64,000 bases of DNA from Nitrospira sp. bin75 (GTDB lineage Bacteria > Nitrospirota > Nitrospiria > Nitrospirales > UBA8639). The notes beneath the pieces were generated by a model. That model was given only the letters and a program-made list of their open reading frames with translations, made no database searches and had not been told where the DNA came from. Position 1 is the first letter of the stretch. Each line of letters begins with the position of its first letter. The position numbers and the translations under genes are program-made. Where the stretch lies: positions 1-64,000 of the forward strand of contig MPMZ01000010.1 of assembly GCA_002238765.1 (NCBI GenBank). The letters run 5' to 3'. This document shows positions 1 through 64,000 of this stretch, piece by piece.

Positions 1-42
1 CTTCAAAGCCGGGCTATGGTTTCGGCGTAGTCGTCTCGTCAT
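1..42 (-). CDS. IS3-family transposase OrfA, N-terminus only (runs off the window)
   Basis: On the minus strand an ATG at 42 opens a frame of 14 codons to the window edge, beginning MTRRLRRNHSPALK. This RRxRRNHSPA(F/L)K opening is typical of the OrfA helix-turn-helix protein of a large group of IS3-family elements. A strong ribosome site (GAGGAGG) lies at about 46-53. Only the first 14 residues are visible, so intactness cannot be judged. The element would extend leftwards out of the window, with one of its ends somewhere in 55-120; the terminal repeat cannot be defined from one end. Confidence 0.6.
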   Translation of the reverse strand, partial: MTRRLRRNHSPALK

Positions 43-242
43 GGGTCCTCCTCATTCACGGCAATCATGCCGCTCGTGAGCAGAAATGTCACTTATCCCC
101 CTTGTTCAAATTTCCCGAGCCACCTCTGCTTGCCTAAGACTACTGTCAAATGCAAGAGCACTTTCAAATCATCGGAATTATCAATAATTGCAAAGTAGGG
201 CTTAACAATCACATGTGCTCAAGTAGAAAAAAGTATTGCATC
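43..242. other. Non-coding flank between IS3-type element and first cassette
   Basis: No convincing gene. It should contain one end of the IS3-type element and the leader of the first cassette. An 11-bp word AGAAATGTCAC at 82-92 recurs at 303-313, across the start codon of the next gene. A+T content is visibly higher than in the housekeeping part of the window. Confidence 0.4.
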
Positions 243-298
243 TCAGAACAAAGCACTTCGGTGGATGGGCAACGCCGCCGCCGTGTTTAGCGTTCGCT
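243..298. other. Possible degenerate attC (integron recombination) site
   Basis: Imperfect inverted repeat just upstream of the gene at 307. A left AAC triplet (247-249) is followed by AAAGCAC (250-256), which pairs with GTGTTT (283-288) if one G is left unpaired; a right GTT triplet (292-294) follows. An AAC...GTT pair around a stem with an extrahelical base is the attC design. The flanking R boxes are poor matches to RYYYAAC/GTTRRRY and the two spacers differ in length, so this is a weaker candidate than the site at 757. Confidence 0.35.
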
Positions 299-306
299 GA
301 AAAGAA

Positions 307-762
307 ATGTCACATTGGAATTACAGAGTAATCAGGAAGCATCATCCTGAACCAGATTCGGTGACGTATCATGTCCACGAGGTGTATTACCGGGAAGACG
401 GCGGCATAGACGGTTGGACGCAAGAATCAGTCGCACCTATGGGTGAAACGGCTGAGGAACTCAGAGAAGACATCAGGTATTTTCTCCACGCGTTCCGTCG
501 TCCGATACTTGAAGTACAAGAAACAGACGAAGGGTCAACCCTTGTTTTTGACGACACGGACAACGCCATAAATGACGGCCATTATTTCGAACTTATGGAT
601 CGAGCGTCCGTCGCATTGGATTACATCTATCAATTTCTTGGCAGCCATCCGCTGATGAGGAAAGACAAAACGCTGAAAGACCTGTATGAAAAGGCCGAGG
701 AGTCTTTGGCCGAACTCTATCAACGGGCAGGCCAACTGGAGTTTGATAGAAATAGCAGCTAA
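307..762 (+). CDS. Hypothetical protein, first gene cassette
   Basis: A 151-residue soluble protein of unknown function. It opens MSHWNYRVIR, has an acidic middle (residues 45-100) and an amphipathic C-terminal half that could be coiled. Short proteins with this opening are recurrent hypotheticals in bacterial accessory DNA (recollection, no specific family). No signal peptide or membrane segment is visible. Its TAA stop (760-762) lies inside the left R box of the attC site at 757-814, and the next gene starts in the right box, the packing expected of an integron cassette. No obvious ribosome site other than AAAAG just before the ATG. Confidence 0.7.
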   Translation: MSHWNYRVIRKHHPEPDSVTYHVHEVYYREDGGIDGWTQESVAPMGETAEELREDIRYFLHAFRRPILEVQETDEGSTLVFDDTDNAINDGHYFELMDRASVALDYIYQFLGSHPLMRKDKTLKDLYEKAEESLAELYQRAGQLEFDRNSS

Positions 763-814
763 CCAGGCAAATCCAGCCGACGGCTGTAAGCTGTGGCTGA
801 TTTTCACGTTAGAT
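757..814. other. attC site (59-base element) of an integron cassette
   Basis: 58 bp with the full attC layout: left R box AGCTAAC (757-763), left spacer, left L arm AAATCCAGCC (769-778), a 16-nt loop, right L arm GGCTGATTTT (795-804), spacer CAC, right R box GTTAGAT (808-814). The arms pair as AAATC-AGCC with one extrahelical C, the asymmetry that sets strand choice by the integrase. The upstream gene stops inside the left box and the downstream gene starts inside the right box. Size, boxes, bulge and gene packing all agree. No integrase gene is in the window. Confidence 0.85.
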
Positions 815-1601
815 GCCAAAAAAACGTTTAACCGCAGAAATGAAATCCGCCCTTCGAGAGATGCTTGATGGGGATGCGGGCGAATTCAAACGCGGTACTT
901 TGAAGGCCCTTGTTAGTCGTGGCTTCGTCGATCCAGATGCGCAGTTGACTGTTGAAGGTTGGAAGCAGGCCCTGGTTATCTCCGCCTTGCCAAGGCAATG
1001 CGCGCACCTTGGTATAGGTCACGAAAGGTTGGAGGGCTTGGAGTTCAATGGTGATCCCGAAAAAACAGTTTGGAAATACTTCTCGGAGAATGGCTACTCT
1101 GGATCATACTGCGAAGGTGGGGCTTTGCTGCTTCTGATTCGTGCTGCGGCACTTGAAACGCTAGAACGGCTCAATCCTTTCAAGTCCCGACAAGATGCGT
1201 GCTTGAGGTTTACTGAGGCGCAACTCAAAATCCATGAGAATCACATTTCGGAAATCGCAGATGCTGTAGAGCATGCGGACGCCGATATGATTGTGCGCGG
1301 TTTCGGCGAGATCTACCGTTCGCTCATGATTCAAGAGCACTATCCCGGACTCACTGAAGAAGCCATGGTTGCATTGTTCAACGCCATCGGAAGCGCAAGG
1401 CTGCGGCAGTTTACTGAGGCGATAGCCGAGGACCCATATCAATATCGGAGCGGATGGCCGGATCTGACGTTGACGAACGGGCAGCAATTTCTTTGGGCTG
1501 AGGTTAAGACTACAGACAAACTTCATATGAGTCAGATCACCACTATCCATCGAATGAAACCGCTCATGCAAGGGACAATTCAGGTTGTACATCTCTGCTA
1601 G
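813..1601 (+). CDS. VRR-NUC (FAN1-like) nuclease-domain protein, second cassette
   Basis: 262 residues. The C-terminal 60 residues carry a PD-(D/E)xK nuclease core of the VRR-NUC type: GWPDLTL (about 221-227) supplies the aspartate and WAEVKTTD (about 234-241) the E-x-K pair, followed by HMSQ. This is the arrangement in FAN1 and phage/restriction-associated VRR-NUC proteins, which cut branched or flapped DNA. Residues 1-200 are mostly helical with no recognised domain. The ATG overlaps the attC right box (GTTAGATG), leaving no normal ribosome site, as is common in cassettes. A role in defence or repair is inference. Confidence 0.75.
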   Translation: MPKKRLTAEMKSALREMLDGDAGEFKRGTLKALVSRGFVDPDAQLTVEGWKQALVISALPRQCAHLGIGHERLEGLEFNGDPEKTVWKYFSENGYSGSYCEGGALLLLIRAAALETLERLNPFKSRQDACLRFTEAQLKIHENHISEIADAVEHADADMIVRGFGEIYRSLMIQEHYPGLTEEAMVALFNAIGSARLRQFTEAIAEDPYQYRSGWPDLTLTNGQQFLWAEVKTTDKLHMSQITTIHRMKPLMQGTIQVVHLC

Positions 1602-1664
1602 CCATGCGCAAACCGTAGGTATGACATCTAACAGTGCATTGCAGGAATGGCCAGCGCGTTATGT
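1590..1664. other. Possible attC site between second and third cassette genes
   Basis: GCTAGCCAT (1597-1605), overlapping the stop of the nuclease gene, pairs with ATGGCCAGC (1647-1655). The right side ends in GTTATGT (1658-1664), close to GTTRRRY. A second R-like box, ATCTAAC, lies at 1626-1632, so a shorter 39-bp alternative exists. Placement at a gene junction like the 757 site argues for a diverged attC; the left R box is poor. Confidence 0.4.
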
Positions 1665-1714
1665 GTTCGAGCCATGCCTGCACGCAGGCTTTTCTAAGCC
1701 GAGACCGCCTATGA
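1661..1714 (+). CDS. Possible 17-codon leader peptide coupled to the next gene
   Basis: An ATG inside the putative attC right box (GTTATGTG) opens a 17-codon frame whose TGA (1712-1714) overlaps the ATG of the next gene at 1711 (ATGA). Short coupled leaders are known to drive translation of promoter-proximal cassettes that lack their own ribosome site. Coding is unproven and the peptide resembles nothing. Confidence 0.25.
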   Translation: MCSSHACTQAFLSRDRL

Positions 1715-2520
1715 ACACCGACGAAAAAATCAAGCGACTGGACGATTTCAAGCAAGCAGTTTTGGAATGGTCGGCGTCATATCGAGACCAGGCTCGACGA
1801 AATGATCGCAGATCGTACATCAATCAGAACAAAGTATGGGTGCGACAACAGGTTATTGAAGCAAAATGTTTCAGTACTCTAACAATTGGGCCACCTCCCG
1901 CAGTTGGTGGTTTAATCATGCGTAGCGTTGACCCATTTACCATGCTATTTCAGGCACCGTATGGCATGAGTATGGTCGATCTCGTTGTTGATATGGTCGA
2001 TCAGACGATTGGTGTGTTGCGGGCGCTTCCAGAGAAGGAGTTAGACGTTAGTGATGCGCTCAAAGTGGAAATCAACGTCCAACAAAACTACGCATTTGTG
2101 GCGATGCCTATTGATCCCAACAACCCTGAACTAGAAGACGTCCTCGATTCAATCAAAGAAGGTGCACAGCGATGCGGTGTACAGGCGGAGAGAGTCGACG
2201 AGGCACAGTCGAACGAAAGAATCACTGATAGAATTTTGGAATCAATTCGGAAGGCGGAATTCGTAATCGTTGATCTGACATACTCACGACCGAACGTCTA
2301 TTACGAGGCAGGATATGCCCAAGGCATTAGAAAAACTCCGGTGTTTGTTGCCAAGAAAGGCACCGAACTCGAGTTTGATCTTAAGGATTATCCTGTTATT
2401 TTCTTCGAAAACCACAGGCAATTGAAAGATGAACTAGAAAAGATGCTTCGCGCTCTCGCAAAGAAGCGAGCCGCCCATGTGCCTAACCAACGTCGCGGTA
2501 CGGTTGAGCGCCAACGATAG
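1711..2520 (+). CDS. Nucleoside 2-deoxyribosyltransferase/TIR-like domain protein, third cassette
   Basis: 269 residues from the ATG at 1711; an in-frame start at 1585 exists but would translate through the attC-like junction. Residues 1-110 are a helical N-terminal region. From about residue 125 there is a Rossmann-like domain: YAFVAMPI, then an ERITDRILESIRKAEFVIVD stretch, then NVYYEAGYA with the conserved glutamate found in nucleoside 2-deoxyribosyltransferase-like and related TIR/STALD proteins that cleave the N-glycosidic bond of nucleotides or NAD. Such domains are common effectors in anti-phage systems. Defence use here is inference; a nucleotide-salvage role is also possible. Confidence 0.65.
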   Translation: MNTDEKIKRLDDFKQAVLEWSASYRDQARRNDRRSYINQNKVWVRQQVIEAKCFSTLTIGPPPAVGGLIMRSVDPFTMLFQAPYGMSMVDLVVDMVDQTIGVLRALPEKELDVSDALKVEINVQQNYAFVAMPIDPNNPELEDVLDSIKEGAQRCGVQAERVDEAQSNERITDRILESIRKAEFVIVDLTYSRPNVYYEAGYAQGIRKTPVFVAKKGTELEFDLKDYPVIFFENHRQLKDELEKMLRALAKKRAAHVPNQRRGTVERQR

Positions 2521-2653
2521 ATAGGTCTTGCCCCAAAGTTCATCTGGCATCTATTCGTTTATTTGCCGTCGTGAGCTTGGTCCTTGGCCGAGAGTCAGTA
2601 GACATTGAGCAAAAAATCAGATAATATGATTACCAGTTTTTTGTGGAGAATCT
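2521..2653. promoter_or_regulatory. Intergenic region with promoter for the toxin-antitoxin pair
   Basis: A sigma-70-like promoter is visible: TAGACA (2599-2604), 17-bp spacer, TAATAT (2622-2627), about 27 bp before the antitoxin ATG at 2654. TTGTGGAGAAT before the ATG provides a GGAG ribosome site. A possible third cassette end (GCCTAAC near 2480, GTTGAGC near 2505) sits inside the end of the previous gene and is too short to call an attC. Confidence 0.55.
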
Positions 2654-2935
2654 ATGATGGCACAGACACTCTCCGTTACTGAAATGGCCCGTCACTTCGC
2701 AGAGTATATCAACCGCGTTGCCTACCGTGGCGAGCGTTTCGTACTGGTGCGTGGCAACAAACCCATGGCGGAACTCCGTCCACTTCCTACGGGGAAACGG
2801 CTTGAGGAACTCCCCGCGCTGTTGGCATCGCTTCCCCATCTTTCCTCAGCCGAAGCCACGCAGCTTGCCGACGACCTCACTGCGGCTCGGGCGGAGCTTG
2901 CTCGTGCGGAGGTCCACGATCCGTGGCAGTCTTGA
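2654..2935 (+). CDS. Phd/YefM-family antitoxin
   Basis: 93 residues. The N-terminal half has the Phd/YefM fold signature: TLSVTEMARHF (a DNA-binding strand-helix), YINRVAYRGERFVLVRGNKPMAEL, in which a short beta hairpin is followed by a segment that contacts operator DNA. The C-terminal 35 residues are charged and probably disordered until they wrap the toxin. It would bind and neutralise the PIN protein encoded immediately downstream and repress the shared promoter at 2599-2627. The stop overlaps the toxin start by 13 bp, so translation is coupled. ATG at 2654 or 2657 are both possible. Confidence 0.85.
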   Translation: MMAQTLSVTEMARHFAEYINRVAYRGERFVLVRGNKPMAELRPLPTGKRLEELPALLASLPHLSSAEATQLADDLTAARAELARAEVHDPWQS

Positions 2936-3345
2936 TTGATGCCAGTGTCCTGATTGAGCACGAGCGGAGGCGTCTCGACCTGGACCGTCATCTCGCACAG
3001 AGACAACAGGAAGAGTTCTTTCTCTCAGTCATCACAGTGAGCGAACTCCTTCACGGAGTGCATCGTGCAGTGCAGTTGGAGGTTCGGGCGAAGCGTTCGG
3101 CCTTTGTCGAAGCGCTGCTAGAGCGCTTTCCCCTGTTGCCGATAGATCTGGCGACCGCCCGAGCGCATGCGCAAGTGTGGGCAGAGTTGGCCGTAGCGGG
3201 CAGGATCATTGGGCCGAATGATCTTTGGCTTGCAGCCACGGGTCTTGCCCATGGTCTGATCATGGTCACGGCCAACGTCCGCGAGTTTGCCCGCATTCCG
3301 GGTCTTGCGGTTGAAGTATGGGGAGAGTCTGCCGAGCGTGTCTGA
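2923..3345 (+). CDS. PIN-domain (VapC-like) toxin ribonuclease
   Basis: 140 residues with a GTG start at 2923. PIN-domain acidic residues are in place: LIDASVLIEHE at the N-terminus (Asp6), SELLHG near residue 41 (Glu), and GPNDLWLAATGLAHG near residue 98-110 (Asp), with a final beta strand MVTANVREFARIPGL. Family members are Mg-dependent RNases that cut tRNA or rRNA. Partner is the overlapping Phd-type antitoxin. All catalytic positions are present, so the pair is probably functional. VapC paired with a Phd/YefM antitoxin is a common mixed pairing. Confidence 0.9.
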   Translation: MAVLIDASVLIEHERRRLDLDRHLAQRQQEEFFLSVITVSELLHGVHRAVQLEVRAKRSAFVEALLERFPLLPIDLATARAHAQVWAELAVAGRIIGPNDLWLAATGLAHGLIMVTANVREFARIPGLAVEVWGESAERV

Positions 3346-3419
3346 CCACGCCGAAATTTCCATCGAGAGCGACCAGGAAAAACATTGTGCGCTATTGGAG
3401 CAAGGAGTGATACGCGGAC

Positions 3420-3809
3420 ATGGAAGAACAACAAAAGCGGATTAAGATTACGATTGGCGGCGTTGCCGTGGAAGTGGAGTTGAAGCCGACGCGCACGGCG
3501 CAGGCCATCTATGACGCCTTGCCGGTTGAAGCCAAGGTGAATCAATGGGGGGAGGAGTTTTATTGCCAGCTTCCCGGGGTCAAGGACCACCGTGAAACCG
3601 CGACGACGAACGTGAAAGTGGGCGACGTCGCGTATTGGGGCCTCGGCGGGGCGTTGGCCGTATTTTTTGGACGAACCCCCATGAGTATCGGAGAGGATCC
3701 GGTCCCGGCTGATCGGGTGAACGTCGTCGGACGATTGATCGGAGATCCAACGGTGCTTCATCAAGTTGCCGGCGCCACGATGATGAAAGTCGAAAAGGTT
3801 TCTTCCTAA
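3420..3809 (+). CDS. Cyclophilin-like fold protein (TM1367/Cyclophil_like family)
   Basis: 129 residues. The spacing of VNQWGEEFYCQLP, VGDVAYWGLGGALAVFFGRTP and ADRVNVVGRLIGDP matches the small beta-barrel family typified by Thermotoga TM1367, a cyclophilin-like fold without the proline-isomerase active site. No signal peptide, so cytoplasmic. Function of the family is unknown. It begins 75 bp after the toxin gene and lies 4 bp before the DUF507 gene, suggesting co-transcription with it. Confidence 0.75.
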   Translation: MEEQQKRIKITIGGVAVEVELKPTRTAQAIYDALPVEAKVNQWGEEFYCQLPGVKDHRETATTNVKVGDVAYWGLGGALAVFFGRTPMSIGEDPVPADRVNVVGRLIGDPTVLHQVAGATMMKVEKVSS

Positions 3810-3813
3810 CGGC

Positions 3814-4095
3814 ATGCGCGTCACTGAAGAACGCATTCGATCGCTGGCAACGGCTGTTGTGGAGCGTTTGCAGGAGCAGGGGTTTCTGGAGATTGCCGGG
3901 TCGAAGGAGCGTGTGATCGATGACGTCCGGAAAGCCATTACCGACGAGCTTTCCGTTGAAGACCGGCTGCATGAGGAAATCCGGGCGCTGTTGAAACAGT
4001 ATGACGCGGAGTTTCGAAGCGGCCGCTCGGACTATCAGAAGATGTTCGCCATGGTGAAAACCAAGCTGGTCAAAGAGCGCGGGTTGGTCCTGTAA
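3814..4095 (+). CDS. DUF507 family protein
   Basis: 93 residues, highly charged and helical. Opening RVTEERIRSLATAVVERL and end MFAMVKTKLVKERG are typical of DUF507, a family of unknown function found in Nitrospirota, Deltaproteobacteria and relatives. The gene follows the cyclophilin-like gene by 4 bp. A second DUF507-like gene starts 133 bp downstream, so the two may be an ancient tandem duplication or form a heterodimer. Confidence 0.8.
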   Translation: MRVTEERIRSLATAVVERLQEQGFLEIAGSKERVIDDVRKAITDELSVEDRLHEEIRALLKQYDAEFRSGRSDYQKMFAMVKTKLVKERGLVL

Positions 4096-4119
4096 ATTCA
4101 AGCAGTCACTGCGCTCTAC

Positions 4120-4170
4120 CTCCCCTTCGCCCCTCCGTGATCCTTCGCGACGCTCAGGACAAGCAAAGAA
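4120..4170. repeat. Dispersed repeat fragment (GATCCTTCGC...GCTCAGGACA type)
   Basis: The words CCTTCGCGACGCTCAGGACA at about 4141-4160 are near copies of CTTCGACAAGCTCAGGACAG at about 49926 and CTTCGACTACGCTCAGGACAG at about 58794. All three lie in intergenic DNA. The motif is a common dispersed intergenic repeat in several phyla. Confidence 0.55.
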
Positions 4171-4228
4171 GGGGAAGGAAAGTGCGGAAATGGTCAACGA
4201 ATGACCGAACCTCTATGCACGTGATCGT

Positions 4229-4513
4229 ATGGGTCCACTTTTATCTGACGACAAACAGACGCATCTTTCCCACGTGATTCTTCAGGCGCTTCAACGTTCG
4301 CCAGAAGGGACGCTGGGTGGGGCTTCCACGCTGGCGTTGAAAGAAATCAAACGCATCCTGTCGGAGTCCATGAAAGCCGAGGAGCACATTCATCGGTTGG
4401 TGCGATCACGTCTGAACTCCTACTCCCGACGGATTCCCGAAGGCTCCCCGGAATGGGACGTGCTGTACGAGAAGGCCTATCGGGAAGAGCTTCGCAAGCG
4501 TCAACTTGGCTAG
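4229..4513 (+). CDS. DUF507-like protein, second copy
   Basis: 94 residues, charged and helical. The C-terminal half (LALKEIKRILSESMKAEEHIHRLV..., then WDVLYEKAYREELRKR) aligns with the same region of the gene at 3814: both have an xEExxH pattern and a terminal K/R-rich helix. The N-terminal half is more diverged. It has its own start after a 133-bp gap containing a dispersed repeat. Function unknown. Confidence 0.7.
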   Translation: MGPLLSDDKQTHLSHVILQALQRSPEGTLGGASTLALKEIKRILSESMKAEEHIHRLVRSRLNSYSRRIPEGSPEWDVLYEKAYREELRKRQLG

Positions 4514-4626
4514 CGATTCCGGAAATCCCGGCTGGATCTATCCAAGACCGGCATGCTACATTATCCCATTGAAAGCGGTTGCGAGTCTGGCAGGTCTGCG
4601 GTCCGACGCTCTTTAGGATTTCCCTC

Positions 4627-5481
4627 GTGAACGGAGTTTTTCCCTTCCGATTCGTCTTATCGATCTTCATCGGTTTCCTTTTCCTTTCTGGTACGACCGC
4701 GGCACAGGATAAAATCACGGGGCACCTGATTGTCGAGGACATTCTGGCTCGACCGGGGACCGACGTGACGTTGAAGGCCGTGTTGTTTGAACAAGGGCTG
4801 TTGGGCAACAAGGGATTGGGCGGAGAAACCATTACCTTTACCGTGCAGGGTCAGCATGCCGGCACGGCGCTCACCGGGGGAGACGGCCGGGCATTTTTGG
4901 AATTCAAGACCCACATGCGAGGCAACCACAAGGTTGTCGCCACCGTGGAATCCAGCCCGCGTGTCGAATCGGTGGAAGGGAACGGGAATCTGGCGTCCTG
5001 GGAACGCCGCCGTCCGATTTTATTGGTGGATTTTGCCGTTCTGCTTCAAAAAGACTCGTCCATTTCGTTGCCCGGTCTGCCCGGTGTCGGAAGTCTTGGG
5101 GCCTTGGGAAAACCTCAGGAGAATGCCGCGCACGCACTGACGAAATTGACCGAATTTTATTACAACGTGATCTATCTGCATGAACATCAAGGCACGGCTC
5201 TGCATGAGACCCGTGCATGGTTGAGGCAGCACGAATTTCCCGTCGGTATTACGAGAATGGTGCCCCAGGACGCGAAGGCCTTGTTGGCATTTATGGAAAA
5301 ATTAAAAGAGGGCGGGTGGGACAACCTGGAAGCCGCTATCGGACGAACGTGGGCATTCGCTCAGACGTTGGTGAAAAACCGGGTCAAGACCGTGATCTTT
5401 CCCGATCCCCGGGAAAAAAAGAAATACCCGCGACGTGCAAAGATCGTCAGCTCATGGAAAGAAGTCCGGAAACAATTATGA
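4627..5481 (+). CDS. Secreted protein with Ig-like domain and unassigned C-terminal domain
   Basis: 284 residues from GTG 4627; an in-frame ATG at 4579 would put the signal peptide too far inside. The hydrophobic FRFVLSIFIGFLFLSGTTAAQ (about residues 6-27) is a signal peptide with an AxA-type end. Residues 30-120 read as an Ig-like beta sandwich (PGTDVTLKAVLFEQ, GETITFTVQG, GDGRAFLEFKTHMRGNHKVVATV). Residues 130-284 contain RRPILLVDFAVLL and ALHETRAWLRQHEFPVG, which loosely recalls HAD-like LNS2/App1 domains, but the second HAD aspartate is not seen. Periplasmic; function unknown. Confidence 0.65.
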   Translation: MNGVFPFRFVLSIFIGFLFLSGTTAAQDKITGHLIVEDILARPGTDVTLKAVLFEQGLLGNKGLGGETITFTVQGQHAGTALTGGDGRAFLEFKTHMRGNHKVVATVESSPRVESVEGNGNLASWERRRPILLVDFAVLLQKDSSISLPGLPGVGSLGALGKPQENAAHALTKLTEFYYNVIYLHEHQGTALHETRAWLRQHEFPVGITRMVPQDAKALLAFMEKLKEGGWDNLEAAIGRTWAFAQTLVKNRVKTVIFPDPREKKKYPRRAKIVSSWKEVRKQL

Positions 5482-5514
5482 CCTTCGACGACCCTGCGAC
5501 TCTGCCGGCGCCTT

Positions 5515-6885
5515 ATGAAGACCGGTAAACCTCGCACGATTTTCGTCTGCCAGGAATGTGGCGGTCAAACGCCGCGATGGGCCGGGCGTTGTCCGGATTG
5601 CGGTCAGTGGAATTCCCTGAAAGAGGAAACGACCGTTCGGCTCCGTGGGCAGAGAGTGACCGGCGACACGGAGTCGGCCATGCCGATCAATGAAGTGGCC
5701 GTCACCAAGGAGATTCGCTTTGCGACCGGGTTGAGCGAACTCGATCGTGTCCTGGGTGGTGGCGTCGTCCCCGGATCGATCGTGCTGGTTGGCGGCGATC
5801 CCGGCATCGGAAAGACCACTTTGCTGCTTCAAACCCTGCATGGGCTGGAGCAACGCCATCCGCCGGTCCTGTACGTGACGGGTGAAGAATCCGCCCAACA
5901 GATCAAAATGCGCGGGGATCGTCTGGGCGTTTTGAGTTCCTCGTTGTACATCTTGACGGAAACCTCTCTCGAAGGCGTGCTGAAAGTCGCAGCCACCCTT
6001 GGGCCGACGGCCCTGGTGGTGGATTCCGTACAGACGGTCCACACCGACCAGGTGACGTCCGCTCCCGGAACGATCAGCCAGGTGCAGGAAGTGGCGTGCC
6101 AACTCATGTGGTACGCCAAACGCACGGGCGTGCCGGTCTTCCTCATCGGTCACGTGACGAAGGAGGGCATGATTGCCGGCCCCAAACTGCTTGAGCATAT
6201 CGTCGATACCGTCCTGTATTTTGAAGGAGATAAGAGTCACGCCTATCGTATTCTGCGGGCCGTGAAGAACCGGTTCGGGGCGACCAACGAAATCGGCGTG
6301 TTTGAAATGAACGATGAAGGGTTGCAGGAGGTGGCCAATCCTTCCGAACTGTTTCTGGCGGGACGGCCCGCCAGCAGCACGGGATCGGTTGTGGTGTCGA
6401 GCCTGGAGGGGAGCCGCCCGATTCTCGTCGAATTGCAAGCCCTGGTCACGGCCACGGGGTATGCCATGCCCAAGCGCATGGCGAACGGTATAGAATTGAA
6501 TCGTGTGGCGTTGTTGCTCGCCGTGGTGGAGAAACGATTGGGGTTACAACTGTCCGGATACGACGTGTATCTCAACGTGGTGGGCGGGCTTCGACTCGAC
6601 GAGCCCGCGGTCGACGTGGGTATCGTCGCAGCCATCGTTTCCAGTTTTCGCGATCATGCGCTCGACGGGCAGACGTGTTGCATTGGGGAAGTCGGCTTGG
6701 GCGGAGAGATTCGACCCGTCAGTCAAGTCGATTTGCGCATTCGCGAAGCCATGAAACTGGGCTTTCAACGGTGCATCTTGCCTCAAGGGAACATCACCAA
6801 GCAGTTGAGTAACCCGGGGATTGAACTCTTTGGGGTGCGCGAAGTCGGTGAAGTGTTTGATCACGTGGTGACGTCGGCTTCGTAG
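5515..6885 (+). CDS. radA: DNA repair protein RadA
   Basis: 456 residues, normal length. Order of domains: Cys4 zinc finger (CQECGGQTPRWAGRCPDCG, about 11-29), RecA-like ATPase with Walker [13 protein letters not shown] (about 94-105) and Walker B VVDSV, the RadA-specific KNRFGATNEIGVF motif (about 245-257), and a Lon-protease-like C-terminal domain (about 290-450). RadA drives branch migration during homologous recombination. It begins 34 bp after the preceding secreted-protein gene and is followed 20 bp later by a lipoprotein gene, so they may share a transcript. Confidence 0.97.
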   Translation: MKTGKPRTIFVCQECGGQTPRWAGRCPDCGQWNSLKEETTVRLRGQRVTGDTESAMPINEVAVTKEIRFATGLSELDRVLGGGVVPGSIVLVGGDPGIGKTTLLLQTLHGLEQRHPPVLYVTGEESAQQIKMRGDRLGVLSSSLYILTETSLEGVLKVAATLGPTALVVDSVQTVHTDQVTSAPGTISQVQEVACQLMWYAKRTGVPVFLIGHVTKEGMIAGPKLLEHIVDTVLYFEGDKSHAYRILRAVKNRFGATNEIGVFEMNDEGLQEVANPSELFLAGRPASSTGSVVVSSLEGSRPILVELQALVTATGYAMPKRMANGIELNRVALLLAVVEKRLGLQLSGYDVYLNVVGGLRLDEPAVDVGIVAAIVSSFRDHALDGQTCCIGEVGLGGEIRPVSQVDLRIREAMKLGFQRCILPQGNITKQLSNPGIELFGVREVGEVFDHVVTSAS

Positions 6886-6905
6886 CATCCATTGGTTGGA
6901 GGGAC

Positions 6906-7730
6906 ATGGACGTGTCGTATGACAGGTACCCTCTTGTCTTGTGGGTGGTCGGCGGGGTGTTGGTCCTCAGTCTTGGCGCGTGCGCCGGTCGTGCTCCTTC
7001 ACCGACGGCCGCACCACCTGTCGCGCCGGGTCCATCGCTGACTCCCCAGGAAGTCCTGGCCACCATTCGCGCACGTGAAGCGAACGTGACCACGTTAAAG
7101 GGGTTGTTTCAGGCCGACGTCGAAGGATCGTTTTCCCCTTTCTCGTACGGCGTTCACGGAACACTGCTTTACCAACGGCCGCAAGCGATCCGCATTAAAG
7201 GGTTTACACGATTTGGTGGAACGCTTTTCGATTTTCTGCTGCGCGGAGGCTCCTATTCCTTGAGCACACCCGATCGCGTGTACCCCGTGGTTGGACGAGT
7301 GCCGGATTTTCGCCGGCTCGGCGATCTGAGCATTCCGGTTCAATTGAGTTTGCGCGCCATCGACGTGGTCCTTGGCAAACTCCGATGGACCGCAGAGCAG
7401 TTTCGCGAAGTTCGGGCTGTGAAAACAGCCTATCGCTATACCATCTCCTTGTCTCCCGGAAATGCCCGGAATGACTCTTTCTTGCAACATATCTGGGTGG
7501 ACCGGTCATCGGCTTTGATTCAAGCCGTTGAGTATCTCACGGCGAAGGGGAAAAGGCTGGTCACGCTCACGGCCGGGGATTTTCGCAACGTGGGGTCGAA
7601 GGAGCAACCGGTGGTGCTTCCTTTCTTGGTTACAGTGAAAGAGTACACGACGTCAGGATCTGTCACATTGGAGTTTTCTGAGCTTTCGCCCAATGTGCCG
7701 GTGCCCGAAAAGGAGTTCGAATTCCGGTGA
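6906..7730 (+). CDS. Outer-membrane lipoprotein, LolB/DUF4292-like
   Basis: 274 residues. The signal peptide LVLWVVGGVLVLSLGAC ends in a lipobox LGAC (Cys26), followed by a proline-rich linker. The remainder is beta-rich with VTTLKGLFQADVEGSFSPFSYGVHGTLLYQRPQAIRIKGF, resembling LolA/LolB-type lipoprotein carriers (DUF4292). Such proteins sit in the outer membrane and insert lipoproteins. GGAGGG precedes the ATG. Annotation as LolB-like is fold-level inference; the family is loosely conserved. Confidence 0.7.
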   Translation: MDVSYDRYPLVLWVVGGVLVLSLGACAGRAPSPTAAPPVAPGPSLTPQEVLATIRAREANVTTLKGLFQADVEGSFSPFSYGVHGTLLYQRPQAIRIKGFTRFGGTLFDFLLRGGSYSLSTPDRVYPVVGRVPDFRRLGDLSIPVQLSLRAIDVVLGKLRWTAEQFREVRAVKTAYRYTISLSPGNARNDSFLQHIWVDRSSALIQAVEYLTAKGKRLVTLTAGDFRNVGSKEQPVVLPFLVTVKEYTTSGSVTLEFSELSPNVPVPEKEFEFR

Positions 7731-7775
7731 GACTGGTATCTCATCCCGAGGGTGTCATGAAACGTTGGAACTGGA

Positions 7776-8477
7776 ATGAAACTGCTCGCCGTTGAAACCG
7801 CCACGCGCTGTCAAAGTGTGGCTCTGATGGATGGGACAATCCTGTTGGCTGAAAAGAGTCAGGCAAACTGTACTTCACACGCCAGTTCCCTCATCCCTGC
7901 CATTCAAGACCTTCTGGCTTCGCTGCCATGCCCGTTTTCGGCCATTGAGGGCCTTGCCGTGTCCGCGGGCCCCGGGTCTTTTACGGGTTTGCGCGTAGGC
8001 CTTTCGACTATGGTAGGATTCCGAACTGTCACGGGGTTGCCCCTGGTCACCGTGCCGACCCTGGAAGCGATGGCCTGGAGTTACCGGAACTCCGTGCATC
8101 CCGTCTGTCCTATCCTGGTTGCCCGTACGAATGAAGTCTATTGGGCACAGTTTCAATGGAAAGACGGACACCGGGTTCGGTTGCTGGAAGATCGGGTCGG
8201 AACGATTCGGGACATGATGGATTCGATTCACCGGCCCACGGTCCTGTTTGGAGAAGGCTGGTTGCGTCATCAGCCCGTGATCGTAGAAACGTTGGGTGAT
8301 GTGGCTATTGGTGGGGCGGCGGAGTCAATGAATCCGTCCGCCTACCACGTTGGGCTGGCGAGTTTGGATGCGTTTCGAGCCGGGAAATTCGCCGGCTCCC
8401 ACGTCTCGCCGCATTACGTTCAACGGTCGGAAGCGGAAGTCCAATGGGACCTCAAAAGACAGCGCGTGTCGCCTTGA
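7776..8477 (+). CDS. tsaB: tRNA threonylcarbamoyladenosine biosynthesis protein TsaB
   Basis: 233 residues. MKLLAVETATRCQSVAL is the ASKHA-fold phosphate-1 loop, and VSAGPGSFTGLRVGL (about 64-78) the diagnostic TsaB motif. TsaB is an inactive TsaD homologue that scaffolds the TsaBDE complex making t6A37 on ANN-decoding tRNAs. It precedes rimI, the usual bacterial neighbour, by 10 bp, which strengthens the call. Length is normal. Confidence 0.95.
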   Translation: MKLLAVETATRCQSVALMDGTILLAEKSQANCTSHASSLIPAIQDLLASLPCPFSAIEGLAVSAGPGSFTGLRVGLSTMVGFRTVTGLPLVTVPTLEAMAWSYRNSVHPVCPILVARTNEVYWAQFQWKDGHRVRLLEDRVGTIRDMMDSIHRPTVLFGEGWLRHQPVIVETLGDVAIGGAAESMNPSAYHVGLASLDAFRAGKFAGSHVSPHYVQRSEAEVQWDLKRQRVSP

Positions 8478-8487
8478 TTGTCGGACG

Positions 8488-8991
8488 ATGATGACCAGAA
8501 CCTCATCCCGTCTCGCTGCTCACGTTCACCCGTTCCACTCGCGGGACTTGGACGACGTCCTCGCCATTGAGCAGGAATCGTTCTCGGCGCCCTGGACGCG
8601 CAGGATGTTCGCAGCGGAGTTGCAGGGAAATCCTTTCAGCCGGTTTCTGGGAGCCTTTTGCGACGACGAAATGCCTCCTGCAAAGCGACTCCTGGGGTAT
8701 ATCTGTTACTGGGTGGTCTTTGACGAATTACGCCTGATGAACCTGGCCGTGCGGCCGGATTGCCGGCGGCAGGGAATCGCCAGCCATCTGGTCCGGCATG
8801 CGGCAGAGGAGGGGGTGACTCAAGGAGCGACGCGGGCTCTCCTGGAAGTCAGGGCCGGCAGCCATCTGGGGCAGAAGCTGTATCTGAACCTGGGCTTTCG
8901 GCCATACGGCCGGCGACGGTCCTACTATACGAACCCGGATGAGGATGCTATTCTTATGCATAGGCAATTGGCGGAACATGTTCAATCATGA
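8488..8991 (+). CDS. rimI: Ribosomal protein S18-alanine N-acetyltransferase RimI
   Basis: 167 residues from ATG 8488 (ATG 8491 equally possible); the open frame extends upstream to 8350 but overlaps tsaB. GNAT fold: DDVLAIEQESFSAPWT at the N-terminus, LMNLAVRPDCRRQGIASHLVRH (acetyl-CoA loop RxxGIA), ALLEVRAGSHLGQKLYLNLGFRPYGRRRSYY, the RimI ending. Acetylates the N-terminus of S18, and in some phyla other proteins. Linked to tsaB as in many genomes. Confidence 0.92.
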   Translation: MMTRTSSRLAAHVHPFHSRDLDDVLAIEQESFSAPWTRRMFAAELQGNPFSRFLGAFCDDEMPPAKRLLGYICYWVVFDELRLMNLAVRPDCRRQGIASHLVRHAAEEGVTQGATRALLEVRAGSHLGQKLYLNLGFRPYGRRRSYYTNPDEDAILMHRQLAEHVQS

Positions 8992-9033
8992 TATTCACGT
9001 TGTGACTGTTCGTTTTAACAAAGGAGGGGCCTC

Positions 9034-9276
9034 ATGCTGACTGATGACCAAATCGCCGAACACCTCCGTAACACCAACCCCGATTTTCGCGAACTCCAGG
9101 ACACGCATCATCAATTGGACGAGCAACTTCAGGAATTGCTGAGAAATCATATTCTGACTCCTGAAGAAGAAGTCCTCAAGAAACAGATTCAGAAAGAAAA
9201 GTTGGGTAAGAAAGACCACATGGCAAGGCTCATCCGGGAATGCCGGAACGAGCAACAAAAAACCGCAGCCTCGTAA
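9034..9276 (+). CDS. YdcH/DUF465-like small protein
   Basis: 80 residues, entirely helical and charged. NPDFRELQDTHHQLDEQLQELL and EEEVLKKQIQKEKLGKKDHMARLI are the DUF465 (YdcH) pattern, short proteins that form helical hairpins or coiled coils; function unknown. A very strong ribosome site (AAAGGAGG) precedes the ATG. It lies between rimI and tatC on the same strand. Confidence 0.85.
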   Translation: MLTDDQIAEHLRNTNPDFRELQDTHHQLDEQLQELLRNHILTPEEEVLKKQIQKEKLGKKDHMARLIRECRNEQQKTAAS

Positions 9277-9318
9277 CACGACATTCGCGGTTCCCGGTTC
9301 ATTGTCCCGCATCAGACC

Positions 9319-10107
9319 ATGGCCACACTCGCCCATCCGTTGACTCGCCATATCCGTGACGTCAAACGCCGGCTGATTATCGTCGGAGCGACGATCATGG
9401 TCGCGTTTATCGCGATGTTTTCGATTTCGCCCGACCTGATTGAATGGTTCAAGCGGCCCTTTGCCGATGATTTGTTGTTCTATGGCCCGGCGGAAGCCTT
9501 GTTCGCGTCGATCAAGATTTCGTTTTTGGCCGGCATCGTGGTCAGCCTGCCGGTCATTCTTTATCAATTTTGGAAATTCGTTCAACCGGCCTTATTGCCC
9601 GGCGAACAAGGCTGGGGCATTCCCCTGTTTCTGCTCGCGACCGGATTCTTCGTGTTAGGTCTCATCTTTTGCAATTTGGTCATCCTCCCGCTGGTGATTG
9701 ATTTTTTCGTGTCATTCGGGTTGGAGCGGGAACTCAAACCCGAATTGGCCGTCGGCACCTACGTGGATTTCAACGTGAAGTTTTTGATGGCGTTCGGCTT
9801 TGCGTTTGAAATTCCGTTGGCGCTGTCTCTCTTGGCGCGAGCGGGGTTGGTCTCTCACACGCTTCTGGCGCAATACCGCCGGCATGCCGCCATGTTGGCG
9901 CTGATCGTGTCGGCGGTCATCACCCCCGATGCGACCCTGTTTACGATGCTCCTCATGGCCATTCCACTCATTGTGTTGTATGAAATCGGCGTGTGGGGGG
10001 CCAAGATCTTCGGACGGACCCCTCCCAAACCTGAAGAGGAAGACGAAGGGGACCCGGAAGACGAGTCGTCCTTGCCAACCGGAACGGCGGGCGATCGTGT
10101 GTCATAA
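9319..10107 (+). CDS. tatC: Twin-arginine translocase subunit TatC (copy 1)
   Basis: 262 residues with six membrane segments. Typical TatC features are the conserved ASIK-like loop FYGPAEALFASIKISFLAGIVVSLPVILYQFWKFVQPALLPGE, and FGFAFEIPLALSLLARAG in the second half. The N-terminal HIRDVKRRL replaces the usual HLxELRxRL. The C-terminus after the last helix is acidic (EEEDEGDPEDES). TatC binds twin-arginine signals of folded exported proteins. A second, more diverged tatC is at 19775; no tatA/B gene is in the window. Confidence 0.93.
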   Translation: MATLAHPLTRHIRDVKRRLIIVGATIMVAFIAMFSISPDLIEWFKRPFADDLLFYGPAEALFASIKISFLAGIVVSLPVILYQFWKFVQPALLPGEQGWGIPLFLLATGFFVLGLIFCNLVILPLVIDFFVSFGLERELKPELAVGTYVDFNVKFLMAFGFAFEIPLALSLLARAGLVSHTLLAQYRRHAAMLALIVSAVITPDATLFTMLLMAIPLIVLYEIGVWGAKIFGRTPPKPEEEDEGDPEDESSLPTGTAGDRVS

Positions 10108-10134
10108 GCCAACGTACCGGTTCCGGGTCGCCTC

Positions 10135-11187
10135 GTGACGGTGGACGTGACACGCCGCGTCCTGCCCGTGCTCGTCCTTATCATCGCGTGGGGAGGCGTT
10201 CCCTGTTTCGCTGAAGATCGGGGGCATCCCAATCCATTTCAACGCGACGGCGGCGTCCCGCCGAGTATCCAAGCCTTGGCAACGACGGGCGGGGGAGTGC
10301 TCTATGCCGGTTCGTTCGGGTTCGGGGTGTTTTTCAGCGACGACTACGGCGAGACGTGGCAGTCGATCAACGACGGCTTGGGGGATCGCTTTATTCTCTG
10401 CTTGAGTGCGGATGCAAACGGGACGGTGTACGCCGGGACGGTACGCGGCGGTGTCTTTCGGACAACGGGGAATGGAAAAACCTGGGAATCGATCAAAGCC
10501 GGCTTGAGACTGGTGGAAGTCAAATCCCTCCTGGCTCATCACGGGACGATTTATGCGGGCACGGGGAAGGGCGTCTATCAGTGGGGCGAAGCCGCTCAGG
10601 AGTGGTCTGCAGTGGCACCCGGTCTCGAGCAAACGCTCATTGCAAGCCTGGCGATGACGAGCACGTCTCGATTATTCGCCGGCACCGCGGGTAAGGGACT
10701 GTATCAGATCGACGCGACCAAACACGGCACGGTGCGATGGCAAAGAGTGGGTGATCCTCTTGTGGATCCCAAGGAACATCTGACGCATACGTTTATTCGC
10801 GTGACGACGGTAAGCCCTCAACAACATCTGTACGTGGGGACCCAGGATGGCGGTGTGTATCGCAGTAAGGATACAGGAGAGACGTGGCAGCCGATCGGCC
10901 GTTCGCTGCCGAATGATTCGATTCGCGGCATAGTGGTCACGAGGGCGGCATTGTACGTTGCCACGGGGCGAGGAATCTTCAAGAATAATCTGCAAAACTC
11001 CGAATGGGTGCCGGTGAATAACGGGTTGACCGAATTATCGATTCAGGTCTTGATGGCCTCTTCGGAGGGTGAGTTTTATGCGGGGACCAACGCAGGCGCC
11101 TTTCGCAGTCAGGATGCCGGCAACCATTGGGTCAATATCAGTGAACAACTGGGCATGCATACCACGATGCCCCGGCCTTATTTTTGA
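10135..11187 (+). CDS. Secreted beta-propeller (BNR/YCF48-like repeat) protein
   Basis: 350 residues, GTG start. Signal peptide VLPVLVLIIAWGGVPCFA ends near residue 26. The mature part is built of about seven repeats of the type LYAGTxxGGVFRSxDxGxTWxxI (for example at about 55-75, 95-115, 225-245 and 320-340), which are BNR/sortilin-like propeller blades. Related propellers serve in photosystem assembly (YCF48) or glycan binding; here only a periplasmic or surface scaffold can be claimed. It lies between tatC and a cyclophilin gene that starts 11 bp after its stop, so it may be part of a secretion and folding group. Confidence 0.8.
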   Translation: MTVDVTRRVLPVLVLIIAWGGVPCFAEDRGHPNPFQRDGGVPPSIQALATTGGGVLYAGSFGFGVFFSDDYGETWQSINDGLGDRFILCLSADANGTVYAGTVRGGVFRTTGNGKTWESIKAGLRLVEVKSLLAHHGTIYAGTGKGVYQWGEAAQEWSAVAPGLEQTLIASLAMTSTSRLFAGTAGKGLYQIDATKHGTVRWQRVGDPLVDPKEHLTHTFIRVTTVSPQQHLYVGTQDGGVYRSKDTGETWQPIGRSLPNDSIRGIVVTRAALYVATGRGIFKNNLQNSEWVPVNNGLTELSIQVLMASSEGEFYAGTNAGAFRSQDAGNHWVNISEQLGMHTTMPRPYF

Positions 11188-11198
11188 AAGGAGGACAT

Positions 11199-11714
11199 AT
11201 GTCAGAGATGAACGAGGTTACTATCGATACCCGAGCCACCATTGCCGTGTCGTCTCAGGGCGAATCCTGGGGAGATATTGTCCTGAAATTTTATCCGGAC
11301 GTGGCTCCGAATCATGCCGCAAATTTCTGCAAACTCGCGGGGCAAAAATTTTACGATGGGACCACGTTTCATCGAGTCATTCCCGGCTTCATGATCCAAG
11401 GCGGCGACCCGAACAGCAAGAATCCCGATCGCTCCAACCATGGGATGGGCGGACCAGGGTATCATATCAAGGCTGAGTTCAACGATAGGCAACACAAACG
11501 GGGCGTGCTTTCAATGGCTCGGGCTCAGGACCCGGACAGCGCAGGGTCGCAATTTTTTGTGTGCGTGGCCGATTCGCCGTTTCTCGACGGTCAATATACG
11601 GCATTCGGAGAAGTCGTCAGCGGGCTGGACCTCGTTGATCGCGTCGTCGCCGCCAAGCGCGACGGCCGCGACAATCCACTCGAACGCATCGAAATGAACG
11701 TAACGGTTTCATAA
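11199..11714 (+). CDS. Peptidyl-prolyl cis-trans isomerase, cyclophilin type
   Basis: 171 residues from ATG 11199, chosen because AAAGGAGG (11187-11194) sits at the right distance; an in-frame ATG at 11184 would overlap that site. Cyclophilin active-site words are present: FHRVIPGFMIQGGD (catalytic Arg, Phe, Gln), GVLSMARAQDPDSAGSQFFV and FLDGQYTAFGEVVSGLDLVD. No signal peptide, so it probably acts in the cytoplasm. Standard bacterial single-domain size. Confidence 0.95.
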   Translation: MSEMNEVTIDTRATIAVSSQGESWGDIVLKFYPDVAPNHAANFCKLAGQKFYDGTTFHRVIPGFMIQGGDPNSKNPDRSNHGMGGPGYHIKAEFNDRQHKRGVLSMARAQDPDSAGSQFFVCVADSPFLDGQYTAFGEVVSGLDLVDRVVAAKRDGRDNPLERIEMNVTVS

Positions 11715-12022
11715 TAAAAACGGGCCTGACGACAGAAAAGGCCGATCGGATCTGTTATCCCTGTCTTTCCTTCTGTCATCCCCGACCTGATCGGGGATCC
11801 AGCGTCTTTTCCCTTGTCTTTCGTTGGGGAATTATCCATGTCAGTTGACGGACATTGCGTGTTCTCCCGCGCCGTTCCGTTGCTCGCCGCGATCGGCAGT
11901 ACTGCCCCGGCACGCCTCCGCCAAGTGGGTCTGGGCATGGGAGTTCGACGATGCTGTCAACCGTTTTCTTTCGCTGTTCCATGCCGTTCCTCTTGTCGCG
12001 TCATATGGATAAATCCCTCTTT
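11715..12022. other. Gene-free stretch with a hairpin repeat
   Basis: No supported gene. At about 11775-11802 the palindrome CCCCGACCTGATCGGGG occurs within a TCATCCCCGACCTGATCGGG word that is a widespread dispersed intergenic repeat. It may act as the bidirectional transcription end of the cyclophilin gene. The rest looks like decayed sequence leading into the island at 12007. Confidence 0.45.
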
Positions 12023-12040
12023 CTAAGGGGAATCCAGTGT
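12007..12040. repeat. Left copy of imperfect direct repeat flanking a mini-island
   Basis: Starts GGATAAATCCCT and continues AAGGGGAATCCAGTGT. The partner at 12835-12870 starts with the same 12 bases and ends AAGGGCATACCAGAGT (13 of the last 16-17 bases alike). Each copy can form a small CCC...GGG hairpin. The pair bounds the two minus-strand genes between them. Confidence 0.5.
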
Positions 12041-12466
12041 GTGGCTGTGGGGCTCGTGAATGAAGAGAAAACAGTCGCGTAAGCACTCGATGGCATCTGG
12101 CTGGAAATGGGTGCCGGTCGGTGTGATGTTGCCGGTCTGGCGATGGTAGGTGTACTCGGGCCATGCCTGGGCCGCGAAGAGCGTCTGGTAGAACACGAGG
12201 TCGGATTCGCGGTCGAACAGATAGTACACGCCGCTGTAGTGTCGCTTGATGAGCGCCCGCGCGTGATTCATGAAGGACAGATAGATGCGCTTATCTTCTT
12301 TCCGCCAGCGTTCATATTCCAAGGCCACCCAGTAGTGCTTCGGGGAGTGCAGGAGAGCGTCCGGCTTTTCGTATTGCTCCGGGATGTTAATGTGTTTATC
12401 CCAAATGACTTCGTCATAGTGATCCAGCCGCTTGAGCACGGCGCGTTGCACGGCCAGGTCGTGCAT
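12023..12466 (-). CDS. Hypothetical protein of a mini-island
   Basis: 147 residues, not recognised. It is rich in aromatic residues and His (HYWVALEYERWRKEDKRIYLSF, HYSGVYYLFDRESDLVFYQ), soluble, without signal peptide. It follows an AlpA-type regulator gene on the same strand but a terminator (12508-12535) and a perfect hairpin GTGTCGG/CCGACAC (12481-12501) separate them. The C-terminal codons run through the left direct repeat at 12007-12040. Upstream in-frame codons without stop make the true start uncertain. Confidence 0.5.
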   Translation of the reverse strand: MHDLAVQRAVLKRLDHYDEVIWDKHINIPEQYEKPDALLHSPKHYWVALEYERWRKEDKRIYLSFMNHARALIKRHYSGVYYLFDRESDLVFYQTLFAAQAWPEYTYHRQTGNITPTGTHFQPDAIECLRDCFLFIHEPHSHTLDSP

Positions 12467-12507
12467 GATAGGCGCGTCACGTGTCGGCGCATCTCCGACA
12501 CCGGCCT

Positions 12508-12535
12508 ACAAAAAGGCCCGCTCACACGGCGGGCC
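12508..12535 (-). terminator. Rho-independent terminator of the AlpA-like gene
   Basis: On the minus strand GGCCCGC (12535-12529), a 7-nt loop and GCGGGCC (12521-12515) form a perfect stem followed by a run of five T. It lies 12 bp beyond the stop of the AlpA-like gene. Confidence 0.8.
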
Positions 12536-12546
12536 TCTTCGTCTTC

Positions 12547-12753
12547 TCATTTTGCCGTCTCGCCATACGAGCGCGGACGCGAATCGACGTAGGCGCGAAT
12601 GTCACTGTCGCGCCATCGTACGGCACGCTCGGAGACTTTCAACGGCACCGGAGAAGTGCCGTCGCGCATTTTTCGGTACAGGGTACTGCGGCCGAGCCGA
12701 CACAGTCGCTCGACTTCACGGCGGGTGAGAAGCACTTCTTGATCTGTAGACAT
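12547..12753 (-). CDS. AlpA-family DNA-binding regulator
   Basis: 68 residues from ATG 12753, preceded by an AAAGGAGGT ribosome site. LLTRREVERLCRLGRSTLYRKMRDG is the MerR-like winged helix-turn-helix of AlpA/excisionase proteins, then PVPLKVSERAVRWRDSDIRAYVDSR, the second half of the fold. AlpA-type proteins activate integrase or excision genes of prophages and genomic islands. No integrase is nearby, so it may be an orphan of a decayed island bounded by the direct repeats at 12007 and 12835. Confidence 0.88.
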   Translation of the reverse strand: MSTDQEVLLTRREVERLCRLGRSTLYRKMRDGTSPVPLKVSERAVRWRDSDIRAYVDSRPRSYGETAK

Positions 12754-12834
12754 TGGCATCACCTCCTTTGTGATGCGCGGAGGGTGACAAACTAGGCGGG
12801 GGATGTCGTCCTTATTATTTCGCCCTTTTAATCA

Positions 12835-12870
12835 GGATAAATCCCTGGTGTTCCAAGGGCATACCAGAGT
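12835..12870. repeat. Right copy of imperfect direct repeat flanking a mini-island
   Basis: Shares GGATAAATCCCT exactly, and a further AAGGG.A..CCAG.GT block, with 12007-12040. It sits immediately before the IS3 remnant at 12904, so it could be an attachment-site relic or one unit of a dispersed repeat. Confidence 0.5.
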
Positions 12871-12903
12871 ATCCGGGGTGTATCGTTCAAGTTATTTTTC
12901 CGG

Positions 12904-13240
12904 TTGGCTCAGGACTCATTTTTGCAGGAGGAGGATGCGAGGCATGGGGTGAAGGAGTTTTGCCGCACACACGGGACCAGCGAGGCCACATTCTACAACT
13001 TACAACTGGAAGGCGAAGTACGGGGGCCTGAGTGCCCCAGAGTTGGACCGCCTGAGAGAGACGGAAGTGGAACTGGGGAAGCTCAAGCGGATGGACGCGG
13101 ATCTGGCGTTGGAGAACCGGGCGCTGAAGGACTTGCTCGAAAAAAACTTTAGGGAGGCAGGAGAAACGGGAAGCGATCAGGTACATGGCCGTGACCCAAG
13201 GATTGTCGATTTAGCAGAGTTGTCTCAGGGGTATCGGAGG
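12904..13240 (+). pseudogene. IS3-family OrfA plus OrfB start, frameshifted remnant
   Basis: In one frame FLQEEDARHGVKEFCRTHG and SEATFYN, in another DRLRETEVELGKLKRMDADLALENRALKDLL read as the OrfA helix-turn-helix and leucine-zipper part of IS3-family elements. The two halves are separated by a 7-nt near-duplication (CTACAAC/TTACAAC at about 12992-13005). Then KREAIRYMAVTQGLSI in a third frame is the opening of OrfB, ended by a stop. The OrfA N-terminus is missing. The matching OrfB middle lies at 14872-15056. Confidence 0.85.
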
Positions 13241-13271
13241 TCGGGCAGAACAACCGGACTCGTGGTCTTTC

Positions 13272-13363
13272 CTTTCAATAAGCCGGCATTAACCATTTCA
13301 AATAGCCGAACATTAAGATTGCAATCAGCCGATCTTAAACATTACAATCAGCCGATGTCTGAT
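13272..13363. repeat. Tandem 23-bp repeats (four units) before the ATPase gene
   Basis: Four successive 23-bp units at 13272-13294, 13295-13317, 13318-13340 and 13341-13363, each with a core close to A-A-T-(A/C)-A-G-C-C-G-(A/G) preceded by ATTTC/ATTGC/ATTAC and followed by (C/T)TTAA. The last unit runs into the ATG of the ATPase gene at 13355. Period is exact; sequence is diverged. Two helical turns plus two bases per unit suits a series of protein-binding sites; autoregulation is inference. Confidence 0.8.
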
Positions 13364-14713
13364 CTTGCGTTTTATCCGCGTTATATCGAACGGCGGCTCA
13401 TCGAGGCGTTGGAGGATTCCCCGGTCGTCCTGATCCAGGGGCCGCGCCAGTGCGGCAAGACCACGCTCGCCCACATGGTCTGTGCTCCGCAGCATCTGAC
13501 CGGAATTGGGGATCGCTTGAACCGGGGTGGTCATCCGCCGAATGTATTGACCGCCCACACTCGAGACTACACCTACATCAGCTTCGATGATGATGTCGCG
13601 CGCGATGGGGCTGAAGCCGATCCGATGGGCTTTGTTGCCGGGCTGCCCGAACGGGTCATCCTGGACGAGATACAGCGGGTCCCTGCACTCTTTACCGCCT
13701 TGAAGATGGAAGTCGATCGTCAGCGCGTGCCGGGCCGTTTCGTGTTGACGGGCTCAACCAACGTGCTGCGGGTCCCAACGATCCAGGATTCGCTGGCCGG
13801 TCGTCTGGAAGTGGTTCGGTTGCATCCGCTAGCGCAGGATGAAATCGCCGGCCAGTCGCCTCCGGTTGTGAACGTTCGTCAGTCCTCCGGTTTCCTTGAC
13901 GCGTTGTTCGGCAGCGGGTTCAAGATCCAGCGGACTGAACGGTTGGGCACGCCGTTGTGCGATCGCATCGTCGCCGGCGGGTATCCAGCCGCCCTCGCCA
14001 GGCCACCCGGCCGTCGGCGCGCCAACTGGTACCGCAACTACCTCGACGCGCAGATACAGCGGGACGTGCGGAACTTGGCCCGCATCAGCACGCTGGAGGC
14101 GCTCCCGAGGCTGCTCGCCCTGGCAGCTGCGCAAACGGCGCATCTGCTCAACGTAAGCGATTTGGCCGCGCCGTTCCAACTCAGCCGGCCTACCGTCCAG
14201 GACTATGTCGCGCTGCTTGAGCGGGTCTTCCTGTTGGAGCGCCTCTCGCCGTGGCACAGCAATCGTCTGAGCCGCCTCGTCAAGACGCCGAAGCTCCATA
14301 TCGGCGATACGGGCTTGGCGTGTGCGCTGCTCGGGGTGGATGCTGCCGCGCTCGCCGCCGACCGCACGTTGCTGGGTCAGCTTCTGGAAACGTTCGTGTT
14401 CCAGGAGTTGCGACGCCAGGCAAGTTGGCACGAGGAATCCTTCACGTTCTTCCACTATCGTGACAGGGACAAGATGGAAGTGGACGTCGTCATTGAGCGC
14501 GGGACGCAGGCCGTGGCGGGAATGGAGGTGAAGGCAGGGGCGACTGTGACCCAGGCGGACTTGCGCGGCTTGCGCAAGTTGAAAGCCGCAACGGGCCGCC
14601 GGTTCGCCGGAGGTGCGGTGGTGTACGACGGAGAGACCTGTGTGCGCTATGACGACAAACTTTATGCGGTGCCGCTACGCCTGCTGTGGGAAACACCGGT
14701 GGGGGCGCCGTGA
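13355..14713 (+). CDS. AAA ATPase with DUF4143 domain
   Basis: 452 residues from ATG 13355; the longer frame from 13043 only fuses it to the IS3 remnant. [32 protein letters not shown] gives the AAA_14 Walker A (GPRQCGKTT); [17 protein letters not shown] is Walker [10 protein letters not shown] is the sensor. The C-terminal DUF4143 part has the winged helix [22 protein letters not shown] and a nuclease-like [15 protein letters not shown]...EVKAG strand pair. Members are usually mobile or defence-linked and of unknown role. The stop overlaps the hsdR fragment start (GTGA), so the pair moved together. Confidence 0.88.
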
Positions 14714-14871
14714 CCAGAATCACCGACTCTGTGGTTGAGGCCGCCGCGCTTGACTGGCTGGACAGTCTCGGCTGGATCGTGGCGCACGGTCCTGATAGTG
14801 CCCCCGACACACTGGCTGCCGAGCGTGCCGACTCCGGGCAGGTGATTCTGGAGCAGCGGCTGCGGGATACC
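14710..14871 (+). pseudogene. Truncated type I restriction subunit HsdR (N-terminal fragment)
   Basis: A GTG at 14710 opens [28 protein letters not shown] and [23 protein letters not shown], the extreme N-terminus of HsdR, the motor/nuclease subunit of type I restriction systems (normally about 1000 residues). After about 54 residues the homology ends and IS3 OrfB sequence continues in the same frame. No hsdM or hsdS is in the window. The fragment is therefore dead. Confidence 0.82.
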
Positions 14872-15056
14872 TGGCACCACACGCGCGTGTATCGAATCTC
14901 CTGCGCGTGGCGGCTCAATCAGAAGCGTCGGGTGAAACGACGCGTCCCCCCAGCGGAGGCGTCACCCCTCGGTGGGGCCAGCGCAGCCCAACCCAACCAG
15001 GTCGGGTCAGTAGACTTCATGCGTGATGCCTTAGGGGGCGTCCACCTGCCGTGTGC
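14872..15056 (+). pseudogene. IS3-family OrfB internal fragment
   Basis: In frame after the HsdR piece: [23 protein letters not shown], then [17 protein letters not shown], the region before and at the first Asp of the DDE catalytic domain of IS3 OrfB (usually NQxWSVDFMxDAL). The sequence then ends. It fits the missing middle of the element whose OrfA and OrfB start lie at 12904-13240. The W of the motif is replaced by G. Confidence 0.8.
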
Positions 15057-15217
15057 ATGACCCCAAACGCCGAAAACGCTACTGTTGCACTGTCTCCTTG
15101 ATGGGGAAGCGTACGAATTGTCGTTTCATTCTGCACGACTATTTCCGTCTCTACACCCAAAAAGAACGGTTTGGTTGAGTTCAGTATAAAAGCCCCCTCA
15201 GAATTGGACCTGGTCAT
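15017..15217 (-). pseudogene. Possible truncated coding remnant
   Basis: From an ATG at 15217 the minus strand reads about 50 residues with protein-like composition (TRSNSEGAFILNSTKPFF, ETEIVVQNETTIRTLPHQG, ATVAFSAFG) before meeting the IS3 fragment and losing sense. It may be the start of a gene cut by the insertion. No family recognised. Confidence 0.3.
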
Positions 15218-15316
15218 GGGTGTCGTGCCAAGCCAAAAAGTGAGAGGGGTTTGATGTGGGGTTATATTTTTACCATATATATAACTTATTGAAAATAAGC
15301 ACAAATTTTCAAATGG
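15218..15316. other. A+T-rich spacer before the tRNA 3' end
   Basis: Contains TTATATTTTTACCATATATATAAC and no supported gene. It lies downstream of the tRNA-Thr on its own strand and may hold its transcription end, but no clear terminator hairpin is seen. Confidence 0.3.
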
Positions 15317-15391
15317 TGGAGCTGGCGAGAGGAATCGAACCTCCAACCAGCGGTTTACAAAACCGCTGCTCTGCCATTGAGCTACGCCAGC
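15317..15391 (-). tRNA. tRNA-Thr (anticodon TGT)
   Basis: On the minus strand 75 nt fold as a full cloverleaf: acceptor GCTGGCG/CGCCAGC, D arm with AGCTCAATGGCAGAGC, anticodon stem GCGGT/ACCGC around loop TTTGTAA (anticodon TGT, decoding ACA), T arm GGAGGTTCGATTCCTC, discriminator T and encoded CCA. A tRNA beside IS remnants and an orphan AlpA gene fits an insertion hot spot. Confidence 0.97.
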
Positions 15392-15474
15392 CCGTCGCAA
15401 AGTGAAATCCTAACATAGGATTGTAGGTTGGCAAAGAGGCCGTTGTTAAGAAAACGCCGTTTGCAACACTTCTT

Positions 15475-16436
15475 CTAGGTCATTTCGACAATCACTTTCA
15501 ATACGCCTTTGGTTGCCGCGCAGGCAAAGGCGTCGGCCCCCCGGTCAATCGGAAAGCGCTTGTGGATGAGCGATTGCACGTCGATGGCGTGTTCCCGAAG
15601 TAGCGCAATCGCTGGCGGGAACGGACCGCACCGTGAGCCCACCACACCACGGTGATTTCATGCACGACGAGCGAGGTCATGTCCACGGCGGTCGGCCCAT
15701 GGTAGGTTGATTTGAGCACGATGGTTCCCCTGGGTCGTACGTATTCGCCGGCCAAGGCAAATCCATCGGCTGTGCCGGTTGCCTCAACCACGATATCGAA
15801 ACCTGGAGAAAGCGAGGCAGGATTCAGACTCGTGTGAATGCCGCGAGCGGCCAGGATCTGCAATTTTTCCTGATGGCGTCCCAGGACCGTTAAGCGGCAT
15901 CGGGTGCGATGCAGGACTTGAGCGCACAACAACCCCAGTTTCCCATCGCCGATGACCAGGACCCGGTCCGTTGCGTCGATTGGAACCTGTTCGAGAATTT
16001 GACAGGCCGCAGCCAGGGGTTCCGCAAACACGGCTTGATCGTTGGTGATTTCATCGGGCAGGGGATGGAGATTTTCCGCAGGCAGGGTGAGAAAGTCGGC
16101 AAAGGCGCCGTCCCGGCGATCGATGCCCAGGGTCGTTCGATGCGGGCAATGCGTGAAGCGTCCGGCTTGACAGACCGGACAGTTCCGGCAGGCCGCGTTG
16201 ATTTCACCGACGACCCGCTTTCCCGCGAGGTCCGGCTTGTGTGGGGCATCATGGACGATCCCAACGAATTCATGGCCCGGTACGCCCTGAAAGCCCATGT
16301 AGCCTTGGACTAATTGCAGATCCGTGGCGCAGATTCCCGCCTGGATGACCTGCACGACAACTTCTCCGCCGCCCGCCGCCGGGTTGGGGTACTGCTCGCA
16401 ATATTCCAAGCCGGAACGTAAGGTCAGTGCGCGCAT
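15475..16436 (-). pseudogene. Zinc-dependent MDR alcohol dehydrogenase, frameshifted
   Basis: Medium-chain dehydrogenase: CATDLQLVQGYMGFQGVPGHEF (catalytic zinc Cys and His-Glu), EINAACRNCPVCQAGRFTHCPH (four-Cys structural zinc), VLVIGDGKLGLL (NAD-binding loop). After VDMTSLVVHEITVV the open frame continues as nonsense to 15498. Removing a 5-bp tandem duplication (TGGTG twice, about 15640-15650) restores GSRCGPFPPAIALL and AIDVQSLIHKRFPI, ending at a TAG at 15475-15477 after 318 residues, the normal size. So the gene is a recent pseudogene or carries an assembly error. Substrate unknown. Confidence 0.85.
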
Positions 16437-16489
16437 GTGATCAAAAGTCCAGGTGCTAACCAGTCATTTATTCAAGCTTTACGTCTGAT

Positions 16490-16628
16490 TTCCCTCGTTT
16501 GTAAGGCGGAATGAGGGACGGTAGAGCATGCAACTGGTGCCGCAAGACTTAAAGAAAGAATCCGTCAGAGTCCGCATTCGTATTGTGTTCGTTGTCCGTG
16601 ACTTCTGTGCGTTTGGCTCTACCCCACC
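16490..16628. repeat. Palindromic-repeat element, copy D left part (split by IS481 element)
   Basis: CCCTCGTTTGTAAGG...GACGGTAGAGC (16492-16526) and GGCTCTACCCCACC (16615-16628) match arms of the dispersed element also seen at 21631, 26754 and 44973. The matching right arm CCTCCCCTTACAAAGGGGAGG continues at 17949 after the IS, so the IS481-type element has been inserted into the repeat. Confidence 0.6.
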
Positions 16629-17857
16629 TGTGCAAGCCGGACATGGTTTACAAACGAAACCGGACACATGGTTGACATCGCCTGTGGGGTTTCCGGTTGA
16701 TGCCACTGCCGGACCGGGATGATCGTCAACGTCCGGTCATCCAGGGTCCCCCGCCGATGAAAACGATAATGGATCGCCCACGTGCGCTCCCCGATCTGGG
16801 TGAAGCCCACCGGCTCCGGCGCCAGCACCTCCGAGAGGTAGCGCCCGTGCCCCCGCCAGCGGACTGCACCGTTCTGCCGGACCTGCCGCACGAGCGTCCC
16901 CGGGGCATATTCGATCGGCGGGAGCTTCGCCGGATACGCCCGAGGCGACGGCTGATACACCTGGCCAGGGGGCTGTCGGGCCACCGCCTCATGCGAGCGG
17001 GCCCAATTATATTCGTCCACAAACGCCGCGAACCGCCGTTGTTGCGCCGCCAAGGTCGCCGCGGGCGGCCCCACCGCCGCTTTGAGCGCCCGATGCATCC
17101 GCTCATGGCAGCCATTCTCACTCGGCGTGCCCGGCCGAATCCGTTCGGGCCGAAGGCCTAACCGCACCCACCACGCCGCCAACCGACTCAGGCCCCCGAG
17201 TGCGGTGGAGGCAAATGGGGGGCCGTTGTCCGTCCGAATCGTCGCCGGCAGCCCATACTCGTGAAACACCCACGCCACCCACGGCTGCACCGCGGCCCGC
17301 GTAGGCTGGAGCAACCCCTCACCCCGCAGCAAATACCGGCTGGCATGATCCATGACGGTGAGCGGATAACAGCGCGGCCCGGTGCCCAACGGAAAATCCC
17401 CCTTGAAGTCCGCACTCCAGGTGGGCGCCGGGGCCGTGCCTCGGCTCAGGCGCTGAGGATCGGCCGGCACCCGCCGCCGTACCCGCCGCGGCCGGACCAA
17501 CCCCGCCCGCTTCAAGATCACCCCCACCGTGCTCTCCACCGGCCACGCTTCCTCGGGTGCCACCGCCCGTAACCGATCCCGAATCTTCTTCGGCCCAAAA
17601 CTCGGATGCCGGTGCTTCATCGTGAGAATGGCCTCGATGACCGCCGCCGGGGTCTGGTGTGGCTGTGTATGGGGCCGCCGTGCCAAGTCCGCTAACCCCG
17701 CCACCCCCTGTGCGTGATACCGCGCCAGCCACTTGTCCCCCGTCGGGCGGCTGATCCCATACAGCTCACACAAAGCCCCCTTCGGATAGTCGCCCGTCAA
17801 ATAGTCGCTTACAAAGTGTTCCCGTTGGTCCATGATCTTGATCTCCTTCCACGGCAT
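16619..17857 (-). CDS. IS481-family DDE transposase
   Basis: 412 residues from the ATG that begins MPWKEIKIMDQREHFV (17857); an earlier ATG at 17890 would lie in the terminal repeat. N-terminal helix-turn-helix (GALCELYGISRPTGDKWLARY), a second HTH (HPSFGPKKIRDRL), then an rve integrase core: WSADFKGDF (first Asp), TIRTDNGPPFAS (second Asp), GTPSENGCHERMHR (Glu). The catalytic triad looks complete. The last 12 or so codons read through the left terminal repeat and the stop lies outside the element in the flanking palindromic repeat, so the C-terminus is partly host-encoded. Probably active or recently active. Confidence 0.93.
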   Translation of the reverse strand: MPWKEIKIMDQREHFVSDYLTGDYPKGALCELYGISRPTGDKWLARYHAQGVAGLADLARRPHTQPHQTPAAVIEAILTMKHRHPSFGPKKIRDRLRAVAPEEAWPVESTVGVILKRAGLVRPRRVRRRVPADPQRLSRGTAPAPTWSADFKGDFPLGTGPRCYPLTVMDHASRYLLRGEGLLQPTRAAVQPWVAWVFHEYGLPATIRTDNGPPFASTALGGLSRLAAWWVRLGLRPERIRPGTPSENGCHERMHRALKAAVGPPAATLAAQQRRFAAFVDEYNWARSHEAVARQPPGQVYQPSPRAYPAKLPPIEYAPGTLVRQVRQNGAVRWRGHGRYLSEVLAPEPVGFTQIGERTWAIHYRFHRRGTLDDRTLTIIPVRQWHQPETPQAMSTMCPVSFVNHVRLAQVG

Positions 17858-17940
17858 GGGCAGGCCCCCCTTTGCCGTGTCGTGTACCAATGTAAACCAT
17901 GTCCCCGGTTTAAAATGTAAACAATGTGCCCGGTCTGTAC
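16629..17940 (-). mobile_element. IS481-family insertion sequence
   Basis: About 1.31 kb with imperfect terminal inverted repeats of roughly 50 bp. Each end carries two spaced copies of a 12-bp word: ACATGGTTTACA at 16641-16652 and ACATGGTTGACA at 16667-16678 on the left, TGTAAACCATGT at 17891-17902 and TGTAAACAATGT at 17916-17927 on the right. The doubled sites are probably transposase-binding sites. One transposase gene fills the element on the minus strand. Exact tips and target duplication cannot be fixed because both flanks are C-rich. Confidence 0.88.
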
Positions 17941-17975
17941 CCCCCCAGCCTCCCCTTACAAAGGGGAGGGGCTGA
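17941..17975. repeat. Palindromic-repeat element, copy D right arm
   Basis: CCTCCCCTTACAAAGGGGAGG (17949-17969) is a near-perfect palindrome identical in design to the arms at 21633, 26758 and 45053. It is separated from the rest of its element (16490-16628) by the IS481-type insertion. Confidence 0.6.
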
Positions 17976-18202
17976 CGTGTACTCCTTCATTCTTTCTCGC
18001 ATCCCCACAACAAGAGGTGCGATTCCGTTTACCCGCTCCCTTCTCCGCCTTTTCGATTTGCCTTTGAACAGCCGAAAGAGATTAGTGTAGAATCAGTTAG
18101 TTAGGCCCAAAGCTCTTATTGGGAAACTGCCCGACGAGTTCGACCCAGGCCCGGACTCGCGTTGATGCTGACTTGAGCCATTAACTTTAAAGGATACACT
18201 TT
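17976..18202 (+). promoter_or_regulatory. Intergenic region with promoter of the HtrA gene
   Basis: TTGAAC (18064-18069), 18-bp spacer, TAGAAT (18088-18093) form a plausible sigma-70 promoter about 110 bp before the htrA ATG. AAAGGA at about 18189 is the ribosome site. No gene is seen in this stretch. Confidence 0.5.
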
Positions 18203-19690
18203 ATGATTATGGAAACTTTACAGGGGTGTCGCAAGGAGAAATTTTTATTCGGTCTCGCCGTATCGGCCTTTGTGGGGGTCATGGCCTTTTTTTCGCCCCA
18301 ACAGGCGTCGGCAACGGTCCCCGAGGCTTTTAGCAGAGGATTCTCCGACATCGTTGCGAAAGTGCAACCCGCCGTGGTGAATGTCGCAGTCGCAGAACCA
18401 GCCAGATCCAGGGGACCCAGACGGTTACCCCCGGGCCCTTTTGGCGGCCCACCTGGCCCTCCCGGCTCTCCCATGCCGCCGCCCGGACCTCCCGGACGAC
18501 CGCCTGGACCTCCCGGTATGAGTGCCGGGTCCGGCGTGATCATCAGTCCGGAAGGGTACATTGTGACCAACAACCACGTCGTGGAAGAGTCCACGGATAT
18601 TACGGTGACGACGTTTGATGGAAAAGAACATACCGCGAAAATCGTGGGGACTGATCCGAAAACCGACTTGGCCGTGATCAAGATCGAGGGAGAGAATCTC
18701 CCGTTCATTTCATGGAGTGTGCAGGAGACGATCAGGGTGGGCGATCTGGTCCTGGCCGTGGGGAGCCCCTTTGGCCTGACGTCGTCCGTCACGATGGGCA
18801 TTATCAGCGCCATGGGCCGGGGAAACGTCGGTATCACGGAATACGAGGATTTCATCCAGACCGACGCGCCGATCAATCCCGGTAATTCCGGTGGGCCTCT
18901 CGTGAACATGGCGGGTGAAATCGTTGGGATCAATACGGCCATTTTCTCCCGCACCGGCGGATCGGAAGGAATCGGGTTCGCCATTCCCGTCGATATTGTT
19001 CAGGATATTACGGGCAGCCTGATCAAGAGCGGACGCGTCGTCCGGGGATGGATGGGGATTGCGATTCAAGAATTGAGTCCGGCCCTGGCGCAATCGTTTC
19101 AGTTGCCGGAATCTCACCGGGGGGGCGTGCTGATCAGTGAAGTGAATGAAAAAGGTCCCTCCGCGGGGGGCATATTGCAACGGGGAGACGTGCTGCTCGA
19201 ATATCGCGGCAAAACCGTTCGAGACGTCAATCATCTTCGAAATATCGTGGCGCGGACGCCGGTCGGCTCCGAGGTGGAAATCACCGTGTTACGCAACGGA
19301 GAGAAAAAGACTTTGACCATGCAAGTGGGAGAACGGCCAACTGATGAGGTGCTTGCCGGCGGAAGCGGTTCCGCTCCTCCCATGACAACGGAAAAACTCG
19401 ACAATGTGCTTGCCGGCTTGGACGTCGGACCGTTGACGGATGAACGAAGGAAACAACTGAACCTCCCTGAAAAGGTTGCCGGTGTGGTGGTGAATGAAGT
19501 GAAGCCCGGGAGTGCGGCGGAAGCTGCGGGCTTGCAACAAGGGGACATCATCCAGGAAGTGAATCGGGAAGTCGTGAAGAGTCTGGCCGATTACCAACGG
19601 GTGGCTCCCCTGATTGAAAAAGAGGAGTTGGTCGTTCTCTTTTTAAGCCGGAGAGGGAATAATCTCTTTGTGGCGGTCAATCCCAAATAG
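18203..19690 (+). CDS. Periplasmic serine protease HtrA/DegP family with collagen-like insert
   Basis: 495 residues. Signal peptide (about 12-38, ending QQASA). Trypsin-like domain with triad His125 (TNNHVV), Asp155 (KTDLAVI) and Ser229 (GNSGGPL), then two PDZ domains (about 290-375 and 410-490). Between signal and protease, residues 74-105 form a Pro/Gly stretch with repeated G-P-P triplets, where other HtrA proteins carry a short Q or S-rich linker. HtrA degrades or refolds misfolded envelope proteins. The rest is standard and complete. A tatC paralogue follows 84 bp downstream. Confidence 0.95.
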   Translation: MIMETLQGCRKEKFLFGLAVSAFVGVMAFFSPQQASATVPEAFSRGFSDIVAKVQPAVVNVAVAEPARSRGPRRLPPGPFGGPPGPPGSPMPPPGPPGRPPGPPGMSAGSGVIISPEGYIVTNNHVVEESTDITVTTFDGKEHTAKIVGTDPKTDLAVIKIEGENLPFISWSVQETIRVGDLVLAVGSPFGLTSSVTMGIISAMGRGNVGITEYEDFIQTDAPINPGNSGGPLVNMAGEIVGINTAIFSRTGGSEGIGFAIPVDIVQDITGSLIKSGRVVRGWMGIAIQELSPALAQSFQLPESHRGGVLISEVNEKGPSAGGILQRGDVLLEYRGKTVRDVNHLRNIVARTPVGSEVEITVLRNGEKKTLTMQVGERPTDEVLAGGSGSAPPMTTEKLDNVLAGLDVGPLTDERRKQLNLPEKVAGVVVNEVKPGSAAEAAGLQQGDIIQEVNREVVKSLADYQRVAPLIEKEELVVLFLSRRGNNLFVAVNPK

Positions 19691-19774
19691 CGGGCTGATG
19701 ATGCCGGGTCGCAGCTAGGCCCGCGGCCGTTGCAAACGGGTTTCCGGAGCGTACGCGCAGAGTCGTACTGAGAT

Positions 19775-20701
19775 ATGGCGGAACAATCGAAAATTACAAC
19801 GTGGTTGCAGGACAAGATCTTTAATCCTCTCGAGGATAAAAAGATGCCGGTCATGCAGCACTTGTTTGAGTTCCAGGCAAGGCTGACCAAAACAGTCGTC
19901 GTCGTGGCCTTGTTTTTCATCGGGACGTTTTTCTACGCCGATACCCTGGTGCAGTGGTTGCGGATTCCACTGCAGAACATGTTTGTTCCCGGAAGCCTCG
20001 AATGGGTCCCCACCGACCTGCCCAAGATTCCTTTTATCTTTCTGTCGCCGGCTGAAGCCTTGTGGCAAAACCTGAAAGTGGCGGCCCTGTTTGCCCTGGT
20101 GCTCGCCACGCCCTACATTCTGTGGGAAGTCTGGTCATTTGTGGTGCCCGGCTTGCATGCGCAGGAACGCCGGTTCGTGGCGCCGTTTGTCATGACGAGC
20201 GCCGTGGCTTTTTATTTGGGACTGGGATTCTGTTTCTTTTTCGTATTGCCGTTTGCCCTGAACTTTTTGATTTCCTACGGCGTTCAGGCGGGGTTCATTC
20301 CGCAATTGTCGATTGCCAGTTACGTGGGATTCGCGCTGTGGTTACTGGTGGTCTTCGGCCTGATTTTTGAAGTGCCGCTGGCGCTGACGCTCATGGCCAA
20401 ATTGGGGTGGGTCGATGCGCCATTTCTGAAAAAGTACCGGAAATGGGCGTTTTTGGGGTCGTTCCTGTTTGCCGCCTTGCTGACGCCGACCCCGGACCCC
20501 TTTAATCAATGTATCATGGCGTTGCCGATGTACTTTTTCTATGAAGTCGGCATTATCAGCGCCGGGTTCTTCAAGAAAAAAGCAGCGGACGAGGCCAGTG
20601 AAACCGAAACGAAGGCTGAGGCAGGTCCCTCGTCAAAGGAGGCTGGCGTGCTGCAACCCAAAACGGCTGGTCCCGATGACGAGTACGTGGGTGTGCCCTG
20701 A
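19775..20701 (+). CDS. tatC: TatC-like twin-arginine translocase subunit (copy 2, diverged)
   Basis: 308 residues with six membrane segments. The signature FIFLSPAEALWQNLKVAALFALVLATPYILWEVWSFVVPGL and VFGLIFEVPLALTLMAKLGWV are clear TatC motifs. It differs from the copy at 9319 by a longer N-terminus (about 25 extra residues before the first helix) and a longer first periplasmic loop; the tail after the last helix is also charged. Two tatC genes in one genome often serve different substrates, for example molybdo- or copper enzymes. Directly downstream of the HtrA gene. Confidence 0.93.
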   Translation: MAEQSKITTWLQDKIFNPLEDKKMPVMQHLFEFQARLTKTVVVVALFFIGTFFYADTLVQWLRIPLQNMFVPGSLEWVPTDLPKIPFIFLSPAEALWQNLKVAALFALVLATPYILWEVWSFVVPGLHAQERRFVAPFVMTSAVAFYLGLGFCFFFVLPFALNFLISYGVQAGFIPQLSIASYVGFALWLLVVFGLIFEVPLALTLMAKLGWVDAPFLKKYRKWAFLGSFLFAALLTPTPDPFNQCIMALPMYFFYEVGIISAGFFKKKAADEASETETKAEAGPSSKEAGVLQPKTAGPDDEYVGVP

Positions 20702-20764
20702 CGTCTTTACGTTTTCATTAAATAGATTTATTCAAAAGAATCCGTGGAAAAGAAACAATACGCA

Positions 20765-21076
20765 ATGAATAAACTTGCCATACTTTTTGTCACGATAGCT
20801 TTCTTGTCAGGGTGTGCATCTCCTCATGTCGTGGATGAGAAAAAAATGTCCGACAAGGATTTAAGTTGTAATTCGCTGGTCCAGGAAATTGCCGAAGCCA
20901 AACGTTTTGAAAAAGAAGCTCGTGACGAAAAAGGTGTTACCGGCACTAATGTCGTGGCAGCGGTTTTCTTTTGGCCCGCCATTGTCGGCACATACTCTAA
21001 TGCCAATGATGCGATAGAAGCTGCTGAAGAAAGGCAACACCACTTGGAAGCTTTGTATAAAGAGAAAGGGTGCTGA
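20765..21076 (+). CDS. Small lipoprotein
   Basis: 103 residues from ATG 20765 (MNKLAILFVTIAFLSGC); an ATG at 20744 would put charged residues before the signal. Lipobox LSGC at about residues 14-17. The mature protein is helical with a central hydrophobic stretch VVAAVFFWPAIVGTY, like a glycine-zipper-type or membrane-touching segment, and a charged C-terminal coil. No family recognised beyond lipoprotein. Confidence 0.75.
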   Translation: MNKLAILFVTIAFLSGCASPHVVDEKKMSDKDLSCNSLVQEIAEAKRFEKEARDEKGVTGTNVVAAVFFWPAIVGTYSNANDAIEAAEERQHHLEALYKEKGC

Positions 21077-21096
21077 GCGACTGCAATAAAGAGAGG

Positions 21097-21618
21097 ATGA
21101 AGCGATTAGAGATTATGATGATCGACGTCGCAGTATTGGTCATCAACAGTAAAATCTGTGCCGGAGAAGCGGAAGATCGTGGGAAAGAAAGCCTGTGTCA
21201 CTATCTGCAAGAGCATGACCTTCGTCTCGTCGGGTATGATATCGTGCCGGATGACCGGGAGACCATTTGCAAGCATTTGATGAGCCTGTGCGAGAAGCAG
21301 GATCTCCAGGTGATTTTCACCGTAGGAGGAACGGGGGTGCGCCCGACGGATTGGGCTCCGGAAGCCACGCGAGACGTCATCGAGAAAGAAATCCCCGGCA
21401 TCGGGGAGGCGATGAGGGCGGAGAGTCTGAAAAAAATGAGGACGGCCATGCTGTCTAGGGGAACGGCCGGGATTCGCGGCAAGACCATGGTGGTCAATCT
21501 TCCCGGCAGTCCGAAGAGTGCGATCGACAATTTGGCGACGTTGCTTCCGATTCTCGATCATATGGTTGAAAAGATATCCGGTTTACCCCAGGATAAAATA
21601 CGGAAAGAGCCGGGGTGA
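21097..21618 (+). CDS. Molybdopterin adenylyltransferase-like protein MoaB/MogA
   Basis: 173 residues from ATG 21097. MoCF-fold: VAVLVINSKICAGEAEDRGKESL, DLQVIFTVGGTGVRPTDWAPEAT (molybdopterin-binding loop with GGTG and the D/A-P-E-A-T motif), then VNLPGSPKSAID near the C-terminus. MogA/MoaB adenylates molybdopterin before metal insertion by MoeA, which is encoded just downstream. First gene of a molybdenum-cofactor group interrupted by a palindromic repeat at 21631. Confidence 0.9.
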   Translation: MKRLEIMMIDVAVLVINSKICAGEAEDRGKESLCHYLQEHDLRLVGYDIVPDDRETICKHLMSLCEKQDLQVIFTVGGTGVRPTDWAPEATRDVIEKEIPGIGEAMRAESLKKMRTAMLSRGTAGIRGKTMVVNLPGSPKSAIDNLATLLPILDHMVEKISGLPQDKIRKEPG

Positions 21619-21630
21619 TGGGCGGCGTAT

Positions 21631-21785
21631 TTACCTCCCCTTTGTAAGGGGAGGATAGGTGGGGTAGAGTCGGATGAACGTGGGGGCAGATGCTTGGGCA
21701 GTTTTTCGCAATACGCTTTCGAAACACTACCTCCCGACTTTTCCCTCTTCGGAAAAAGTACCCGTCCTTACAAAGGAGGGGAAAT
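21631..21785. repeat. Palindromic-repeat (MITE-like) element, copy A
   Basis: About 155 bp between moaB and the Mrp gene. Left end is CCTCCCCTTTGTAAGGGGAGG (a palindrome) followed by ATAGGTGGGGTAGAG; the right part reads TACCTCCCGACTTTTCCCTCTTCGG and ends CCTTACAAAGGAGGGGAAA, the inverse of the left end. No coding capacity. Same design as copies at 26754, 44973 and 16490. Confidence 0.75.
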
Positions 21786-21897
21786 AGAGCACAGAAGAAA
21801 ATCGTGGGAATTCTCAACGAATGAGTGAACACATACAAGGATGGTAGCTTGACTATGGATTGTTTGATTGATCGAAGCAGAAAATTTGGAGGCGTTC

Positions 21898-22857
21898 ATG
21901 AGTCCTGAATTGAAAATGTTTCAACCTGCGACCACAGAAAGCGATGCCTGTACGTATATGTGGGCCTGCGCGATTTGTGATGAAAACGAAACGTGCCAGA
22001 AAGATAAGGAAGGGCATAGCCGGTGGTTGGTGGCCAAACGCATGGAGCGGATCGACTACAAGATCCTCGTCATGAGTAACAAAGGTGGAGTCGGCAAGAG
22101 CACCCTCTCCACGAATCTGGCCGTCAGCCTGGCCTTGAAAGGCTATGAAGTGGGTATCTGCGACATGGATATCCACGGTCCCAATATTCCCAAGATGGTC
22201 GGAGCCGAAGGCCAACGCCTCAAGATCAGCACGGGTGGCGGGATCATTCCCCATCAGGCCTACAACATGAAAATCGCCTCGATGTCGTTCCTGCTCCAAA
22301 ACTCCGATGATCCCATTATCTGGCGCGACGCCTATAAATTCGAATTCATCAATCAATTGCTCGGCGGCGTCGAGTGGCAGGATTTGAATTTTCTCATCGT
22401 GGACTTGCCGCCGGGAACGGGAAACGAGTCGGTCACGACGATCGACCTGATCGGGGAGGTGACCGGGTGCGTGATTGTTTCGACCCCGCAGGAAGTGGCC
22501 TTGCTCGACGCCAGGAAGTCCGTCACCTTCGCAAGGGACAGTGAATTGCCGATTATCGGTATCGTGGAGAATATGAGCGGTCTCGATTGCCCGCATTGTC
22601 ACCAACATATCGAAGTCTTTCGACTGGGTGGGGGAGAAGCGTCCGCCCACGATATGGGCGTTCCCTTTTTAGGAAGGATTCCGCTGGATCCCGATGTGGT
22701 GAAACAGAGTGACTTCGGTGAACCCTACGCCTTGTTCCATTCGGATTTGCCGACGGCCGACGCGTATCACGGCATCGCCAATCAAGTCGACGATTTTTGC
22801 AAGAAAAAAGGGTCGCTTGTGGAAATCGCCACCAAGAGCCCATTCAAGAAGAAATAG
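21898..22857 (+). CDS. Mrp/ApbC-family P-loop ATPase (Fe-S carrier)
   Basis: 319 residues from ATG 21898 behind GGAGG; an ATG at 21868 is less likely. An N-terminal segment with four cysteines (CTYMWACAICDENETC, about residues 16-31) precedes the deviant Walker A VMSNKGGVGKSTLS (about 59-72); DLPPGTGNES and a CPHC pair (about 225-228) complete the Mrp/NBP35 signature. These proteins bind and transfer Fe-S clusters. The N-terminal four-Cys segment resembles NBP35 rather than short bacterial Mrp. It lies within the molybdenum-cofactor genes, so it may serve Fe-S molybdoenzymes such as nitrite oxidoreductase (inference). Confidence 0.9.
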   Translation: MSPELKMFQPATTESDACTYMWACAICDENETCQKDKEGHSRWLVAKRMERIDYKILVMSNKGGVGKSTLSTNLAVSLALKGYEVGICDMDIHGPNIPKMVGAEGQRLKISTGGGIIPHQAYNMKIASMSFLLQNSDDPIIWRDAYKFEFINQLLGGVEWQDLNFLIVDLPPGTGNESVTTIDLIGEVTGCVIVSTPQEVALLDARKSVTFARDSELPIIGIVENMSGLDCPHCHQHIEVFRLGGGEASAHDMGVPFLGRIPLDPDVVKQSDFGEPYALFHSDLPTADAYHGIANQVDDFCKKKGSLVEIATKSPFKKK

Positions 22858-22863
22858 AGGCAC

Positions 22864-24090
22864 ATGGACGGGTTGACCTCACTCACAGAAGCTCAAAAGA
22901 TCGTGCTGGACGCCGCCACCCCATTGGGGTGCGAGAAAGTCGGATTACTGGACGCCTTGGGACGGGTGTTGGGTGAAGACATCGTCGCGCCGCGGGATAA
23001 TCCTCCGTGGAACAATTCCGCCATGGACGGGTTTGCCGTCCGGTGGGAAGACATCAAGAAAGAACACGAAATCACCAAGCCCGCGGAATTGACGATCGTC
23101 GAAGACGTGCAGGCCGGCCAGGTGGCCACGAAATCCGTAGGCCCCGGTGAAGCCATTCGCATCATGACCGGCGCCCCGGTTCCGGATGGAGCCGATACCG
23201 TGGTTCGGGTTGAATTCACGGAACTGTCCGACGCCGGGGTCAGGATTTTCCAGCCGGAACCCCAGGGCGCCAATATCCGTCCAAAGGGTGAAGACGTCAA
23301 AGAAGGAGAATGCATCATTCCCAAGGGCACCCAATTGCGCCCTGCGGAAATCGGCATGCTCGCGATTTTGGCGAAATCGTTCGTGCTGGTGCATCAACGT
23401 CCCAGGGTGGCCATTCTTTCAACGGGCGACGAACTCGCCGACCTCGATGAGAAATTCGACGAAAATAAAATCGTCAACTCGAATAGCTATGGCATTGCGG
23501 CCGCGGTCCAGGAGGCGGGTGGGATCCCGCTCTTGTTAGGTATCGCCAGGGATACGCCCGAATCCCTCAAGGAAAAGATCTCGCAGGGATTGGGCTGTGA
23601 TATTGTCGTGCTCTCGGGCGGCGTGTCGATGGGCGACTACGACTTCACCAAAGTCGTGTTCGCGGAACTGGGAGCCGACATGCATTTCTGGAAACTGGCG
23701 ATTCGCCCGGGACAACCCCTGGCCTTCGGCAGGATCCAGGGCAAATTGGCTTTCGGGCTACCCGGGAATCCCGTGTCGTCCATGGTCACGTTTGAACAGT
23801 TGGTCCGGTTGGCGGTCATGAAGATGGGAGGCTGCCGGCACCTGGTGCGTCCGGTGGTCGAGGCCGAGTTTCAGGAAAAGTTTTCCAAACATCCCGATCG
23901 CCGGCATTTTCTTCGAGGGATACTGGAACAAAAGAACGGAAAACTCACCGTTCGGACGACCGGGCCGCAGGGTTCAGGGATTTTGACCTCCATGGTCAAG
24001 GCCAACGGGTTGATTGATATTCCCGAAGACGTGGAAAAAATCAATCCCGGCGATACCGTCCGCGTACAAGTACTGAGCAAGAATTTTTAA
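22864..24090 (+). CDS. moeA: Molybdopterin molybdenumtransferase MoeA
   Basis: 408 residues, usual length. Domain order: N-terminal DNPPWNNSAMDGFAVR, IMTGAPVPDGADTVVRVE, then the MoCF domain with STGDELAD, SGGVSMGDYDFTK (molybdate/adenylated-MPT loop) and GLPGNPVSSMVTFEQ, and a C-terminal beta barrel. MoeA inserts molybdate into adenylated molybdopterin. Starts 6 bp after the Mrp gene and ends 3 bp before mobB, so these form one transcript. Confidence 0.97.
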   Translation: MDGLTSLTEAQKIVLDAATPLGCEKVGLLDALGRVLGEDIVAPRDNPPWNNSAMDGFAVRWEDIKKEHEITKPAELTIVEDVQAGQVATKSVGPGEAIRIMTGAPVPDGADTVVRVEFTELSDAGVRIFQPEPQGANIRPKGEDVKEGECIIPKGTQLRPAEIGMLAILAKSFVLVHQRPRVAILSTGDELADLDEKFDENKIVNSNSYGIAAAVQEAGGIPLLLGIARDTPESLKEKISQGLGCDIVVLSGGVSMGDYDFTKVVFAELGADMHFWKLAIRPGQPLAFGRIQGKLAFGLPGNPVSSMVTFEQLVRLAVMKMGGCRHLVRPVVEAEFQEKFSKHPDRRHFLRGILEQKNGKLTVRTTGPQGSGILTSMVKANGLIDIPEDVEKINPGDTVRVQVLSKNF

Positions 24091-24093
24091 CCC

Positions 24094-24597
24094 ATGGCGC
24101 CACCTATCCTATCCTTTGTCGGTCGTTCGAACAGCGGGAAAACCACGTTGATCGAACGGGTCATTCCCGAACTCACCCGCGCAGGGTACCGGGTGGCCAC
24201 CGTGAAGCATGCGGGACACGGGTTCGAGTTGGACACGGAGGGCAAGGACAGTTGGCGACACAAACAAGCCGGGGCGCACTCGGTCATCGTGATCTCCAAG
24301 GGAAGCCTGGCCATGTTTGCCGACGTCTCCGAAGAAATGAAAGTGGAAGAAGTCCGGGACCGGTTTCTGGATAGCCAAACGGATTTGATCATTGCGGAGG
24401 GATGGAAAAGCGAAGGCTATCCGAAAATTGCCGTGGTTCGTGAACAACTGGAAGAAGTCAACGTCGCCATTGACGGGTTGTTGGCCATCGTTTCGATGAA
24501 ACCCATAGAATCATCCGTTCCGTGCATTGATCGCGACGATATCGCGACGCTGGCCAAGTTGATCATTCAGCACTACCCCAAGCTTCCCTCCACGTGA
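24094..24597 (+). CDS. mobB: Molybdopterin-guanine dinucleotide biosynthesis protein MobB
   Basis: 167 residues. Walker A FVGRSNSGKTTLIE, then GYRVATVKHAGHGFELDTEGKDSWRHKQAGAHSV, the MobB signature, and DLIIAEGWKSEGYPKIAV. A GTP-binding accessory of MobA in making bis-MGD, the cofactor form used by nitrite oxidoreductase and other DMSO-reductase-family enzymes. In line with moeA, with the cytochrome gene starting 1 bp after its stop codon. Confidence 0.95.
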   Translation: MAPPILSFVGRSNSGKTTLIERVIPELTRAGYRVATVKHAGHGFELDTEGKDSWRHKQAGAHSVIVISKGSLAMFADVSEEMKVEEVRDRFLDSQTDLIIAEGWKSEGYPKIAVVREQLEEVNVAIDGLLAIVSMKPIESSVPCIDRDDIATLAKLIIQHYPKLPST

Positions 24598-24598
24598 C

Positions 24599-25300
24599 AT
24601 GAACCGCAGGACCGTCATCGTCCTCCTGGTCGCTGTCGTGATCCTCGTTGTAGCCGGGACGGCCGCCATTCCAGTCACCAATCATCCCGAGTTTTGCGCG
24701 TCCTGTCATACCATTCGTCCCTCGGTCGACAGTTGGAAAATGTCGTCCCACAAAGACGTCACCTGCGTGGAATGTCACGTTCGACCGGGCCTGGAAGGAT
24801 TTATCGAAGATAAAGTGTACGCCGGCCTGAAAGACGTGGCGGTCACGTGGTTCGGAACGCCGACCGAGCCCCATGACTTGCAGGCGCAGGTGGATTCCAA
24901 CGTTTGTTTGAGTTGCCATCGTGCGATACTCAGGGTGTCGGAAGTGTCAACGAGAGATCTGCCGAAGCCCGTCAATGATATCGGATTGATCATGAGTCAC
25001 CGGAAACACATGAAAGCCTTTCAGACACGGGGGGAAGGGGAGGGCTGCACGACGTGTCACGCGCGGGTGGTACACGGGAAGCCCGTCAAGGGCTATCCCA
25101 TCGTGATTCCACGGGGGCACGTCAAGCTGGACATGCAGCCGCACCATCCCGACCACCCCGAAGGTTCGGCGTTGTGGAAATCCTCACTGGCTGATTGCGT
25201 GCGGTGCCATGACAACAAGACCGCGTATGAAGGCAAAGTGCTCAGCAAGGATTGTGAAGTCTGTCATCTCCCGGACAAAATCGGAGATTTTTTGTTTTAA
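24599..25300 (+). CDS. NapC/NirT-type multihaem cytochrome c (six CxxCH)
   Basis: 233 residues. One N-terminal membrane anchor (IVLLVAVVILVVAGTAAI), then six CxxCH motifs: CASCH, CVECH, CLSCH, CTTCH, CVRCH and CEVCH, spread from about residue 33 to 226. The first half matches NapC/NirT/NrfH quinol dehydrogenases, normally with four or five haems. Histidine-rich loops (HRKHMKAF, PHHPDHPEG) can supply axial ligands. It probably passes electrons between the quinone pool and periplasmic partners. Joined to mobB without a gap, which ties it to a molybdoenzyme pathway; the partner enzyme is not in the window. Confidence 0.88.
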   Translation: MNRRTVIVLLVAVVILVVAGTAAIPVTNHPEFCASCHTIRPSVDSWKMSSHKDVTCVECHVRPGLEGFIEDKVYAGLKDVAVTWFGTPTEPHDLQAQVDSNVCLSCHRAILRVSEVSTRDLPKPVNDIGLIMSHRKHMKAFQTRGEGEGCTTCHARVVHGKPVKGYPIVIPRGHVKLDMQPHHPDHPEGSALWKSSLADCVRCHDNKTAYEGKVLSKDCEVCHLPDKIGDFLF

Positions 25301-25323
25301 CCCTACGTCAATACACGTCACCG

Positions 25324-26052
25324 ATGCCGTCACCAATCCTTCGCGTTCAAAACCTGACCAAGCGGTTCGGCGATTTTACCGCCGTGGATCACGTGTCGTT
25401 CGAGATCCAGCCCGGAGAAACCATCGGCCTGCTCGGACCCAACGGCGCGGGGAAAACCACCACGTTTCAAATGCTCCTGGGGGTAGTGACCCCCACGCAT
25501 GGGACCATCGAGATGTTGGGACTCGATCTTATGCACCATCGGGAAACGATTCTCCGGCAGGTCAATTTTTCATCCACCTATATCTCGATGCCGTTTGCCC
25601 TGACCGCGGAAGAAAATCTCCGGGTGACGGGCCGGTTGTATGGTGTATCGGATATCGACAGGCGAATCGATGACGTCATCAAGAAACTCGAGATGGAGGA
25701 TATGCGCCATAAAGTGACGAGAAAATTATCATCCGGCCAAATGACGCGACTGACCTTGGCGAAGGCGGTCATGACCGAACCGAAAATCCTGTTTCTCGAT
25801 GAGCCCACGGCCAGTCTGGACCCGGATATCGCCCACAAGGTGAAAGGGTTTTTAAAAGAATATCGTGAGACGTCCGGCCTGAGCATGCTGTACACCTCGC
25901 ACAACATGCGGGAAATAGAAGAAATGTCCGACCGGATCGTGTTCCTGCAGCGAGGAAAAATCATCGCCGAGGGAACCGCCGAAGAAGTCATTGCCCAATA
26001 CGGCGAAGACGACCTCGAACGGGTCTTCCTCAAAATCGCCCGCGAACGTTAA
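25324..26052 (+). CDS. ABC-2 type transporter ATP-binding protein
   Basis: 242 residues. Walker A LGPNGAGKTTTFQ, signature LSSGQMTRLTLAKAVM, Walker B ILFLDEPTASLD, and the switch histidine in LYTSHNMREI. It is of the CcmA/DrrA exporter type. The matching permease is at 27626, not next door: a J-protein gene, a palindromic repeat and a HEPN-type gene now lie between them. Substrate unknown. Confidence 0.93.
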   Translation: MPSPILRVQNLTKRFGDFTAVDHVSFEIQPGETIGLLGPNGAGKTTTFQMLLGVVTPTHGTIEMLGLDLMHHRETILRQVNFSSTYISMPFALTAEENLRVTGRLYGVSDIDRRIDDVIKKLEMEDMRHKVTRKLSSGQMTRLTLAKAVMTEPKILFLDEPTASLDPDIAHKVKGFLKEYRETSGLSMLYTSHNMREIEEMSDRIVFLQRGKIIAEGTAEEVIAQYGEDDLERVFLKIARER

Positions 26053-26157
26053 CGGCCGTCTCTGCCTGTCTTTTCTTACCCTTGGCTTACACTCAGGGCG
26101 GGCGAAGGTCGTTTGTGAGCTTTGAATACGGGTTACCCCCTGGAAACAGGGTCTCTT

Positions 26158-26643
26158 TCATTGAGCCAACCATACAACAAGGAAAGAGCATAGAAGTATT
26201 ATGAAGAAGATTAGTCTGTCTGAAATCTTCCCATCAAGGAAGTAGAATAAAATGAGCCAGGGGTTTATAATAAGTTGGAATACAGTGAGTAAGCCGTTAC
26301 CTGATTTTAGTGCAGGCTCTTCTGAGGTATGGGATCGCCATTCATCATACCGGCCTTGGCTATCTGGAGGTTCGGCTGCGGCGGCGGGGCGTTTGTCAGT
26401 CTGTCGTACGGCGGCATCGTAATCAATTCGGGCACTGTCATATTTTTTACGTTCCTCAGGATTGCTAAGGATTTCATAGGCGGCATTAATTTCTCGCACT
26501 ATTCTTTCGGCATGGTTGTTTTGTTTATTGAGATCAGGATGATATTTTTTGACCTTTCTGCGATAGGCTCGTTTGATCTCTTTGTTCGACGCCTGAGGTG
26601 TTACCTCCAATATGGCATAATAATCAGGTTGAACGCGTTCCAT
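26158..26643 (-). CDS. J-domain protein with C-terminal membrane anchor
   Basis: 161 residues. N-terminal J domain: YYAILEVTPQASNKEIKRAYRRKVKKYHPDLNKQ with the HPD triad at about 35-37, then a polar linker, and a hydrophobic C-terminus (FQLIINPWLILFYFLDGK and LIFFIILLCSFLVVWLA) forming one or two membrane helices. It would recruit DnaK to the inner membrane. The codon usage is more A+T-rich than neighbours and it points against the flanking ABC genes, so it is probably an insertion. Confidence 0.88.
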   Translation of the reverse strand: MERVQPDYYAILEVTPQASNKEIKRAYRRKVKKYHPDLNKQNNHAERIVREINAAYEILSNPEERKKYDSARIDYDAAVRQTDKRPAAAAEPPDSQGRYDEWRSHTSEEPALKSGNGLLTVFQLIINPWLILFYFLDGKISDRLIFFIILLCSFLVVWLAQ

Positions 26644-26753
26644 TTATTAGCCTCGGCTCTTCGTTTGAAAAGTAGCAGGTCAAAAACGAGAAGACAAGAC
26701 CACGAACATCTCTCGCATTTCAACCGCAGCAAGGTTGGTGGGAATGACCGTCA

Positions 26754-26895
26754 TTTCCTCCCCTTTGTAAGGGGAGGTTAGGTGGGGTAGAAGCGTATGC
26801 TCATGGAAATAGGTTCTCACGGGGCTCGCCTCAGGCTCTACCTCCCAACTTTTCCCTCTTCGGAAAAAGTTCCCGTCCTTACAAAGAGGAGGAAT
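26754..26895. repeat. Palindromic-repeat (MITE-like) element, copy B
   Basis: About 142 bp. Left end CCTCCCCTTTGTAAGGGGAGG then TTAGGTGGGGTAGA; right part CTACCTCCCAACTTTTCCCTCTTCGG and CCTTACAAAGAGGAGGAA. The outer ends are inverted copies of each other. Arms match copy A closely while the centres differ, as expected of a non-autonomous element. It lies between the J-protein and HEPN genes. Confidence 0.75.
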
Positions 26896-26936
26896 CAGAT
26901 AAGACTCCAACGCGTCGTTGAAAGAAATACGCAGAC

Positions 26937-27629
26937 ATGACAAGAAAAAGTAGCCAAATATCTCAACGCGAACAGAATGCAACCAGACTGAGGCGCGCCG
27001 AAAGTTGGTTGGAGCTAAGCGAAAAGTCTCAATCTGATGACGAGAAGTTTATCTTCCTCTGGATTTCGTTCAACGCGGCCTATGGAACTAAACTTCCTGA
27101 TACGAGCGACAATGGCAGAAGCACTGCAAGTAAGGAATGGAAGCGGTTTACGGAGTTCGTGGACAAGATCGTGGAACGGGATCGCAAGGGAGCTATTAAA
27201 AAGGGTTTCCATGAAAAATTTACTAACCCGATCCGTAAGCTGAAGGATAACGAGTATGTCTTTGGCCCGTTCTGGTCGTATGTTCAAGAGAGACCGCAAG
27301 GCAGAACCTGGCGATCGCAATTCAAGCAGAAAAATCAAACGTTGGACAAAGCATTAGAAGAGCCTGACGTTTCTGGTGTTCTCAAAGAGGTCTTGTCGAG
27401 GCTCTATGTATTACGCAACCAAATTATCCATGGCGGTACAACTTTTGCCGAAGGCTGGGGCCGAGACCAAGTGAGGGACGGCAGCGAAATCATGGGCGCC
27501 CTTATGCCACTGATTTTGAAGATCATGCAGGACGATATTGACAAGAATCGTGACTCCGAAGTTTGGGGAATACTCGACTACCCGCGAGTCGGTGATGACG
27601 ATCAGCCGGATAGGATGCCCACCATATGA
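26937..27629 (+). CDS. HEPN (Apea-like) domain protein
   Basis: 230 residues. The N-terminal half is helical (RLRRAESWLELSEKS, FIFLWISFNAAYGTKL), and LSRLYVLRNQIIHGG near residue 160 carries RNQIIH, an R-x4-H motif as in HEPN ribonucleases; WISFNAAYG is the matching Apea-like helix. HEPN proteins act as toxin or antiphage RNases or as RNA-binding sensors. No partner antitoxin is evident. Its stop overlaps the ATG of the downstream permease (ATGA), so translation is coupled to a gene of different function. A+T-rich for this window, suggesting transfer. Confidence 0.65.
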   Translation: MTRKSSQISQREQNATRLRRAESWLELSEKSQSDDEKFIFLWISFNAAYGTKLPDTSDNGRSTASKEWKRFTEFVDKIVERDRKGAIKKGFHEKFTNPIRKLKDNEYVFGPFWSYVQERPQGRTWRSQFKQKNQTLDKALEEPDVSGVLKEVLSRLYVLRNQIIHGGTTFAEGWGRDQVRDGSEIMGALMPLILKIMQDDIDKNRDSEVWGILDYPRVGDDDQPDRMPTI

Positions 27630-28417
27630 ACCTTGGTCGTATCACCGCACTGATCATCCGGCATCTGTTTCTCTATCGCCGGAGTTTCCCGCGGTTGTTG
27701 GAGATCTTTTACTGGCCCTTGTTGGATCTGGTGGTGTGGGGATTCATTACCATATATCTGGCCCAGGAAGGGAAGGGGATGCACGGGGCCGTCGTCTTTT
27801 TTCTGGGTGCGCTCATTTTCTGGGACATTTTGTTTCGGGCGCAACAGGGGATCACCATTTCCTTTCTCGAAGAAATCTGGTCGAGAAATCTCATGAATTT
27901 ATTCGCCAGCCCGCTCACCGCCGGAGAATTCCTGGTGGCGATGATGGCCATGAGTGTCTTCAAGGTCGCCGCGGTTTCCATCATCATGGCGTTGGCCGCT
28001 TTGTTCTTCTATTCCTACAACGTCTTCATCATGGGGCTGACCCTGATCCCGTTCATCCTGAACCTGATTGCCTCCGGCTGGCTCATCGGGATCCTGACCA
28101 CGTCGGTGATTATGCGATTCGGCCAGCAAGCCGAAGTCCTCGCCTGGGGGCTGGTGTTTCTGTTCCAACCGATCTCCTGCGTGTTCTATCCGCTGTCCGT
28201 GTTGCCGAGTTGGCTGCAACCGTTGGCCTTGGCCAATCCGGCCGCGCACGTGTTTGAAGGCATGCGGGAAGTCTTGTTGAATCAGGTCGTGCCGTGGTCA
28301 CACCTGTGGTGGGCGATGGGTCTGAACGGCTTGTATCTGCTACTGATGATCGCGGTCTATCAATACACGTTTTCCGTGTGCAAGGATCGCGGTATGCTCG
28401 TCAGGGTCGGGGAGTAG
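27626..28417 (+). CDS. ABC-2 type transporter permease
   Basis: 263 residues, six membrane segments: LFLYRRSFPRLLEIFYWPLLDLVVWGFITIYL, then EEIWSRNLMNLFASPLTAGEFLV, the ABC-2 signature loop, and a C-terminal AHVFEGMRE region as in CcmB/DrrB-type exporters. Partner of the ATPase at 25324. Start overlaps the HEPN gene stop by 4 bp. Ends 15 bp before the convergent ureD stop. Confidence 0.9.
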   Translation: MNLGRITALIIRHLFLYRRSFPRLLEIFYWPLLDLVVWGFITIYLAQEGKGMHGAVVFFLGALIFWDILFRAQQGITISFLEEIWSRNLMNLFASPLTAGEFLVAMMAMSVFKVAAVSIIMALAALFFYSYNVFIMGLTLIPFILNLIASGWLIGILTTSVIMRFGQQAEVLAWGLVFLFQPISCVFYPLSVLPSWLQPLALANPAAHVFEGMREVLLNQVVPWSHLWWAMGLNGLYLLLMIAVYQYTFSVCKDRGMLVRVGE

Positions 28418-28432
28418 CGCCTCGTTGGTTCC

Positions 28433-29338
28433 TTAGTAGCGTCGCAGGGATGGGATCTCTGTGTTCCATAAGTGCTTGCGCGCGGCGCGCCAAAGCTGTT
28501 CCAGCACGGCATTGAGATCAGGGGCTGAACGGGCCAACAGTTTCACCACCAGGCCCGGTACGGAAGGTTCGGATACTCCTCCCAATACCTCGTTGGCTTT
28601 GTTCTCGAATATCGTCGTCACGTCGTTCTTGATCCGGTCCCAGGTTGGCGATGTCACGTTATCGCTGACCACGAAGAACGATCCCACGTAATTCCACTCC
28701 CGGGTAAACGGCAGGCATGGATTGTCCCGGCCCGGTGAGAGGCAATACCGTTCCTCGAGGGATTTCCCGTCAGAAAGCCGGATCGTCATCCGGTTCTCAA
28801 AAGAGGAAAATTGCCATCGTTCTCCTCGAACGACTCGCCCGGCTGCCAGGGCGTCCCAGAGGATGAGAGACGCGCCCGTATCCAGTTGTACGGTTATCCT
28901 TTGGTCGAAACAGGAACCTGAAAATGGAATGACGGGTTCGGGTATCCACTCACAAATGGCGTCGGCCCCGACGCGGAGGTCGATCGACTGGACCGCGGGC
29001 TTGTGCAGCGTTCGATAGACCCTGGTTGCCGAGGGGGTTGTGAAGAGCACGTGTGAGTCTTTCCCCAGTTCTGCCTGAAGGAAACACGTATCTCCTCCAA
29101 CGAATCCTCCAGACGGATTCGTGAGGAACGTCGTCGCACACCCCGTTTGGTCAAGGTACAGGGGTTGGAAGAAATACCAGGGGTGGGAAAATCGCGAGCG
29201 GGTAAAAACGGTCTTGCCGTTTCGGTTTGCACATTCAACGAACAATTCCCCTTTTCGCGTGCGAGCAGATCCCTGATCGAATGGTGGATGTTTCGGAATC
29301 ACCCCGGGATGCTTTTCGACCTCATGTAGACCGGGCAT
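28433..29338 (-). CDS. ureD: Urease accessory protein UreD (UreH)
   Basis: 301 residues from ATG 29338; a TTG at 29344 abutting ureG is the alternative start. UreD words NPSGGFVGGDTCFLQAELG, TTPSATRVYRTLHKPA and PFSGSCFDQ are present. UreD binds apo-urease and, with UreF and UreG, carries nickel and CO2 to the active site. Last gene of the minus-strand urease cluster, in the unusual order ureABC-F-G-D. Confidence 0.92.
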   Translation of the reverse strand: MPGLHEVEKHPGVIPKHPPFDQGSARTRKGELFVECANRNGKTVFTRSRFSHPWYFFQPLYLDQTGCATTFLTNPSGGFVGGDTCFLQAELGKDSHVLFTTPSATRVYRTLHKPAVQSIDLRVGADAICEWIPEPVIPFSGSCFDQRITVQLDTGASLILWDALAAGRVVRGERWQFSSFENRMTIRLSDGKSLEERYCLSPGRDNPCLPFTREWNYVGSFFVVSDNVTSPTWDRIKNDVTTIFENKANEVLGGVSEPSVPGLVVKLLARSAPDLNAVLEQLWRAARKHLWNTEIPSLRRY

Positions 29339-29344
29339 GGGCAA

Positions 29345-30010
29345 TCAGTTGGTGGAACGCGGTCGAACGTGGCGTTCCACCCATTCCGCCACGTGGCTGA
29401 GTCCTTCCCCTGAGTGCAGGTTGGTGAAAACGAACGGTCGTTCACCACGCATGTGGCGACTGTCCCGATCCATAACGGTGAGGTCGGCTCCAACGTGCGG
29501 GGCCAGGTCGATTTTGTTGATGACGAGCAGCCCGGACCGTGTGATAGCAGGCCCGCCTTTTCGTGGGATCTTGTCTCCCGCAGCCACGTCGATCACGTAA
29601 ATGACATCATCCACCAGGTCGGGGCTGAACGTGGCGGCCAGATTATCTCCGCCGCTTTCCAGAAACACCAATTCCAGACCGGGGATCCGGTTGACAAGTT
29701 CCTCAATGGCGCTTTGATTATGGGAGGCGTCTTCTCGCACGGCTGTGTGGGGGCATCCGCCGGTTTCGACGCCGAGAATCCGTTCTTCGGGCAACACGCC
29801 GCGCCTGGCCAGAAACTCGGCGTCTTCTTTCGTGAAAATGTCATTCGTGACAACCGCGAGTTGAACGCGGGATTGCAGCGTACTGGCCAGGGCTTCGACC
29901 AAAGCGGTTTTGCCGGAGCCGACGGGCCCTCCGATGCCGATGACCGTAACGTTCCGTGTCCTTCGTGTCGTAGACGCGCCACCGCCGGGTAGTTCTTCAA
30001 TGAGATGCAT
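29345..30010 (-). CDS. ureG: Urease accessory GTPase UreG
   Basis: 221 residues. P-loop [17 protein letters not shown] (about 26-42), the nickel-binding CPH motif in [17 protein letters not shown] (about 91-93), [17 protein letters not shown], and the guanine-specificity [11 protein letters not shown] hydrolysis powers nickel delivery. No histidine-rich N-terminus and no ureE gene is visible, so UreG may take nickel from another carrier. Starts 5 bp after ureF. Confidence 0.97.
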
Positions 30011-30014
30011 GGTG

Positions 30015-30701
30015 TTACGACCTGAACATTCTGGACGTCAATTGCGCATGCCGCATGGCGTAGATTTCCTGGATTGGGGTCCAGGCCGTCAGCGGCGCGC
30101 AAGCGTCAATGTTTCGGCTGAGCTTCTCGATCAGGGGGATCCACGTCTCCAACAATCGCTGGCCTTCCCGCTGGCCGATGGGCAGTAATTTGTATGAAGC
30201 CGACACGAAGCCGACACCGGCCTGATACAAAAATCCGGCGATAGCCTGTTGTTGAGTCCATCCGATCTGTTGAAAGACCACGCCAAAGGTCACGGCTAGG
30301 TGTCCCGGTGAACGTCCCGATTCAACCGCCGTTGAGAAATCTTCAAGGATGCCCGGGTTGTCTTGCGGATGGATCGCATGACGTAACAGGCTCTGTCCCA
30401 TTTGACGACTGGCTGCCCGTGTTTCCCGGCATGGCTTCATCGACTCAAGGGTTCCATCGACCTGCATCACGCCTTTGAGATCGCTCTTGCCGGAAGCCTG
30501 GTAGGCTTGGGCCAAGGCAGCGGCGTCGCAGGTGCCCAATCCCCATCGAAAATAATCAACAACGTATCGATGCAGGTCTTCCACAGTTCGGACGTGACCT
30601 TCCTGAACGGCCGTTTCCAAACCCGAGGAAAAGGCAAACCCGCCGGACGGGAAGAACGTGTCGAGATAGCGGAAGCCTTGAAGGAGCAGACGAGTATTCA
30701 T
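30015..30701 (-). CDS. ureF: Urease accessory protein UreF
   Basis: 228 residues from ATG 30701 (TTG 30716 is in frame). All-helical, with [28 protein letters not shown] near the N-terminus, the conserved UreF opening, and a C-terminal SRMFRS tail. UreF gates the UreG-UreD-urease complex. Between ureC and ureG. Confidence 0.92.
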
Positions 30702-30737
30702 TATCGATTGCGTCAACCGGAGGTCATGAACGGAACG

Positions 30738-32465
30738 CTAAAATAGAAAATAGCGTTGCGCCATCGGCAGAACCTCCATGGGATCACAGGTCAACTGTTG
30801 ACCATCGGCTTTCACGATGTAGGTCTCGGGATCCACTTCCATGTCGGGTGTGGCGTCATTCAGTTTGAGATCGCGTTTGCCGATGCGTCGACAATGCCGG
30901 ACGGCCACGACCCGTTTTTGCAGGCCCAGGCGTTCGGGGATTCGGCCATCGATTCCGGCTTGTGAAAGAAACGTCACGCTCGTGTTGAAGAGGGCTCTAC
31001 CCCAAGCCCCGAACATGGGACGACTCAGCACCGGTTGGGGCGTGGGAATGGAGGCATTGGGGTCGCCCATGGCTGCTTCGACCAGAAATCCGCCCTTGAC
31101 GACGAGATCCGGTTTGACTCCGAAGAAGGCCGGGTTCCAGATCACCAGATCGGCTAATTTTCCGACTTCCACCGATCCGACTTCATTGGCAATGCCGTGC
31201 GTGATGGCCGGATTGATGGTGTACTTGGCGACGTAGCGTTTTGCCCTGAAGTTGTCATGCCGTTCCGTTGTCGGTTCGACGCCTGATGGGTTCAGGTGGC
31301 CACGCTGGACCTTCATTTTGTGAGCGGTCTGCCACGTTCGTGTGATCACTTCGCCGATCCGGCCCATGGCTTGAGAGTCCGACGACATGATGCTGATCGC
31401 GCCCATGTCATGCAGAATGTCTTCCGCGGCAATGGTTTCTCCGCGGATGCGGGATTCGGCAAAGGCAATGTCTTCGGGAACGCGAGGACTCAAATGATGA
31501 CACACCATCAACATATCCAAGTGTTCGTCAATGGTATTCACCGTAAAGGGCATGCTCGGGTTGGTGGAGGACGGCAGGACGTTCGGTTCCCCACAGACCC
31601 GGATGATGTCGGGGGCGTGGCCGCCTCCCGCGCCCTCGGTATGAAAGGTGTGAATCGTCCGTCCCCCGAATGCACGAATACTGTCGTCCACGAAACCCGC
31701 CTCATTCAACGTGTCGGTGTGAATGGCGACTTGAACGTCATAGTCGTCCGCGACGTCCAGGCACGTTGAGATGGCCGCCGGCGTGGTGCCCCAATCTTCG
31801 TGCAACTTCAGGCCGATCGCGCCGGCTTGGATTTGCTCCACCAACGCGTCGGGAAGGGAGGCGTTCCCCTTGCCCAGAAAGCCCAGGTTGACCGGAAATC
31901 CATCCGCACTCTCCAACATGCGACCGATATTCCATGACCCGGGCGTACAGGTCGTGGCATTTGTACCCGTGGCCGGTCCCGTTCCACCGCCCAGCAAGGT
32001 CGTCATCCCCGAGGATAAGGCTTCGCGAATCAGTTGAGGGCAGATGAAGTGGACGTGGCTTTCGACGCCACCGGCCGTCACGATTTTTCCTTCCCCCGCG
32101 ATCACTTCAGTGCCGGGGCCGATGGTCATTCCCGGCGAAACGCCTGACATGAGGTCCGGGTTGCCGGCTTTTCCAATGGCGACGATGCGTCCGTCGCGAA
32201 TGCCGATATCCGCTTTGACGATCCCCCAATAATCGAGAATAATCGCGTTCGTCACGACGAGATCCAAGGAACCGTTGGCGCGCGTGGCGGTCGGGGATTG
32301 TCCCATCCCATCACGAATGACTTTTCCCCCTCCAAACTTGGCTTCCTCACCGGGTGTCGTCAGGTCCTGTTCCACCTCCAGCAGGAGCTCGGTATCGGCC
32401 AGGCGGATTCGATCTCCCACGGTGGGGCCGAACAAATCCGCATATTGACGGCGCGGTATGTTCAT
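30738..32465 (-). CDS. ureC: Urease alpha subunit UreC
   Basis: 575 residues, standard. Nickel ligands are in place: SHVHF (about 136-140), the carbamylated lysine in [12 protein letters not shown] (about 219-230), [34 protein letters not shown] provides the flap histidines. Hydrolyses urea to ammonia and carbamate. ATG overlaps the ureB stop (ATGA). Confidence 0.99.
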
Positions 32466-32983
32466 GAGGCATCCTCCTCGTCAGCAAATCCCAGTTCGAC
32501 GGCGCGTTTCAGTGCTTGGGCCTTGACCCGGGCATCATCGAGCGCGCCGTTGGTCAAGCCGTTGATGCCATAGGCAATGCGATTCCCTCCAAAGGCAACG
32601 AGCGAGACGTGTTTTTCTTCCCCCGGTTCGAAGCGCACGGCGGTGCCCGCCGGGATTTTCAGTCGAAAACCGAATGCCCGCTCCCGAGAAAATCGCAAGG
32701 CGCGATTCACTTCAAAAAAGTGGCAATGCGAGCCCACCTGAATGGGCCGGTCACCATGGTTCGTCACCGTCAGCGTCAGAGTCCGGCGACCGGCAAAGGC
32801 GACGATGTCGTCCGTACCCAACAGGACTTCACCGGGAATGACAGGAGCCTGTTCGGCCCCGGGGACACCTTGTTGTTTGGGCGTGCGTGGTTTTGCGACT
32901 CTTGTGCTTTCTGTCGTGTCGCGTGTGCGGGATTGTTGTGGTTTTTTGGAGGACGGTTTTGGGGAAGGCTGCTTTTTTGCCAT
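32462..32983 (-). CDS. ureB: Urease beta subunit UreB with basic N-terminal extension
   Basis: 173 residues from ATG 32983 (an upstream TTG at 33007 is in frame). The canonical UreB begins at [15 protein letters not shown] (about residue 49) and ends normally; [18 protein letters not shown] and [17 protein letters not shown] identify it. Typical UreB has about 100-110 residues. Here some 48 extra residues, rich in Lys, Pro, Ser, Gln and Arg, precede the domain, and no start codon exists at the usual position, so the extension must be translated. Its role is unknown. Confidence 0.95.
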
Positions 32984-33092
32984 GATCAAAATTCCATCAG
33001 TAAACAATTCGCCTTGTTCTCATGAAAAGCGCGTCAGTCGAAGAAACGCACGAATTGTGGCTTCCGGCCTTGGGCAGGACGTGGCGCGCGCC

Positions 33093-33395
33093 TCATCGGA
33101 TGGGATTATGGACGGTCACGAGTTTTGTTCCATCGGGAAAGGTGCCTTCCACCTGAATTTCCGGCAGCATTTCCGGCACGCCGGACATGACGTCGTCCCT
33201 GGTCAACAAAGTTGCCCCGTCACTCATTAGGTCGGAGACTGAGCGTCCCTCCCGAATGCCTTCCAGTATCGCGGCGGTAATGTATGCGACTGCCTCGGGA
33301 TGATTTAATTTCAGCCCACGGGCTTTTCGGTCCTTGGCCAGTTGTCCCGCGACGTAGATGAGGAGTTTCTCTTGTTCTCTTGGACTGAGATGCAT
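33093..33395 (-). CDS. ureA: Urease gamma subunit UreA
   Basis: 100 residues, standard size. [46 protein letters not shown] and [22 protein letters not shown] are the UreA signatures. Starts 4 bp after the urtE stop, so transporter and urease are joined in one transcript. A 109-bp gap without clear hairpins separates it from ureB. Confidence 0.98.
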
Positions 33396-33399
33396 GAGT

Positions 33400-34110
33400 T
33401 TATACCACCAGGTGTTGTTTGACCGTTTCTTCCGTTAATTCCGAGACGGGCCCCGATGCCACCACCGCGCCTTTGGCCATGAGTACAAACGTATCCGCCA
33501 GGCGGGAAGCAAATTCAAAATATTGTTCCACCAATAAAATAGCGAACCGGCGTTGAGTTTTAAAGCCCTCGATGACTCGCTCGATTTCGATGACGATCGA
33601 TGGCTGGATGCCTTCCGTCGGTTCATCCAACAACAACAGTTTGGGTTGTGTCAGCAGGGCTCGGGCAATGGCGACCTGTTGTTGTTGGCCGCCGCTGAGG
33701 ACGCCGCCCGGCCGGGTGAGAAGTGCGGGTAAGGCCGGGAAAAGCGTGTAGACTTCTTCATAGGCTAATTCGGCGGTTTGCTGGTCTTTGGCTCCTTGAC
33801 GGGCTTCAAGCCCCAACCGAAGATTTTCTTCGACCGTCAGATGAGGAAACAGTTCCCGGCCCTGGGGGACGTACGCAATCCCCCGGGCCACCCGGCGATC
33901 GGGAGATTGCCCGGTCATGTCTTCGTTATGCAAGTACACGTGCCCGGTTTGTGGTTGAAGCAAACCCATGATGGTTTTCAGCAGGGTCGTTTTCCCGACT
34001 CCGTTTCGTCCCATGAGGCAGACGACCCGTCCATCCGGGACATCCAGGGAAATATCCCGCAAGATATGACTTTCCCCATAAAACACATTGAGTGTTTCAC
34101 ACCGGAGCAT
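33400..34110 (-). CDS. urtE: Urea ABC transporter ATPase UrtE
   Basis: 236 residues of the LivF type. Walker [16 protein letters not shown]-loop [18 protein letters not shown], signature [15 protein letters not shown], Walker [16 protein letters not shown]. The GIQPSI after Walker B is typical of UrtE over LivF. Overlaps urtD by 14 bp. Confidence 0.96.
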
Positions 34111-34927
34111 CGGCTTCTTTCTGTCGTCCGAGATAAATCTCGATCACGCGAGGATCGTTTTGAATATCCTCGACGAATCCCTCGCACAGGACGGTGCCTT
34201 CGTGCAGAACCGTGACCGTTTTCGCGATTTGCCTGACAAACTCCATGTCATGTTCAATCACGATCAGGGAATGCTTATGCGTCAGCGATTGAAGGAGTTC
34301 GCCGGTCTTTTCCGTTTCCTGCTCCGTCATGCCCGCCACGGGTTCATCGATGAGGAGTAGTTCGGGGTCCTGAAGAAGGACCATGCCGATTTCCAGCCAT
34401 TGTTTTTCGCCGTGTGACAGTTGGCCGGCAAGCACGTCAGCCTTATTCGTCAATCCGATGACCTCCAAGGTCTGGGCAATTTTATCAGACTCATCGGAAT
34501 TTAGCCTGGACAATAAGGTGGCAAAGACTCCCTTGTTCTTTCGACGGAGCGAAAGGTCCAGGTTGTCCCACACGGGGAGGGTCGTATAGACCGAGGGGGT
34601 TTGGAATTTCCGGCCGATGCCCAAGGCCGCGATGTCATTTTCCCGGAGGCCGATCAGGTCCGTGGCCTGACCGAAAACGACGCGCCCGGATATGGGTTGT
34701 ACTTTCCCAGAGATCACGTCCAATAGCGTGCTCTTGCCGGCTCCGTTAGGCCCGATCACCACTCGAAGCTCACGGTAATCTACGACCAGGTTGAGCTTAT
34801 TCAAGGCTTTAAACCCGTCAAAATCAACCGTCACGTGGTCGAGATAGATAATCGACCGTTGGTGTCTGGACCCTATGACCCTTCGTCCGTCGGTCTGTTC
34901 GCTGGGGGCTGGAACGTACTCGTCCAT
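34097..34927 (-). CDS. urtD: Urea ABC transporter ATPase UrtD
   Basis: 276 residues of the LivG type. Walker A VIGPNGAGKSTLLD, signature LSHGEKQWLEIGMVL (HGE-Q-W is typical of UrtD), Walker B LLLIDEPVAGMTEQET. A 25-residue polar N-terminal tail precedes the domain. Overlaps urtE at its end and lies 9 bp after urtC. Confidence 0.96.
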   Translation of the reverse strand: MDEYVPAPSEQTDGRRVIGSRHQRSIIYLDHVTVDFDGFKALNKLNLVVDYRELRVVIGPNGAGKSTLLDVISGKVQPISGRVVFGQATDLIGLRENDIAALGIGRKFQTPSVYTTLPVWDNLDLSLRRKNKGVFATLLSRLNSDESDKIAQTLEVIGLTNKADVLAGQLSHGEKQWLEIGMVLLQDPELLLIDEPVAGMTEQETEKTGELLQSLTHKHSLIVIEHDMEFVRQIAKTVTVLHEGTVLCEGFVEDIQNDPRVIEIYLGRQKEADAPV

Positions 34928-34936
34928 GGTACACGA

Positions 34937-36094
34937 TCAGTCGGTCACGGCTGCCTTTTCGATTTTCGATTTCCCGAAAGGAAGCATCGAATAGGCTTTC
35001 TTGAATATTCCCATGATACCTTTGGGGAAGAACATGACGACGGCGATAAAAAGCCCGCCCAGGAAAAAGGGCCAGAGCTCGGGAAAATGGTTGGTCAACG
35101 TGCTGCGCATGTAGTTGACGCCCGCCGCTCCGATGATGGCTCCCGATAGGGTCCCTCGTCCTCCCACGGCCACCCAGATCACCATCTCGATCGAGGGGAG
35201 GACTCCTATCTGGTTGGGTGTGATAATCCCGACCTGCGGGACGTAGAGCGCGCCGGCGAGACCGGCTAACCCGGCGGAGATCACAAACACAAACAACTTG
35301 TAACTCGCGGGCGAGTATCCGGAAAAAAATACGCGCTGTTCGCAATCACGAATGGCGATCAACACGCGTCCCGCCCGGGATCGGGTGATCCACCGGCAGA
35401 GAAGGTAGGCCAGGCCCAGGAACAGGATGGTCACCATGTACATGACGAGCTGGGTTGCGGGGTCATTCAACGAAAACCCCTGAATGTGCTTGAAGTCGGT
35501 CAAGCCATTCGTCCCGCCCAGATTGGTTTCATTCCGATTGAAGACCAACCAGGCAACGAGCGCGAGCGCTTGGGTGATAATGGAAAAATAGACGCCGCGA
35601 ATCCGGCTGCGGAAAACGAAGAAACCGAAGATCGCAGCGGCGGCCATCGGCACAAGGACTATGGCAGCCAATGAAAACGTCAGACTGTAAAAAGGTTTCC
35701 AAAACCAGGGAAGCTCTTTGACCTGGTTCCAGACCATGAAGTCGGGAAGGGCATTGCCATAGACGCCCTCCGTTCCGATTCCCAACATCAGGTGCATCCC
35801 CATGGCATAGGCCCCAAGCCCGAAAAACACACCGTGGCCCAAACTCAAGACGCCGGTATATCCCCAAATCAGATCAATCCCCAGGGCCAAAATGGCAAAC
35901 GCAAAAAATTTCCCCAATAGATTCAGGGTAAAGTCGGACACGTGAAAGAGCGAATCATCGGGCAAGAGATTGAGGAGAGGTACACCCGCAAAGAGGAAGA
36001 CTCCCACGACCCAGAATGCGGGACCTGCTCCCATGTGAGAAATCACGCTTGAGAGGCAGGTCGCGAGGCGGCCTCGTGGATGCTCAGGAGTCAA
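34937..36094 (-). CDS. urtC: Urea ABC transporter permease UrtC
   Basis: 385 residues, LivM type with about ten membrane helices. IDLIWGYTGVLSLGHGVFFGLGAYAMGMHLML and GRVLIAIRDCEQRVFFSGYSPASYKLFVFVISAGLAGLAGALYVPQVGIITP are UrtC hallmarks, and WVAVGGRGTLSGAIIGA closes the family pattern. Start is a TTG at 36094 overlapping the urtB stop by 11 bp; an ATG further in would cut the first helix. Confidence 0.95.
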   Translation of the reverse strand: MTPEHPRGRLATCLSSVISHMGAGPAFWVVGVFLFAGVPLLNLLPDDSLFHVSDFTLNLLGKFFAFAILALGIDLIWGYTGVLSLGHGVFFGLGAYAMGMHLMLGIGTEGVYGNALPDFMVWNQVKELPWFWKPFYSLTFSLAAIVLVPMAAAAIFGFFVFRSRIRGVYFSIITQALALVAWLVFNRNETNLGGTNGLTDFKHIQGFSLNDPATQLVMYMVTILFLGLAYLLCRWITRSRAGRVLIAIRDCEQRVFFSGYSPASYKLFVFVISAGLAGLAGALYVPQVGIITPNQIGVLPSIEMVIWVAVGGRGTLSGAIIGAAGVNYMRSTLTNHFPELWPFFLGGLFIAVVMFFPKGIMGIFKKAYSMLPFGKSKIEKAAVTD

Positions 36095-37625
36095 GGTGTC
36101 GTCCCTTCAGTGCAAAGAGTCCGGAGGGCCGGACCTGGAGGAACAGGATGATGAGCACGAGAATGATCACTTTCCCATACACGGCCCCGAAACCGGGTTC
36201 CAACAATTTATTGAGTGTGCCGATGCCGAAAGCGGCGGTAATTGTTCCGGCGAGTTTCCCGACACCACCGGCGACGACGACCATAAAAGAGTCCACAATG
36301 TAATTCCGCCCGAGTTCGGGATCCACGTTTCCGACCAAGGTGAGGGCGCTGCCGGCCAAGCCTGCCAAGCCCGAGCCGAAGGCAAAGGTATAGGCGTCCA
36401 ACTTCCTGGTGGGAATGCCCAAGCAGGCGCTCATCTCGCGATTTTGTAAAACGGCGCGTACCCGAAGACCGATGCCCGTTCGAAACAAGAGTATATAGAT
36501 GCCGGCGACGCAAAAAAGGGCCAGGAAGATGATGAAAAGCCGGTTGTAGGGAAGTTGCACGCCGACCACGACCTGCGCGCCGCCCCTGAGCCAGCTTGGG
36601 GCCTGGACTGCCGTGAGATCTCCGAAGATGAGGCGGGCGGTTTGGATCAGGACGAGCCCGACTCCCCAAGTGGCGAGTAACGTCTCGAGGGGTCTTCCAT
36701 AGAGAAATCGAATGAGCGTGCCCTCCAGGATCCATCCGATGAAAGCCGCGACGAAAAAGGCGCAGGGGAGAGCCAGGAAGAAATAATAATCAAAGAGGTG
36801 TTCGCCGAGGTACGCTCTGAATCCTTCCTGCACGACGAACGTGGCATAGGCTCCGATCATCATCATTTCGCCATGCGCCATATTGATGACACCCATGAGA
36901 CCGAATACAATGGCCAGTCCCAGGGCCATGAGAAGCAGAATGGATCCAAGACTCAGGCCTTGCAGCAGCATTTCGATGCCTCGTGTGACGTCCTGCCATT
37001 TCTGTATCCGGCGACTCGCTTTTTCCGATTCGTCTTTTAGTGCTTGCTGTTCGAGGTTGCCGGCCCGTTGGTTTGCAAAGTCCTGTAAAATCGGAAGAGC
37101 TGCGGCACTGCGCATGTCACCCAGCTTCTGAATGGACGCGAACTGCACTTGTGGGTCGGCGCTTTCGAGGTTGAGTAGATGAATGGCCTCTTCCAGGTCG
37201 TATCGAACCCAGTGCTCTTTCTCACCGGACAACGCGTGCTTGAGGATCGGTAACGCTTCCGGCGTGCCTCGTGCGCCAAGGTCTCTGGCCGCGGCCCGAC
37301 GGTCCTCCTTGTCCGGACTGGCCAGCCCCGCTTTGTTCTTGAGCAGGTTGATGACGGGCTTTATCAGCCTCCGGACGCGCCGGTTCGTATTCGAGCGAAA
37401 TTCTTCAAGTTGAGGAAGCAGGGCGGGATCGCCGTTTTTCAAGAGATAGTCGACCGCCAGTTTTTTTTCAGGCCACGGGCCTTCAATGAGCGAGGTCATG
37501 GCCTCTTGCATCGTCATGATTTCGGACGATGCCGGGGATGATTCCTGGGCAATGGCAAGGCTCGACACGGACCCGGAAAAGAGCACCAGCCACGCGAACA
37601 AAACGGGCATGAACGATCGTTTCAT
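36084..37625 (-). CDS. urtB: Urea ABC transporter permease UrtB with periplasmic helical repeats
   Basis: 513 residues from ATG 37625 (MKRSFMPVLFAWLVLFSG, a signal peptide ending near AIAQ). The open frame continues upstream but only overlaps the urtA spacer. Residues 30-210 form HEAT-like helical pairs (PEALPILKHALSGEKEHWVRYDLEEAI, AAALPILQDFANQ), as in long UrtB proteins. The LivH-type permease follows: LALGLAIVFGLMGVINMAHGEMMMIGAYATFVVQE, and FAFGSGLAGLAGSALTLVGNVDPELGRNYIVDSFMVVVAGGVGKLAG. Confidence 0.95.
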   Translation of the reverse strand: MKRSFMPVLFAWLVLFSGSVSSLAIAQESSPASSEIMTMQEAMTSLIEGPWPEKKLAVDYLLKNGDPALLPQLEEFRSNTNRRVRRLIKPVINLLKNKAGLASPDKEDRRAAARDLGARGTPEALPILKHALSGEKEHWVRYDLEEAIHLLNLESADPQVQFASIQKLGDMRSAAALPILQDFANQRAGNLEQQALKDESEKASRRIQKWQDVTRGIEMLLQGLSLGSILLLMALGLAIVFGLMGVINMAHGEMMMIGAYATFVVQEGFRAYLGEHLFDYYFFLALPCAFFVAAFIGWILEGTLIRFLYGRPLETLLATWGVGLVLIQTARLIFGDLTAVQAPSWLRGGAQVVVGVQLPYNRLFIIFLALFCVAGIYILLFRTGIGLRVRAVLQNREMSACLGIPTRKLDAYTFAFGSGLAGLAGSALTLVGNVDPELGRNYIVDSFMVVVAGGVGKLAGTITAAFGIGTLNKLLEPGFGAVYGKVIILVLIILFLQVRPSGLFALKGRHLDS

Positions 37626-37734
37626 GATGTTGCGTTTCAGGAACCGGATATCCGGCTCATCGTGTCTGACTTTCATGGCTCGGCAAAAGCGTGGCGGGTT
37701 CAGGATCATGAATCGACCCTGAATCCGCACCGTT

Positions 37735-39108
37735 TCACGCCTTCTTGTACGTGCCTTTGTGATTGACCCAGTCACACCCTTTATCAGGGCTGGTATATTC
37801 ACTCCAGGGTTCCGGCCGCACGAGGTCCGTTTGCGAAATGATCGTAAATTGTCCGTTTTTGCGAATCTCGCCGATGAGCACCGGCTTGTGGGTATGATGG
37901 TTGACCGCATCCATCTTCTTCTTGCCGCCGGGTGCATCGAATTCCAACCCGTACACGGCCTTTCGTACGGCGTCCACGTTGACCGCGCCGGCTTTTTCCA
38001 CGGCCTGTTTCCAGACGTGGACGCCGAAATAGGCGGCTTCAATCGGATCGTCGGTGACTCGTCCGTTCCCACCCGGCAGTCCGTTCTTCTGACAATAGGA
38101 TTTGAAGTCGGACACGAATTTCTTGTTTCCCGGCGTGTCAACGCTCTGATAATAATTCCAGGCAGCCAGATGTCCGACTAACGCGGTCGTGTCCATGCTG
38201 CGAAGTTCATCTTCGGCCACACTGAAAGCCATGATGGGAACGTCTTCCGACCTGAGGCCCTGATTGGCAAATTCTTTGTAGAACGGCACGTTGCTGTCCC
38301 CGTTGATCGTACTGATCACGGCCGCGTCTCCACGACGGGAAAATTGCCTGACGTTGCTGACGATGGTCTGGTAATCCTGGTGGTGGAACGGGGTATATTC
38401 CTCACCGATATGTGAAGCGGGCACGCCCTTGGCGAGCAGCATCGCCCGCAAAATTTTGTTCGTCGTCCTGGGATACACGTAATCCGTTCCCAACAGGTAG
38501 AATTTCTTGTAGCCTCCACCTTCCTCGCTCATCAAATAATCAACGGCGGGAACGGCTTGTTGATTGACGGCAGCTCCGGTATAGAACACGTTTCGCGAAC
38601 ATTCTTCCCCTTCATATTGCACGGGATAGAACAACAACCCGTTGTTGCTTTCGAACACGGGCAGCACGGATTTGCGACTCACGGATGTCCAACAACCAAA
38701 CACGGCGGCGACTTTATCGACCAGGAGAAGTTGTTTGGCCTTTTCCGCAAACAAATCCCAATTCGAGGCGGGATCGACGATCACGGGCTCGATCATCCGC
38801 CCGAGGACACCTCCCGCGGCGTTGATTTCTTCAACCGCCATCAACACCACGTCTCTCAATGAAACCTCGCTGATGGCCATTGTGCCACTCAAGGAATGCA
38901 GCACGCCTATCTTAATGGGTTCTTTGTCTGCGGCATAGGACAGCGCGTAATTCCCCAGGTTGCCCAGAAGCGCCGCGATGCCGAATCCTGCCGCGGTCTT
39001 CCCGGCGTCCGTGAAAAATTGGCGCCGGCTTTTCTCAGGTGTCTGGTCGAGCGGGTTCTCTGCCTTGTTGTCCATGGTTTCGGAAATACGTTCTTTCGGT
39101 GAATTCAT
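37735..39108 (-). CDS. urtA: Urea ABC transporter substrate-binding protein UrtA
   Basis: 457 residues from ATG 39108 behind GAAGGAGA (an in-frame ATG at 39153 lacks a ribosome site). [23 protein letters not shown] near residues 27-50 looks like a twin-arginine signal peptide. The mature part is a periplasmic binding protein: [56 protein letters not shown], all UrtA-specific, with [13 protein letters not shown] at the end. Captures urea in the periplasm. The Tat-type signal fits with the two tatC genes here. Confidence 0.97.
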
Positions 39109-39176
39109 GTTTTGCGTCTCCTTCAATGTATCATTGGAATGTTGGCTTGCCATGTTGTCAATACATCAAGTTGTCG

Positions 39177-40397
39177 TTAGATCTGCCACTGAAGGGCCAA
39201 CTTGATGACGCCGACGTCGTCACCGGTGACACCTGGCGTCCAATTTCTCCCTTTCGTGGCAATATCGCCATATTGATAAAACAGTGAAATCTTGGCGTTG
39301 TGCCCGTCGATGATGTAATTCGTGCCGAATTCAATTTCACTCCGGCTGGTGCTGAAGTCCGGATTATTCGCCGTATACCGGACATAGGGTTGAAATTGTC
39401 CGATCCCTAATTTTTGGGGAAAAAGGTACAACCCCGTCGCCGTCCAGGAATCTCCGTCGAACAGGCAAAAGCAGCCGGGGCCACCTTCGGTCAAAGCTTC
39501 ATCGAAAGTAGCCTGAGACATTCCGGTATCAAACGCTTTATATTCTCCTTCAAAGGTCAGGACGCCCTTGTTCGGCAGGACTTTTTCCATCAGGAGATCG
39601 GTACTGTAGCCTGTGAAATCCGATTGATTGGCGGCTGTGCCGGCCCCGTCTTCGTGGTGTTGCAAGGCGAAAGCCAGGGTCAGGATGTCTCCCCCTTTAC
39701 CATAATAGGTGCTGCTGGTGTAATAGCCCGGGTTTTTTTCCACGTCCCAGAAGTTGTAGCTCACGCGACCCGCCCAGAGCAGGTTGTCGCCCGTATTCGG
39801 ACGTCCAGCCATACCCGAATGATCGACCCCGTCAAATACCCCGACGACGTAGGTCAGCCGCTTGTCCTCGAAAAAGGCGCCCCAGAGGTTGACCCCGTCG
39901 TCACGGCCGAACCGGCCCGCCACGAAGTTGCCGAAGTCAGACGGGTAGAACGGCGTCTTATTGAAATCAAAGGTGTTTTGGAAATAGGGACCGTCGAGTT
40001 CGGCGCGATCCGACGGGACCAATTGCCGGCCCGCCCAGATGTTGATGTACTGATTGAACTCGAATTTGCCGATGGCGTCGAGGACAATCATCGTGCCGCT
40101 GCTGTTGTCTCCGAGGCAATTCGTACAGTCCGTGTTGAATTCAATTTTCAGGTACTTGTGGAATTGCCCGTTGACGTAGAGCCGCATATTCTCCAACCCG
40201 AAATGCTTGCTCCAATTCTCGCCATCGGCGGCACCATCCTCCTGTGCGAAGAAATGCACCCGTGCTCCGGCGCCGATACTGAGCCACTTGTCATCGCCGA
40301 ATTCGAGTTTCGGACCGGCCAATGCGGGTACTGTGAACAACAACATCACGAAGAAAATAATATTGAATGTGGTGTATTTGAGTATATTCATGGACAT
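39177..40397 (-). CDS. Outer-membrane porin, probably for urea or short amides
   Basis: 406 residues. Signal peptide (IIFFVMLLFTVPALAG), then alternating polar/aromatic beta strands ending in LALQWQI, the aromatic C-terminal strand of a 16-strand-type barrel. Internal FGLENMRLYVNGQFHKYLKIEFNTDC, VWAGRQ-like INIWAGRQLVPSDRAEL and SEIEFGTNYIIDG resemble phosphate-selective porin O/P-like and amide porins. First gene of the urea cluster, 68 bp before urtA, so it most likely lets urea or short amides across the outer membrane. Two Cys in DCTNC may form a loop disulphide. Confidence 0.85.
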   Translation of the reverse strand: MSMNILKYTTFNIIFFVMLLFTVPALAGPKLEFGDDKWLSIGAGARVHFFAQEDGAADGENWSKHFGLENMRLYVNGQFHKYLKIEFNTDCTNCLGDNSSGTMIVLDAIGKFEFNQYINIWAGRQLVPSDRAELDGPYFQNTFDFNKTPFYPSDFGNFVAGRFGRDDGVNLWGAFFEDKRLTYVVGVFDGVDHSGMAGRPNTGDNLLWAGRVSYNFWDVEKNPGYYTSSTYYGKGGDILTLAFALQHHEDGAGTAANQSDFTGYSTDLLMEKVLPNKGVLTFEGEYKAFDTGMSQATFDEALTEGGPGCFCLFDGDSWTATGLYLFPQKLGIGQFQPYVRYTANNPDFSTSRSEIEFGTNYIIDGHNAKISLFYQYGDIATKGRNWTPGVTGDDVGVIKLALQWQI

Positions 40398-40569
40398 ATT
40401 CCTTTTTCATTTTCAGAATCAATTTTGCAGAGTTAAGAACAACGCAAAAACAAAGAAATCAGAAAATCATCATTGAGGGTTTCGGCAATGCGGGAAACAC
40501 CGTTGTTTTCTTGGGAACCGCGAATCCTCCGTTTGGAGCCCTCTTTTTGCCGTCATCCGTGAGATTGAC
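40398..40569 (-). promoter_or_regulatory. Spacer between leader terminator and porin start
   Basis: No gene. On the minus strand it runs from the terminator to the porin ATG, with a small hairpin CTCCAAACGGAG (about 40526-40537) and AAAAGGAAT as ribosome site. If the leader terminator is read through, this becomes a long 5' untranslated region. Confidence 0.45.
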
Positions 40570-40613
40570 AAAAAAAAACGCCCTTCTGGTCCGAACCACA
40601 AACCAAAAGGACG
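40570..40613 (-). terminator. Rho-independent terminator at the end of the urea-operon leader
   Basis: Minus strand: CGTCCTTTTGGT (40613-40602), 11-nt loop, ACCAGAAGGGCG (40590-40579), then nine T (40578-40570). It lies about 110 nt after the promoter at 40693-40721 and about 170 nt before the porin ATG. It might instead end the nitroreductase transcript. Confidence 0.85.
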
Positions 40614-40686
40614 TCAATGTCCTTACTCATGTTCTATAGGCTGGTCAGGAAAACCTCCTCGTTTTCCAACCGCGCCATCTTATGGT
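40570..40686 (-). ncRNA. Structured leader or small RNA upstream of the urea operon
   Basis: Inferred transcript of about 117 nt from the promoter at 40693-40721 to the terminator. A 5' hairpin pairs GGAAAAC (40667-40661) with GTTTTCC (40654-40648) around loop GAGGAG, extended by GGTT/GACC. Then AGGAC (40623-40619) can pair with GTCCT (40612-40608), which overlaps the 5' arm of the terminator. The two hairpins cannot form together, the layout of a transcription attenuator or riboswitch. I do not recognise a known riboswitch class. Confidence 0.5.
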
Positions 40687-40692
40687 TGAAGG

Positions 40693-40721
40693 CTTATATC
40701 GGAATGGTTTTTAAATGTCAA
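40693..40721 (-). promoter_or_regulatory. Strong sigma-70-like promoter for the urea operon leader
   Basis: Minus strand TTGACA (40721-40716), 17-bp spacer, TATAAG (40698-40693). Both hexamers are at or near consensus and the spacing is ideal. It lies 50 bp beyond the nitroreductase stop and points to the porin-urt-ure genes. Confidence 0.75.
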
Positions 40722-40771
40722 GACTCAAGACAAATGGGAAAAATGCATTGCCTGTCCGGCTGCGAACAGTA

Positions 40772-41386
40772 TTAAGGATGTTCTTCTTTTTTGAACCGGC
40801 CGGTTACGATGATTTCCTCTAACGGGCGCCGGTCGTTTGGCTGCTCTCTCTCTTGAAGGTGAGTGGGCAGGGATTCCTTGGGTGCCCGCTTTCCTATCGC
40901 GATCATGGCCAGGACGTCGTAATGGTCCGGTACGTGCAGTGCTGTTCTGGCCTTCTCGTAATCGAATCCCTGCATCCCGTGCACGACGAGTCCTCGTCGT
41001 GTTCCCTCCAACGCCAGATTTTCCCACGCCGCACCGGCATCGAAGGCATACGTGGCGGCGGGTTTGTCATTCCGTTCAAAGAGCTTTCTGGCCGTGACGA
41101 CCACCAGAACGGCGGCCTGCCGAGCCCAGACTTTATTGCCTTCGGCCAGCAAATCCACAAACGTGTCCCAGAACTTGGTTTCTCGCTTCGCATAGACGAA
41201 TCGCCACAGTTGCGCATTGTTCGACGACGGAGCCCAGCGAGCCGCTTCAAACAGAGGCATAAGCTCGCCATCGGACAATTCCTCACCGGTCATCGATCGG
41301 GGTGACCATCGGTTGACGATAAGGGGATGAATGTCATAGTTCGGCTTTCGCTGCTCTCGTACTTCTTCCGTCAGTGAATCGTTCAT
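40772..41386 (-). CDS. Nitroreductase family protein
   Basis: 204 residues. FMN-binding pattern: VNRWSPRSMTGEEL (SxRxF-like opening), ARWAPSSNNAQLWRFVYA, and GAAWENLALEGTRRGLVVHGMQGFD followed by LAMIAIGKRAP. These enzymes reduce nitro compounds, quinones or flavins with NAD(P)H. Upstream of the urea-operon promoter on the same strand; no functional link is evident. Confidence 0.9.
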   Translation of the reverse strand: MNDSLTEEVREQRKPNYDIHPLIVNRWSPRSMTGEELSDGELMPLFEAARWAPSSNNAQLWRFVYAKRETKFWDTFVDLLAEGNKVWARQAAVLVVVTARKLFERNDKPAATYAFDAGAAWENLALEGTRRGLVVHGMQGFDYEKARTALHVPDHYDVLAMIAIGKRAPKESLPTHLQEREQPNDRRPLEEIIVTGRFKKEEHP

Positions 41387-41444
41387 GTCATGTTCCTTTC
41401 ACGTGCCTCTGTTTTCCTTCGCTGCCAGTCTGGAATAAGAAAGC

Positions 41445-42890
41445 TTAACCTGATTCTTTCAGTCGATCCAAACGTGCCTGGTCCACGAAGACCCACAAAC
41501 TCTTTTCCTGGGTCACCGTGACAGATCCGGGTTTCGCGCCTTTTGGTTTCCTGACGTTTTTCCTCAAGGTATATATGACTTCGCCTTTTCCGCTTTTTCG
41601 TAAATCGCTGTAAAACAAGGCCAGGGTGGCGGCATCCTTCAAAGCTTCAGGCGGCACCTGCTGCTTCTTTTCCAGTGTGATGACCACGTGCGACCCCGGG
41701 GTGCCCCTGGCGTGCAGCCAAAGATCGTCGGGCTTGGATACCTTGAAGGTGACGGCGTCATTGTCTTTGGCGGTTTTCCCGACCAGGATGGTATGTCCTT
41801 CCTGGGAAGTAAATTGCCGGTAGGGGACAGCCGGTTGCCTTTTGGGCTTGGAAGGTTTTGGTTCGTGCAGTGGAGCCTGCGGGTTAGATCGCGCCGATAC
41901 CTTATCAATGCTCTGTAGGTCGGCCACTTTTCCGGTTTCCAAGGCCTGCAATTCTTGTTGGAATTTTGTCAGTTCGGCCTTGGCTTGCTCAAGCCGGGGC
42001 ACCAGGTTCTTTTGCGCTCCGGTAAATTTACCATGTTTTGTGAAATAGTCTTTCAGGTTCCCGGGTCCGTCTTTTTCAGGGTTTAACGGAAGCGTGAGTT
42101 CGGGCAGGTTTTCATCAAAGTAATCAACGACGGTAATGTGTTTCAGCCCTCTTCCCAGGGCAGAGACGTGGTTTTTCAAAAGTTCGCCGTACCGTCCATA
42201 TTCACGATAAGCATCGACTTTTTCAAAATCCTGCGTCAATTTCGTTACACGTCGCTGCAATTTTTTTACGTGTTTGCGTACATGCGCGATCTGCTGCTGA
42301 CGTTGGACTTTGATAGACTCATTCAGTTCGGACGTGGAATATGACGCTTCGATTCGTTCGGAAACGGGGAAATCTATCCCTTCGGCCGTATGGTCGCGCG
42401 TGAGTGATTCCTGTGGCATGTCGGCATTCCAAGGGCAAGGCGCGAGGGTAAATGGTTGTCCAACGGGCTGTTGACTTGGTTTGAGGGCACGGAGCACCGT
42501 GGTCCGGTCATCCAGGACGAAGATATTGGCGGAACGTCCGATCAGTGCGACGACCAAAAGGAATATGCGCTCACCTTTCTTGAGTTCGAACCACACGATG
42601 CGGTCGTCTGGCGTTTGGGTGAGACGATGTACTTGTGCTCCCAGGAGATGGGCACGTGCGTATTGACAGAATGATGGAGGCGTTGGCACGGATGGAACCC
42701 TTTGACTCAGGACATGCAAGCGTCCGTATCGGGAATGGACTGATAGCAAAATCGAAAGAGAACGCCCTGGTCGACGCAGAGAAAGGATGATCGTATCGGG
42801 TGCCGGCTGTTGGATTTTTTGTATGAATCCGCCGGCACAAGCCGGTGCCATCTCGGTCACAACGGCGATTACGTCATCAAGACTCAACAC
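41445..42890 (-). CDS. NFACT-family protein (RqcH/FbpA-like)
   Basis: 481 residues, GTG start. N-terminal NFACT-N domain (about 1-170), a long coiled coil (about 185-330, KVQRQQQIAHVRKHVKKLQRRV), then the NFACT-R domain with RQFTSQEGHTILVGKTAKDNDAVTF and DLWLHARGTPGSHVVI (about 375-410). RqcH binds stalled 50S subunits and adds C-terminal alanine tails to unfinished chains. The family DWLHARGxPGSHV core is intact. Length is shorter than Bacillus RqcH (about 570). Start overlaps the trpA stop by 7 bp, so it is last in the trp transcript. Confidence 0.9.
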   Translation of the reverse strand: MLSLDDVIAVVTEMAPACAGGFIQKIQQPAPDTIILSLRRPGRSLSILLSVHSRYGRLHVLSQRVPSVPTPPSFCQYARAHLLGAQVHRLTQTPDDRIVWFELKKGERIFLLVVALIGRSANIFVLDDRTTVLRALKPSQQPVGQPFTLAPCPWNADMPQESLTRDHTAEGIDFPVSERIEASYSTSELNESIKVQRQQQIAHVRKHVKKLQRRVTKLTQDFEKVDAYREYGRYGELLKNHVSALGRGLKHITVVDYFDENLPELTLPLNPEKDGPGNLKDYFTKHGKFTGAQKNLVPRLEQAKAELTKFQQELQALETGKVADLQSIDKVSARSNPQAPLHEPKPSKPKRQPAVPYRQFTSQEGHTILVGKTAKDNDAVTFKVSKPDDLWLHARGTPGSHVVITLEKKQQVPPEALKDAATLALFYSDLRKSGKGEVIYTLRKNVRKPKGAKPGSVTVTQEKSLWVFVDQARLDRLKESG

Positions 42891-43699
42891 GAATCGGAGA
42901 TGGCGGCTTTCAGGCTGGCCGTGAATCGGCTGACTCCGCGAATCATTTCGGGAGAATGTTGGAGTTCTTCGATTTTACGGACGAGGGCGCTCCCCACGAT
43001 GACGCCGTCGGAAAAGGCCGCGATTTGGCGGGCATCGTCGGGTGAGGCAATGCCGAATCCCACGGCCACGGGTTTCCCGGCTTTCTTTTGGAGCGCGCGC
43101 ACGTTGCGTTCGATGGAATCCTGATCTCGCAGTTTCGCCCCGGTGATTCCGGTGATGGACACATAATAAATGAATCCGTTGGTGTGTTTGATCACTTCGG
43201 CTTTTCTCGCCGTGGTGCTCGTCGGTGCGAGAAGAAAGATCAGGCACGGGCCTTTGTCGGCGGCGGCTTGTTGCAGCGTGCCGGCTTCTTCAGGAGGCAT
43301 GTCCGGAATAATGACTCCATCTACTCCGGCTTGAGTCGCTTCGTGACAGAATTCCCGTTCCCCCATGGCCATAATGGTATTGTAATAAGCCATCAGAATG
43401 AGCGGGACCTGGGTCTTGGTCCGCAAGGACTTGACGGTCCGTAAAATGCCGCGGAGCGAAGTGCCTTGTCGCAGGGCCCGTTCAGCGGCTTTTTGGATTA
43501 CGGGTCCATCGGCGATCGGATCGGAAAACGGTACACCGATTTCAATCAGGTCGGCTCCGGCTTTCTCCAATGCCACCACCAAGGCTTCCGTATCGGCCAA
43601 TGAAGGATCCCCGGCCATGAGATAGGGGATCAGTGCTTTTTCCCCCTGTTGGCGGAGCCGGTCAAAGGTGGCGGTGATACGATTTGATGGAGTAGCCAT
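42884..43699 (-). CDS. trpA: Tryptophan synthase alpha chain TrpA
   Basis: 271 residues from ATG 43699 (an upstream in-frame start overlaps trpB). TIM barrel with catalytic Glu in LIEIGVPFSDPIADGPVIQ and Asp in VDGVIIPDMPPEE; GFGIASPDDARQIA and DGVIVGSALV are the phosphate site. Cleaves indole-glycerol phosphate to indole, channelled to TrpB. Between trpB and the NFACT gene. Confidence 0.98.
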   Translation of the reverse strand: MATPSNRITATFDRLRQQGEKALIPYLMAGDPSLADTEALVVALEKAGADLIEIGVPFSDPIADGPVIQKAAERALRQGTSLRGILRTVKSLRTKTQVPLILMAYYNTIMAMGEREFCHEATQAGVDGVIIPDMPPEEAGTLQQAAADKGPCLIFLLAPTSTTARKAEVIKHTNGFIYYVSITGITGAKLRDQDSIERNVRALQKKAGKPVAVGFGIASPDDARQIAAFSDGVIVGSALVRKIEELQHSPEMIRGVSRFTASLKAAISDSC

Positions 43700-43709
43700 G
43701 TGATGAAGC

Positions 43710-44903
43710 TTACAATTGAATGCCGCGCATCTGGGCAATCTGGGTGACGTCTTTATCCCCGCGTCCCGACAGGTTCATGATCAGGATTTGGCTTTTCTTC
43801 ATTTTCGGTGCCCGCTTCATGACTTCGGCAACCGCATGTGCGCTTTCCAGGGCGGGGATAATCCCTTCTTCCCGGGACAACAGATCGAAGGCTTCCAGGG
43901 CTTCCTGATCGGTTGCCGAAGTATACTGAATGCGACCGGAGTCATGGTGCATGGCGTGTTCGGGGCCGACCGCGGCATAATCGAGTCCTGCAGACACCGA
44001 ATGTGTGCTGCTGACTTGGCCGTGCCGGTCCTGCAGCAAATAGGTCATGGTTCCGTGCAGGACGCCCGGCACTCCGCCGGCAAATCGAGCGGCGTGTTTA
44101 CCGCTGGCCAAACCCATTCCGCCGGCTTCCACCCCGACCATTTGAATCCGGGCATCCTTGATGAACGGGTAGAACAGGCCGATGCTGTTGCTGCCTCCTC
44201 CCACGCAAGCCACCAGGCAATGAGGGAGCCTTCCCTCCGCGGTCAGGATTTGCCGTCGTGTTTCCCGGCCGATCACCGATTGAAAATCGCGGATCATCAT
44301 CGGATAAGGATGCGCCCCCAGCACGGAACCCAGCAGGTAATGCGTAGTGCGCACGTTCGTGGTCCAGTCACGCATGGCCTCGCTGATGGCGTCCTTGAGC
44401 GTTCGACTGCCCGCGTCCACGCCCGTGACTTTCGCTCCGAGCAATCGCATGCGAAAGACGTTAAGCGCCTGTCGCGCCATGTCTTCCGTGCCCATGTACA
44501 CTTCCGCTTCCAGCCCGAACATGGCGGCGATGGTTGCGACCGCAACGCCGTGTTGTCCGGCACCGGTTTCCGCGATGATGCGTCGTTTCTTCATGCGTTT
44601 CGTGAGCAACGCCTGGCCCACGGTGTTGTTGATTTTGTGCGCGCCGGTATGACAGAGGTCCTCCCGCTTAAGATAGATCTTGGCTCCACCCAGCGTCCTC
44701 GTGAGTTGTTTGGCGAAATAGAGGGGAGTCGGACGCCCCACGTATTGTCGTAAACAGTCGTGGAACTCTCTTTGAAAACTGCGGTCTCGGCGAACACTCG
44801 CATAGACCTGTTCCAGTTCGAGGATGGCCGGCATGAGGGTTTCGGGAACGTATTGCCCCCCGTATTTGCCGAACCGGCTTTGTTTAGCGGGATTGCGTGC
44901 CAT
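43710..44903 (-). CDS. trpB: Tryptophan synthase beta chain TrpB
   Basis: 397 residues. [15 protein letters not shown] opening, pyridoxal-phosphate lysine in [35 protein letters not shown] phosphate loop, and LSGRGDKD at the end. TrpB1 type. Overlaps nothing; trpA starts 10 bp later, and a palindromic repeat separates it from trpF upstream. Confidence 0.98.
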
Positions 44904-44972
44904 GACGTTTTATTGCCGTTTCAAAGAAGTCGTCTTCCTCTTGCGTTCGTTGCCCATGCTTTATGTACGTTT

Positions 44973-45092
44973 GGCTCTACCCCACCCGCATTCCCTCTTC
45001 GGAAATGCGCCCACTTACAAAAAGGAGGCGCAAGACCATGCTTCTTTCCTGGTTCCCCTCTTTTGTAAGGAGGGGATAGGGGAGGTAGAGCC
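44973..45092. repeat. Palindromic-repeat (MITE-like) element, copy C, arms swapped
   Basis: Between trpF and trpB. Begins GGCTCTACCCCACCCGCATTCC and ends GGTAGAGCC, so the outer 9 bp are inverted copies. Contains CCCTCTTCGG, CTTACAAAAAGGAGG and CCCCTCTTTTGTAAGGAGGGG. The two arms are those of copies A and B but in the opposite order, meaning the unit may be the arm itself rather than the pair. Confidence 0.7.
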
Positions 45093-45136
45093 GTTGCCTG
45101 AGCGACAAGGTTTGGATCGAAATATACCGGCTTGAT

Positions 45137-45772
45137 TCAGGAAGAGACAAGTTTGACGGCTTGAATAAAGGCTGTCACCTTGGCCGGATCTTTCTTGCCC
45201 GGACTGGCTTCCACGCCGCTGCTGACGTCCACGCCATAAGGCCGGACTTTCCGGATCGCCTCTTGGACGTTATCGGCAGTCAGTCCCCCGGCAAGCAAAA
45301 AGGAAAAAGACCGGGCGGCTTCCGCGGCAAGATCCCAGTCCGCGGTTTTGCCGGTTCCTCCATAGGCCGTCGTGGAAAAGGCATCCAGGACGAATCCCCG
45401 AACACGGGACCGGCCCTTGTACTCGGCCATAGCGAAGAGGGTATTGCGGTCACGAAGCCTGATCCCCCGGATAACCGGGCGCCCCAGCGATTCACAATAC
45501 TCCGCGGATTCGTCACCATGAATTTGCGCGAGCGCCAACCCGCAGTCGTCCATGGTCTTACGGACCGTGTCGGGTTCCGCATTGACAAATACCCCGACGG
45601 GCAACACGAACGGCGGCAAATCGACCACAATGGATTTGACCACGTTCAGATTGACGTTGCGCGGGCTTTTTCTGTAGAAGACGAATCCGAGCGCATCAGC
45701 CCCGGCGTCGATGGCTTGCAATGCGTCGATGGGGTTCGTGATCCCACAGATTTTGACTTTTGGCAGCGTCAT
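45137..45772 (-). CDS. trpF: Phosphoribosylanthranilate isomerase TrpF
   Basis: 211 residues. KICGITNPIDALQAIDAGADALGFVFYRKSPRNV opening with the catalytic Cys, AQIHGDESAEYCESLG, and LAGGLTADNVQEAIRKVRPYGVDVSSGVEASPGKKD, the phosphate-binding end. Third step of tryptophan synthesis from anthranilate. 23 bp after trpC. Confidence 0.97.
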   Translation of the reverse strand: MTLPKVKICGITNPIDALQAIDAGADALGFVFYRKSPRNVNLNVVKSIVVDLPPFVLPVGVFVNAEPDTVRKTMDDCGLALAQIHGDESAEYCESLGRPVIRGIRLRDRNTLFAMAEYKGRSRVRGFVLDAFSTTAYGGTGKTADWDLAAEAARSFSFLLAGGLTADNVQEAIRKVRPYGVDVSSGVEASPGKKDPAKVTAFIQAVKLVSS

Positions 45773-45795
45773 GGCTTGAAAGCGGAAAGAGGTTG

Positions 45796-46650
45796 TTAAA
45801 TCCAGCGGGTTTCTTGAGCGGGCCGTCCGGCTTGATTTTCCTGCTCTTCCGTGCCTCGCAGGTCTTGAATTTTGGCGCCGATGTCGTCGGCGCGAACCAA
45901 CGATTCACCCACCAGCATGGCCTTCACTCCAGCCTCGATAATTTGCAACACGTCCTCGCGTTTGTGGATTCCACTCTCACTCACGATGACTTTCTCTGAA
46001 GGAATCCGGGGGGCGAGTCGCCTGGTCACCGAGAGATCGGTCGAAAAGGTTGTCAGATCCCGGTTATTGATGCCGATCAGGGCCGTGTCGGGAATACGTT
46101 CCAGGACCATATCGATTTCCGATTCGTCGTGCGTTTCCACCAGCACGTCGAGAGACAGGCTTTTGGCCATCGCATAGAAGTCTTCGAGTTGAATCCGATC
46201 GAGGGCTGCCACGATCAGCAGAACCGCATCGGCTCCATAGGCTCGTGCTTCATAGAATTGGAGGCCTTCGATCATGAACTCCTTGTTCAACGCCGGCAGT
46301 CCCACGCGATCCTTGACTGACGCCAGGTGGTCCAAATGTCCCTGAAAAAATTCCTGATCGGTCAGCACCGACACCGCTGCCGCTCCGTGCTTTTTATACG
46401 CGCCGGCAATCTCGACCGGGTCGAACCCGGCTTCAAATTCCGGACGCATCAGTCCCTGGCTGGGTGACGCCTTCTTGACTTCCGAAATCAGGGCCGGGCA
46501 GTCAGGCGTGCAGGCTTCCTCCAAGGCGTTGATGAAGCCCGACGGCGCGGGCCGGTCGACTATTTTCCCTTTGAGTTCGGCGAGGTAGCCGCGGCTTTTT
46601 TTGCGGCGGAGTTCGGCCTTCTTGTGTTCCAGGATGCGACCCAGGATCAT
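45796..46650 (-). CDS. trpC: Indole-3-glycerol-phosphate synthase TrpC
   Basis: 284 residues, slightly long because of a polar C-terminal tail (EEQENQAGRPAQETR). LISEVKKASPSQGLMRPEFEAG, LTDQEFFQGHLDHL, INNRDLTTFSTDLSVT and VSESGIHKREDV are the conserved TrpC blocks with catalytic Lys and Glu residues. Start overlaps the trpD stop by 4 bp. Confidence 0.97.
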   Translation of the reverse strand: MILGRILEHKKAELRRKKSRGYLAELKGKIVDRPAPSGFINALEEACTPDCPALISEVKKASPSQGLMRPEFEAGFDPVEIAGAYKKHGAAAVSVLTDQEFFQGHLDHLASVKDRVGLPALNKEFMIEGLQFYEARAYGADAVLLIVAALDRIQLEDFYAMAKSLSLDVLVETHDESEIDMVLERIPDTALIGINNRDLTTFSTDLSVTRRLAPRIPSEKVIVSESGIHKREDVLQIIEAGVKAMLVGESLVRADDIGAKIQDLRGTEEQENQAGRPAQETRWI

Positions 46651-47666
46651 CCGGCGGCCTCATTCGAAAACCGGACAAGTTTCTGAAATTTCTCGTGCGC
46701 GGCACCGCTGTCCAATGCATTCGCCGCCTGGGCATACCCTTCCTTCAGATTCTTGGCTTTCCCGCCGGCCACGAACGCCGGGGCGGCATTCACGAGCACC
46801 ACGTCCCGTTTGGCGCCACGGTGTCCTTTGAGAATTTCCTGGATAATGGCCGCATTGTCTTCGGGATTGCCCCCTTGCAGGTCTTTCGGATTCACCCTGG
46901 TTAATCCGAAATCCTCAGGCGCAAGGTGATAACTGGAAATTCGTCCGGCCTTGCCTTCGGATACGTAGGTGAAATCGGTCAACGTGATTTCATCCAAACC
47001 GTCTTTTCCATGAAAGACGAAACAATGCTGGGTGCCCAAGCGGACAAGGACTTGGGCCAGTTTTTCCGTCAAGGCCTGATCATACACTCCTAAAATCTGG
47101 ATGCCGGCCCCGGCGGGATTGGACAAGGGGCCCATGATGTTCATCAACGTGCGGACGCCCATTTCGGAACGAGGTTTGGCGCAATGCTTCATCGCCCCGT
47201 GATAGAGCGGCGCGAACAAAAAGCCGATTCCGATGTCATTGACGCAGGCTTCCACGCGTTCAGGGGGCAGATCGATTTTGACGCCCATGGCAGCCAGTAC
47301 GTCCGCACTGCCGGACCGCGAAGAGACCGACCTGTTTCCATGCTTGGCGACGGTGATGCCGCCTCCGGCCACCACGAACGCCGTGGCGGTGGAGATATTA
47401 AAGGTATTGGATCGATCGCCGCCGGTTCCGCAGGTATCCACGACCTGGGGATCGCCCACGTGGATTCGCACGGCCATTTCACGCATGGCTTTGACCGATC
47501 CCGTGATTTCTTCGACGGTCTCGCCCTTCATTCGAAGGCCCATGAGGTAGGCGGCAATTTGGGATTCGGAGGTTGCGCCCTGCATGATTTCAAGCATGAC
47601 GTCATTGGCTTCTTTCTCCGTGAGATTGACGCCGTCAACCAATTTTGCGAGAGCGTCTTTGATCAT
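46647..47666 (-). CDS. trpD: Anthranilate phosphoribosyltransferase TrpD
   Basis: 339 residues. [46 protein letters not shown] holds the PRPP-binding loops; [39 protein letters not shown] is the anthranilate region. Overlaps trpG and trpC by 4 bp each, so the three are translationally coupled. Confidence 0.98.
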
Positions 47667-48256
47667 GGCGTCGTCCCTTTCCCATTACCGGAGCCCGGTG
47701 CAAGAAAGTTTCGCAACAGATCCATGCCGGATTTCGTGAGGATCGACTCCGGGTGGAACTGCACGCCTTCCGCACCGGTCGGAAGATGCCGGAGCCCCAT
47801 GATTTCACCTTCCTCGGTCATCGCCGAAATTTGAAAATCGCCCGGCAAGGTGTCCTGATTGACGATCAGAGAATGATATCGCGTGGCCTCGAACGGGTTG
47901 GGCAGACCTTCAAAAATCGTTTGATTGTCGTGCTTGACCAACGACGTTTTCCCGTGCATCAAACGGTCGGCGCGGATGATTTCACCACCGAAGGCAAAGG
48001 CCAGGGATTGATGCCCGAGACAGACGCCCAACAGCGGAACGCGACCGGCAAAACGTCGAATCACCTCCACGGAAATTCCCGCTTCGTTTGGCGTGCACGG
48101 ACCCGGAGAGATGACAATGCGTTCCGGGTCCAGTTGCATAATCTCATCCACCGTGATTTTGTCGTTTCGATAGACTTCAATATCGGCGCCAAGTTCCCCC
48201 AGGTACTGGACCAGGTTGTACGTAAATGAATCATAATTGTCCATCATGAGTAACAT
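47663..48256 (-). CDS. trpG: Anthranilate synthase glutamine amidotransferase TrpG
   Basis: 197 residues. [18 protein letters not shown] opening, oxyanion strand [12 protein letters not shown], nucleophile in [18 protein letters not shown] (Cys84 or so) and the His-Glu pair in VQFHPESIL. Supplies ammonia to TrpE; the same protein may serve as PabA in folate synthesis. Confidence 0.97.
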
Positions 48257-48260
48257 GCGC

Positions 48261-49757
48261 TTATTCCAATCCCTGCTCGGCCAGTTCGATGCTTCGCATC
48301 ATGGCGCGGGCCTTGCTACACGTCTCTTCGTATTCCTTGGTCGGATCCGAATCGGCGACGATGCCGGCACCGGCTTGAATAAAGGCGTCCCGGCCTTTAA
48401 TGACGATGGTGCGAATATTGATGCAGGTATCCATATTGCCCGAGAAACTGAAATAGCCCACGGCGCCGGCATAGGGGCCTCGTTGCGTGGGTTCGAGTTC
48501 TTCGATGATCTGCATGGCTCGAATTTTCGGCGCGCCCGAGACCGTGCCGGCCGGGAAGCACGCCTTCATGACGTCATACGCGTCTTGTCCCGGATTCAAC
48601 GTGCCCGTCACCTGTGAGACAATGTGCATGACGTGAGAGTATCGTTCGATTTTCATGAAGGGTTCAAGCGTCACCGTGCCCGTTCGGGCCACGCGCCCGA
48701 CGTCGTTCCGGCCCAGATCGACCAGCATGACGTGTTCGGCGCGTTCCTTGGTGTCGGCCAGCAGTTCTTCGGCCAAGGCCTGATCTTTGGCGACCGTGGC
48801 CCCGCGCTTTCGTGTGCCGGCGATCGGCCGGACGACAACCTGGTCGTCTTCGCACCGCACCAGGATCTCGGGGGAGGATCCGACCAATTCGACGCCTGCC
48901 ACTCGGAGATAGAACATGTACGGCGAAGGATTGATGACCCGTAACGCGCGATAGATTTCCAGGGGAGACGCGTGTATCCGGGTCTGCCATCGTTGGGAGA
49001 CCACGGCCTGCACGACATCGCCGGCCTGGATATATTCTTTGGTCCGCATCACCATTTTTTCAAAGGTGGCCTGAGTCATATTGGAAGTGAAGCGCGGGAC
49101 GTGCCGGCGTGCGGAAGCAGACGGGTATCGCAAGGGGGTCTTGAGCTTCGCAATCATTTTCTCAATCCGGGTCGTGGCATCCACGTAGGCGGCCCTGACG
49201 TCCGATTGCCTGGAAGAGGCAATATGCGCATTGGCCACGACTTTAATCGTGTGTCGCACGTTATCGAAGATTAGAAGCGTGTCCGTGACGAAGAAGGCCA
49301 ACAGGGGCAAGCGGGCGGACTCCTTGGGATACTCGGGAACCGGTTCGAAAAATCGCACCACGTCATACCCCAAATAACCTACGGCGCCTCCGACAAAGCG
49401 CGGGAGGTCGGGCACAGGAACCGGCTGAAACTCGTCCAACATGGCCCGGATATGGGCTAATGGATTCTGCCCCAACGGACGTGTCTCGGTTCTGCGTCCT
49501 TTCTTAATGTGGAGGGTGCCGCCGTCTTCCCAGAGCACTTGCGTGGCCCCGCTGCCTAGAAAGGAATACCGCGCCCAATTCTCGCCGCCTTCGATACTTT
49601 CAAACAGGAAAGCCGTGTCGCCGGCATTGATTTTCGAAAACGCGCTGACCGGCGTTTCCCGGTCAGCCAGGATTTCGCGATACACCGGCACCAGGTTCCC
49701 CATCGTGGCCAATTGACGGAATTGAGCCAAACTTATTGAATAACAAGGCTTTTTCAT
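48261..49757 (-). CDS. trpE: Anthranilate synthase component I TrpE
   Basis: 498 residues from ATG 49757; a TTG at 49784 is the alternative start. [17 protein letters not shown] is the tryptophan feedback site (LLES-like). The chorismate-binding half has [25 protein letters not shown] and [24 protein letters not shown]. Feedback inhibition by tryptophan is expected from the first motif. First gene of the minus-strand trp cluster; no Trp-codon leader peptide is evident upstream. Confidence 0.97.
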
Positions 49758-49784
49758 GACCGGCACGGTATCATGCAGTTTCAA

Positions 49785-50007
49785 AACAAGTCAATGAAAC
49801 GTAGCGAGGAGGCGGTTTATCTTGTCTTCATGGCTATGGAGAGCAGCACCCTCCATCTGCTTTGACAGGGAAATGCTCAGTCGACAGAATTGTCAATGGT
49901 TACTCATGCCCCCTCACCCCAGCCCCCTTCGACAAGCTCAGGACAGGCTTTCCCGCCAGGGGAGAAGGATATTGGGTGGCGGAAGTTTTCGTAAGGGAGG
50001 ACGTCGT
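49785..50007. repeat. Divergent trpE-def intergenic region with dispersed repeat
   Basis: Holds CCCCTCACCCCAGCCCCCTTCG and GACAAGCTCAGGACAGGC (about 49911-49948), a copy of the CTCAGGACAG-type repeat also near 4150 and 58800. No gene. The ribosome site AAGGGAGG for def is at 49993-50000. Confidence 0.55.
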
Positions 50008-50541
50008 GTGTCGTTATTGAAAATTACCAGGTTGGGTCATCCAAACATTCGCCAGGGAGCGGAGCCGGTTTCTTCTGAAGAATTGCGCTCACGGGAAATT
50101 CAGCGACTGATTGACGACATGGTCGAGACTATGCGTGATGCCCATGGCGTGGGCATTGCCGCGCCGCAGGTTCACGTGTCCAAGCAGATCATCGTGATCG
50201 AAGTGTTGCCGGACAATCCGCGGTATCCGAGTCAACCGGCCGTTCCGCTCACGGTGTTGCTCAACCCCGCTATCACGGATCACGCGGAGACCATGGAAGA
50301 GGGTTGGGAAGGATGCTTGAGCGTGCCGGATTTGCGCGGGCTCGTGCCGCGTTGGACTCGAGTCAACGTTACCGGCCTCGATCGTGAAGGCCAATCCGTG
50401 CAATTGGACGCCGAAGGGTTTTTCGCCCGCGTGATCCAGCATGAAGTGGATCATTTGCAGGGCCGGGTCTTCTTGGATCGATTGCCGAACCTGAGCACAC
50501 TCACGCATTTGCGCGAGTATGAACAATTCTGGAAGAGCTAA
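50008..50541 (+). CDS. def: Peptide deformylase
   Basis: 177 residues from GTG 50008, chosen because AAGGGAGG lies 7 nt upstream and the longer frame from 49822 would translate the repeat. Deformylase motifs: GVGIAAPQV, EGCLSVPDLRG (Cys metal ligand) and QHEVDHLQG (HExxH). Removes formyl groups from nascent chains. A third of residues between motifs 1 and 2 are a longer loop, as in type 1 enzymes with insertions. Confidence 0.96.
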   Translation: MSLLKITRLGHPNIRQGAEPVSSEELRSREIQRLIDDMVETMRDAHGVGIAAPQVHVSKQIIVIEVLPDNPRYPSQPAVPLTVLLNPAITDHAETMEEGWEGCLSVPDLRGLVPRWTRVNVTGLDREGQSVQLDAEGFFARVIQHEVDHLQGRVFLDRLPNLSTLTHLREYEQFWKS

Positions 50542-50757
50542 AGGAGTTGGTGGTCGACGGCTACAGTCATCCAACTTGCCTTGAAAGACCCGGCCGGCGA
50601 GGACCGGAGGAGAATGGCCCTCGCCTGATAATATAGGGGGTCGCCTTTCGACCGGATGGGGCAGGGATGATGTATGGCCCCAAAATAACCTTCTTATTGC
50701 TCAACAGTCGATTCCGATCTGTCCCGACCGGCAGTTCGTCACCGTCTTTGGATCGGT

Positions 50758-51768
50758 TTACGGGAGGCCCTTATAAATGTCGGGGTTCTTCTTGCCTTTC
50801 ACCTTCAGCAGACCCAGCGCGCCTTTCTCGATGCGAAAGATCGAATGGTCCACTGAAACATAGGTGCCGGGTACTTCCACGGTAAATTCCACGATCGTAG
50901 ACCCCGCAGCCGGCACCAGCGTGGTTTGCACGTTCTCCAGGGGGGCGGTGGTGAGAGAACCTTCCGACCAGACCTTGTCGAAGATTTCGCCGATGATGTG
51001 CCACGACGACACCAGGTTGGGCCCGGCATTGCCGAAGAATATCCGAATCTTGTCACCGGCATTGGCCGTAAGTGGCGTCTTGACCAGGGAGCCGGCCATT
51101 CCGTTAAAGACGACGTAGGTGGGGTGTTCGGCGGACCCCTTCTTATGATCGAACTCCAGGACGCCGCCCTTGCCTTCCTTAGTGTAGAAATCGCTCTGGA
51201 GGAGATAGAATTCCTTGTCCACGGGAGGCAGGCCGCCCTTCGGTTCCACGAGGACCATGCCGTACATGCCGTTGGCAATATGTGCCGGGATCGACGGCGA
51301 CGCGGTGGCGCAATGGTACACGTAGAGCCCGGGATTGATGGCCTTGAAGCTCAGCCCGGTTGTCTCCCCCGGTTCGGTATTCAGCATCGCGGCGCCGCCA
51401 CCCGGTCCGTTGACCGCATGGAAATCGATATTGTGGCTTTCGGTGCTGTCCTTGCCGTTAGTCAAATGGATTTGCACGGTGTCGCCGACCCGAACGCGGA
51501 TCATGGGACCGGGCACCGTGCCGTTGAAACTCCAGAATTTATATTGCTTCCCTTCTGCGATCGTGCCGACGTATTCCTTGGCTTCCATATTGACCACGAC
51601 CGTTGCCGGCTTGGTGCGGGTGATGGGCGGAGGAACGTTCGGCGCCGTCGAGAGTTTGGCCTTGATGGTGTCCGCGGATGCCATGACCGGACTGCCGGCC
51701 AGGCACAGGGCGACTATCCAGGCACTACGAATCCCTGCCTTGCGAAAAAATCCTTGCTGCATCTTCAA
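50758..51768 (-). CDS. nirK: Copper-containing nitrite reductase NirK
   Basis: 336 residues. Signal peptide (SAWIVALCLAGSPVMASA). Two cupredoxin domains. Type 1 copper ligands: His in the HNIDFHAV region, Cys-His in YHCATASPSIPAHIANGMYG, and Met. Type 2 copper uses His of DFHAV, of YHC and of SSWHIIGE in the second domain; catalytic Asp is in IDFHAV-adjacent sequence. It reduces nitrite to NO in the periplasm. Nitrospira carry such a nirK although they oxidise nitrite. Promoter with an Fnr-type box at 51894-51935; a Crp/Fnr gene is next upstream. Confidence 0.95.
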   Translation of the reverse strand: MKMQQGFFRKAGIRSAWIVALCLAGSPVMASADTIKAKLSTAPNVPPPITRTKPATVVVNMEAKEYVGTIAEGKQYKFWSFNGTVPGPMIRVRVGDTVQIHLTNGKDSTESHNIDFHAVNGPGGGAAMLNTEPGETTGLSFKAINPGLYVYHCATASPSIPAHIANGMYGMVLVEPKGGLPPVDKEFYLLQSDFYTKEGKGGVLEFDHKKGSAEHPTYVVFNGMAGSLVKTPLTANAGDKIRIFFGNAGPNLVSSWHIIGEIFDKVWSEGSLTTAPLENVQTTLVPAAGSTIVEFTVEVPGTYVSVDHSIFRIEKGALGLLKVKGKKNPDIYKGLP

Positions 51769-51893
51769 CCTCCTTCACGTGATGAATAAAAAGTTTTGCC
51801 TTACTGACTGTTGATTTCGATGAATGCCTCTCACGGGTTGTTGCTACGACGGCAGAGGCATATTGGTGGGTACATCCTAAGTAAGGGGCAAAA

Positions 51894-51935
51894 ATTATGG
51901 CAGTTTTGCGGGCAAAATAGATTGATGTAGATCAA
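51894..51935 (-). promoter_or_regulatory. Class II Crp/Fnr-type promoter of nirK
   Basis: TTGATGTAGATCAA at 51922-51935 is a perfect palindrome identical to the Fnr consensus TTGAT-N4-ATCAA. A -10 hexamer CATAAT lies at 51899-51894 on the minus strand. A start about 7 nt on, near 51887, puts the box centre at -41.5, the classic class II activator position. No -35 hexamer is needed. The regulator gene at 52009-52731 is the obvious candidate. Confidence 0.8.
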
Positions 51936-52008
51936 TTCCCGTATCTTTTTTGTCAAGTAAGCGGCCAAAAGAGGAGAAAGGGAGGAGATAAACGATAGAA
52001 CCGGTCAT

Positions 52009-52731
52009 TCAAGAAGCGAGCTGTTTCAAGGCGTCCATGTCGGTGATGATCAGCTTCTTGCCAGGCTGGGTAAGAAGAATGCCCTGTTCTTTCAATCGGG
52101 TCAAAATACGAACCGCGGTCTCCTCCGTGACGGCAATCATATGCGCAATTTCCTGCCGGGTGAGTTGGATCCCGATATAGACGCCTTCTGGTTCCTTCTC
52201 GCCGAGTTTTTCGGCGAACCGCAATAATAGCGCAGTCAGGCGGGTTTCGGCGGGATCGAGGGCAAGGCTTTTGGCGAGGTCTTGCGATTCCTTGAGGCGG
52301 TTCCCGAGATAACTGATGACTTGCATCGTCACGGGCGGGTGTTGGTGCAGGCATTCGAAATAGATTGCCCTGTTGAGTTTCAGAACGGTGGTTGGGCCCA
52401 TGGACTGCGCATTGCCGGGATGGACCGTATCTCCCTCAAAGGTGACCGACTCGCAGCAAAACATCTCCCCTGGCAGCAGGATCTTGAGAATCAGTTCATC
52501 CCCTTGGGGAGTGTACTTCAAACATTTGATCGCTCCCTGTTTCAAGAAATAAAACCATTCAGCCTTATCGCCCTCCCGAAAAATAAACTCACCTTTTTCA
52601 TAATGCTGTTCGACCAGCTTGGTCATGATGTCTTGGAGTGTGTCGTCGGGAAGGAAGGAGAGGAGAGGAACAGTTTTCAGAAGATCGAACTCATCCATGT
52701 CGGTGCTTTTCCCGGATCGTCTTGAAGGCAT
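52009..52731 (-). CDS. Crp/Fnr-family transcription regulator
   Basis: 240 residues from ATG 52731 (MDEFDLLKTVP at 52698 is an alternative). Cyclic-nucleotide-binding-type beta roll (KGEFIFREGDKAEWFYFLKQGAIKCLK, GEMFCCESVTFEGDT), dimer helix, and a C-terminal HTH: TRQEIAHMIAVTEETAVRILTRLKEQG. The recognition helix keeps Glu and Arg of Fnr/Crp. No N-terminal cysteine cluster, so it is not a classical Fe-S Fnr; a DNR/NnrR-like haem or NO sensor is possible. Probably controls nirK, 240 bp downstream on the same strand. Confidence 0.92.
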   Translation of the reverse strand: MPSRRSGKSTDMDEFDLLKTVPLLSFLPDDTLQDIMTKLVEQHYEKGEFIFREGDKAEWFYFLKQGAIKCLKYTPQGDELILKILLPGEMFCCESVTFEGDTVHPGNAQSMGPTTVLKLNRAIYFECLHQHPPVTMQVISYLGNRLKESQDLAKSLALDPAETRLTALLLRFAEKLGEKEPEGVYIGIQLTRQEIAHMIAVTEETAVRILTRLKEQGILLTQPGKKLIITDMDALKQLAS

Positions 52732-52999
52732 GTTTCAGGATAGTCCAATGGACTCACGTACAATATCAGGCTTGCCCGAAGACGATCTCCGGAGAGCATG
52801 GTATAATACTTCGTTCGAGTAAGGCAATCGGGTTGGGAACGGTGGAGACCAAGCTGGAAAATTCACGCATTTGCTGAAGGGATACCCACACCATCGCCGG
52901 CATTCTGAACAAAGTGAAGAATCTTTCCCTCAACCGCCGTACGTTTCAACGACGAGATCCTTTGCCTGCGGCTCAGGATGACAGACCGACCACGAGTAT
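52732..52999. repeat. Intergenic stretch with dispersed inverted-repeat element
   Basis: At about 52900-52985: ATTCTGAACAAAGTGAAGAATCT and, 40 bp on, GATCCTTTGCCTGCGGCTCAGGATGACAG. The pair of phrases is typical of a common non-coding repeat in which ATTCTGAGC and GCTCAGGATGACAG words flank a short centre. No gene seen. Confidence 0.5.
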
Positions 53000-53803
53000 T
53001 TGATGAAAATCGTCCGGTTTCAAGATTTGGCAGGTAACGTCCACTATGGCGAGTGGATCAAGGAATGGTCGGCTCTGCTCATCGAAAGAATGGTTGACGA
53101 AACGTCCCGGGTCACCGACCACGTTGTTGCGATTGACAAGCTCCTTGCTCCTGTCGAACCTCCGAGCATTCTGTGCGTGGGTTTGAATTACCGGCGGCAT
53201 GCGGAAGAAACGGGCGCAAAGATTCCCGAAAACCCCGTGTTGTTTATCAAGGCGGTGAATGCGCTTTCCCATCCCGGTGATCCCATCGTCATTCCCAAAG
53301 TCGCCCCTGGACAGGTCGATTGTGAAGGCGAATTGGCGGTAGTCATTGGAAAGCCCGGGAAGAATATTGAACCGCACCGGGCCCTTGACCACGTGCTGGG
53401 ATACACGTGCGCCAACGATGTCAGCGCCCGGCGTTGGCAAAAAGAGGGCGGGGGTAAGCAATGGTGCCGGGGAAAGTCCTTCGATACGTTCTGCCCTCTC
53501 GGCCCCTGTTTGGTCACCCCCGACGAGATACCGGATCCCAACAATCTCAAGATCAAAACCACGCTGAATGACAAGATTATGCAGGATTCGACCACTGCGG
53601 ACATGATTTTCGACGTTCCAACCTTAATCAGCTTTTTGAGCGAAGGGACGACGTTGTTGCCGGGAACGGTTATCCTGACGGGGACTCCGCAAGGCGTCGG
53701 GTTTGCGCGAAACCCGCCGGTCTTTCTCAAAAAGGGAGACCGGGTCGCCATTGAAATCGAACGAATCGGCACGCTTGTCAGTCCCGTTTCCGAGGAAATG
53801 TAA
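53000..53803 (+). CDS. Fumarylacetoacetate hydrolase (FAH) family protein
   Basis: 267 residues; TTG 53000 or ATG 53003. Residues 1-60 are a small N-terminal domain; then PPSILCVGLNYRRHAEETG, CEGELAVVIGKPGKNI (metal Glu pair), GYTCANDVSARRWQ (metal Asp), RGKSFDTFCPLGP and LLPGTVILTGTPQGVGFAR. The family contains acylpyruvases, hydratases and decarboxylases such as oxaloacetate decarboxylase; the substrate cannot be told. Confidence 0.92.
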   Translation: MMKIVRFQDLAGNVHYGEWIKEWSALLIERMVDETSRVTDHVVAIDKLLAPVEPPSILCVGLNYRRHAEETGAKIPENPVLFIKAVNALSHPGDPIVIPKVAPGQVDCEGELAVVIGKPGKNIEPHRALDHVLGYTCANDVSARRWQKEGGGKQWCRGKSFDTFCPLGPCLVTPDEIPDPNNLKIKTTLNDKIMQDSTTADMIFDVPTLISFLSEGTTLLPGTVILTGTPQGVGFARNPPVFLKKGDRVAIEIERIGTLVSPVSEEM

Positions 53804-53829
53804 AAGGGGTGGCGCATGCCACTGAACGG

Positions 53830-55392
53830 TTACGGCCGGTTCGTCCGGGCGGGCGGGTCCAGATAGTTGCGTGCTTGCCAGACGAGTATGAGCACGGGCA
53901 GCCCCAGCAAGGCGGTCAGCATGAAGAAATGTGAATAACCCAGACTATCCACAATGGAACCCGAGTAGCCCCCCAGGATTTTCGGGAACAGGGTCATGAG
54001 CGAGCTGAAGATGGCATATTGCATGGCGGTGAATTGGATATTGGTCAGACTGGAGAGGAAGGCGACAAAGGCGGCGCCGGCCAATCCCGCCGACAGGTTA
54101 TCGACGGAAATGACCAGATAGAGCATGCCGAGATCGTGTCCCACCGCGGCCAACGCGATAAACAGGAGGTTGGTGGCGGCGGACAACAGAGCCCCGAGCA
54201 AGAGAATACGGATCACGCCGTATCGGACGGACAGGAGACCTCCCAGAAACCCGCCGGCAATGGTCATGAAGAGCCCGAAGGTTTTCACGACACCGGCGAT
54301 TTCCGGCTTGGTGAATCCCACGTCCTGGTAGAACACGTTGGCGATGACACCCAAGACAATGTCGGAAATACGGTAAACCCCGACCAGCAGCAACAGCAGT
54401 AACGCGGAGTTCAGCCCATATCGCTTGAAGAAGTCTTTCAGCGGGGCGACGTAGGTATCCTGCATCATCTCCCGGCTGACGATACCGGTGCGAATCATGA
54501 ATGAGGCGATGACCCATGCCGTGGCCACGCCCGTCACCAATCGCGCCGTTTCGACCAGGAACCTCGCGCCGGCTTCGGCACCGAGTACGCCGGCCAGCGT
54601 GTGGCTCAGCTTAGCCGCCGGTCCGGATGAATAGTAGAAGATCAGGATGAATCCGCTCACGGCGGCGACAAACATGAACAGAAACCTCACATAATCTCCG
54701 GTCGCCCGGGGAGGCATGCGCGTGGTACGGATGGGTGGTTCGGCAATGACCAGCGTCGTGCATACGCCCACCGACATGGCCGCGGCCATGATGAGATAGG
54801 CCGACTGCCAGGCCTGATAGTCATAGGCACTCATGGCCGATCCGAAGTCGCTGGCCAGGAACAACGTTCCCGCCCCCGAGGCCAGCATCCCGATACGATA
54901 CCCCGCGATATACGTGGACGCCATCAGGGCTTGGAGCGAGACGTCCGCGGATTCGATTCGGTAAGCGTCCACCACGATATCCTGGGTGGCGGATGAAAAT
55001 CCCAGCAGCACGGCGGCCAACGCCATCATGGTCAGGCTGGTGTGTCCCTGGGCCGGATCAATCAGAGCCATGCCGACAATCGACGCAATGATGGAACCTT
55101 GCGCCAGCAGCAGCCACCCGCGTCGCCGTCCCAAGCTCCGGGTCAGGAGTGGGAGGGGTAAGGTGTCCACGAGGGGCGCCCAGACGAATTTGAAGGAATA
55201 GCCTAACGCGGCCCAACTGAAAAAGGTGACGGCCGAACGTTCGACTCCGGCCTCACGCAACCACAACGACAACGACGAAAAAATCAACAGGAGGGGAAGC
55301 CCGGCCGAGAAGCCGAGAAAGAACATGGTGAGGACCCGTGGGTGCCCGAACGACTGCAAGGAGTGTCGCCAAGGGTGGGAGATCGCGTTCAT
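53830..55392 (-). CDS. AmpG-like MFS permease
   Basis: 520 residues, 12 or more membrane helices. FFLGFSAGLPLLLIFSSLSLWLREAGVERSAVTFFSW, KFVWAPLVDTLPLPLLTRSLGRRRGWLL and GFSSATQDIVVDAYRIE are AmpG signatures. AmpG imports anhydro-muropeptides for cell-wall recycling. A longer central loop (about 215-300) is normal for large AmpG forms. Convergent with the FAH gene. Confidence 0.9.
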   Translation of the reverse strand: MNAISHPWRHSLQSFGHPRVLTMFFLGFSAGLPLLLIFSSLSLWLREAGVERSAVTFFSWAALGYSFKFVWAPLVDTLPLPLLTRSLGRRRGWLLLAQGSIIASIVGMALIDPAQGHTSLTMMALAAVLLGFSSATQDIVVDAYRIESADVSLQALMASTYIAGYRIGMLASGAGTLFLASDFGSAMSAYDYQAWQSAYLIMAAAMSVGVCTTLVIAEPPIRTTRMPPRATGDYVRFLFMFVAAVSGFILIFYYSSGPAAKLSHTLAGVLGAEAGARFLVETARLVTGVATAWVIASFMIRTGIVSREMMQDTYVAPLKDFFKRYGLNSALLLLLLVGVYRISDIVLGVIANVFYQDVGFTKPEIAGVVKTFGLFMTIAGGFLGGLLSVRYGVIRILLLGALLSAATNLLFIALAAVGHDLGMLYLVISVDNLSAGLAGAAFVAFLSSLTNIQFTAMQYAIFSSLMTLFPKILGGYSGSIVDSLGYSHFFMLTALLGLPVLILVWQARNYLDPPARTNRP

Positions 55393-55522
55393 CGTTTTTC
55401 AATACAAGCCGTCTATCGTGATGCCCGGTTGTGACCGGGGCGTCTTGCCCGGTAGTCTGCCATGCTCTACTATTGGGCGTCCATAGAATAGAGAAGCAGG
55501 ATGTGAATGGAGAAAGGGCGTG

Positions 55523-56476
55523 ATGACGAAATACACCGACTTCATCAATTATCACCTGTCGATGTTGGTTGATGAGACGCGGACGGGTGCCTACAGTCAA
55601 GCGATTTCCCGTGTCGTGAAACCGGGTGACGTGGTGGTGGACGTGGGGTGCGGGTCAGGCATTCTTTCCTTCTTTGCGTGTCGCGCCGGTGCCCGTCACG
55701 TGTATGCCGTGGAGAGCGAGGCCGTGATCAATATTGCCCAACTCGTGGCGGAGAAAAACGGGTTTCAGGATCGGATCACGTTTTACAACGACGCGTCTTT
55801 CAACGTGGAGTTGCCTGAACCCGCGGACGTGATCGTCATGGAAACGATGGGGACGTTCGGGTTCGAGGAAGGCATTCTCGGTTCCCTGACCGATGCACGG
55901 GATCGTTTTCTCAAGAAAGGCGGGAGGCTCATTCCTCACGGCGTGGACCTGTTTCTTGTCCCCGTCGAACTGCCGCAATTTTATGAACACGTGGTCGATT
56001 TTTGGGTCACCCGCTGTCAGGGATTCGACTTCTCCCCCGTTCGTCACTTGACGGTGAACAACTTTCATCCGCTGAAGCTCCATGAAGGAACGTTTCTTGG
56101 CGATCCCATGCGCGTGCAAGAAGTCGAATTCGGGAAAACGACGCAGGCGGAAGTCAAGGCCGCCTTCTCCGTCTCTGCCAAACGCCGGGGCTGGTTCCAT
56201 GGGCTGGCGGGTTGGTTCAGCGCCGAATTGATCCCGGAACTGTCCATCTCCAATGGCCCACGGGATAAAGCCTCTCATTGGGGGCTGGCCTTTTTCCCCA
56301 TCGATCGTCCCGTTTCCGTGGATCGCGGCAACCGCATCGAGGTGGAAATGTCCTCAACGGGAAACGGGGAGTATTGGCATTGGAACATTTCGGTGAACGG
56401 GCTGCGGTTCGAACACTCCACCTCCAAAGGGTCCCTGCCTTCTGTTTCAAAACACCCGATCTCGTTATCCGGATAG
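55523..56476 (+). CDS. Bacterial protein arginine methyltransferase-like protein
   Basis: 317 residues (GTG 55520 or ATG 55523). SAM-binding VDVGCGSGILSFFACRAGA (about 40-58), then the double-E loop VMETMGTFGFEEG in which the two glutamates are 9 residues apart as in PRMTs (about 108 and 117), a beta-barrel half, and DKASHWGLAFF near residue 255, the counterpart of the PRMT THW loop. This is the eukaryotic-type PRMT architecture rather than a ribosomal or small-molecule methyltransferase. Targets unknown. Stands alone between ampG and a haem protein gene. Confidence 0.8.
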   Translation: MTKYTDFINYHLSMLVDETRTGAYSQAISRVVKPGDVVVDVGCGSGILSFFACRAGARHVYAVESEAVINIAQLVAEKNGFQDRITFYNDASFNVELPEPADVIVMETMGTFGFEEGILGSLTDARDRFLKKGGRLIPHGVDLFLVPVELPQFYEHVVDFWVTRCQGFDFSPVRHLTVNNFHPLKLHEGTFLGDPMRVQEVEFGKTTQAEVKAAFSVSAKRRGWFHGLAGWFSAELIPELSISNGPRDKASHWGLAFFPIDRPVSVDRGNRIEVEMSSTGNGEYWHWNISVNGLRFEHSTSKGSLPSVSKHPISLSG

Positions 56477-56481
56477 CGCCG

Positions 56482-57066
56482 TTACTGAATGGGAAAGGAA
56501 ATCACGATCCCACCCATCACGTCCCCCAACTTATAGTCTTTTTTGTACGAGAGAACGTGTCCATTGTGGCAATTGATGCAGGACACGGACACGGCATGGT
56601 CGGCGTACACGGCTTTGAAAAACTTTTGCGTTCCTCGCTGAATGACGCCGGTATAGGGACGGCTCGGGTCTTCCAGCACGGCGGTCAATCCGGCTTTTTC
56701 GAAGTCCGTGGTGGGTCCGTTTTTCTCATAAATGGGGTGTAGGCTGGCCAACCGGAATTGGAGGCCCAGGCCCTGCTGCTCCACGTGCAATCCTGACAGC
56801 AACAGCATTTGAGCGGGGAGGGGCAATGATTTCGTTTGCTTCCAATATTCCCGGGAAGTCACGACCTTGTGCGCTTCCATCCGTTCGACCACGTGGGTCG
56901 TATACAACGTGCGATCCGCTTGAATGACGGCGTGAATGTAATCGGCCACCACGCGTGGGGGAACGCCGCCGGCCGTGGGTTCTTCACCGGATCCTGCATG
57001 GAGGGGAAAGGCGAGCAGCGCGAAGCAGGTGATTCCGAGGACTGTTCCCATGGATGATTTGTTCAT
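56482..57066 (-). CDS. c-type haem protein, DUF3365/Tll0287-like
   Basis: 194 residues from ATG 57066 with AAGGAGG 6 nt upstream. Signal peptide (GTVLGITCFALLAFPLHAG). One haem c motif SCINCHNGH near residue 173. The helical body VADYIHAVIQADRTLYTTHVVERM... and GVIQRGTQKFFKAVYAD match DUF3365, a PAS-like periplasmic haem domain found as sensor or redox protein. Function unknown. Convergent with the PRMT-like gene. Confidence 0.8.
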   Translation of the reverse strand: MNKSSMGTVLGITCFALLAFPLHAGSGEEPTAGGVPPRVVADYIHAVIQADRTLYTTHVVERMEAHKVVTSREYWKQTKSLPLPAQMLLLSGLHVEQQGLGLQFRLASLHPIYEKNGPTTDFEKAGLTAVLEDPSRPYTGVIQRGTQKFFKAVYADHAVSVSCINCHNGHVLSYKKDYKLGDVMGGIVISFPIQ

Positions 57067-57247
57067 GGCCACACCTCCTTGGATGAGAACATGATGACTC
57101 GTATCATCCTCCTTTTGCCTGGATGAACTCAATCAAAAAAGAACTGGTGGGGCACTTCTGGCGATAAAACGGAGGACGATCGAGGGCGCAAGACGCACGT
57201 CGGGAAAAGAAGATTTCCTGAAAGGGGAGCGGTGGTGAAGCGAACGG
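57067..57247. other. Intergenic, no feature seen
   Basis: Contains the ribosome site of the haem protein gene (AAGGAGG, about 57072-57079 on the minus strand) and otherwise no recognisable element. Confidence 0.3.
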
Positions 57248-57916
57248 TTATGGCCGGCTGACGATCAACCGTTGGCCGATGGAAATAATATTATCGGTCA
57301 GGTTATTCCATCGCTTCAATTGATCAACGGTCACGCCATGCGTGCGAGAAATCCGGTAGAGGGTATCTCCCTTGACAACGGTGTAATAGGTTGGGGTTCC
57401 AAAGCCGCCGGCACCGGTTGTCCCCATGTCCATGCCGGTGGCCTCGGTTTTCTCTATGCCCAATTCGTTGAATTCCGACTCGTCGAACGAAAAATCATTT
57501 AGCTCGAACTCCGAGAGTGCAGGGTCGGAAAAAGACATATCGGGTGAGATCTCCATATCTCCTGAATCGCCGGGCATGGTATTGGCCGGCGCAGTTGTCT
57601 GCCGGCGGGCCATTTGATCTTGAAGGGAATCACGCTCAGCGCTCAGTTCACGGTTTTGCGATCCCAACGTTGAGATTTCCTGTCGAGCTTCTTGCAAGCG
57701 GGCGTCGAGTTCGCCCGTACGCTGTTCCTCTTGTGCCAACAAACGTTGGAAGTTCAGGGCCTTCGCCTTTTCTGCCTCATATTGACCGGAACTCACACAG
57801 CCCGTCACCAGGGCTGCACTCATCAGGGACAGTATTCCAAACCAAAGAGTCCATTTGGTTGAGGATGAGCCGAGGTTGTGTTGGTGGCGTGCTCCGGGCT
57901 GAGGGTTTGGAATCAT
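57248..57916 (-). CDS. LysM-domain lipoprotein
   Basis: 222 residues. An unusually long basic N-tail, then ILSLMSAALVTGCVS with lipobox VTGC (about Cys40). A coiled coil follows (NFQRLLAQEEQRTGELDARLQEARQEISTL), an acidic low-complexity part (about 120-165), and a C-terminal LysM domain: YYTVVKGDTLYRISRTHGVTVDQLKRWNNL...IGQRLIV. It would anchor in a membrane and bind peptidoglycan. Paralogue at 58064 shares the first half. Confidence 0.85.
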   Translation of the reverse strand: MIPNPQPGARHQHNLGSSSTKWTLWFGILSLMSAALVTGCVSSGQYEAEKAKALNFQRLLAQEEQRTGELDARLQEARQEISTLGSQNRELSAERDSLQDQMARRQTTAPANTMPGDSGDMEISPDMSFSDPALSEFELNDFSFDESEFNELGIEKTEATGMDMGTTGAGGFGTPTYYTVVKGDTLYRISRTHGVTVDQLKRWNNLTDNIISIGQRLIVSRP

Positions 57917-58063
57917 CGTCAGGCTCTCTTTCTGGATTCATCCATGTAGGTTGGTGCGGAAAACGTATCTGTAGATGGTTAGGCTGGAATAGCGAAACAG
58001 ACCATCATATTAAGAATAAAAGGAGAGCCCGGAAAAGTCAAATGCCGGTCAAGGCAAGCAAGG
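57917..58063. other. Duplicated upstream region of the lipoprotein genes
   Basis: The sequence just upstream of 57916 (AATCATCGTCAGGCTCTCTTTC) is repeated as AATCATCATCAGGCTCTCTTTC upstream of 58573, so the duplication includes the control region. No separate gene. Confidence 0.5.
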
Positions 58064-58573
58064 TCACTTCGGCTCTACGCTATCGAGCAGATTCCTCAGT
58101 TCTTCATCGCTCACAAAAGGATCGGACAGCGATGGTTCGGGAAGCGGGCGATCCTCGGAGGGGGCGGGGTCGTTTGAGAGAGCCGGGGAGTCCGGAGCAG
58201 GTTCCTGTTCCGGCTGGCTACTGCTTTGCTCTTTCATGGCATTGAGATTAGCGGTCAGATCACGGTTTTGCGATTCCAACGCCTCGATTTTGTCCTTCGT
58301 CTGCTTCAATTGGGCGTTGAGTTCGTTGAGTTCCTTGTCCTTTTGCGCCAACTTGGCATCCAGTGTGTCTCCGCGTTTTTCCTCTTGCGCCAACAAGCGT
58401 TGAAAATTCAAGCCCCTGACCTTTTCCGCCTGATATTGCTCTTTACTGACGCATCCCGTCGAGAGAACGGCGCCCAGCAAGAAGAGTATTCCCGCCTGAA
58501 ACGTCAATCGTGTTGAAAAGAAGCGAGGGGCGGATCGGCGAGGCACTCCGGGCTGAGGTTTTGCAATCATCAT
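58064..58573 (-). CDS. Coiled-coil lipoprotein, paralogue without LysM
   Basis: 169 residues. Same order as the gene at 57248: basic tail, GILFLLGAVLSTGCVS with lipobox STGC, then GLNFQRLLAQEEKRGDTLDAKLAQKDKELNELNAQL coiled coil and an acidic, proline-rich tail ending in DEELRNLLDSVEPK. The LysM domain is absent. The two are tandem duplicates that have diverged at the C-terminus. Function unknown; an envelope coiled coil tether is plausible. Confidence 0.8.
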   Translation of the reverse strand: MMIAKPQPGVPRRSAPRFFSTRLTFQAGILFLLGAVLSTGCVSKEQYQAEKVRGLNFQRLLAQEEKRGDTLDAKLAQKDKELNELNAQLKQTKDKIEALESQNRDLTANLNAMKEQSSSQPEQEPAPDSPALSNDPAPSEDRPLPEPSLSDPFVSDEELRNLLDSVEPK

Positions 58574-59021
58574 CAGGCTCTCTTTCCAATTTCAGGGTCG
58601 GTCTAGGGACGAGAAACGATAGATTCTCAAGGTCGGCTTGGCAAATAAGAATAGTGAGAGACGCTCAGGAATGTCAAATGCCGGCACCGTCGGACCCTCT
58701 GGCATGAGTCATTGCATGAAAAGAGTCAACGACACTTCGACTTGGTCATTCCGGGAATGAACATCTAAAAAAGCAAGTCGGTTGGATTAGCCCTTCGACT
58801 ACGCTCAGGACAGGCGTGGAGTAATCCGACATATCGTGTCCTCGTCAAACGGCAAAGCTGTCAGGTTACGCTTCGCCAACCTGACCTACGGGCTGCTTAG
58901 CCGCTTGAGGGCAACAAAGTCCTCCGTCGCTGGTTGAACAGGAACGTTCATTGACCCTCAAAAACGCCTGTGCTAGCTTGTATTTGATTGCAAACCCGGG
59001 TTTTCCGAAAGGCCGCCTACC
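58574..59021. repeat. Intergenic region dense in dispersed repeats
   Basis: No gene. Contains GCCCTTCGACTACGCTCAGG at about 58791, flanked by TCGGTTGGATTA and TAATCCGACA as imperfect inverted arms, and at about 58860 the hairpin CAGGTTACGCTTCGCCAACCTG followed by ACCTACGGGCTG. Both are widespread intergenic repeat types. Confidence 0.55.
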
Positions 59022-59981
59022 ATGTCTCCTAGCTCCGAACGACACCCTGAACAGCAGAGAATGATGCAGGTCGAGGGGATTTCCCTGCGCCTGGCCCAAC
59101 CCGATCCTTCACAGCAGGAATGGATCGGCGATCGGGAAGTCCTTCAACAACTTCTCGCGTGCTGGCTCGTGGTGGATGAAAAGGATCTTCCGCTGTGCCC
59201 GCGAATCATGGGCCAACCCGGCATAGGCAAGACGACCCTGGCCACGTCCGCCGCGCGGGAGCGGAAACAGGACTTCTATATCTATCAATGTACGGCCGAT
59301 ACGAGGCCCGAGGATTTATTGATTACGCCGGTGATTGCGGAAAGGAGCACGATTCAGTACCAGGCCTCTCCGCTGGTCACCGCGATGTTGACCGGTGGAG
59401 TCTGTCTGTTGGACGAGGGCAATCGGATGAATGAGAAAAGTTGGGCGTCCCTCGCACCCCTGCTCGATCACCGTCGCTCGGTGGAATCCGTGGTGGCCGG
59501 TATCCAGGTCAACGCCCATGCGGATTTTCGGTGTTGTGTGACCATGAACGAAGATGCCTCCACGTATGAAGTGCCGGATTATATTCTTTCGCGGTTGCAA
59601 CCCAGTTTGAAACTCGAGTTTCCGGCCCATGACCACGAGTTGGCCATCCTCCACTATCATTTGCCGTTTTCCCCACAGGAGATTCTGACGATTACCGTGG
59701 AGTTCCTGCAAAAGGCTCATCGACTCGATCTCGGCTTTTCGGTGAGGGACGGCATTCACCTGGTGCAGTATGCGCTCAAGCGGTTGGCGCAGGATCCGTC
59801 GCACCCCCTCTCCCGCGATGAGGTCTGGCGGGAGGCGCTCATCAAAGTCCTTGGTGAGGAAGCGCTGGATCTGGAGGCGCTCGCGCAGCAGCGAAACCGG
59901 GCCGCCGGCGAACAGGCGTTTCCCAGGGGATTGGGTGATTTCTTTTTTGAACCCGATGATCCGCTCCATCCCGATAAATAA
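59022..59981 (+). CDS. MoxR-like AAA+ ATPase
   Basis: 319 residues. Walker [14 protein letters not shown] (about 63-75), Walker [19 protein letters not shown], sensor 1 [22 protein letters not shown] with the MoxR-type arginine, and a C-terminal lid. MoxR ATPases act as chaperones that activate or insert cofactors into partner proteins, usually with a VWA-domain partner. No VWA gene is here; the next gene, 6 bp downstream, encodes a 629-residue unknown protein that is the likely partner. Confidence 0.88.
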
Positions 59982-59987
59982 GCGTCC

Positions 59988-61877
59988 ATGAGTGCCGTGT
60001 CGCCACAGGACCACGCGGTGTTTCGCCTCTCTCCACGCCTGTACGTGGTTCCGATCCGTCACGGCAGCGCCGACGTGGCCCGGGCCGTTCGAGAGCTCTC
60101 GTTGGCGCATCGGTTCGACTGCGTCAGCCTGCCGTTACCGGCGTCCGTCGAGGAACCGGTTGAGGAAGGGATCAGGCGGCTGCCCGTCGTCAGCGTCGTG
60201 GTGATGCCGGAGCCGGACCGTGATGAACGTTCTGCATGCAGTTACATTCCGGTTGACCCTTGCCAACCGGTCATCGCGACGATTCGGATGGCCATGGAGG
60301 AGGGGATCGATCGCGCCTATCTTGATCGGGACGTGACCGTCTATGAAGCAACGGAATATCCCGCACCCGATCCCTATGCGCTGAAAAGCGTCTCCCTGGC
60401 CGCCTTCTCCGGGGCGACGCTGCCGTTTCTGCCGTATCCCAAACCGCAAAGCCAACGCTGGTCGCGTCTGAAATGGATGGCCTTCAAGTTGCACGAACTG
60501 GAGTTGGACTATCGCTTGATCCTGTGCGTGTGTTCCGTCGAAGATTGGCCCTGGTTGCGTTATGCCTACCAGAACCGGTGGCCGTATGAACGTCCCGAAC
60601 CCCTGGAAGGCCGCCCGGCGCTCCATCCGGTCGAACCTCGCACGTCGTATTTCCTGCTCTGTGAATTGCCCTTTCTGACGGAACTGTTCGAGCGGAGACG
60701 AGCCGAAGCCCGTTCCGACGTCCATTTATCCGTCGACGGGATCAAGGAACTGCTGCTTGAAACCCGGTTGCGATGGCTTGCCACGCGACCGGCGCATTTG
60801 CAACAGGAATCCAATTGGGTGACGCCTCAGTTGCTCCAGATGTACCTGCAATACGTGCGGAATCTTGCGTTGGGCGAACACCGGCTGACGCCGGATCTGT
60901 ATACCTTGGCCCTGGCGGCCAAACAATTTGCCGGGGACGAGTTCGCGGTGACCTTGCTCGAAACGGCAAAGAGTTATCGGTACGAGCCGGACGAGGCATG
61001 GCGCGTAACGTCGCAGCCGCATGCCGTCGGCCTGGGCTTGCTCGAATCTTCGGAAGGCCGCGTCTCCATCGCGAAGAACCGGTTGGGCGGCGCACCGGTC
61101 TCATGGCGAACGTTGTCGCTCAAACCGCGGCAGGACCCGGGTCAACGACGTCAATGGGCCTATCGCTGGAGCCCGTTGGGTCAGTGTTCCTGGCCGCCGG
61201 AAGACAATCGCATCGAAGGGTTTACGACCCACGTTCGTGAACAAAGCAAAGCGTTGCTTGGTGAAGATCTTGCCCGTGTCGATAAATTCACGACGTCGAT
61301 TCGCGACGGCATCGACATGCGGGAAACCCTCCGTCATTGGAATCCCCGGAAGCCGTCGCCCGACATTTACGTGAAAGAAATCCCCCCGTCCCGCGGTACC
61401 GTGGAAATCGTGGTGTTCGTCTTCGAGGTGCCGGCGGACTCCGGGAAATTTTCGTGGCGGGCGACGTGGTACGCGGAACATGCCGAAGAGTCCACGCTCT
61501 GTTTTTACGCCACACCGTTTCTGGAAAACATGGTTGGACCGGGGATCGGGCAGTCGCAATACGGGGGCGCGCTGTTCCTGTTTCCACCCCGGCCGATTCC
61601 GGATATTTGGGAAGATCCCCGGCTTGATTTTGCGCATACTCTGGAGGAGCGGCTGATTGCCGGCGCGTCGCTCCATTCCTTGGAAAAGCATGTCACGCTC
61701 GTGAGTCCCGTTCCGCCCCTGGCCCGGTGGAAACAGATTGCCGGAAGATTCGAGCGTAAACTCATTCCGGTGTCCCTGTCACGGTTTTCCGGGCAGACGG
61801 TCGCCCGCTTACGACGATTTCACGTACTCAACGGGCACGAGATCCGCAGTTTCGCCGGTCAATTCATTCAAGGGTAG
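59988..61877 (+). CDS. Large uncharacterised protein paired with the MoxR ATPase
   Basis: 629 residues, no signal peptide or membrane helix. N-terminus LYVVPIRHGSADVARAVREL, FDCVSLPLPASVEEPVEEGIRRLPVVSVVV reads like the RxxHGS...L-P opening of ChaN/TraB/EreA-type (DUF5682-like) proteins, but the match is weak. Middle is helical (about 240-330); the C-terminal half has strand-rich GTVEIVVFVFEV, FSWRATWYAEHAEESTLCFYATPF. The ATG follows the ATPase stop by 6 bp. Function unknown; a client or partner of the ATPase by context. Confidence 0.75.
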   Translation: MSAVSPQDHAVFRLSPRLYVVPIRHGSADVARAVRELSLAHRFDCVSLPLPASVEEPVEEGIRRLPVVSVVVMPEPDRDERSACSYIPVDPCQPVIATIRMAMEEGIDRAYLDRDVTVYEATEYPAPDPYALKSVSLAAFSGATLPFLPYPKPQSQRWSRLKWMAFKLHELELDYRLILCVCSVEDWPWLRYAYQNRWPYERPEPLEGRPALHPVEPRTSYFLLCELPFLTELFERRRAEARSDVHLSVDGIKELLLETRLRWLATRPAHLQQESNWVTPQLLQMYLQYVRNLALGEHRLTPDLYTLALAAKQFAGDEFAVTLLETAKSYRYEPDEAWRVTSQPHAVGLGLLESSEGRVSIAKNRLGGAPVSWRTLSLKPRQDPGQRRQWAYRWSPLGQCSWPPEDNRIEGFTTHVREQSKALLGEDLARVDKFTTSIRDGIDMRETLRHWNPRKPSPDIYVKEIPPSRGTVEIVVFVFEVPADSGKFSWRATWYAEHAEESTLCFYATPFLENMVGPGIGQSQYGGALFLFPPRPIPDIWEDPRLDFAHTLEERLIAGASLHSLEKHVTLVSPVPPLARWKQIAGRFERKLIPVSLSRFSGQTVARLRRFHVLNGHEIRSFAGQFIQG

Positions 61878-61916
61878 GTGCAAGTCCGGGACCGTACCGG
61901 GCTTCGGCGTGCAACC

Positions 61917-63956
61917 ATGTCCCCACCTGACATCCCTTCCAAGCTTCAAGAGAGAATCGACGAATTGCGCAAGCAAATCCGTCACCACGACCATCTCTAC
62001 TATGGTCTCGGCGAACCGGAGATTTCCGATTCCGAATACGACAAACTGTTCAAGGGCCTTCAGGATCTGGAAGAGCAATTTCCTGACTCGGTCACCCCGG
62101 ATTCGCCCACGCGCCGAGTGGGTGATGTGCCTCTCGAACCATTTTCGAAAGTGCCGCACGATCGTCCGTTGTTGAGTCTCGATTCGGTCCTGGTCCCTGA
62201 TGACGTCTATGCGTTTGACAAACGCGTGAGAAAAGAACTCGACGTCGACCGGATCGAGTATGCCGTTGAACCGAAATATGATGGGTTGTCGGTGGTCGTC
62301 GTGTATGAAAACGGGACGTTCAGCCGTGGCGCAACCAGGGGAGACGGGCAAACGGGAGAAGTGATTACGCCAAACCTTCGATCGATTCTTGCCCGGTTGG
62401 ATTGCCTGGAGGTGAAGGGAAACAGACCGCGGCGAATCGTCGTCCGGGGCGAGGTGTATCTGCGGCTTCCCGATTTTCAGGCCCTGAATCGCCAACTCAC
62501 CGAGCAAGGAGCAAAGACGTTTGCCAATCCCCGTAACGCCGCGTCCGGCTCACTCCGGCAACTCGACGACCGGATCACCGAATCCAGACCCCTGGCGCTG
62601 ACCTGTTACGACCTGATGGTCTCCTCCGATCCTTTGCCGCGTACGCATTGGGAGACCGTTTCCGTACTCGAAACATGGGGTTTACCCGTTCCCGATCTTG
62701 CGCAACGACAAGTCTGTCACGACATCGAGGAGGTCATTGCCTTTCATCGCAACATGATGGAACAACGAGAAGACCTGCCCTTTGAAATCGATGGCATCGT
62801 GGTGAAGGTCAATCCCCGGGACTGCCAGGAGCAACTCGGCGAAAAATCCAGAAGCCCCCGTTGGGCGATCGCCTTTAAATTTCCGCCACGCAAGGAATTG
62901 ACGACTGTCCAGGATATCGTCGTGTCGGTGGGGAGGACCGGGGCGTTGACGCCCATTGCCCTCTTGGCGCCGGTCGAAGTCGGAGGGGTGACGATCAGCC
63001 GGGCGACGCTGCACAACGTGGAAGAGGTCTCGCGCAAGGACGTGCGGGTGGGGGATACGGTCAAGGTCGAACGGGCCGGGGACGTCATCCCCGATATAGT
63101 CGAGCGGATCGCAATTCCCGGTGAACACCGCGGCTCACCGTTCGAGGTCCCTCGTGAATGCCCGGTGTGTCAATCGGCCGTGGTGCAGGAAGGGCCCGTC
63201 TATTATTGCACGGGGCAAACCGTCTGTTCCGCACAACTGAAAGGAGGCATTCAACATTTTGCTTCCAAGGGCGCGCTCAATATTGAAGGCTTGGGAGAGA
63301 GAACCGTCGCGCAACTTGTCGACAAGTCCTTTGTGAAGGATTTCTCCGACCTGTACCTTCTGACCAAAGATCAACTCCTGAGCCTGGACGGATTTGCGGA
63401 GAAATCAGCCACGCAATTGCTGTCGGTCATTCGACAAAGCAAAACTCCGTCATTGGAACGGTTTCTCTTCGGGCTCGGCATTCACCACGTGGGGCAGCAC
63501 GTTGCGCGGATTCTAGCCTCGCAGTTCGGTTCGCTGGAGACGCTGTCGGCCGCGACCCGGGAGGAACTGGTCGAGATTCACGATATCGGTCCTGAAATTG
63601 CGCAGAGCGTGGTTCACTTTTTTGCCGAACCGCGAAACGTGGACGTGCTCGATAAGATGAAAGCATCCGGCGTGGCCGTGCAATCCGCTCCCCGTGCGGT
63701 GAGCGGGCAGGGCGCTCCCTTGCAAGGGAAGAGTTTTGTGTTCACGGGTGGGCTGGAGCATCTGAGCAGGCAGCAAGCCGCACAACGCCTGCAAGTCCTG
63801 GGAGGAAGGGTCAACTCCAGTGTCAGCAAACAGACCGCGTATGTGGTCGTGGGAACGGCTCCGGGATCGAAACTGGACGATGCGAAGCGTCTGGGCGTCG
63901 CCGTGCTTGATGAGGCTGAATTTCTCGAGTTGCTTCGGACCGCCGGCGACGATTGA
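61917..63956 (+). CDS. ligA: NAD-dependent DNA ligase LigA
   Basis: 679 residues from ATG 61917 (GTG 61878 is in frame). Ia domain (HHDHLYYGLGEPEISDSEYD), nucleotidyl lysine in VEPKYDGLSV, NPRNAASGSLRQLD, the OB fold, zinc finger CPVCQSAVVQEGPVYYC...C, helix-hairpin-helix repeats and a C-terminal BRCT domain (GKSFVFTGGLEHLSRQQAAQRL). All expected parts present. Seals nicks in replication and repair. The last 44 bases of the window hold nothing recognisable. Confidence 0.98.
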   Translation: MSPPDIPSKLQERIDELRKQIRHHDHLYYGLGEPEISDSEYDKLFKGLQDLEEQFPDSVTPDSPTRRVGDVPLEPFSKVPHDRPLLSLDSVLVPDDVYAFDKRVRKELDVDRIEYAVEPKYDGLSVVVVYENGTFSRGATRGDGQTGEVITPNLRSILARLDCLEVKGNRPRRIVVRGEVYLRLPDFQALNRQLTEQGAKTFANPRNAASGSLRQLDDRITESRPLALTCYDLMVSSDPLPRTHWETVSVLETWGLPVPDLAQRQVCHDIEEVIAFHRNMMEQREDLPFEIDGIVVKVNPRDCQEQLGEKSRSPRWAIAFKFPPRKELTTVQDIVVSVGRTGALTPIALLAPVEVGGVTISRATLHNVEEVSRKDVRVGDTVKVERAGDVIPDIVERIAIPGEHRGSPFEVPRECPVCQSAVVQEGPVYYCTGQTVCSAQLKGGIQHFASKGALNIEGLGERTVAQLVDKSFVKDFSDLYLLTKDQLLSLDGFAEKSATQLLSVIRQSKTPSLERFLFGLGIHHVGQHVARILASQFGSLETLSAATREELVEIHDIGPEIAQSVVHFFAEPRNVDVLDKMKASGVAVQSAPRAVSGQGAPLQGKSFVFTGGLEHLSRQQAAQRLQVLGGRVNSSVSKQTAYVVVGTAPGSKLDDAKRLGVAVLDEAEFLELLRTAGDD

Positions 63957-64000
63957 GTGGAAAGACGAATTCTGCCGGCGTTATTCGGATGAACCAACCT

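Follow-up and report, generated by a model that had tools for sequence, protein, structure and literature searches.

A predicted ANTAR-target antiterminator leader ahead of the urea operon of a Nitrospira genome

The urea operon and its leader region

The 64-kb stretch of DNA that we analysed (hereafter the window) carries an operon for urea uptake and hydrolysis on the minus strand, headed by a porin gene (Table 1). The product of this first gene is presumed to be a urea/amide porin. The ORFs at the positions of ureF and ureD gave no NCBIfam match at 1e-30 and are assumed to be those genes. An Rfam match to 5_ureB_sRNA (RF02514, 91 bits) lies antisense to ureC and may reflect only conserved urease coding sequence. 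Upstream of the leader, on the same strand, is a nitroreductase gene.

Table 1. Position and strand of features of the urea locus in the window
Feature	Position	Strand	Remarks
Nitroreductase gene	40772..41386	-	
Promoter	40693..40721	-	TTGACA (40721-40716), 17 nt, TATAAG (40698-40693)
P1 hairpin	40643..40671	-	Inner stem GGAAAAC/GUUUUCC (40667-40661/40654-40648); hexaloop GAGGAG (40660-40655; G1, G4); outer GGU/ACC
P2 hairpin	40607..40624	-	AAGGAC[AUUGAC]GUCCUU (A1, G4); antiterminator half
Intrinsic terminator	40570..40615	-	Stem about 40615-40579; nine U's 40578-40570
Dual-hexaloop ANTAR-target module (predicted)	40607..40667	-	E 4e-11 with covariance model R1, whose 28 training sequences include it
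Third hexaloop hairpin	40494..40509	-	AAAC[AACGGU]GUUU; downstream of terminator; weak fold in the window
Porin, first gene	39177..40397	-	Outer-membrane; sub-threshold NCBIfam match to ExtI; next gene urtA, as in L215
urtA, urea ABC transporter binding protein	37735..39153	-	TIGR03407, 568 bits
urtB, urtC, urtD, urtE, ureB, ureC, ureG	28433..37000	-	NCBIfam
5_ureB_sRNA match	32020..32318	+	RF02514

As read from the sequence, the promoter, the two hairpins (P1 and P2) and the terminator all lie on the minus strand, and transcription would be expected to start at about position 40686. The initial annotation, which gave no strand, had described a near-consensus promoter, a 5' hairpin with a GAGGAG loop and an AGGAC...GTCCT pairing in competition with the 5' arm of a strong terminator, and each of these is present: the GAGGAG hairpin is P1, and the 3' arm of P2 lies inside the terminator stem, so that P2 and the terminator are mutually exclusive. 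Folding energies were -14.3 kcal/mol for P1, -7.0 kcal/mol for P2 and -24.5 kcal/mol for the terminator. The terminator is the default structure because it is so much more stable than P2, and P2 therefore needs something to hold it folded. The whole minus-strand leader gave a folding z of -4.76, equalled by none of 200 shuffles, and the terminator alone gave values of -6.2 to -7.0; the plus-strand fold of the region was set aside as irrelevant to an element that sits on the minus strand. Scanning both strands of the window for the full arrangement (a P1 hexaloop RNNG, a P2 hexaloop ANNG and an overlapping terminator) returned exactly one match, and the same scan of 200 dinucleotide-shuffled 64 kb sequences returned one match in total.

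Conservation of the leader and likeness to ANTAR-target RNAs

Porin upstream regions were compared among nine genomes of the genus, including the genome under study. Promoter, P1, P2 and terminator are retained in the urea leaders of all nine; the sequence of P1 varies with its pairing preserved (the loops in L014 are AACGAC in P1 and AGUGAC in P2), and the RNA outside the hairpins, promoter and terminator is variable in both sequence and length. The porins of another genus (g10, L010-L012) showed no leader of ANTAR-target type upstream. A genome from a different family (G273, locus L215) has a canonical module, with loops AACGGC and AAUGAC and a similar terminator, ahead of a gene homologous to the porin gene of the window, there broken into two frames, and then urtA; by its sequence, this is a putative independent urea leader in which position 1 of P1 does not depart from A.

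This comparison bears on two simpler explanations of the locus. The initial annotation had recognized that the terminator might serve only the nitroreductase gene, which does lie upstream on the same strand, in which case the urea operon would be unregulated. This is contradicted by two relatives (L047 and L107) that have no nitroreductase gene in the flank examined and nevertheless keep promoter, P1, P2 and terminator; a conserved promoter separates the nitroreductase gene from the hairpins, and a plain terminator would leave P1 and P2 unexplained, so we consider it scarcely credible. Attenuation by a ribosome that stalls while translating a short ORF over P1 or P2 might be suspected from a 14-codon ATG ORF that spans P1 in the window and from another that starts before P2. 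However, the ORF over P1 is missing in most relatives, L005 and L014 lack the start of the P2 ORF, and the nine urea leaders share no conserved run of one amino acid, which makes a leader peptide just as difficult to sustain.

The pairing of P1 is borne out by covariation. Among 59 distinct P1 sequences, 90.8% of cells were paired, as against at most 55% when the alignment was slid, and 90 double changes were counted against 24 in shuffles, all seven pairs changing on both sides. The inner GGAC/GUCC of P2 is invariant among 31 distinct sequences, and covariation support for P2 is weak because of this invariance; P2 is additionally constrained by the terminator. Conservation and covariation, which had been proposed as a check on the leader, are thus found in that the leader is kept across the genus and P1 covaries strongly.

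ANTAR-target RNAs, described in 2012, consist of two hairpins with six-nucleotide loops, the second of which competes with a terminator, and the published hexaloop consensus has A at position 1 and G at position 4 (PMC3369931). In the window, P1 and P2 have stems of 7 and 6 bp (at least 3 bp being required), both loops are six nucleotides long and carry G4, both are closed by AC/GU pairs, and an intrinsic terminator overlaps P2. Exchanging the AC/GU closing pairs disrupted eutP induction (PMC3369931). Position 4 of the P1 loop is G in 65 of 65 leaders and position 1 is A in 51 and G in 14, more than half of these leaders having been found with a model that favours such loops. A1 is thus absent from one of the two loops in the window: P2 has it and P1 has G1, as in seven of the eight other urea leaders of the genus, and the homologous leaders L014 and L215 have A1. 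The search criterion in use for ANTAR-target loops allows a single point variation (PMC8164766), and G1 in P1 is the sole departure here. An A1U change in eutP reduced induction (PMC3369931). In the EutV-RNA structure G4 makes the only base-specific contact and A1 has no specific contact (PMC8934654), so by analogy G1 at this position of P1 would be tolerable in principle. The linker measures 18 nt from the outer P1 stem and 23 nt from the inner stem, within the 2-25 nt that have been reported for actinobacterial ANTAR targets and in excess of the 5-12 nt found in eut leaders, in which a longer spacer harms antitermination.

Beyond the terminator, the third hexaloop hairpin is retained as AC(RNNGNN)GU in eight of the nine urea leaders, followed in L014 by a P2-like UGAC[GAAGAA]GUCA; from its form it is possibly the remnant of a second, tandem module.

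A single ANTAR protein and related leaders ahead of other genes

A PF03861 search of the genome (a 3.0-Mb draft) found exactly one ANTAR protein (73 bits, contig C14), with the domain order GAF-GAF-ANTAR. Exactly one was also found in each of the 49 family genomes examined (49/49), and the ANTAR loci read in the family hold the same long frame. The ANTAR part can be aligned with EutV, Rv1626 and NasR; the equivalents of EutV Tyr164, Met172, Asn173 and Arg175 are F, M, N and R, and of the six residues through which EutV contacts RNA, two are changed (R168 to Q and R177 to S). Work on NasR has shown that an aromatic residue, usually phenylalanine, is needed at the position equivalent to Tyr164 (PMC7496416). 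The GAF domains of EI-Ntr (PtsP) and NifA are among the best sequence matches to the GAF part; as this likeness is generic GAF similarity, it may be given no more than moderate weight as a pointer to a nitrogen signal. GAF-type ANTAR proteins were, as of 2012, an architecture without a characterized example (PMC3369931).

When ANTAR-gene loci were scanned with the same rule, a module was found in most family genomes between the ANTAR gene and its neighbour nadE, a linkage that emerged without having been looked for. In one such leader the hairpins read GAC[AACGAC]GUC and GGAC[AAUGGC]GUCC and the terminator ends just before nadE, which encodes a NAD synthase with a nitrilase domain, of the glutamine-dependent type. 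The linkage seen in relatives is not intact in our assembly: a transposase-like ORF follows the ANTAR gene (L001 1727-2737, minus strand) and nadE is on contig C44, where it has its own leader with a diverged P1.

A covariance model (R1) built from 28 leaders was then used to search the genome under study, the family and a sample of the phylum. Matches with terminators precede a receiverless sigma-54 activator (L173-L179), a BBP2 porin with amt (L180 and others) and nirC with nirA (L181, L183 and others); in a second family they precede nadE, nrtA-like binding proteins, amt, nirC and porins, some of these target-gene names having been assigned by reading the sequences. In the genome under study there are four leaders, ahead of the urea operon, nadE, a porin-amt-glnK cluster and the sigma-54 activator. 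The third of these, at porin-amt-glnK-amt on contig C62, has P1 GGGAC[AUCGGU]GUCUU and P2 GGAC[GACGAA]GUCC. Weaker matches without terminators, in the same genome (L187, L188, L193, L194) and in relatives (L191, L200, L201, L211), were rejected, as they look like chance or coding matches.

In the phylum sample, an R1 match (E <=1e-3) was present in 45 of 99 genomes with an ANTAR protein and in 2 of 147 without one (Fisher p = 4e-19, uncorrected for the kinship of these related genomes, and obtained with a model that was trained on the leaders themselves). The two exceptions are G210, in which the remains of a module-like element, not followed by a long ORF (L210 2609-2671, minus strand), lie beside ureF-ureG-ureD-like genes, and G139, in which the match has no terminator.

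The two hexaloops, the overlap of P2 with the terminator, the presence of a sole ANTAR protein and the sharing of the leader by other nitrogen genes together lead us to predict, with high confidence, that the leader of the urea operon is an ANTAR-target antiterminator RNA. An attenuator with mutually exclusive hairpins, as first suggested, is therefore upheld by its conservation and covariation, whereas a new class of riboswitch or attenuator is not, given its predicted membership of a known type. A metabolite riboswitch, in which an aptamer binding urea, guanidine, glutamine or nickel would drive the choice of the terminator, could likewise present mutually exclusive hairpins before a metabolic operon. 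Against this, Rfam scans of the leader at gathering and permissive thresholds gave no match to a riboswitch or other cis-regulatory family, in keeping with the initial annotation, which had recognized no riboswitch, and the best sub-threshold hit was a PyrR site at 21.9 bits (gathering 54); the RNA outside the hairpins, promoter and terminator varies, there is no junction or pocket-sized conserved core, and the same two-hexaloop module stands before unrelated genes. We regard a riboswitch as very improbable, if marginally less so than a leader peptide or a plain terminator.

Proposed control of nitrogen genes

Our current working model for the predicted ANTAR-target leader is that, by default, the nascent RNA would form P1 first and the strong terminator next, ending transcription at about position 40570. 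On activation, a dimer of the GAF-GAF-ANTAR protein would bind the hexaloops of P1 and P2 and keep P2 folded, which is the known route to holding such a hairpin (PMC3369931, PMC8934654); the 5' arm of the terminator would thereby be withheld, and polymerase would enter the porin-urtABCDE-ure operon. Both the binding of the ANTAR protein and the direction of control at the urea leader are inferred by analogy with those systems. Nitrogen status is the most probable signal, given that the remaining targets are uptake genes for ammonium, nitrite and nitrate-type substrates together with a glutamine-dependent NAD synthetase; control of the urea operon by nitrogen status, one of the options offered in the initial annotation, is thus plausible.

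The arrangement resembles the eut leaders with EutV, nasF with NasR and amiE with AmiR (PMC3369931, PMC8934654) in its two G4 hexaloop hairpins, the overlap of P2 with the terminator, the AC/GU closing pairs, the nitrogen genes downstream and the ANTAR protein in the genome. It differs from them in that the P1 loop of the window starts with G rather than A, the spacer is longer, the regulator is GAF-GAF-ANTAR rather than linked to REC, NIT or AmiC, and a single regulator seems to act on several operons. NasS-NasT at nas leaders (PMC3795266) and AmiC-AmiR likewise use an ANTAR protein to antiterminate nitrogen-uptake operons, as is predicted here; unlike in those systems, a sensor partner gene was not observed next to the ANTAR gene, and two GAF input domains lie in the same chain. 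Urea transporters were among the ANTAR-associated genes listed in 2012 (PMC3369931).

Taking the several targets together, we moderately favour the view that one GAF-GAF-ANTAR protein acts as an order-wide, post-initiation regulator of nitrogen assimilation in the Nitrospirales, which would sense intracellular nitrogen through its GAF domains and antiterminate urea, ammonium, nitrite and nitrate-type uptake genes and nadE, the sponge-associated genus tolerating G1 in P1. Nitrite oxidation and complete ammonia oxidation are performed worldwide by members of the Nitrospirales, and the papers located report the nitrogen genes that these bacteria possess. For such genes, the evidence points to a candidate master switch, together with the RNA element that it would recognize and the operons that it would control. 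Predicted RNA targets are also now available for a GAF-type ANTAR protein. The closest named relatives of the genome in the collection searched are metagenome-derived Nitrospirales, and it probably belongs to lineage IVb, family UBA8639, to which mostly sponge-associated genomes have been assigned (PMC12342949). A text search of the same order-wide comparison of the Nitrospirales, from 2025, found no mention of ANTAR or antitermination. A search of article texts in the library used, for ANTAR with Nitrospira or NAD synthetase, found no report for the Nitrospirales. The type of RNA switch is known, and the proposed nitrogen control circuit of the Nitrospirales appears to be undescribed.

Some of the leaders show further variation. 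Seven-nucleotide rather than six-nucleotide P2 loops occur in sigma-54 activator and nirC leaders (L173-L179, L181-L184 and L198), those of L184 and L198 having T at position 4. ANTAR modules are also found before genes for putative lipoproteins or beta-barrel proteins without an evident nitrogen role (L217, L214, L212), and tandem pairs of modules precede an nrtA-like gene (L209 5943-6111, minus strand) and the putative lipoprotein gene of L217 (2380-2529, minus strand).
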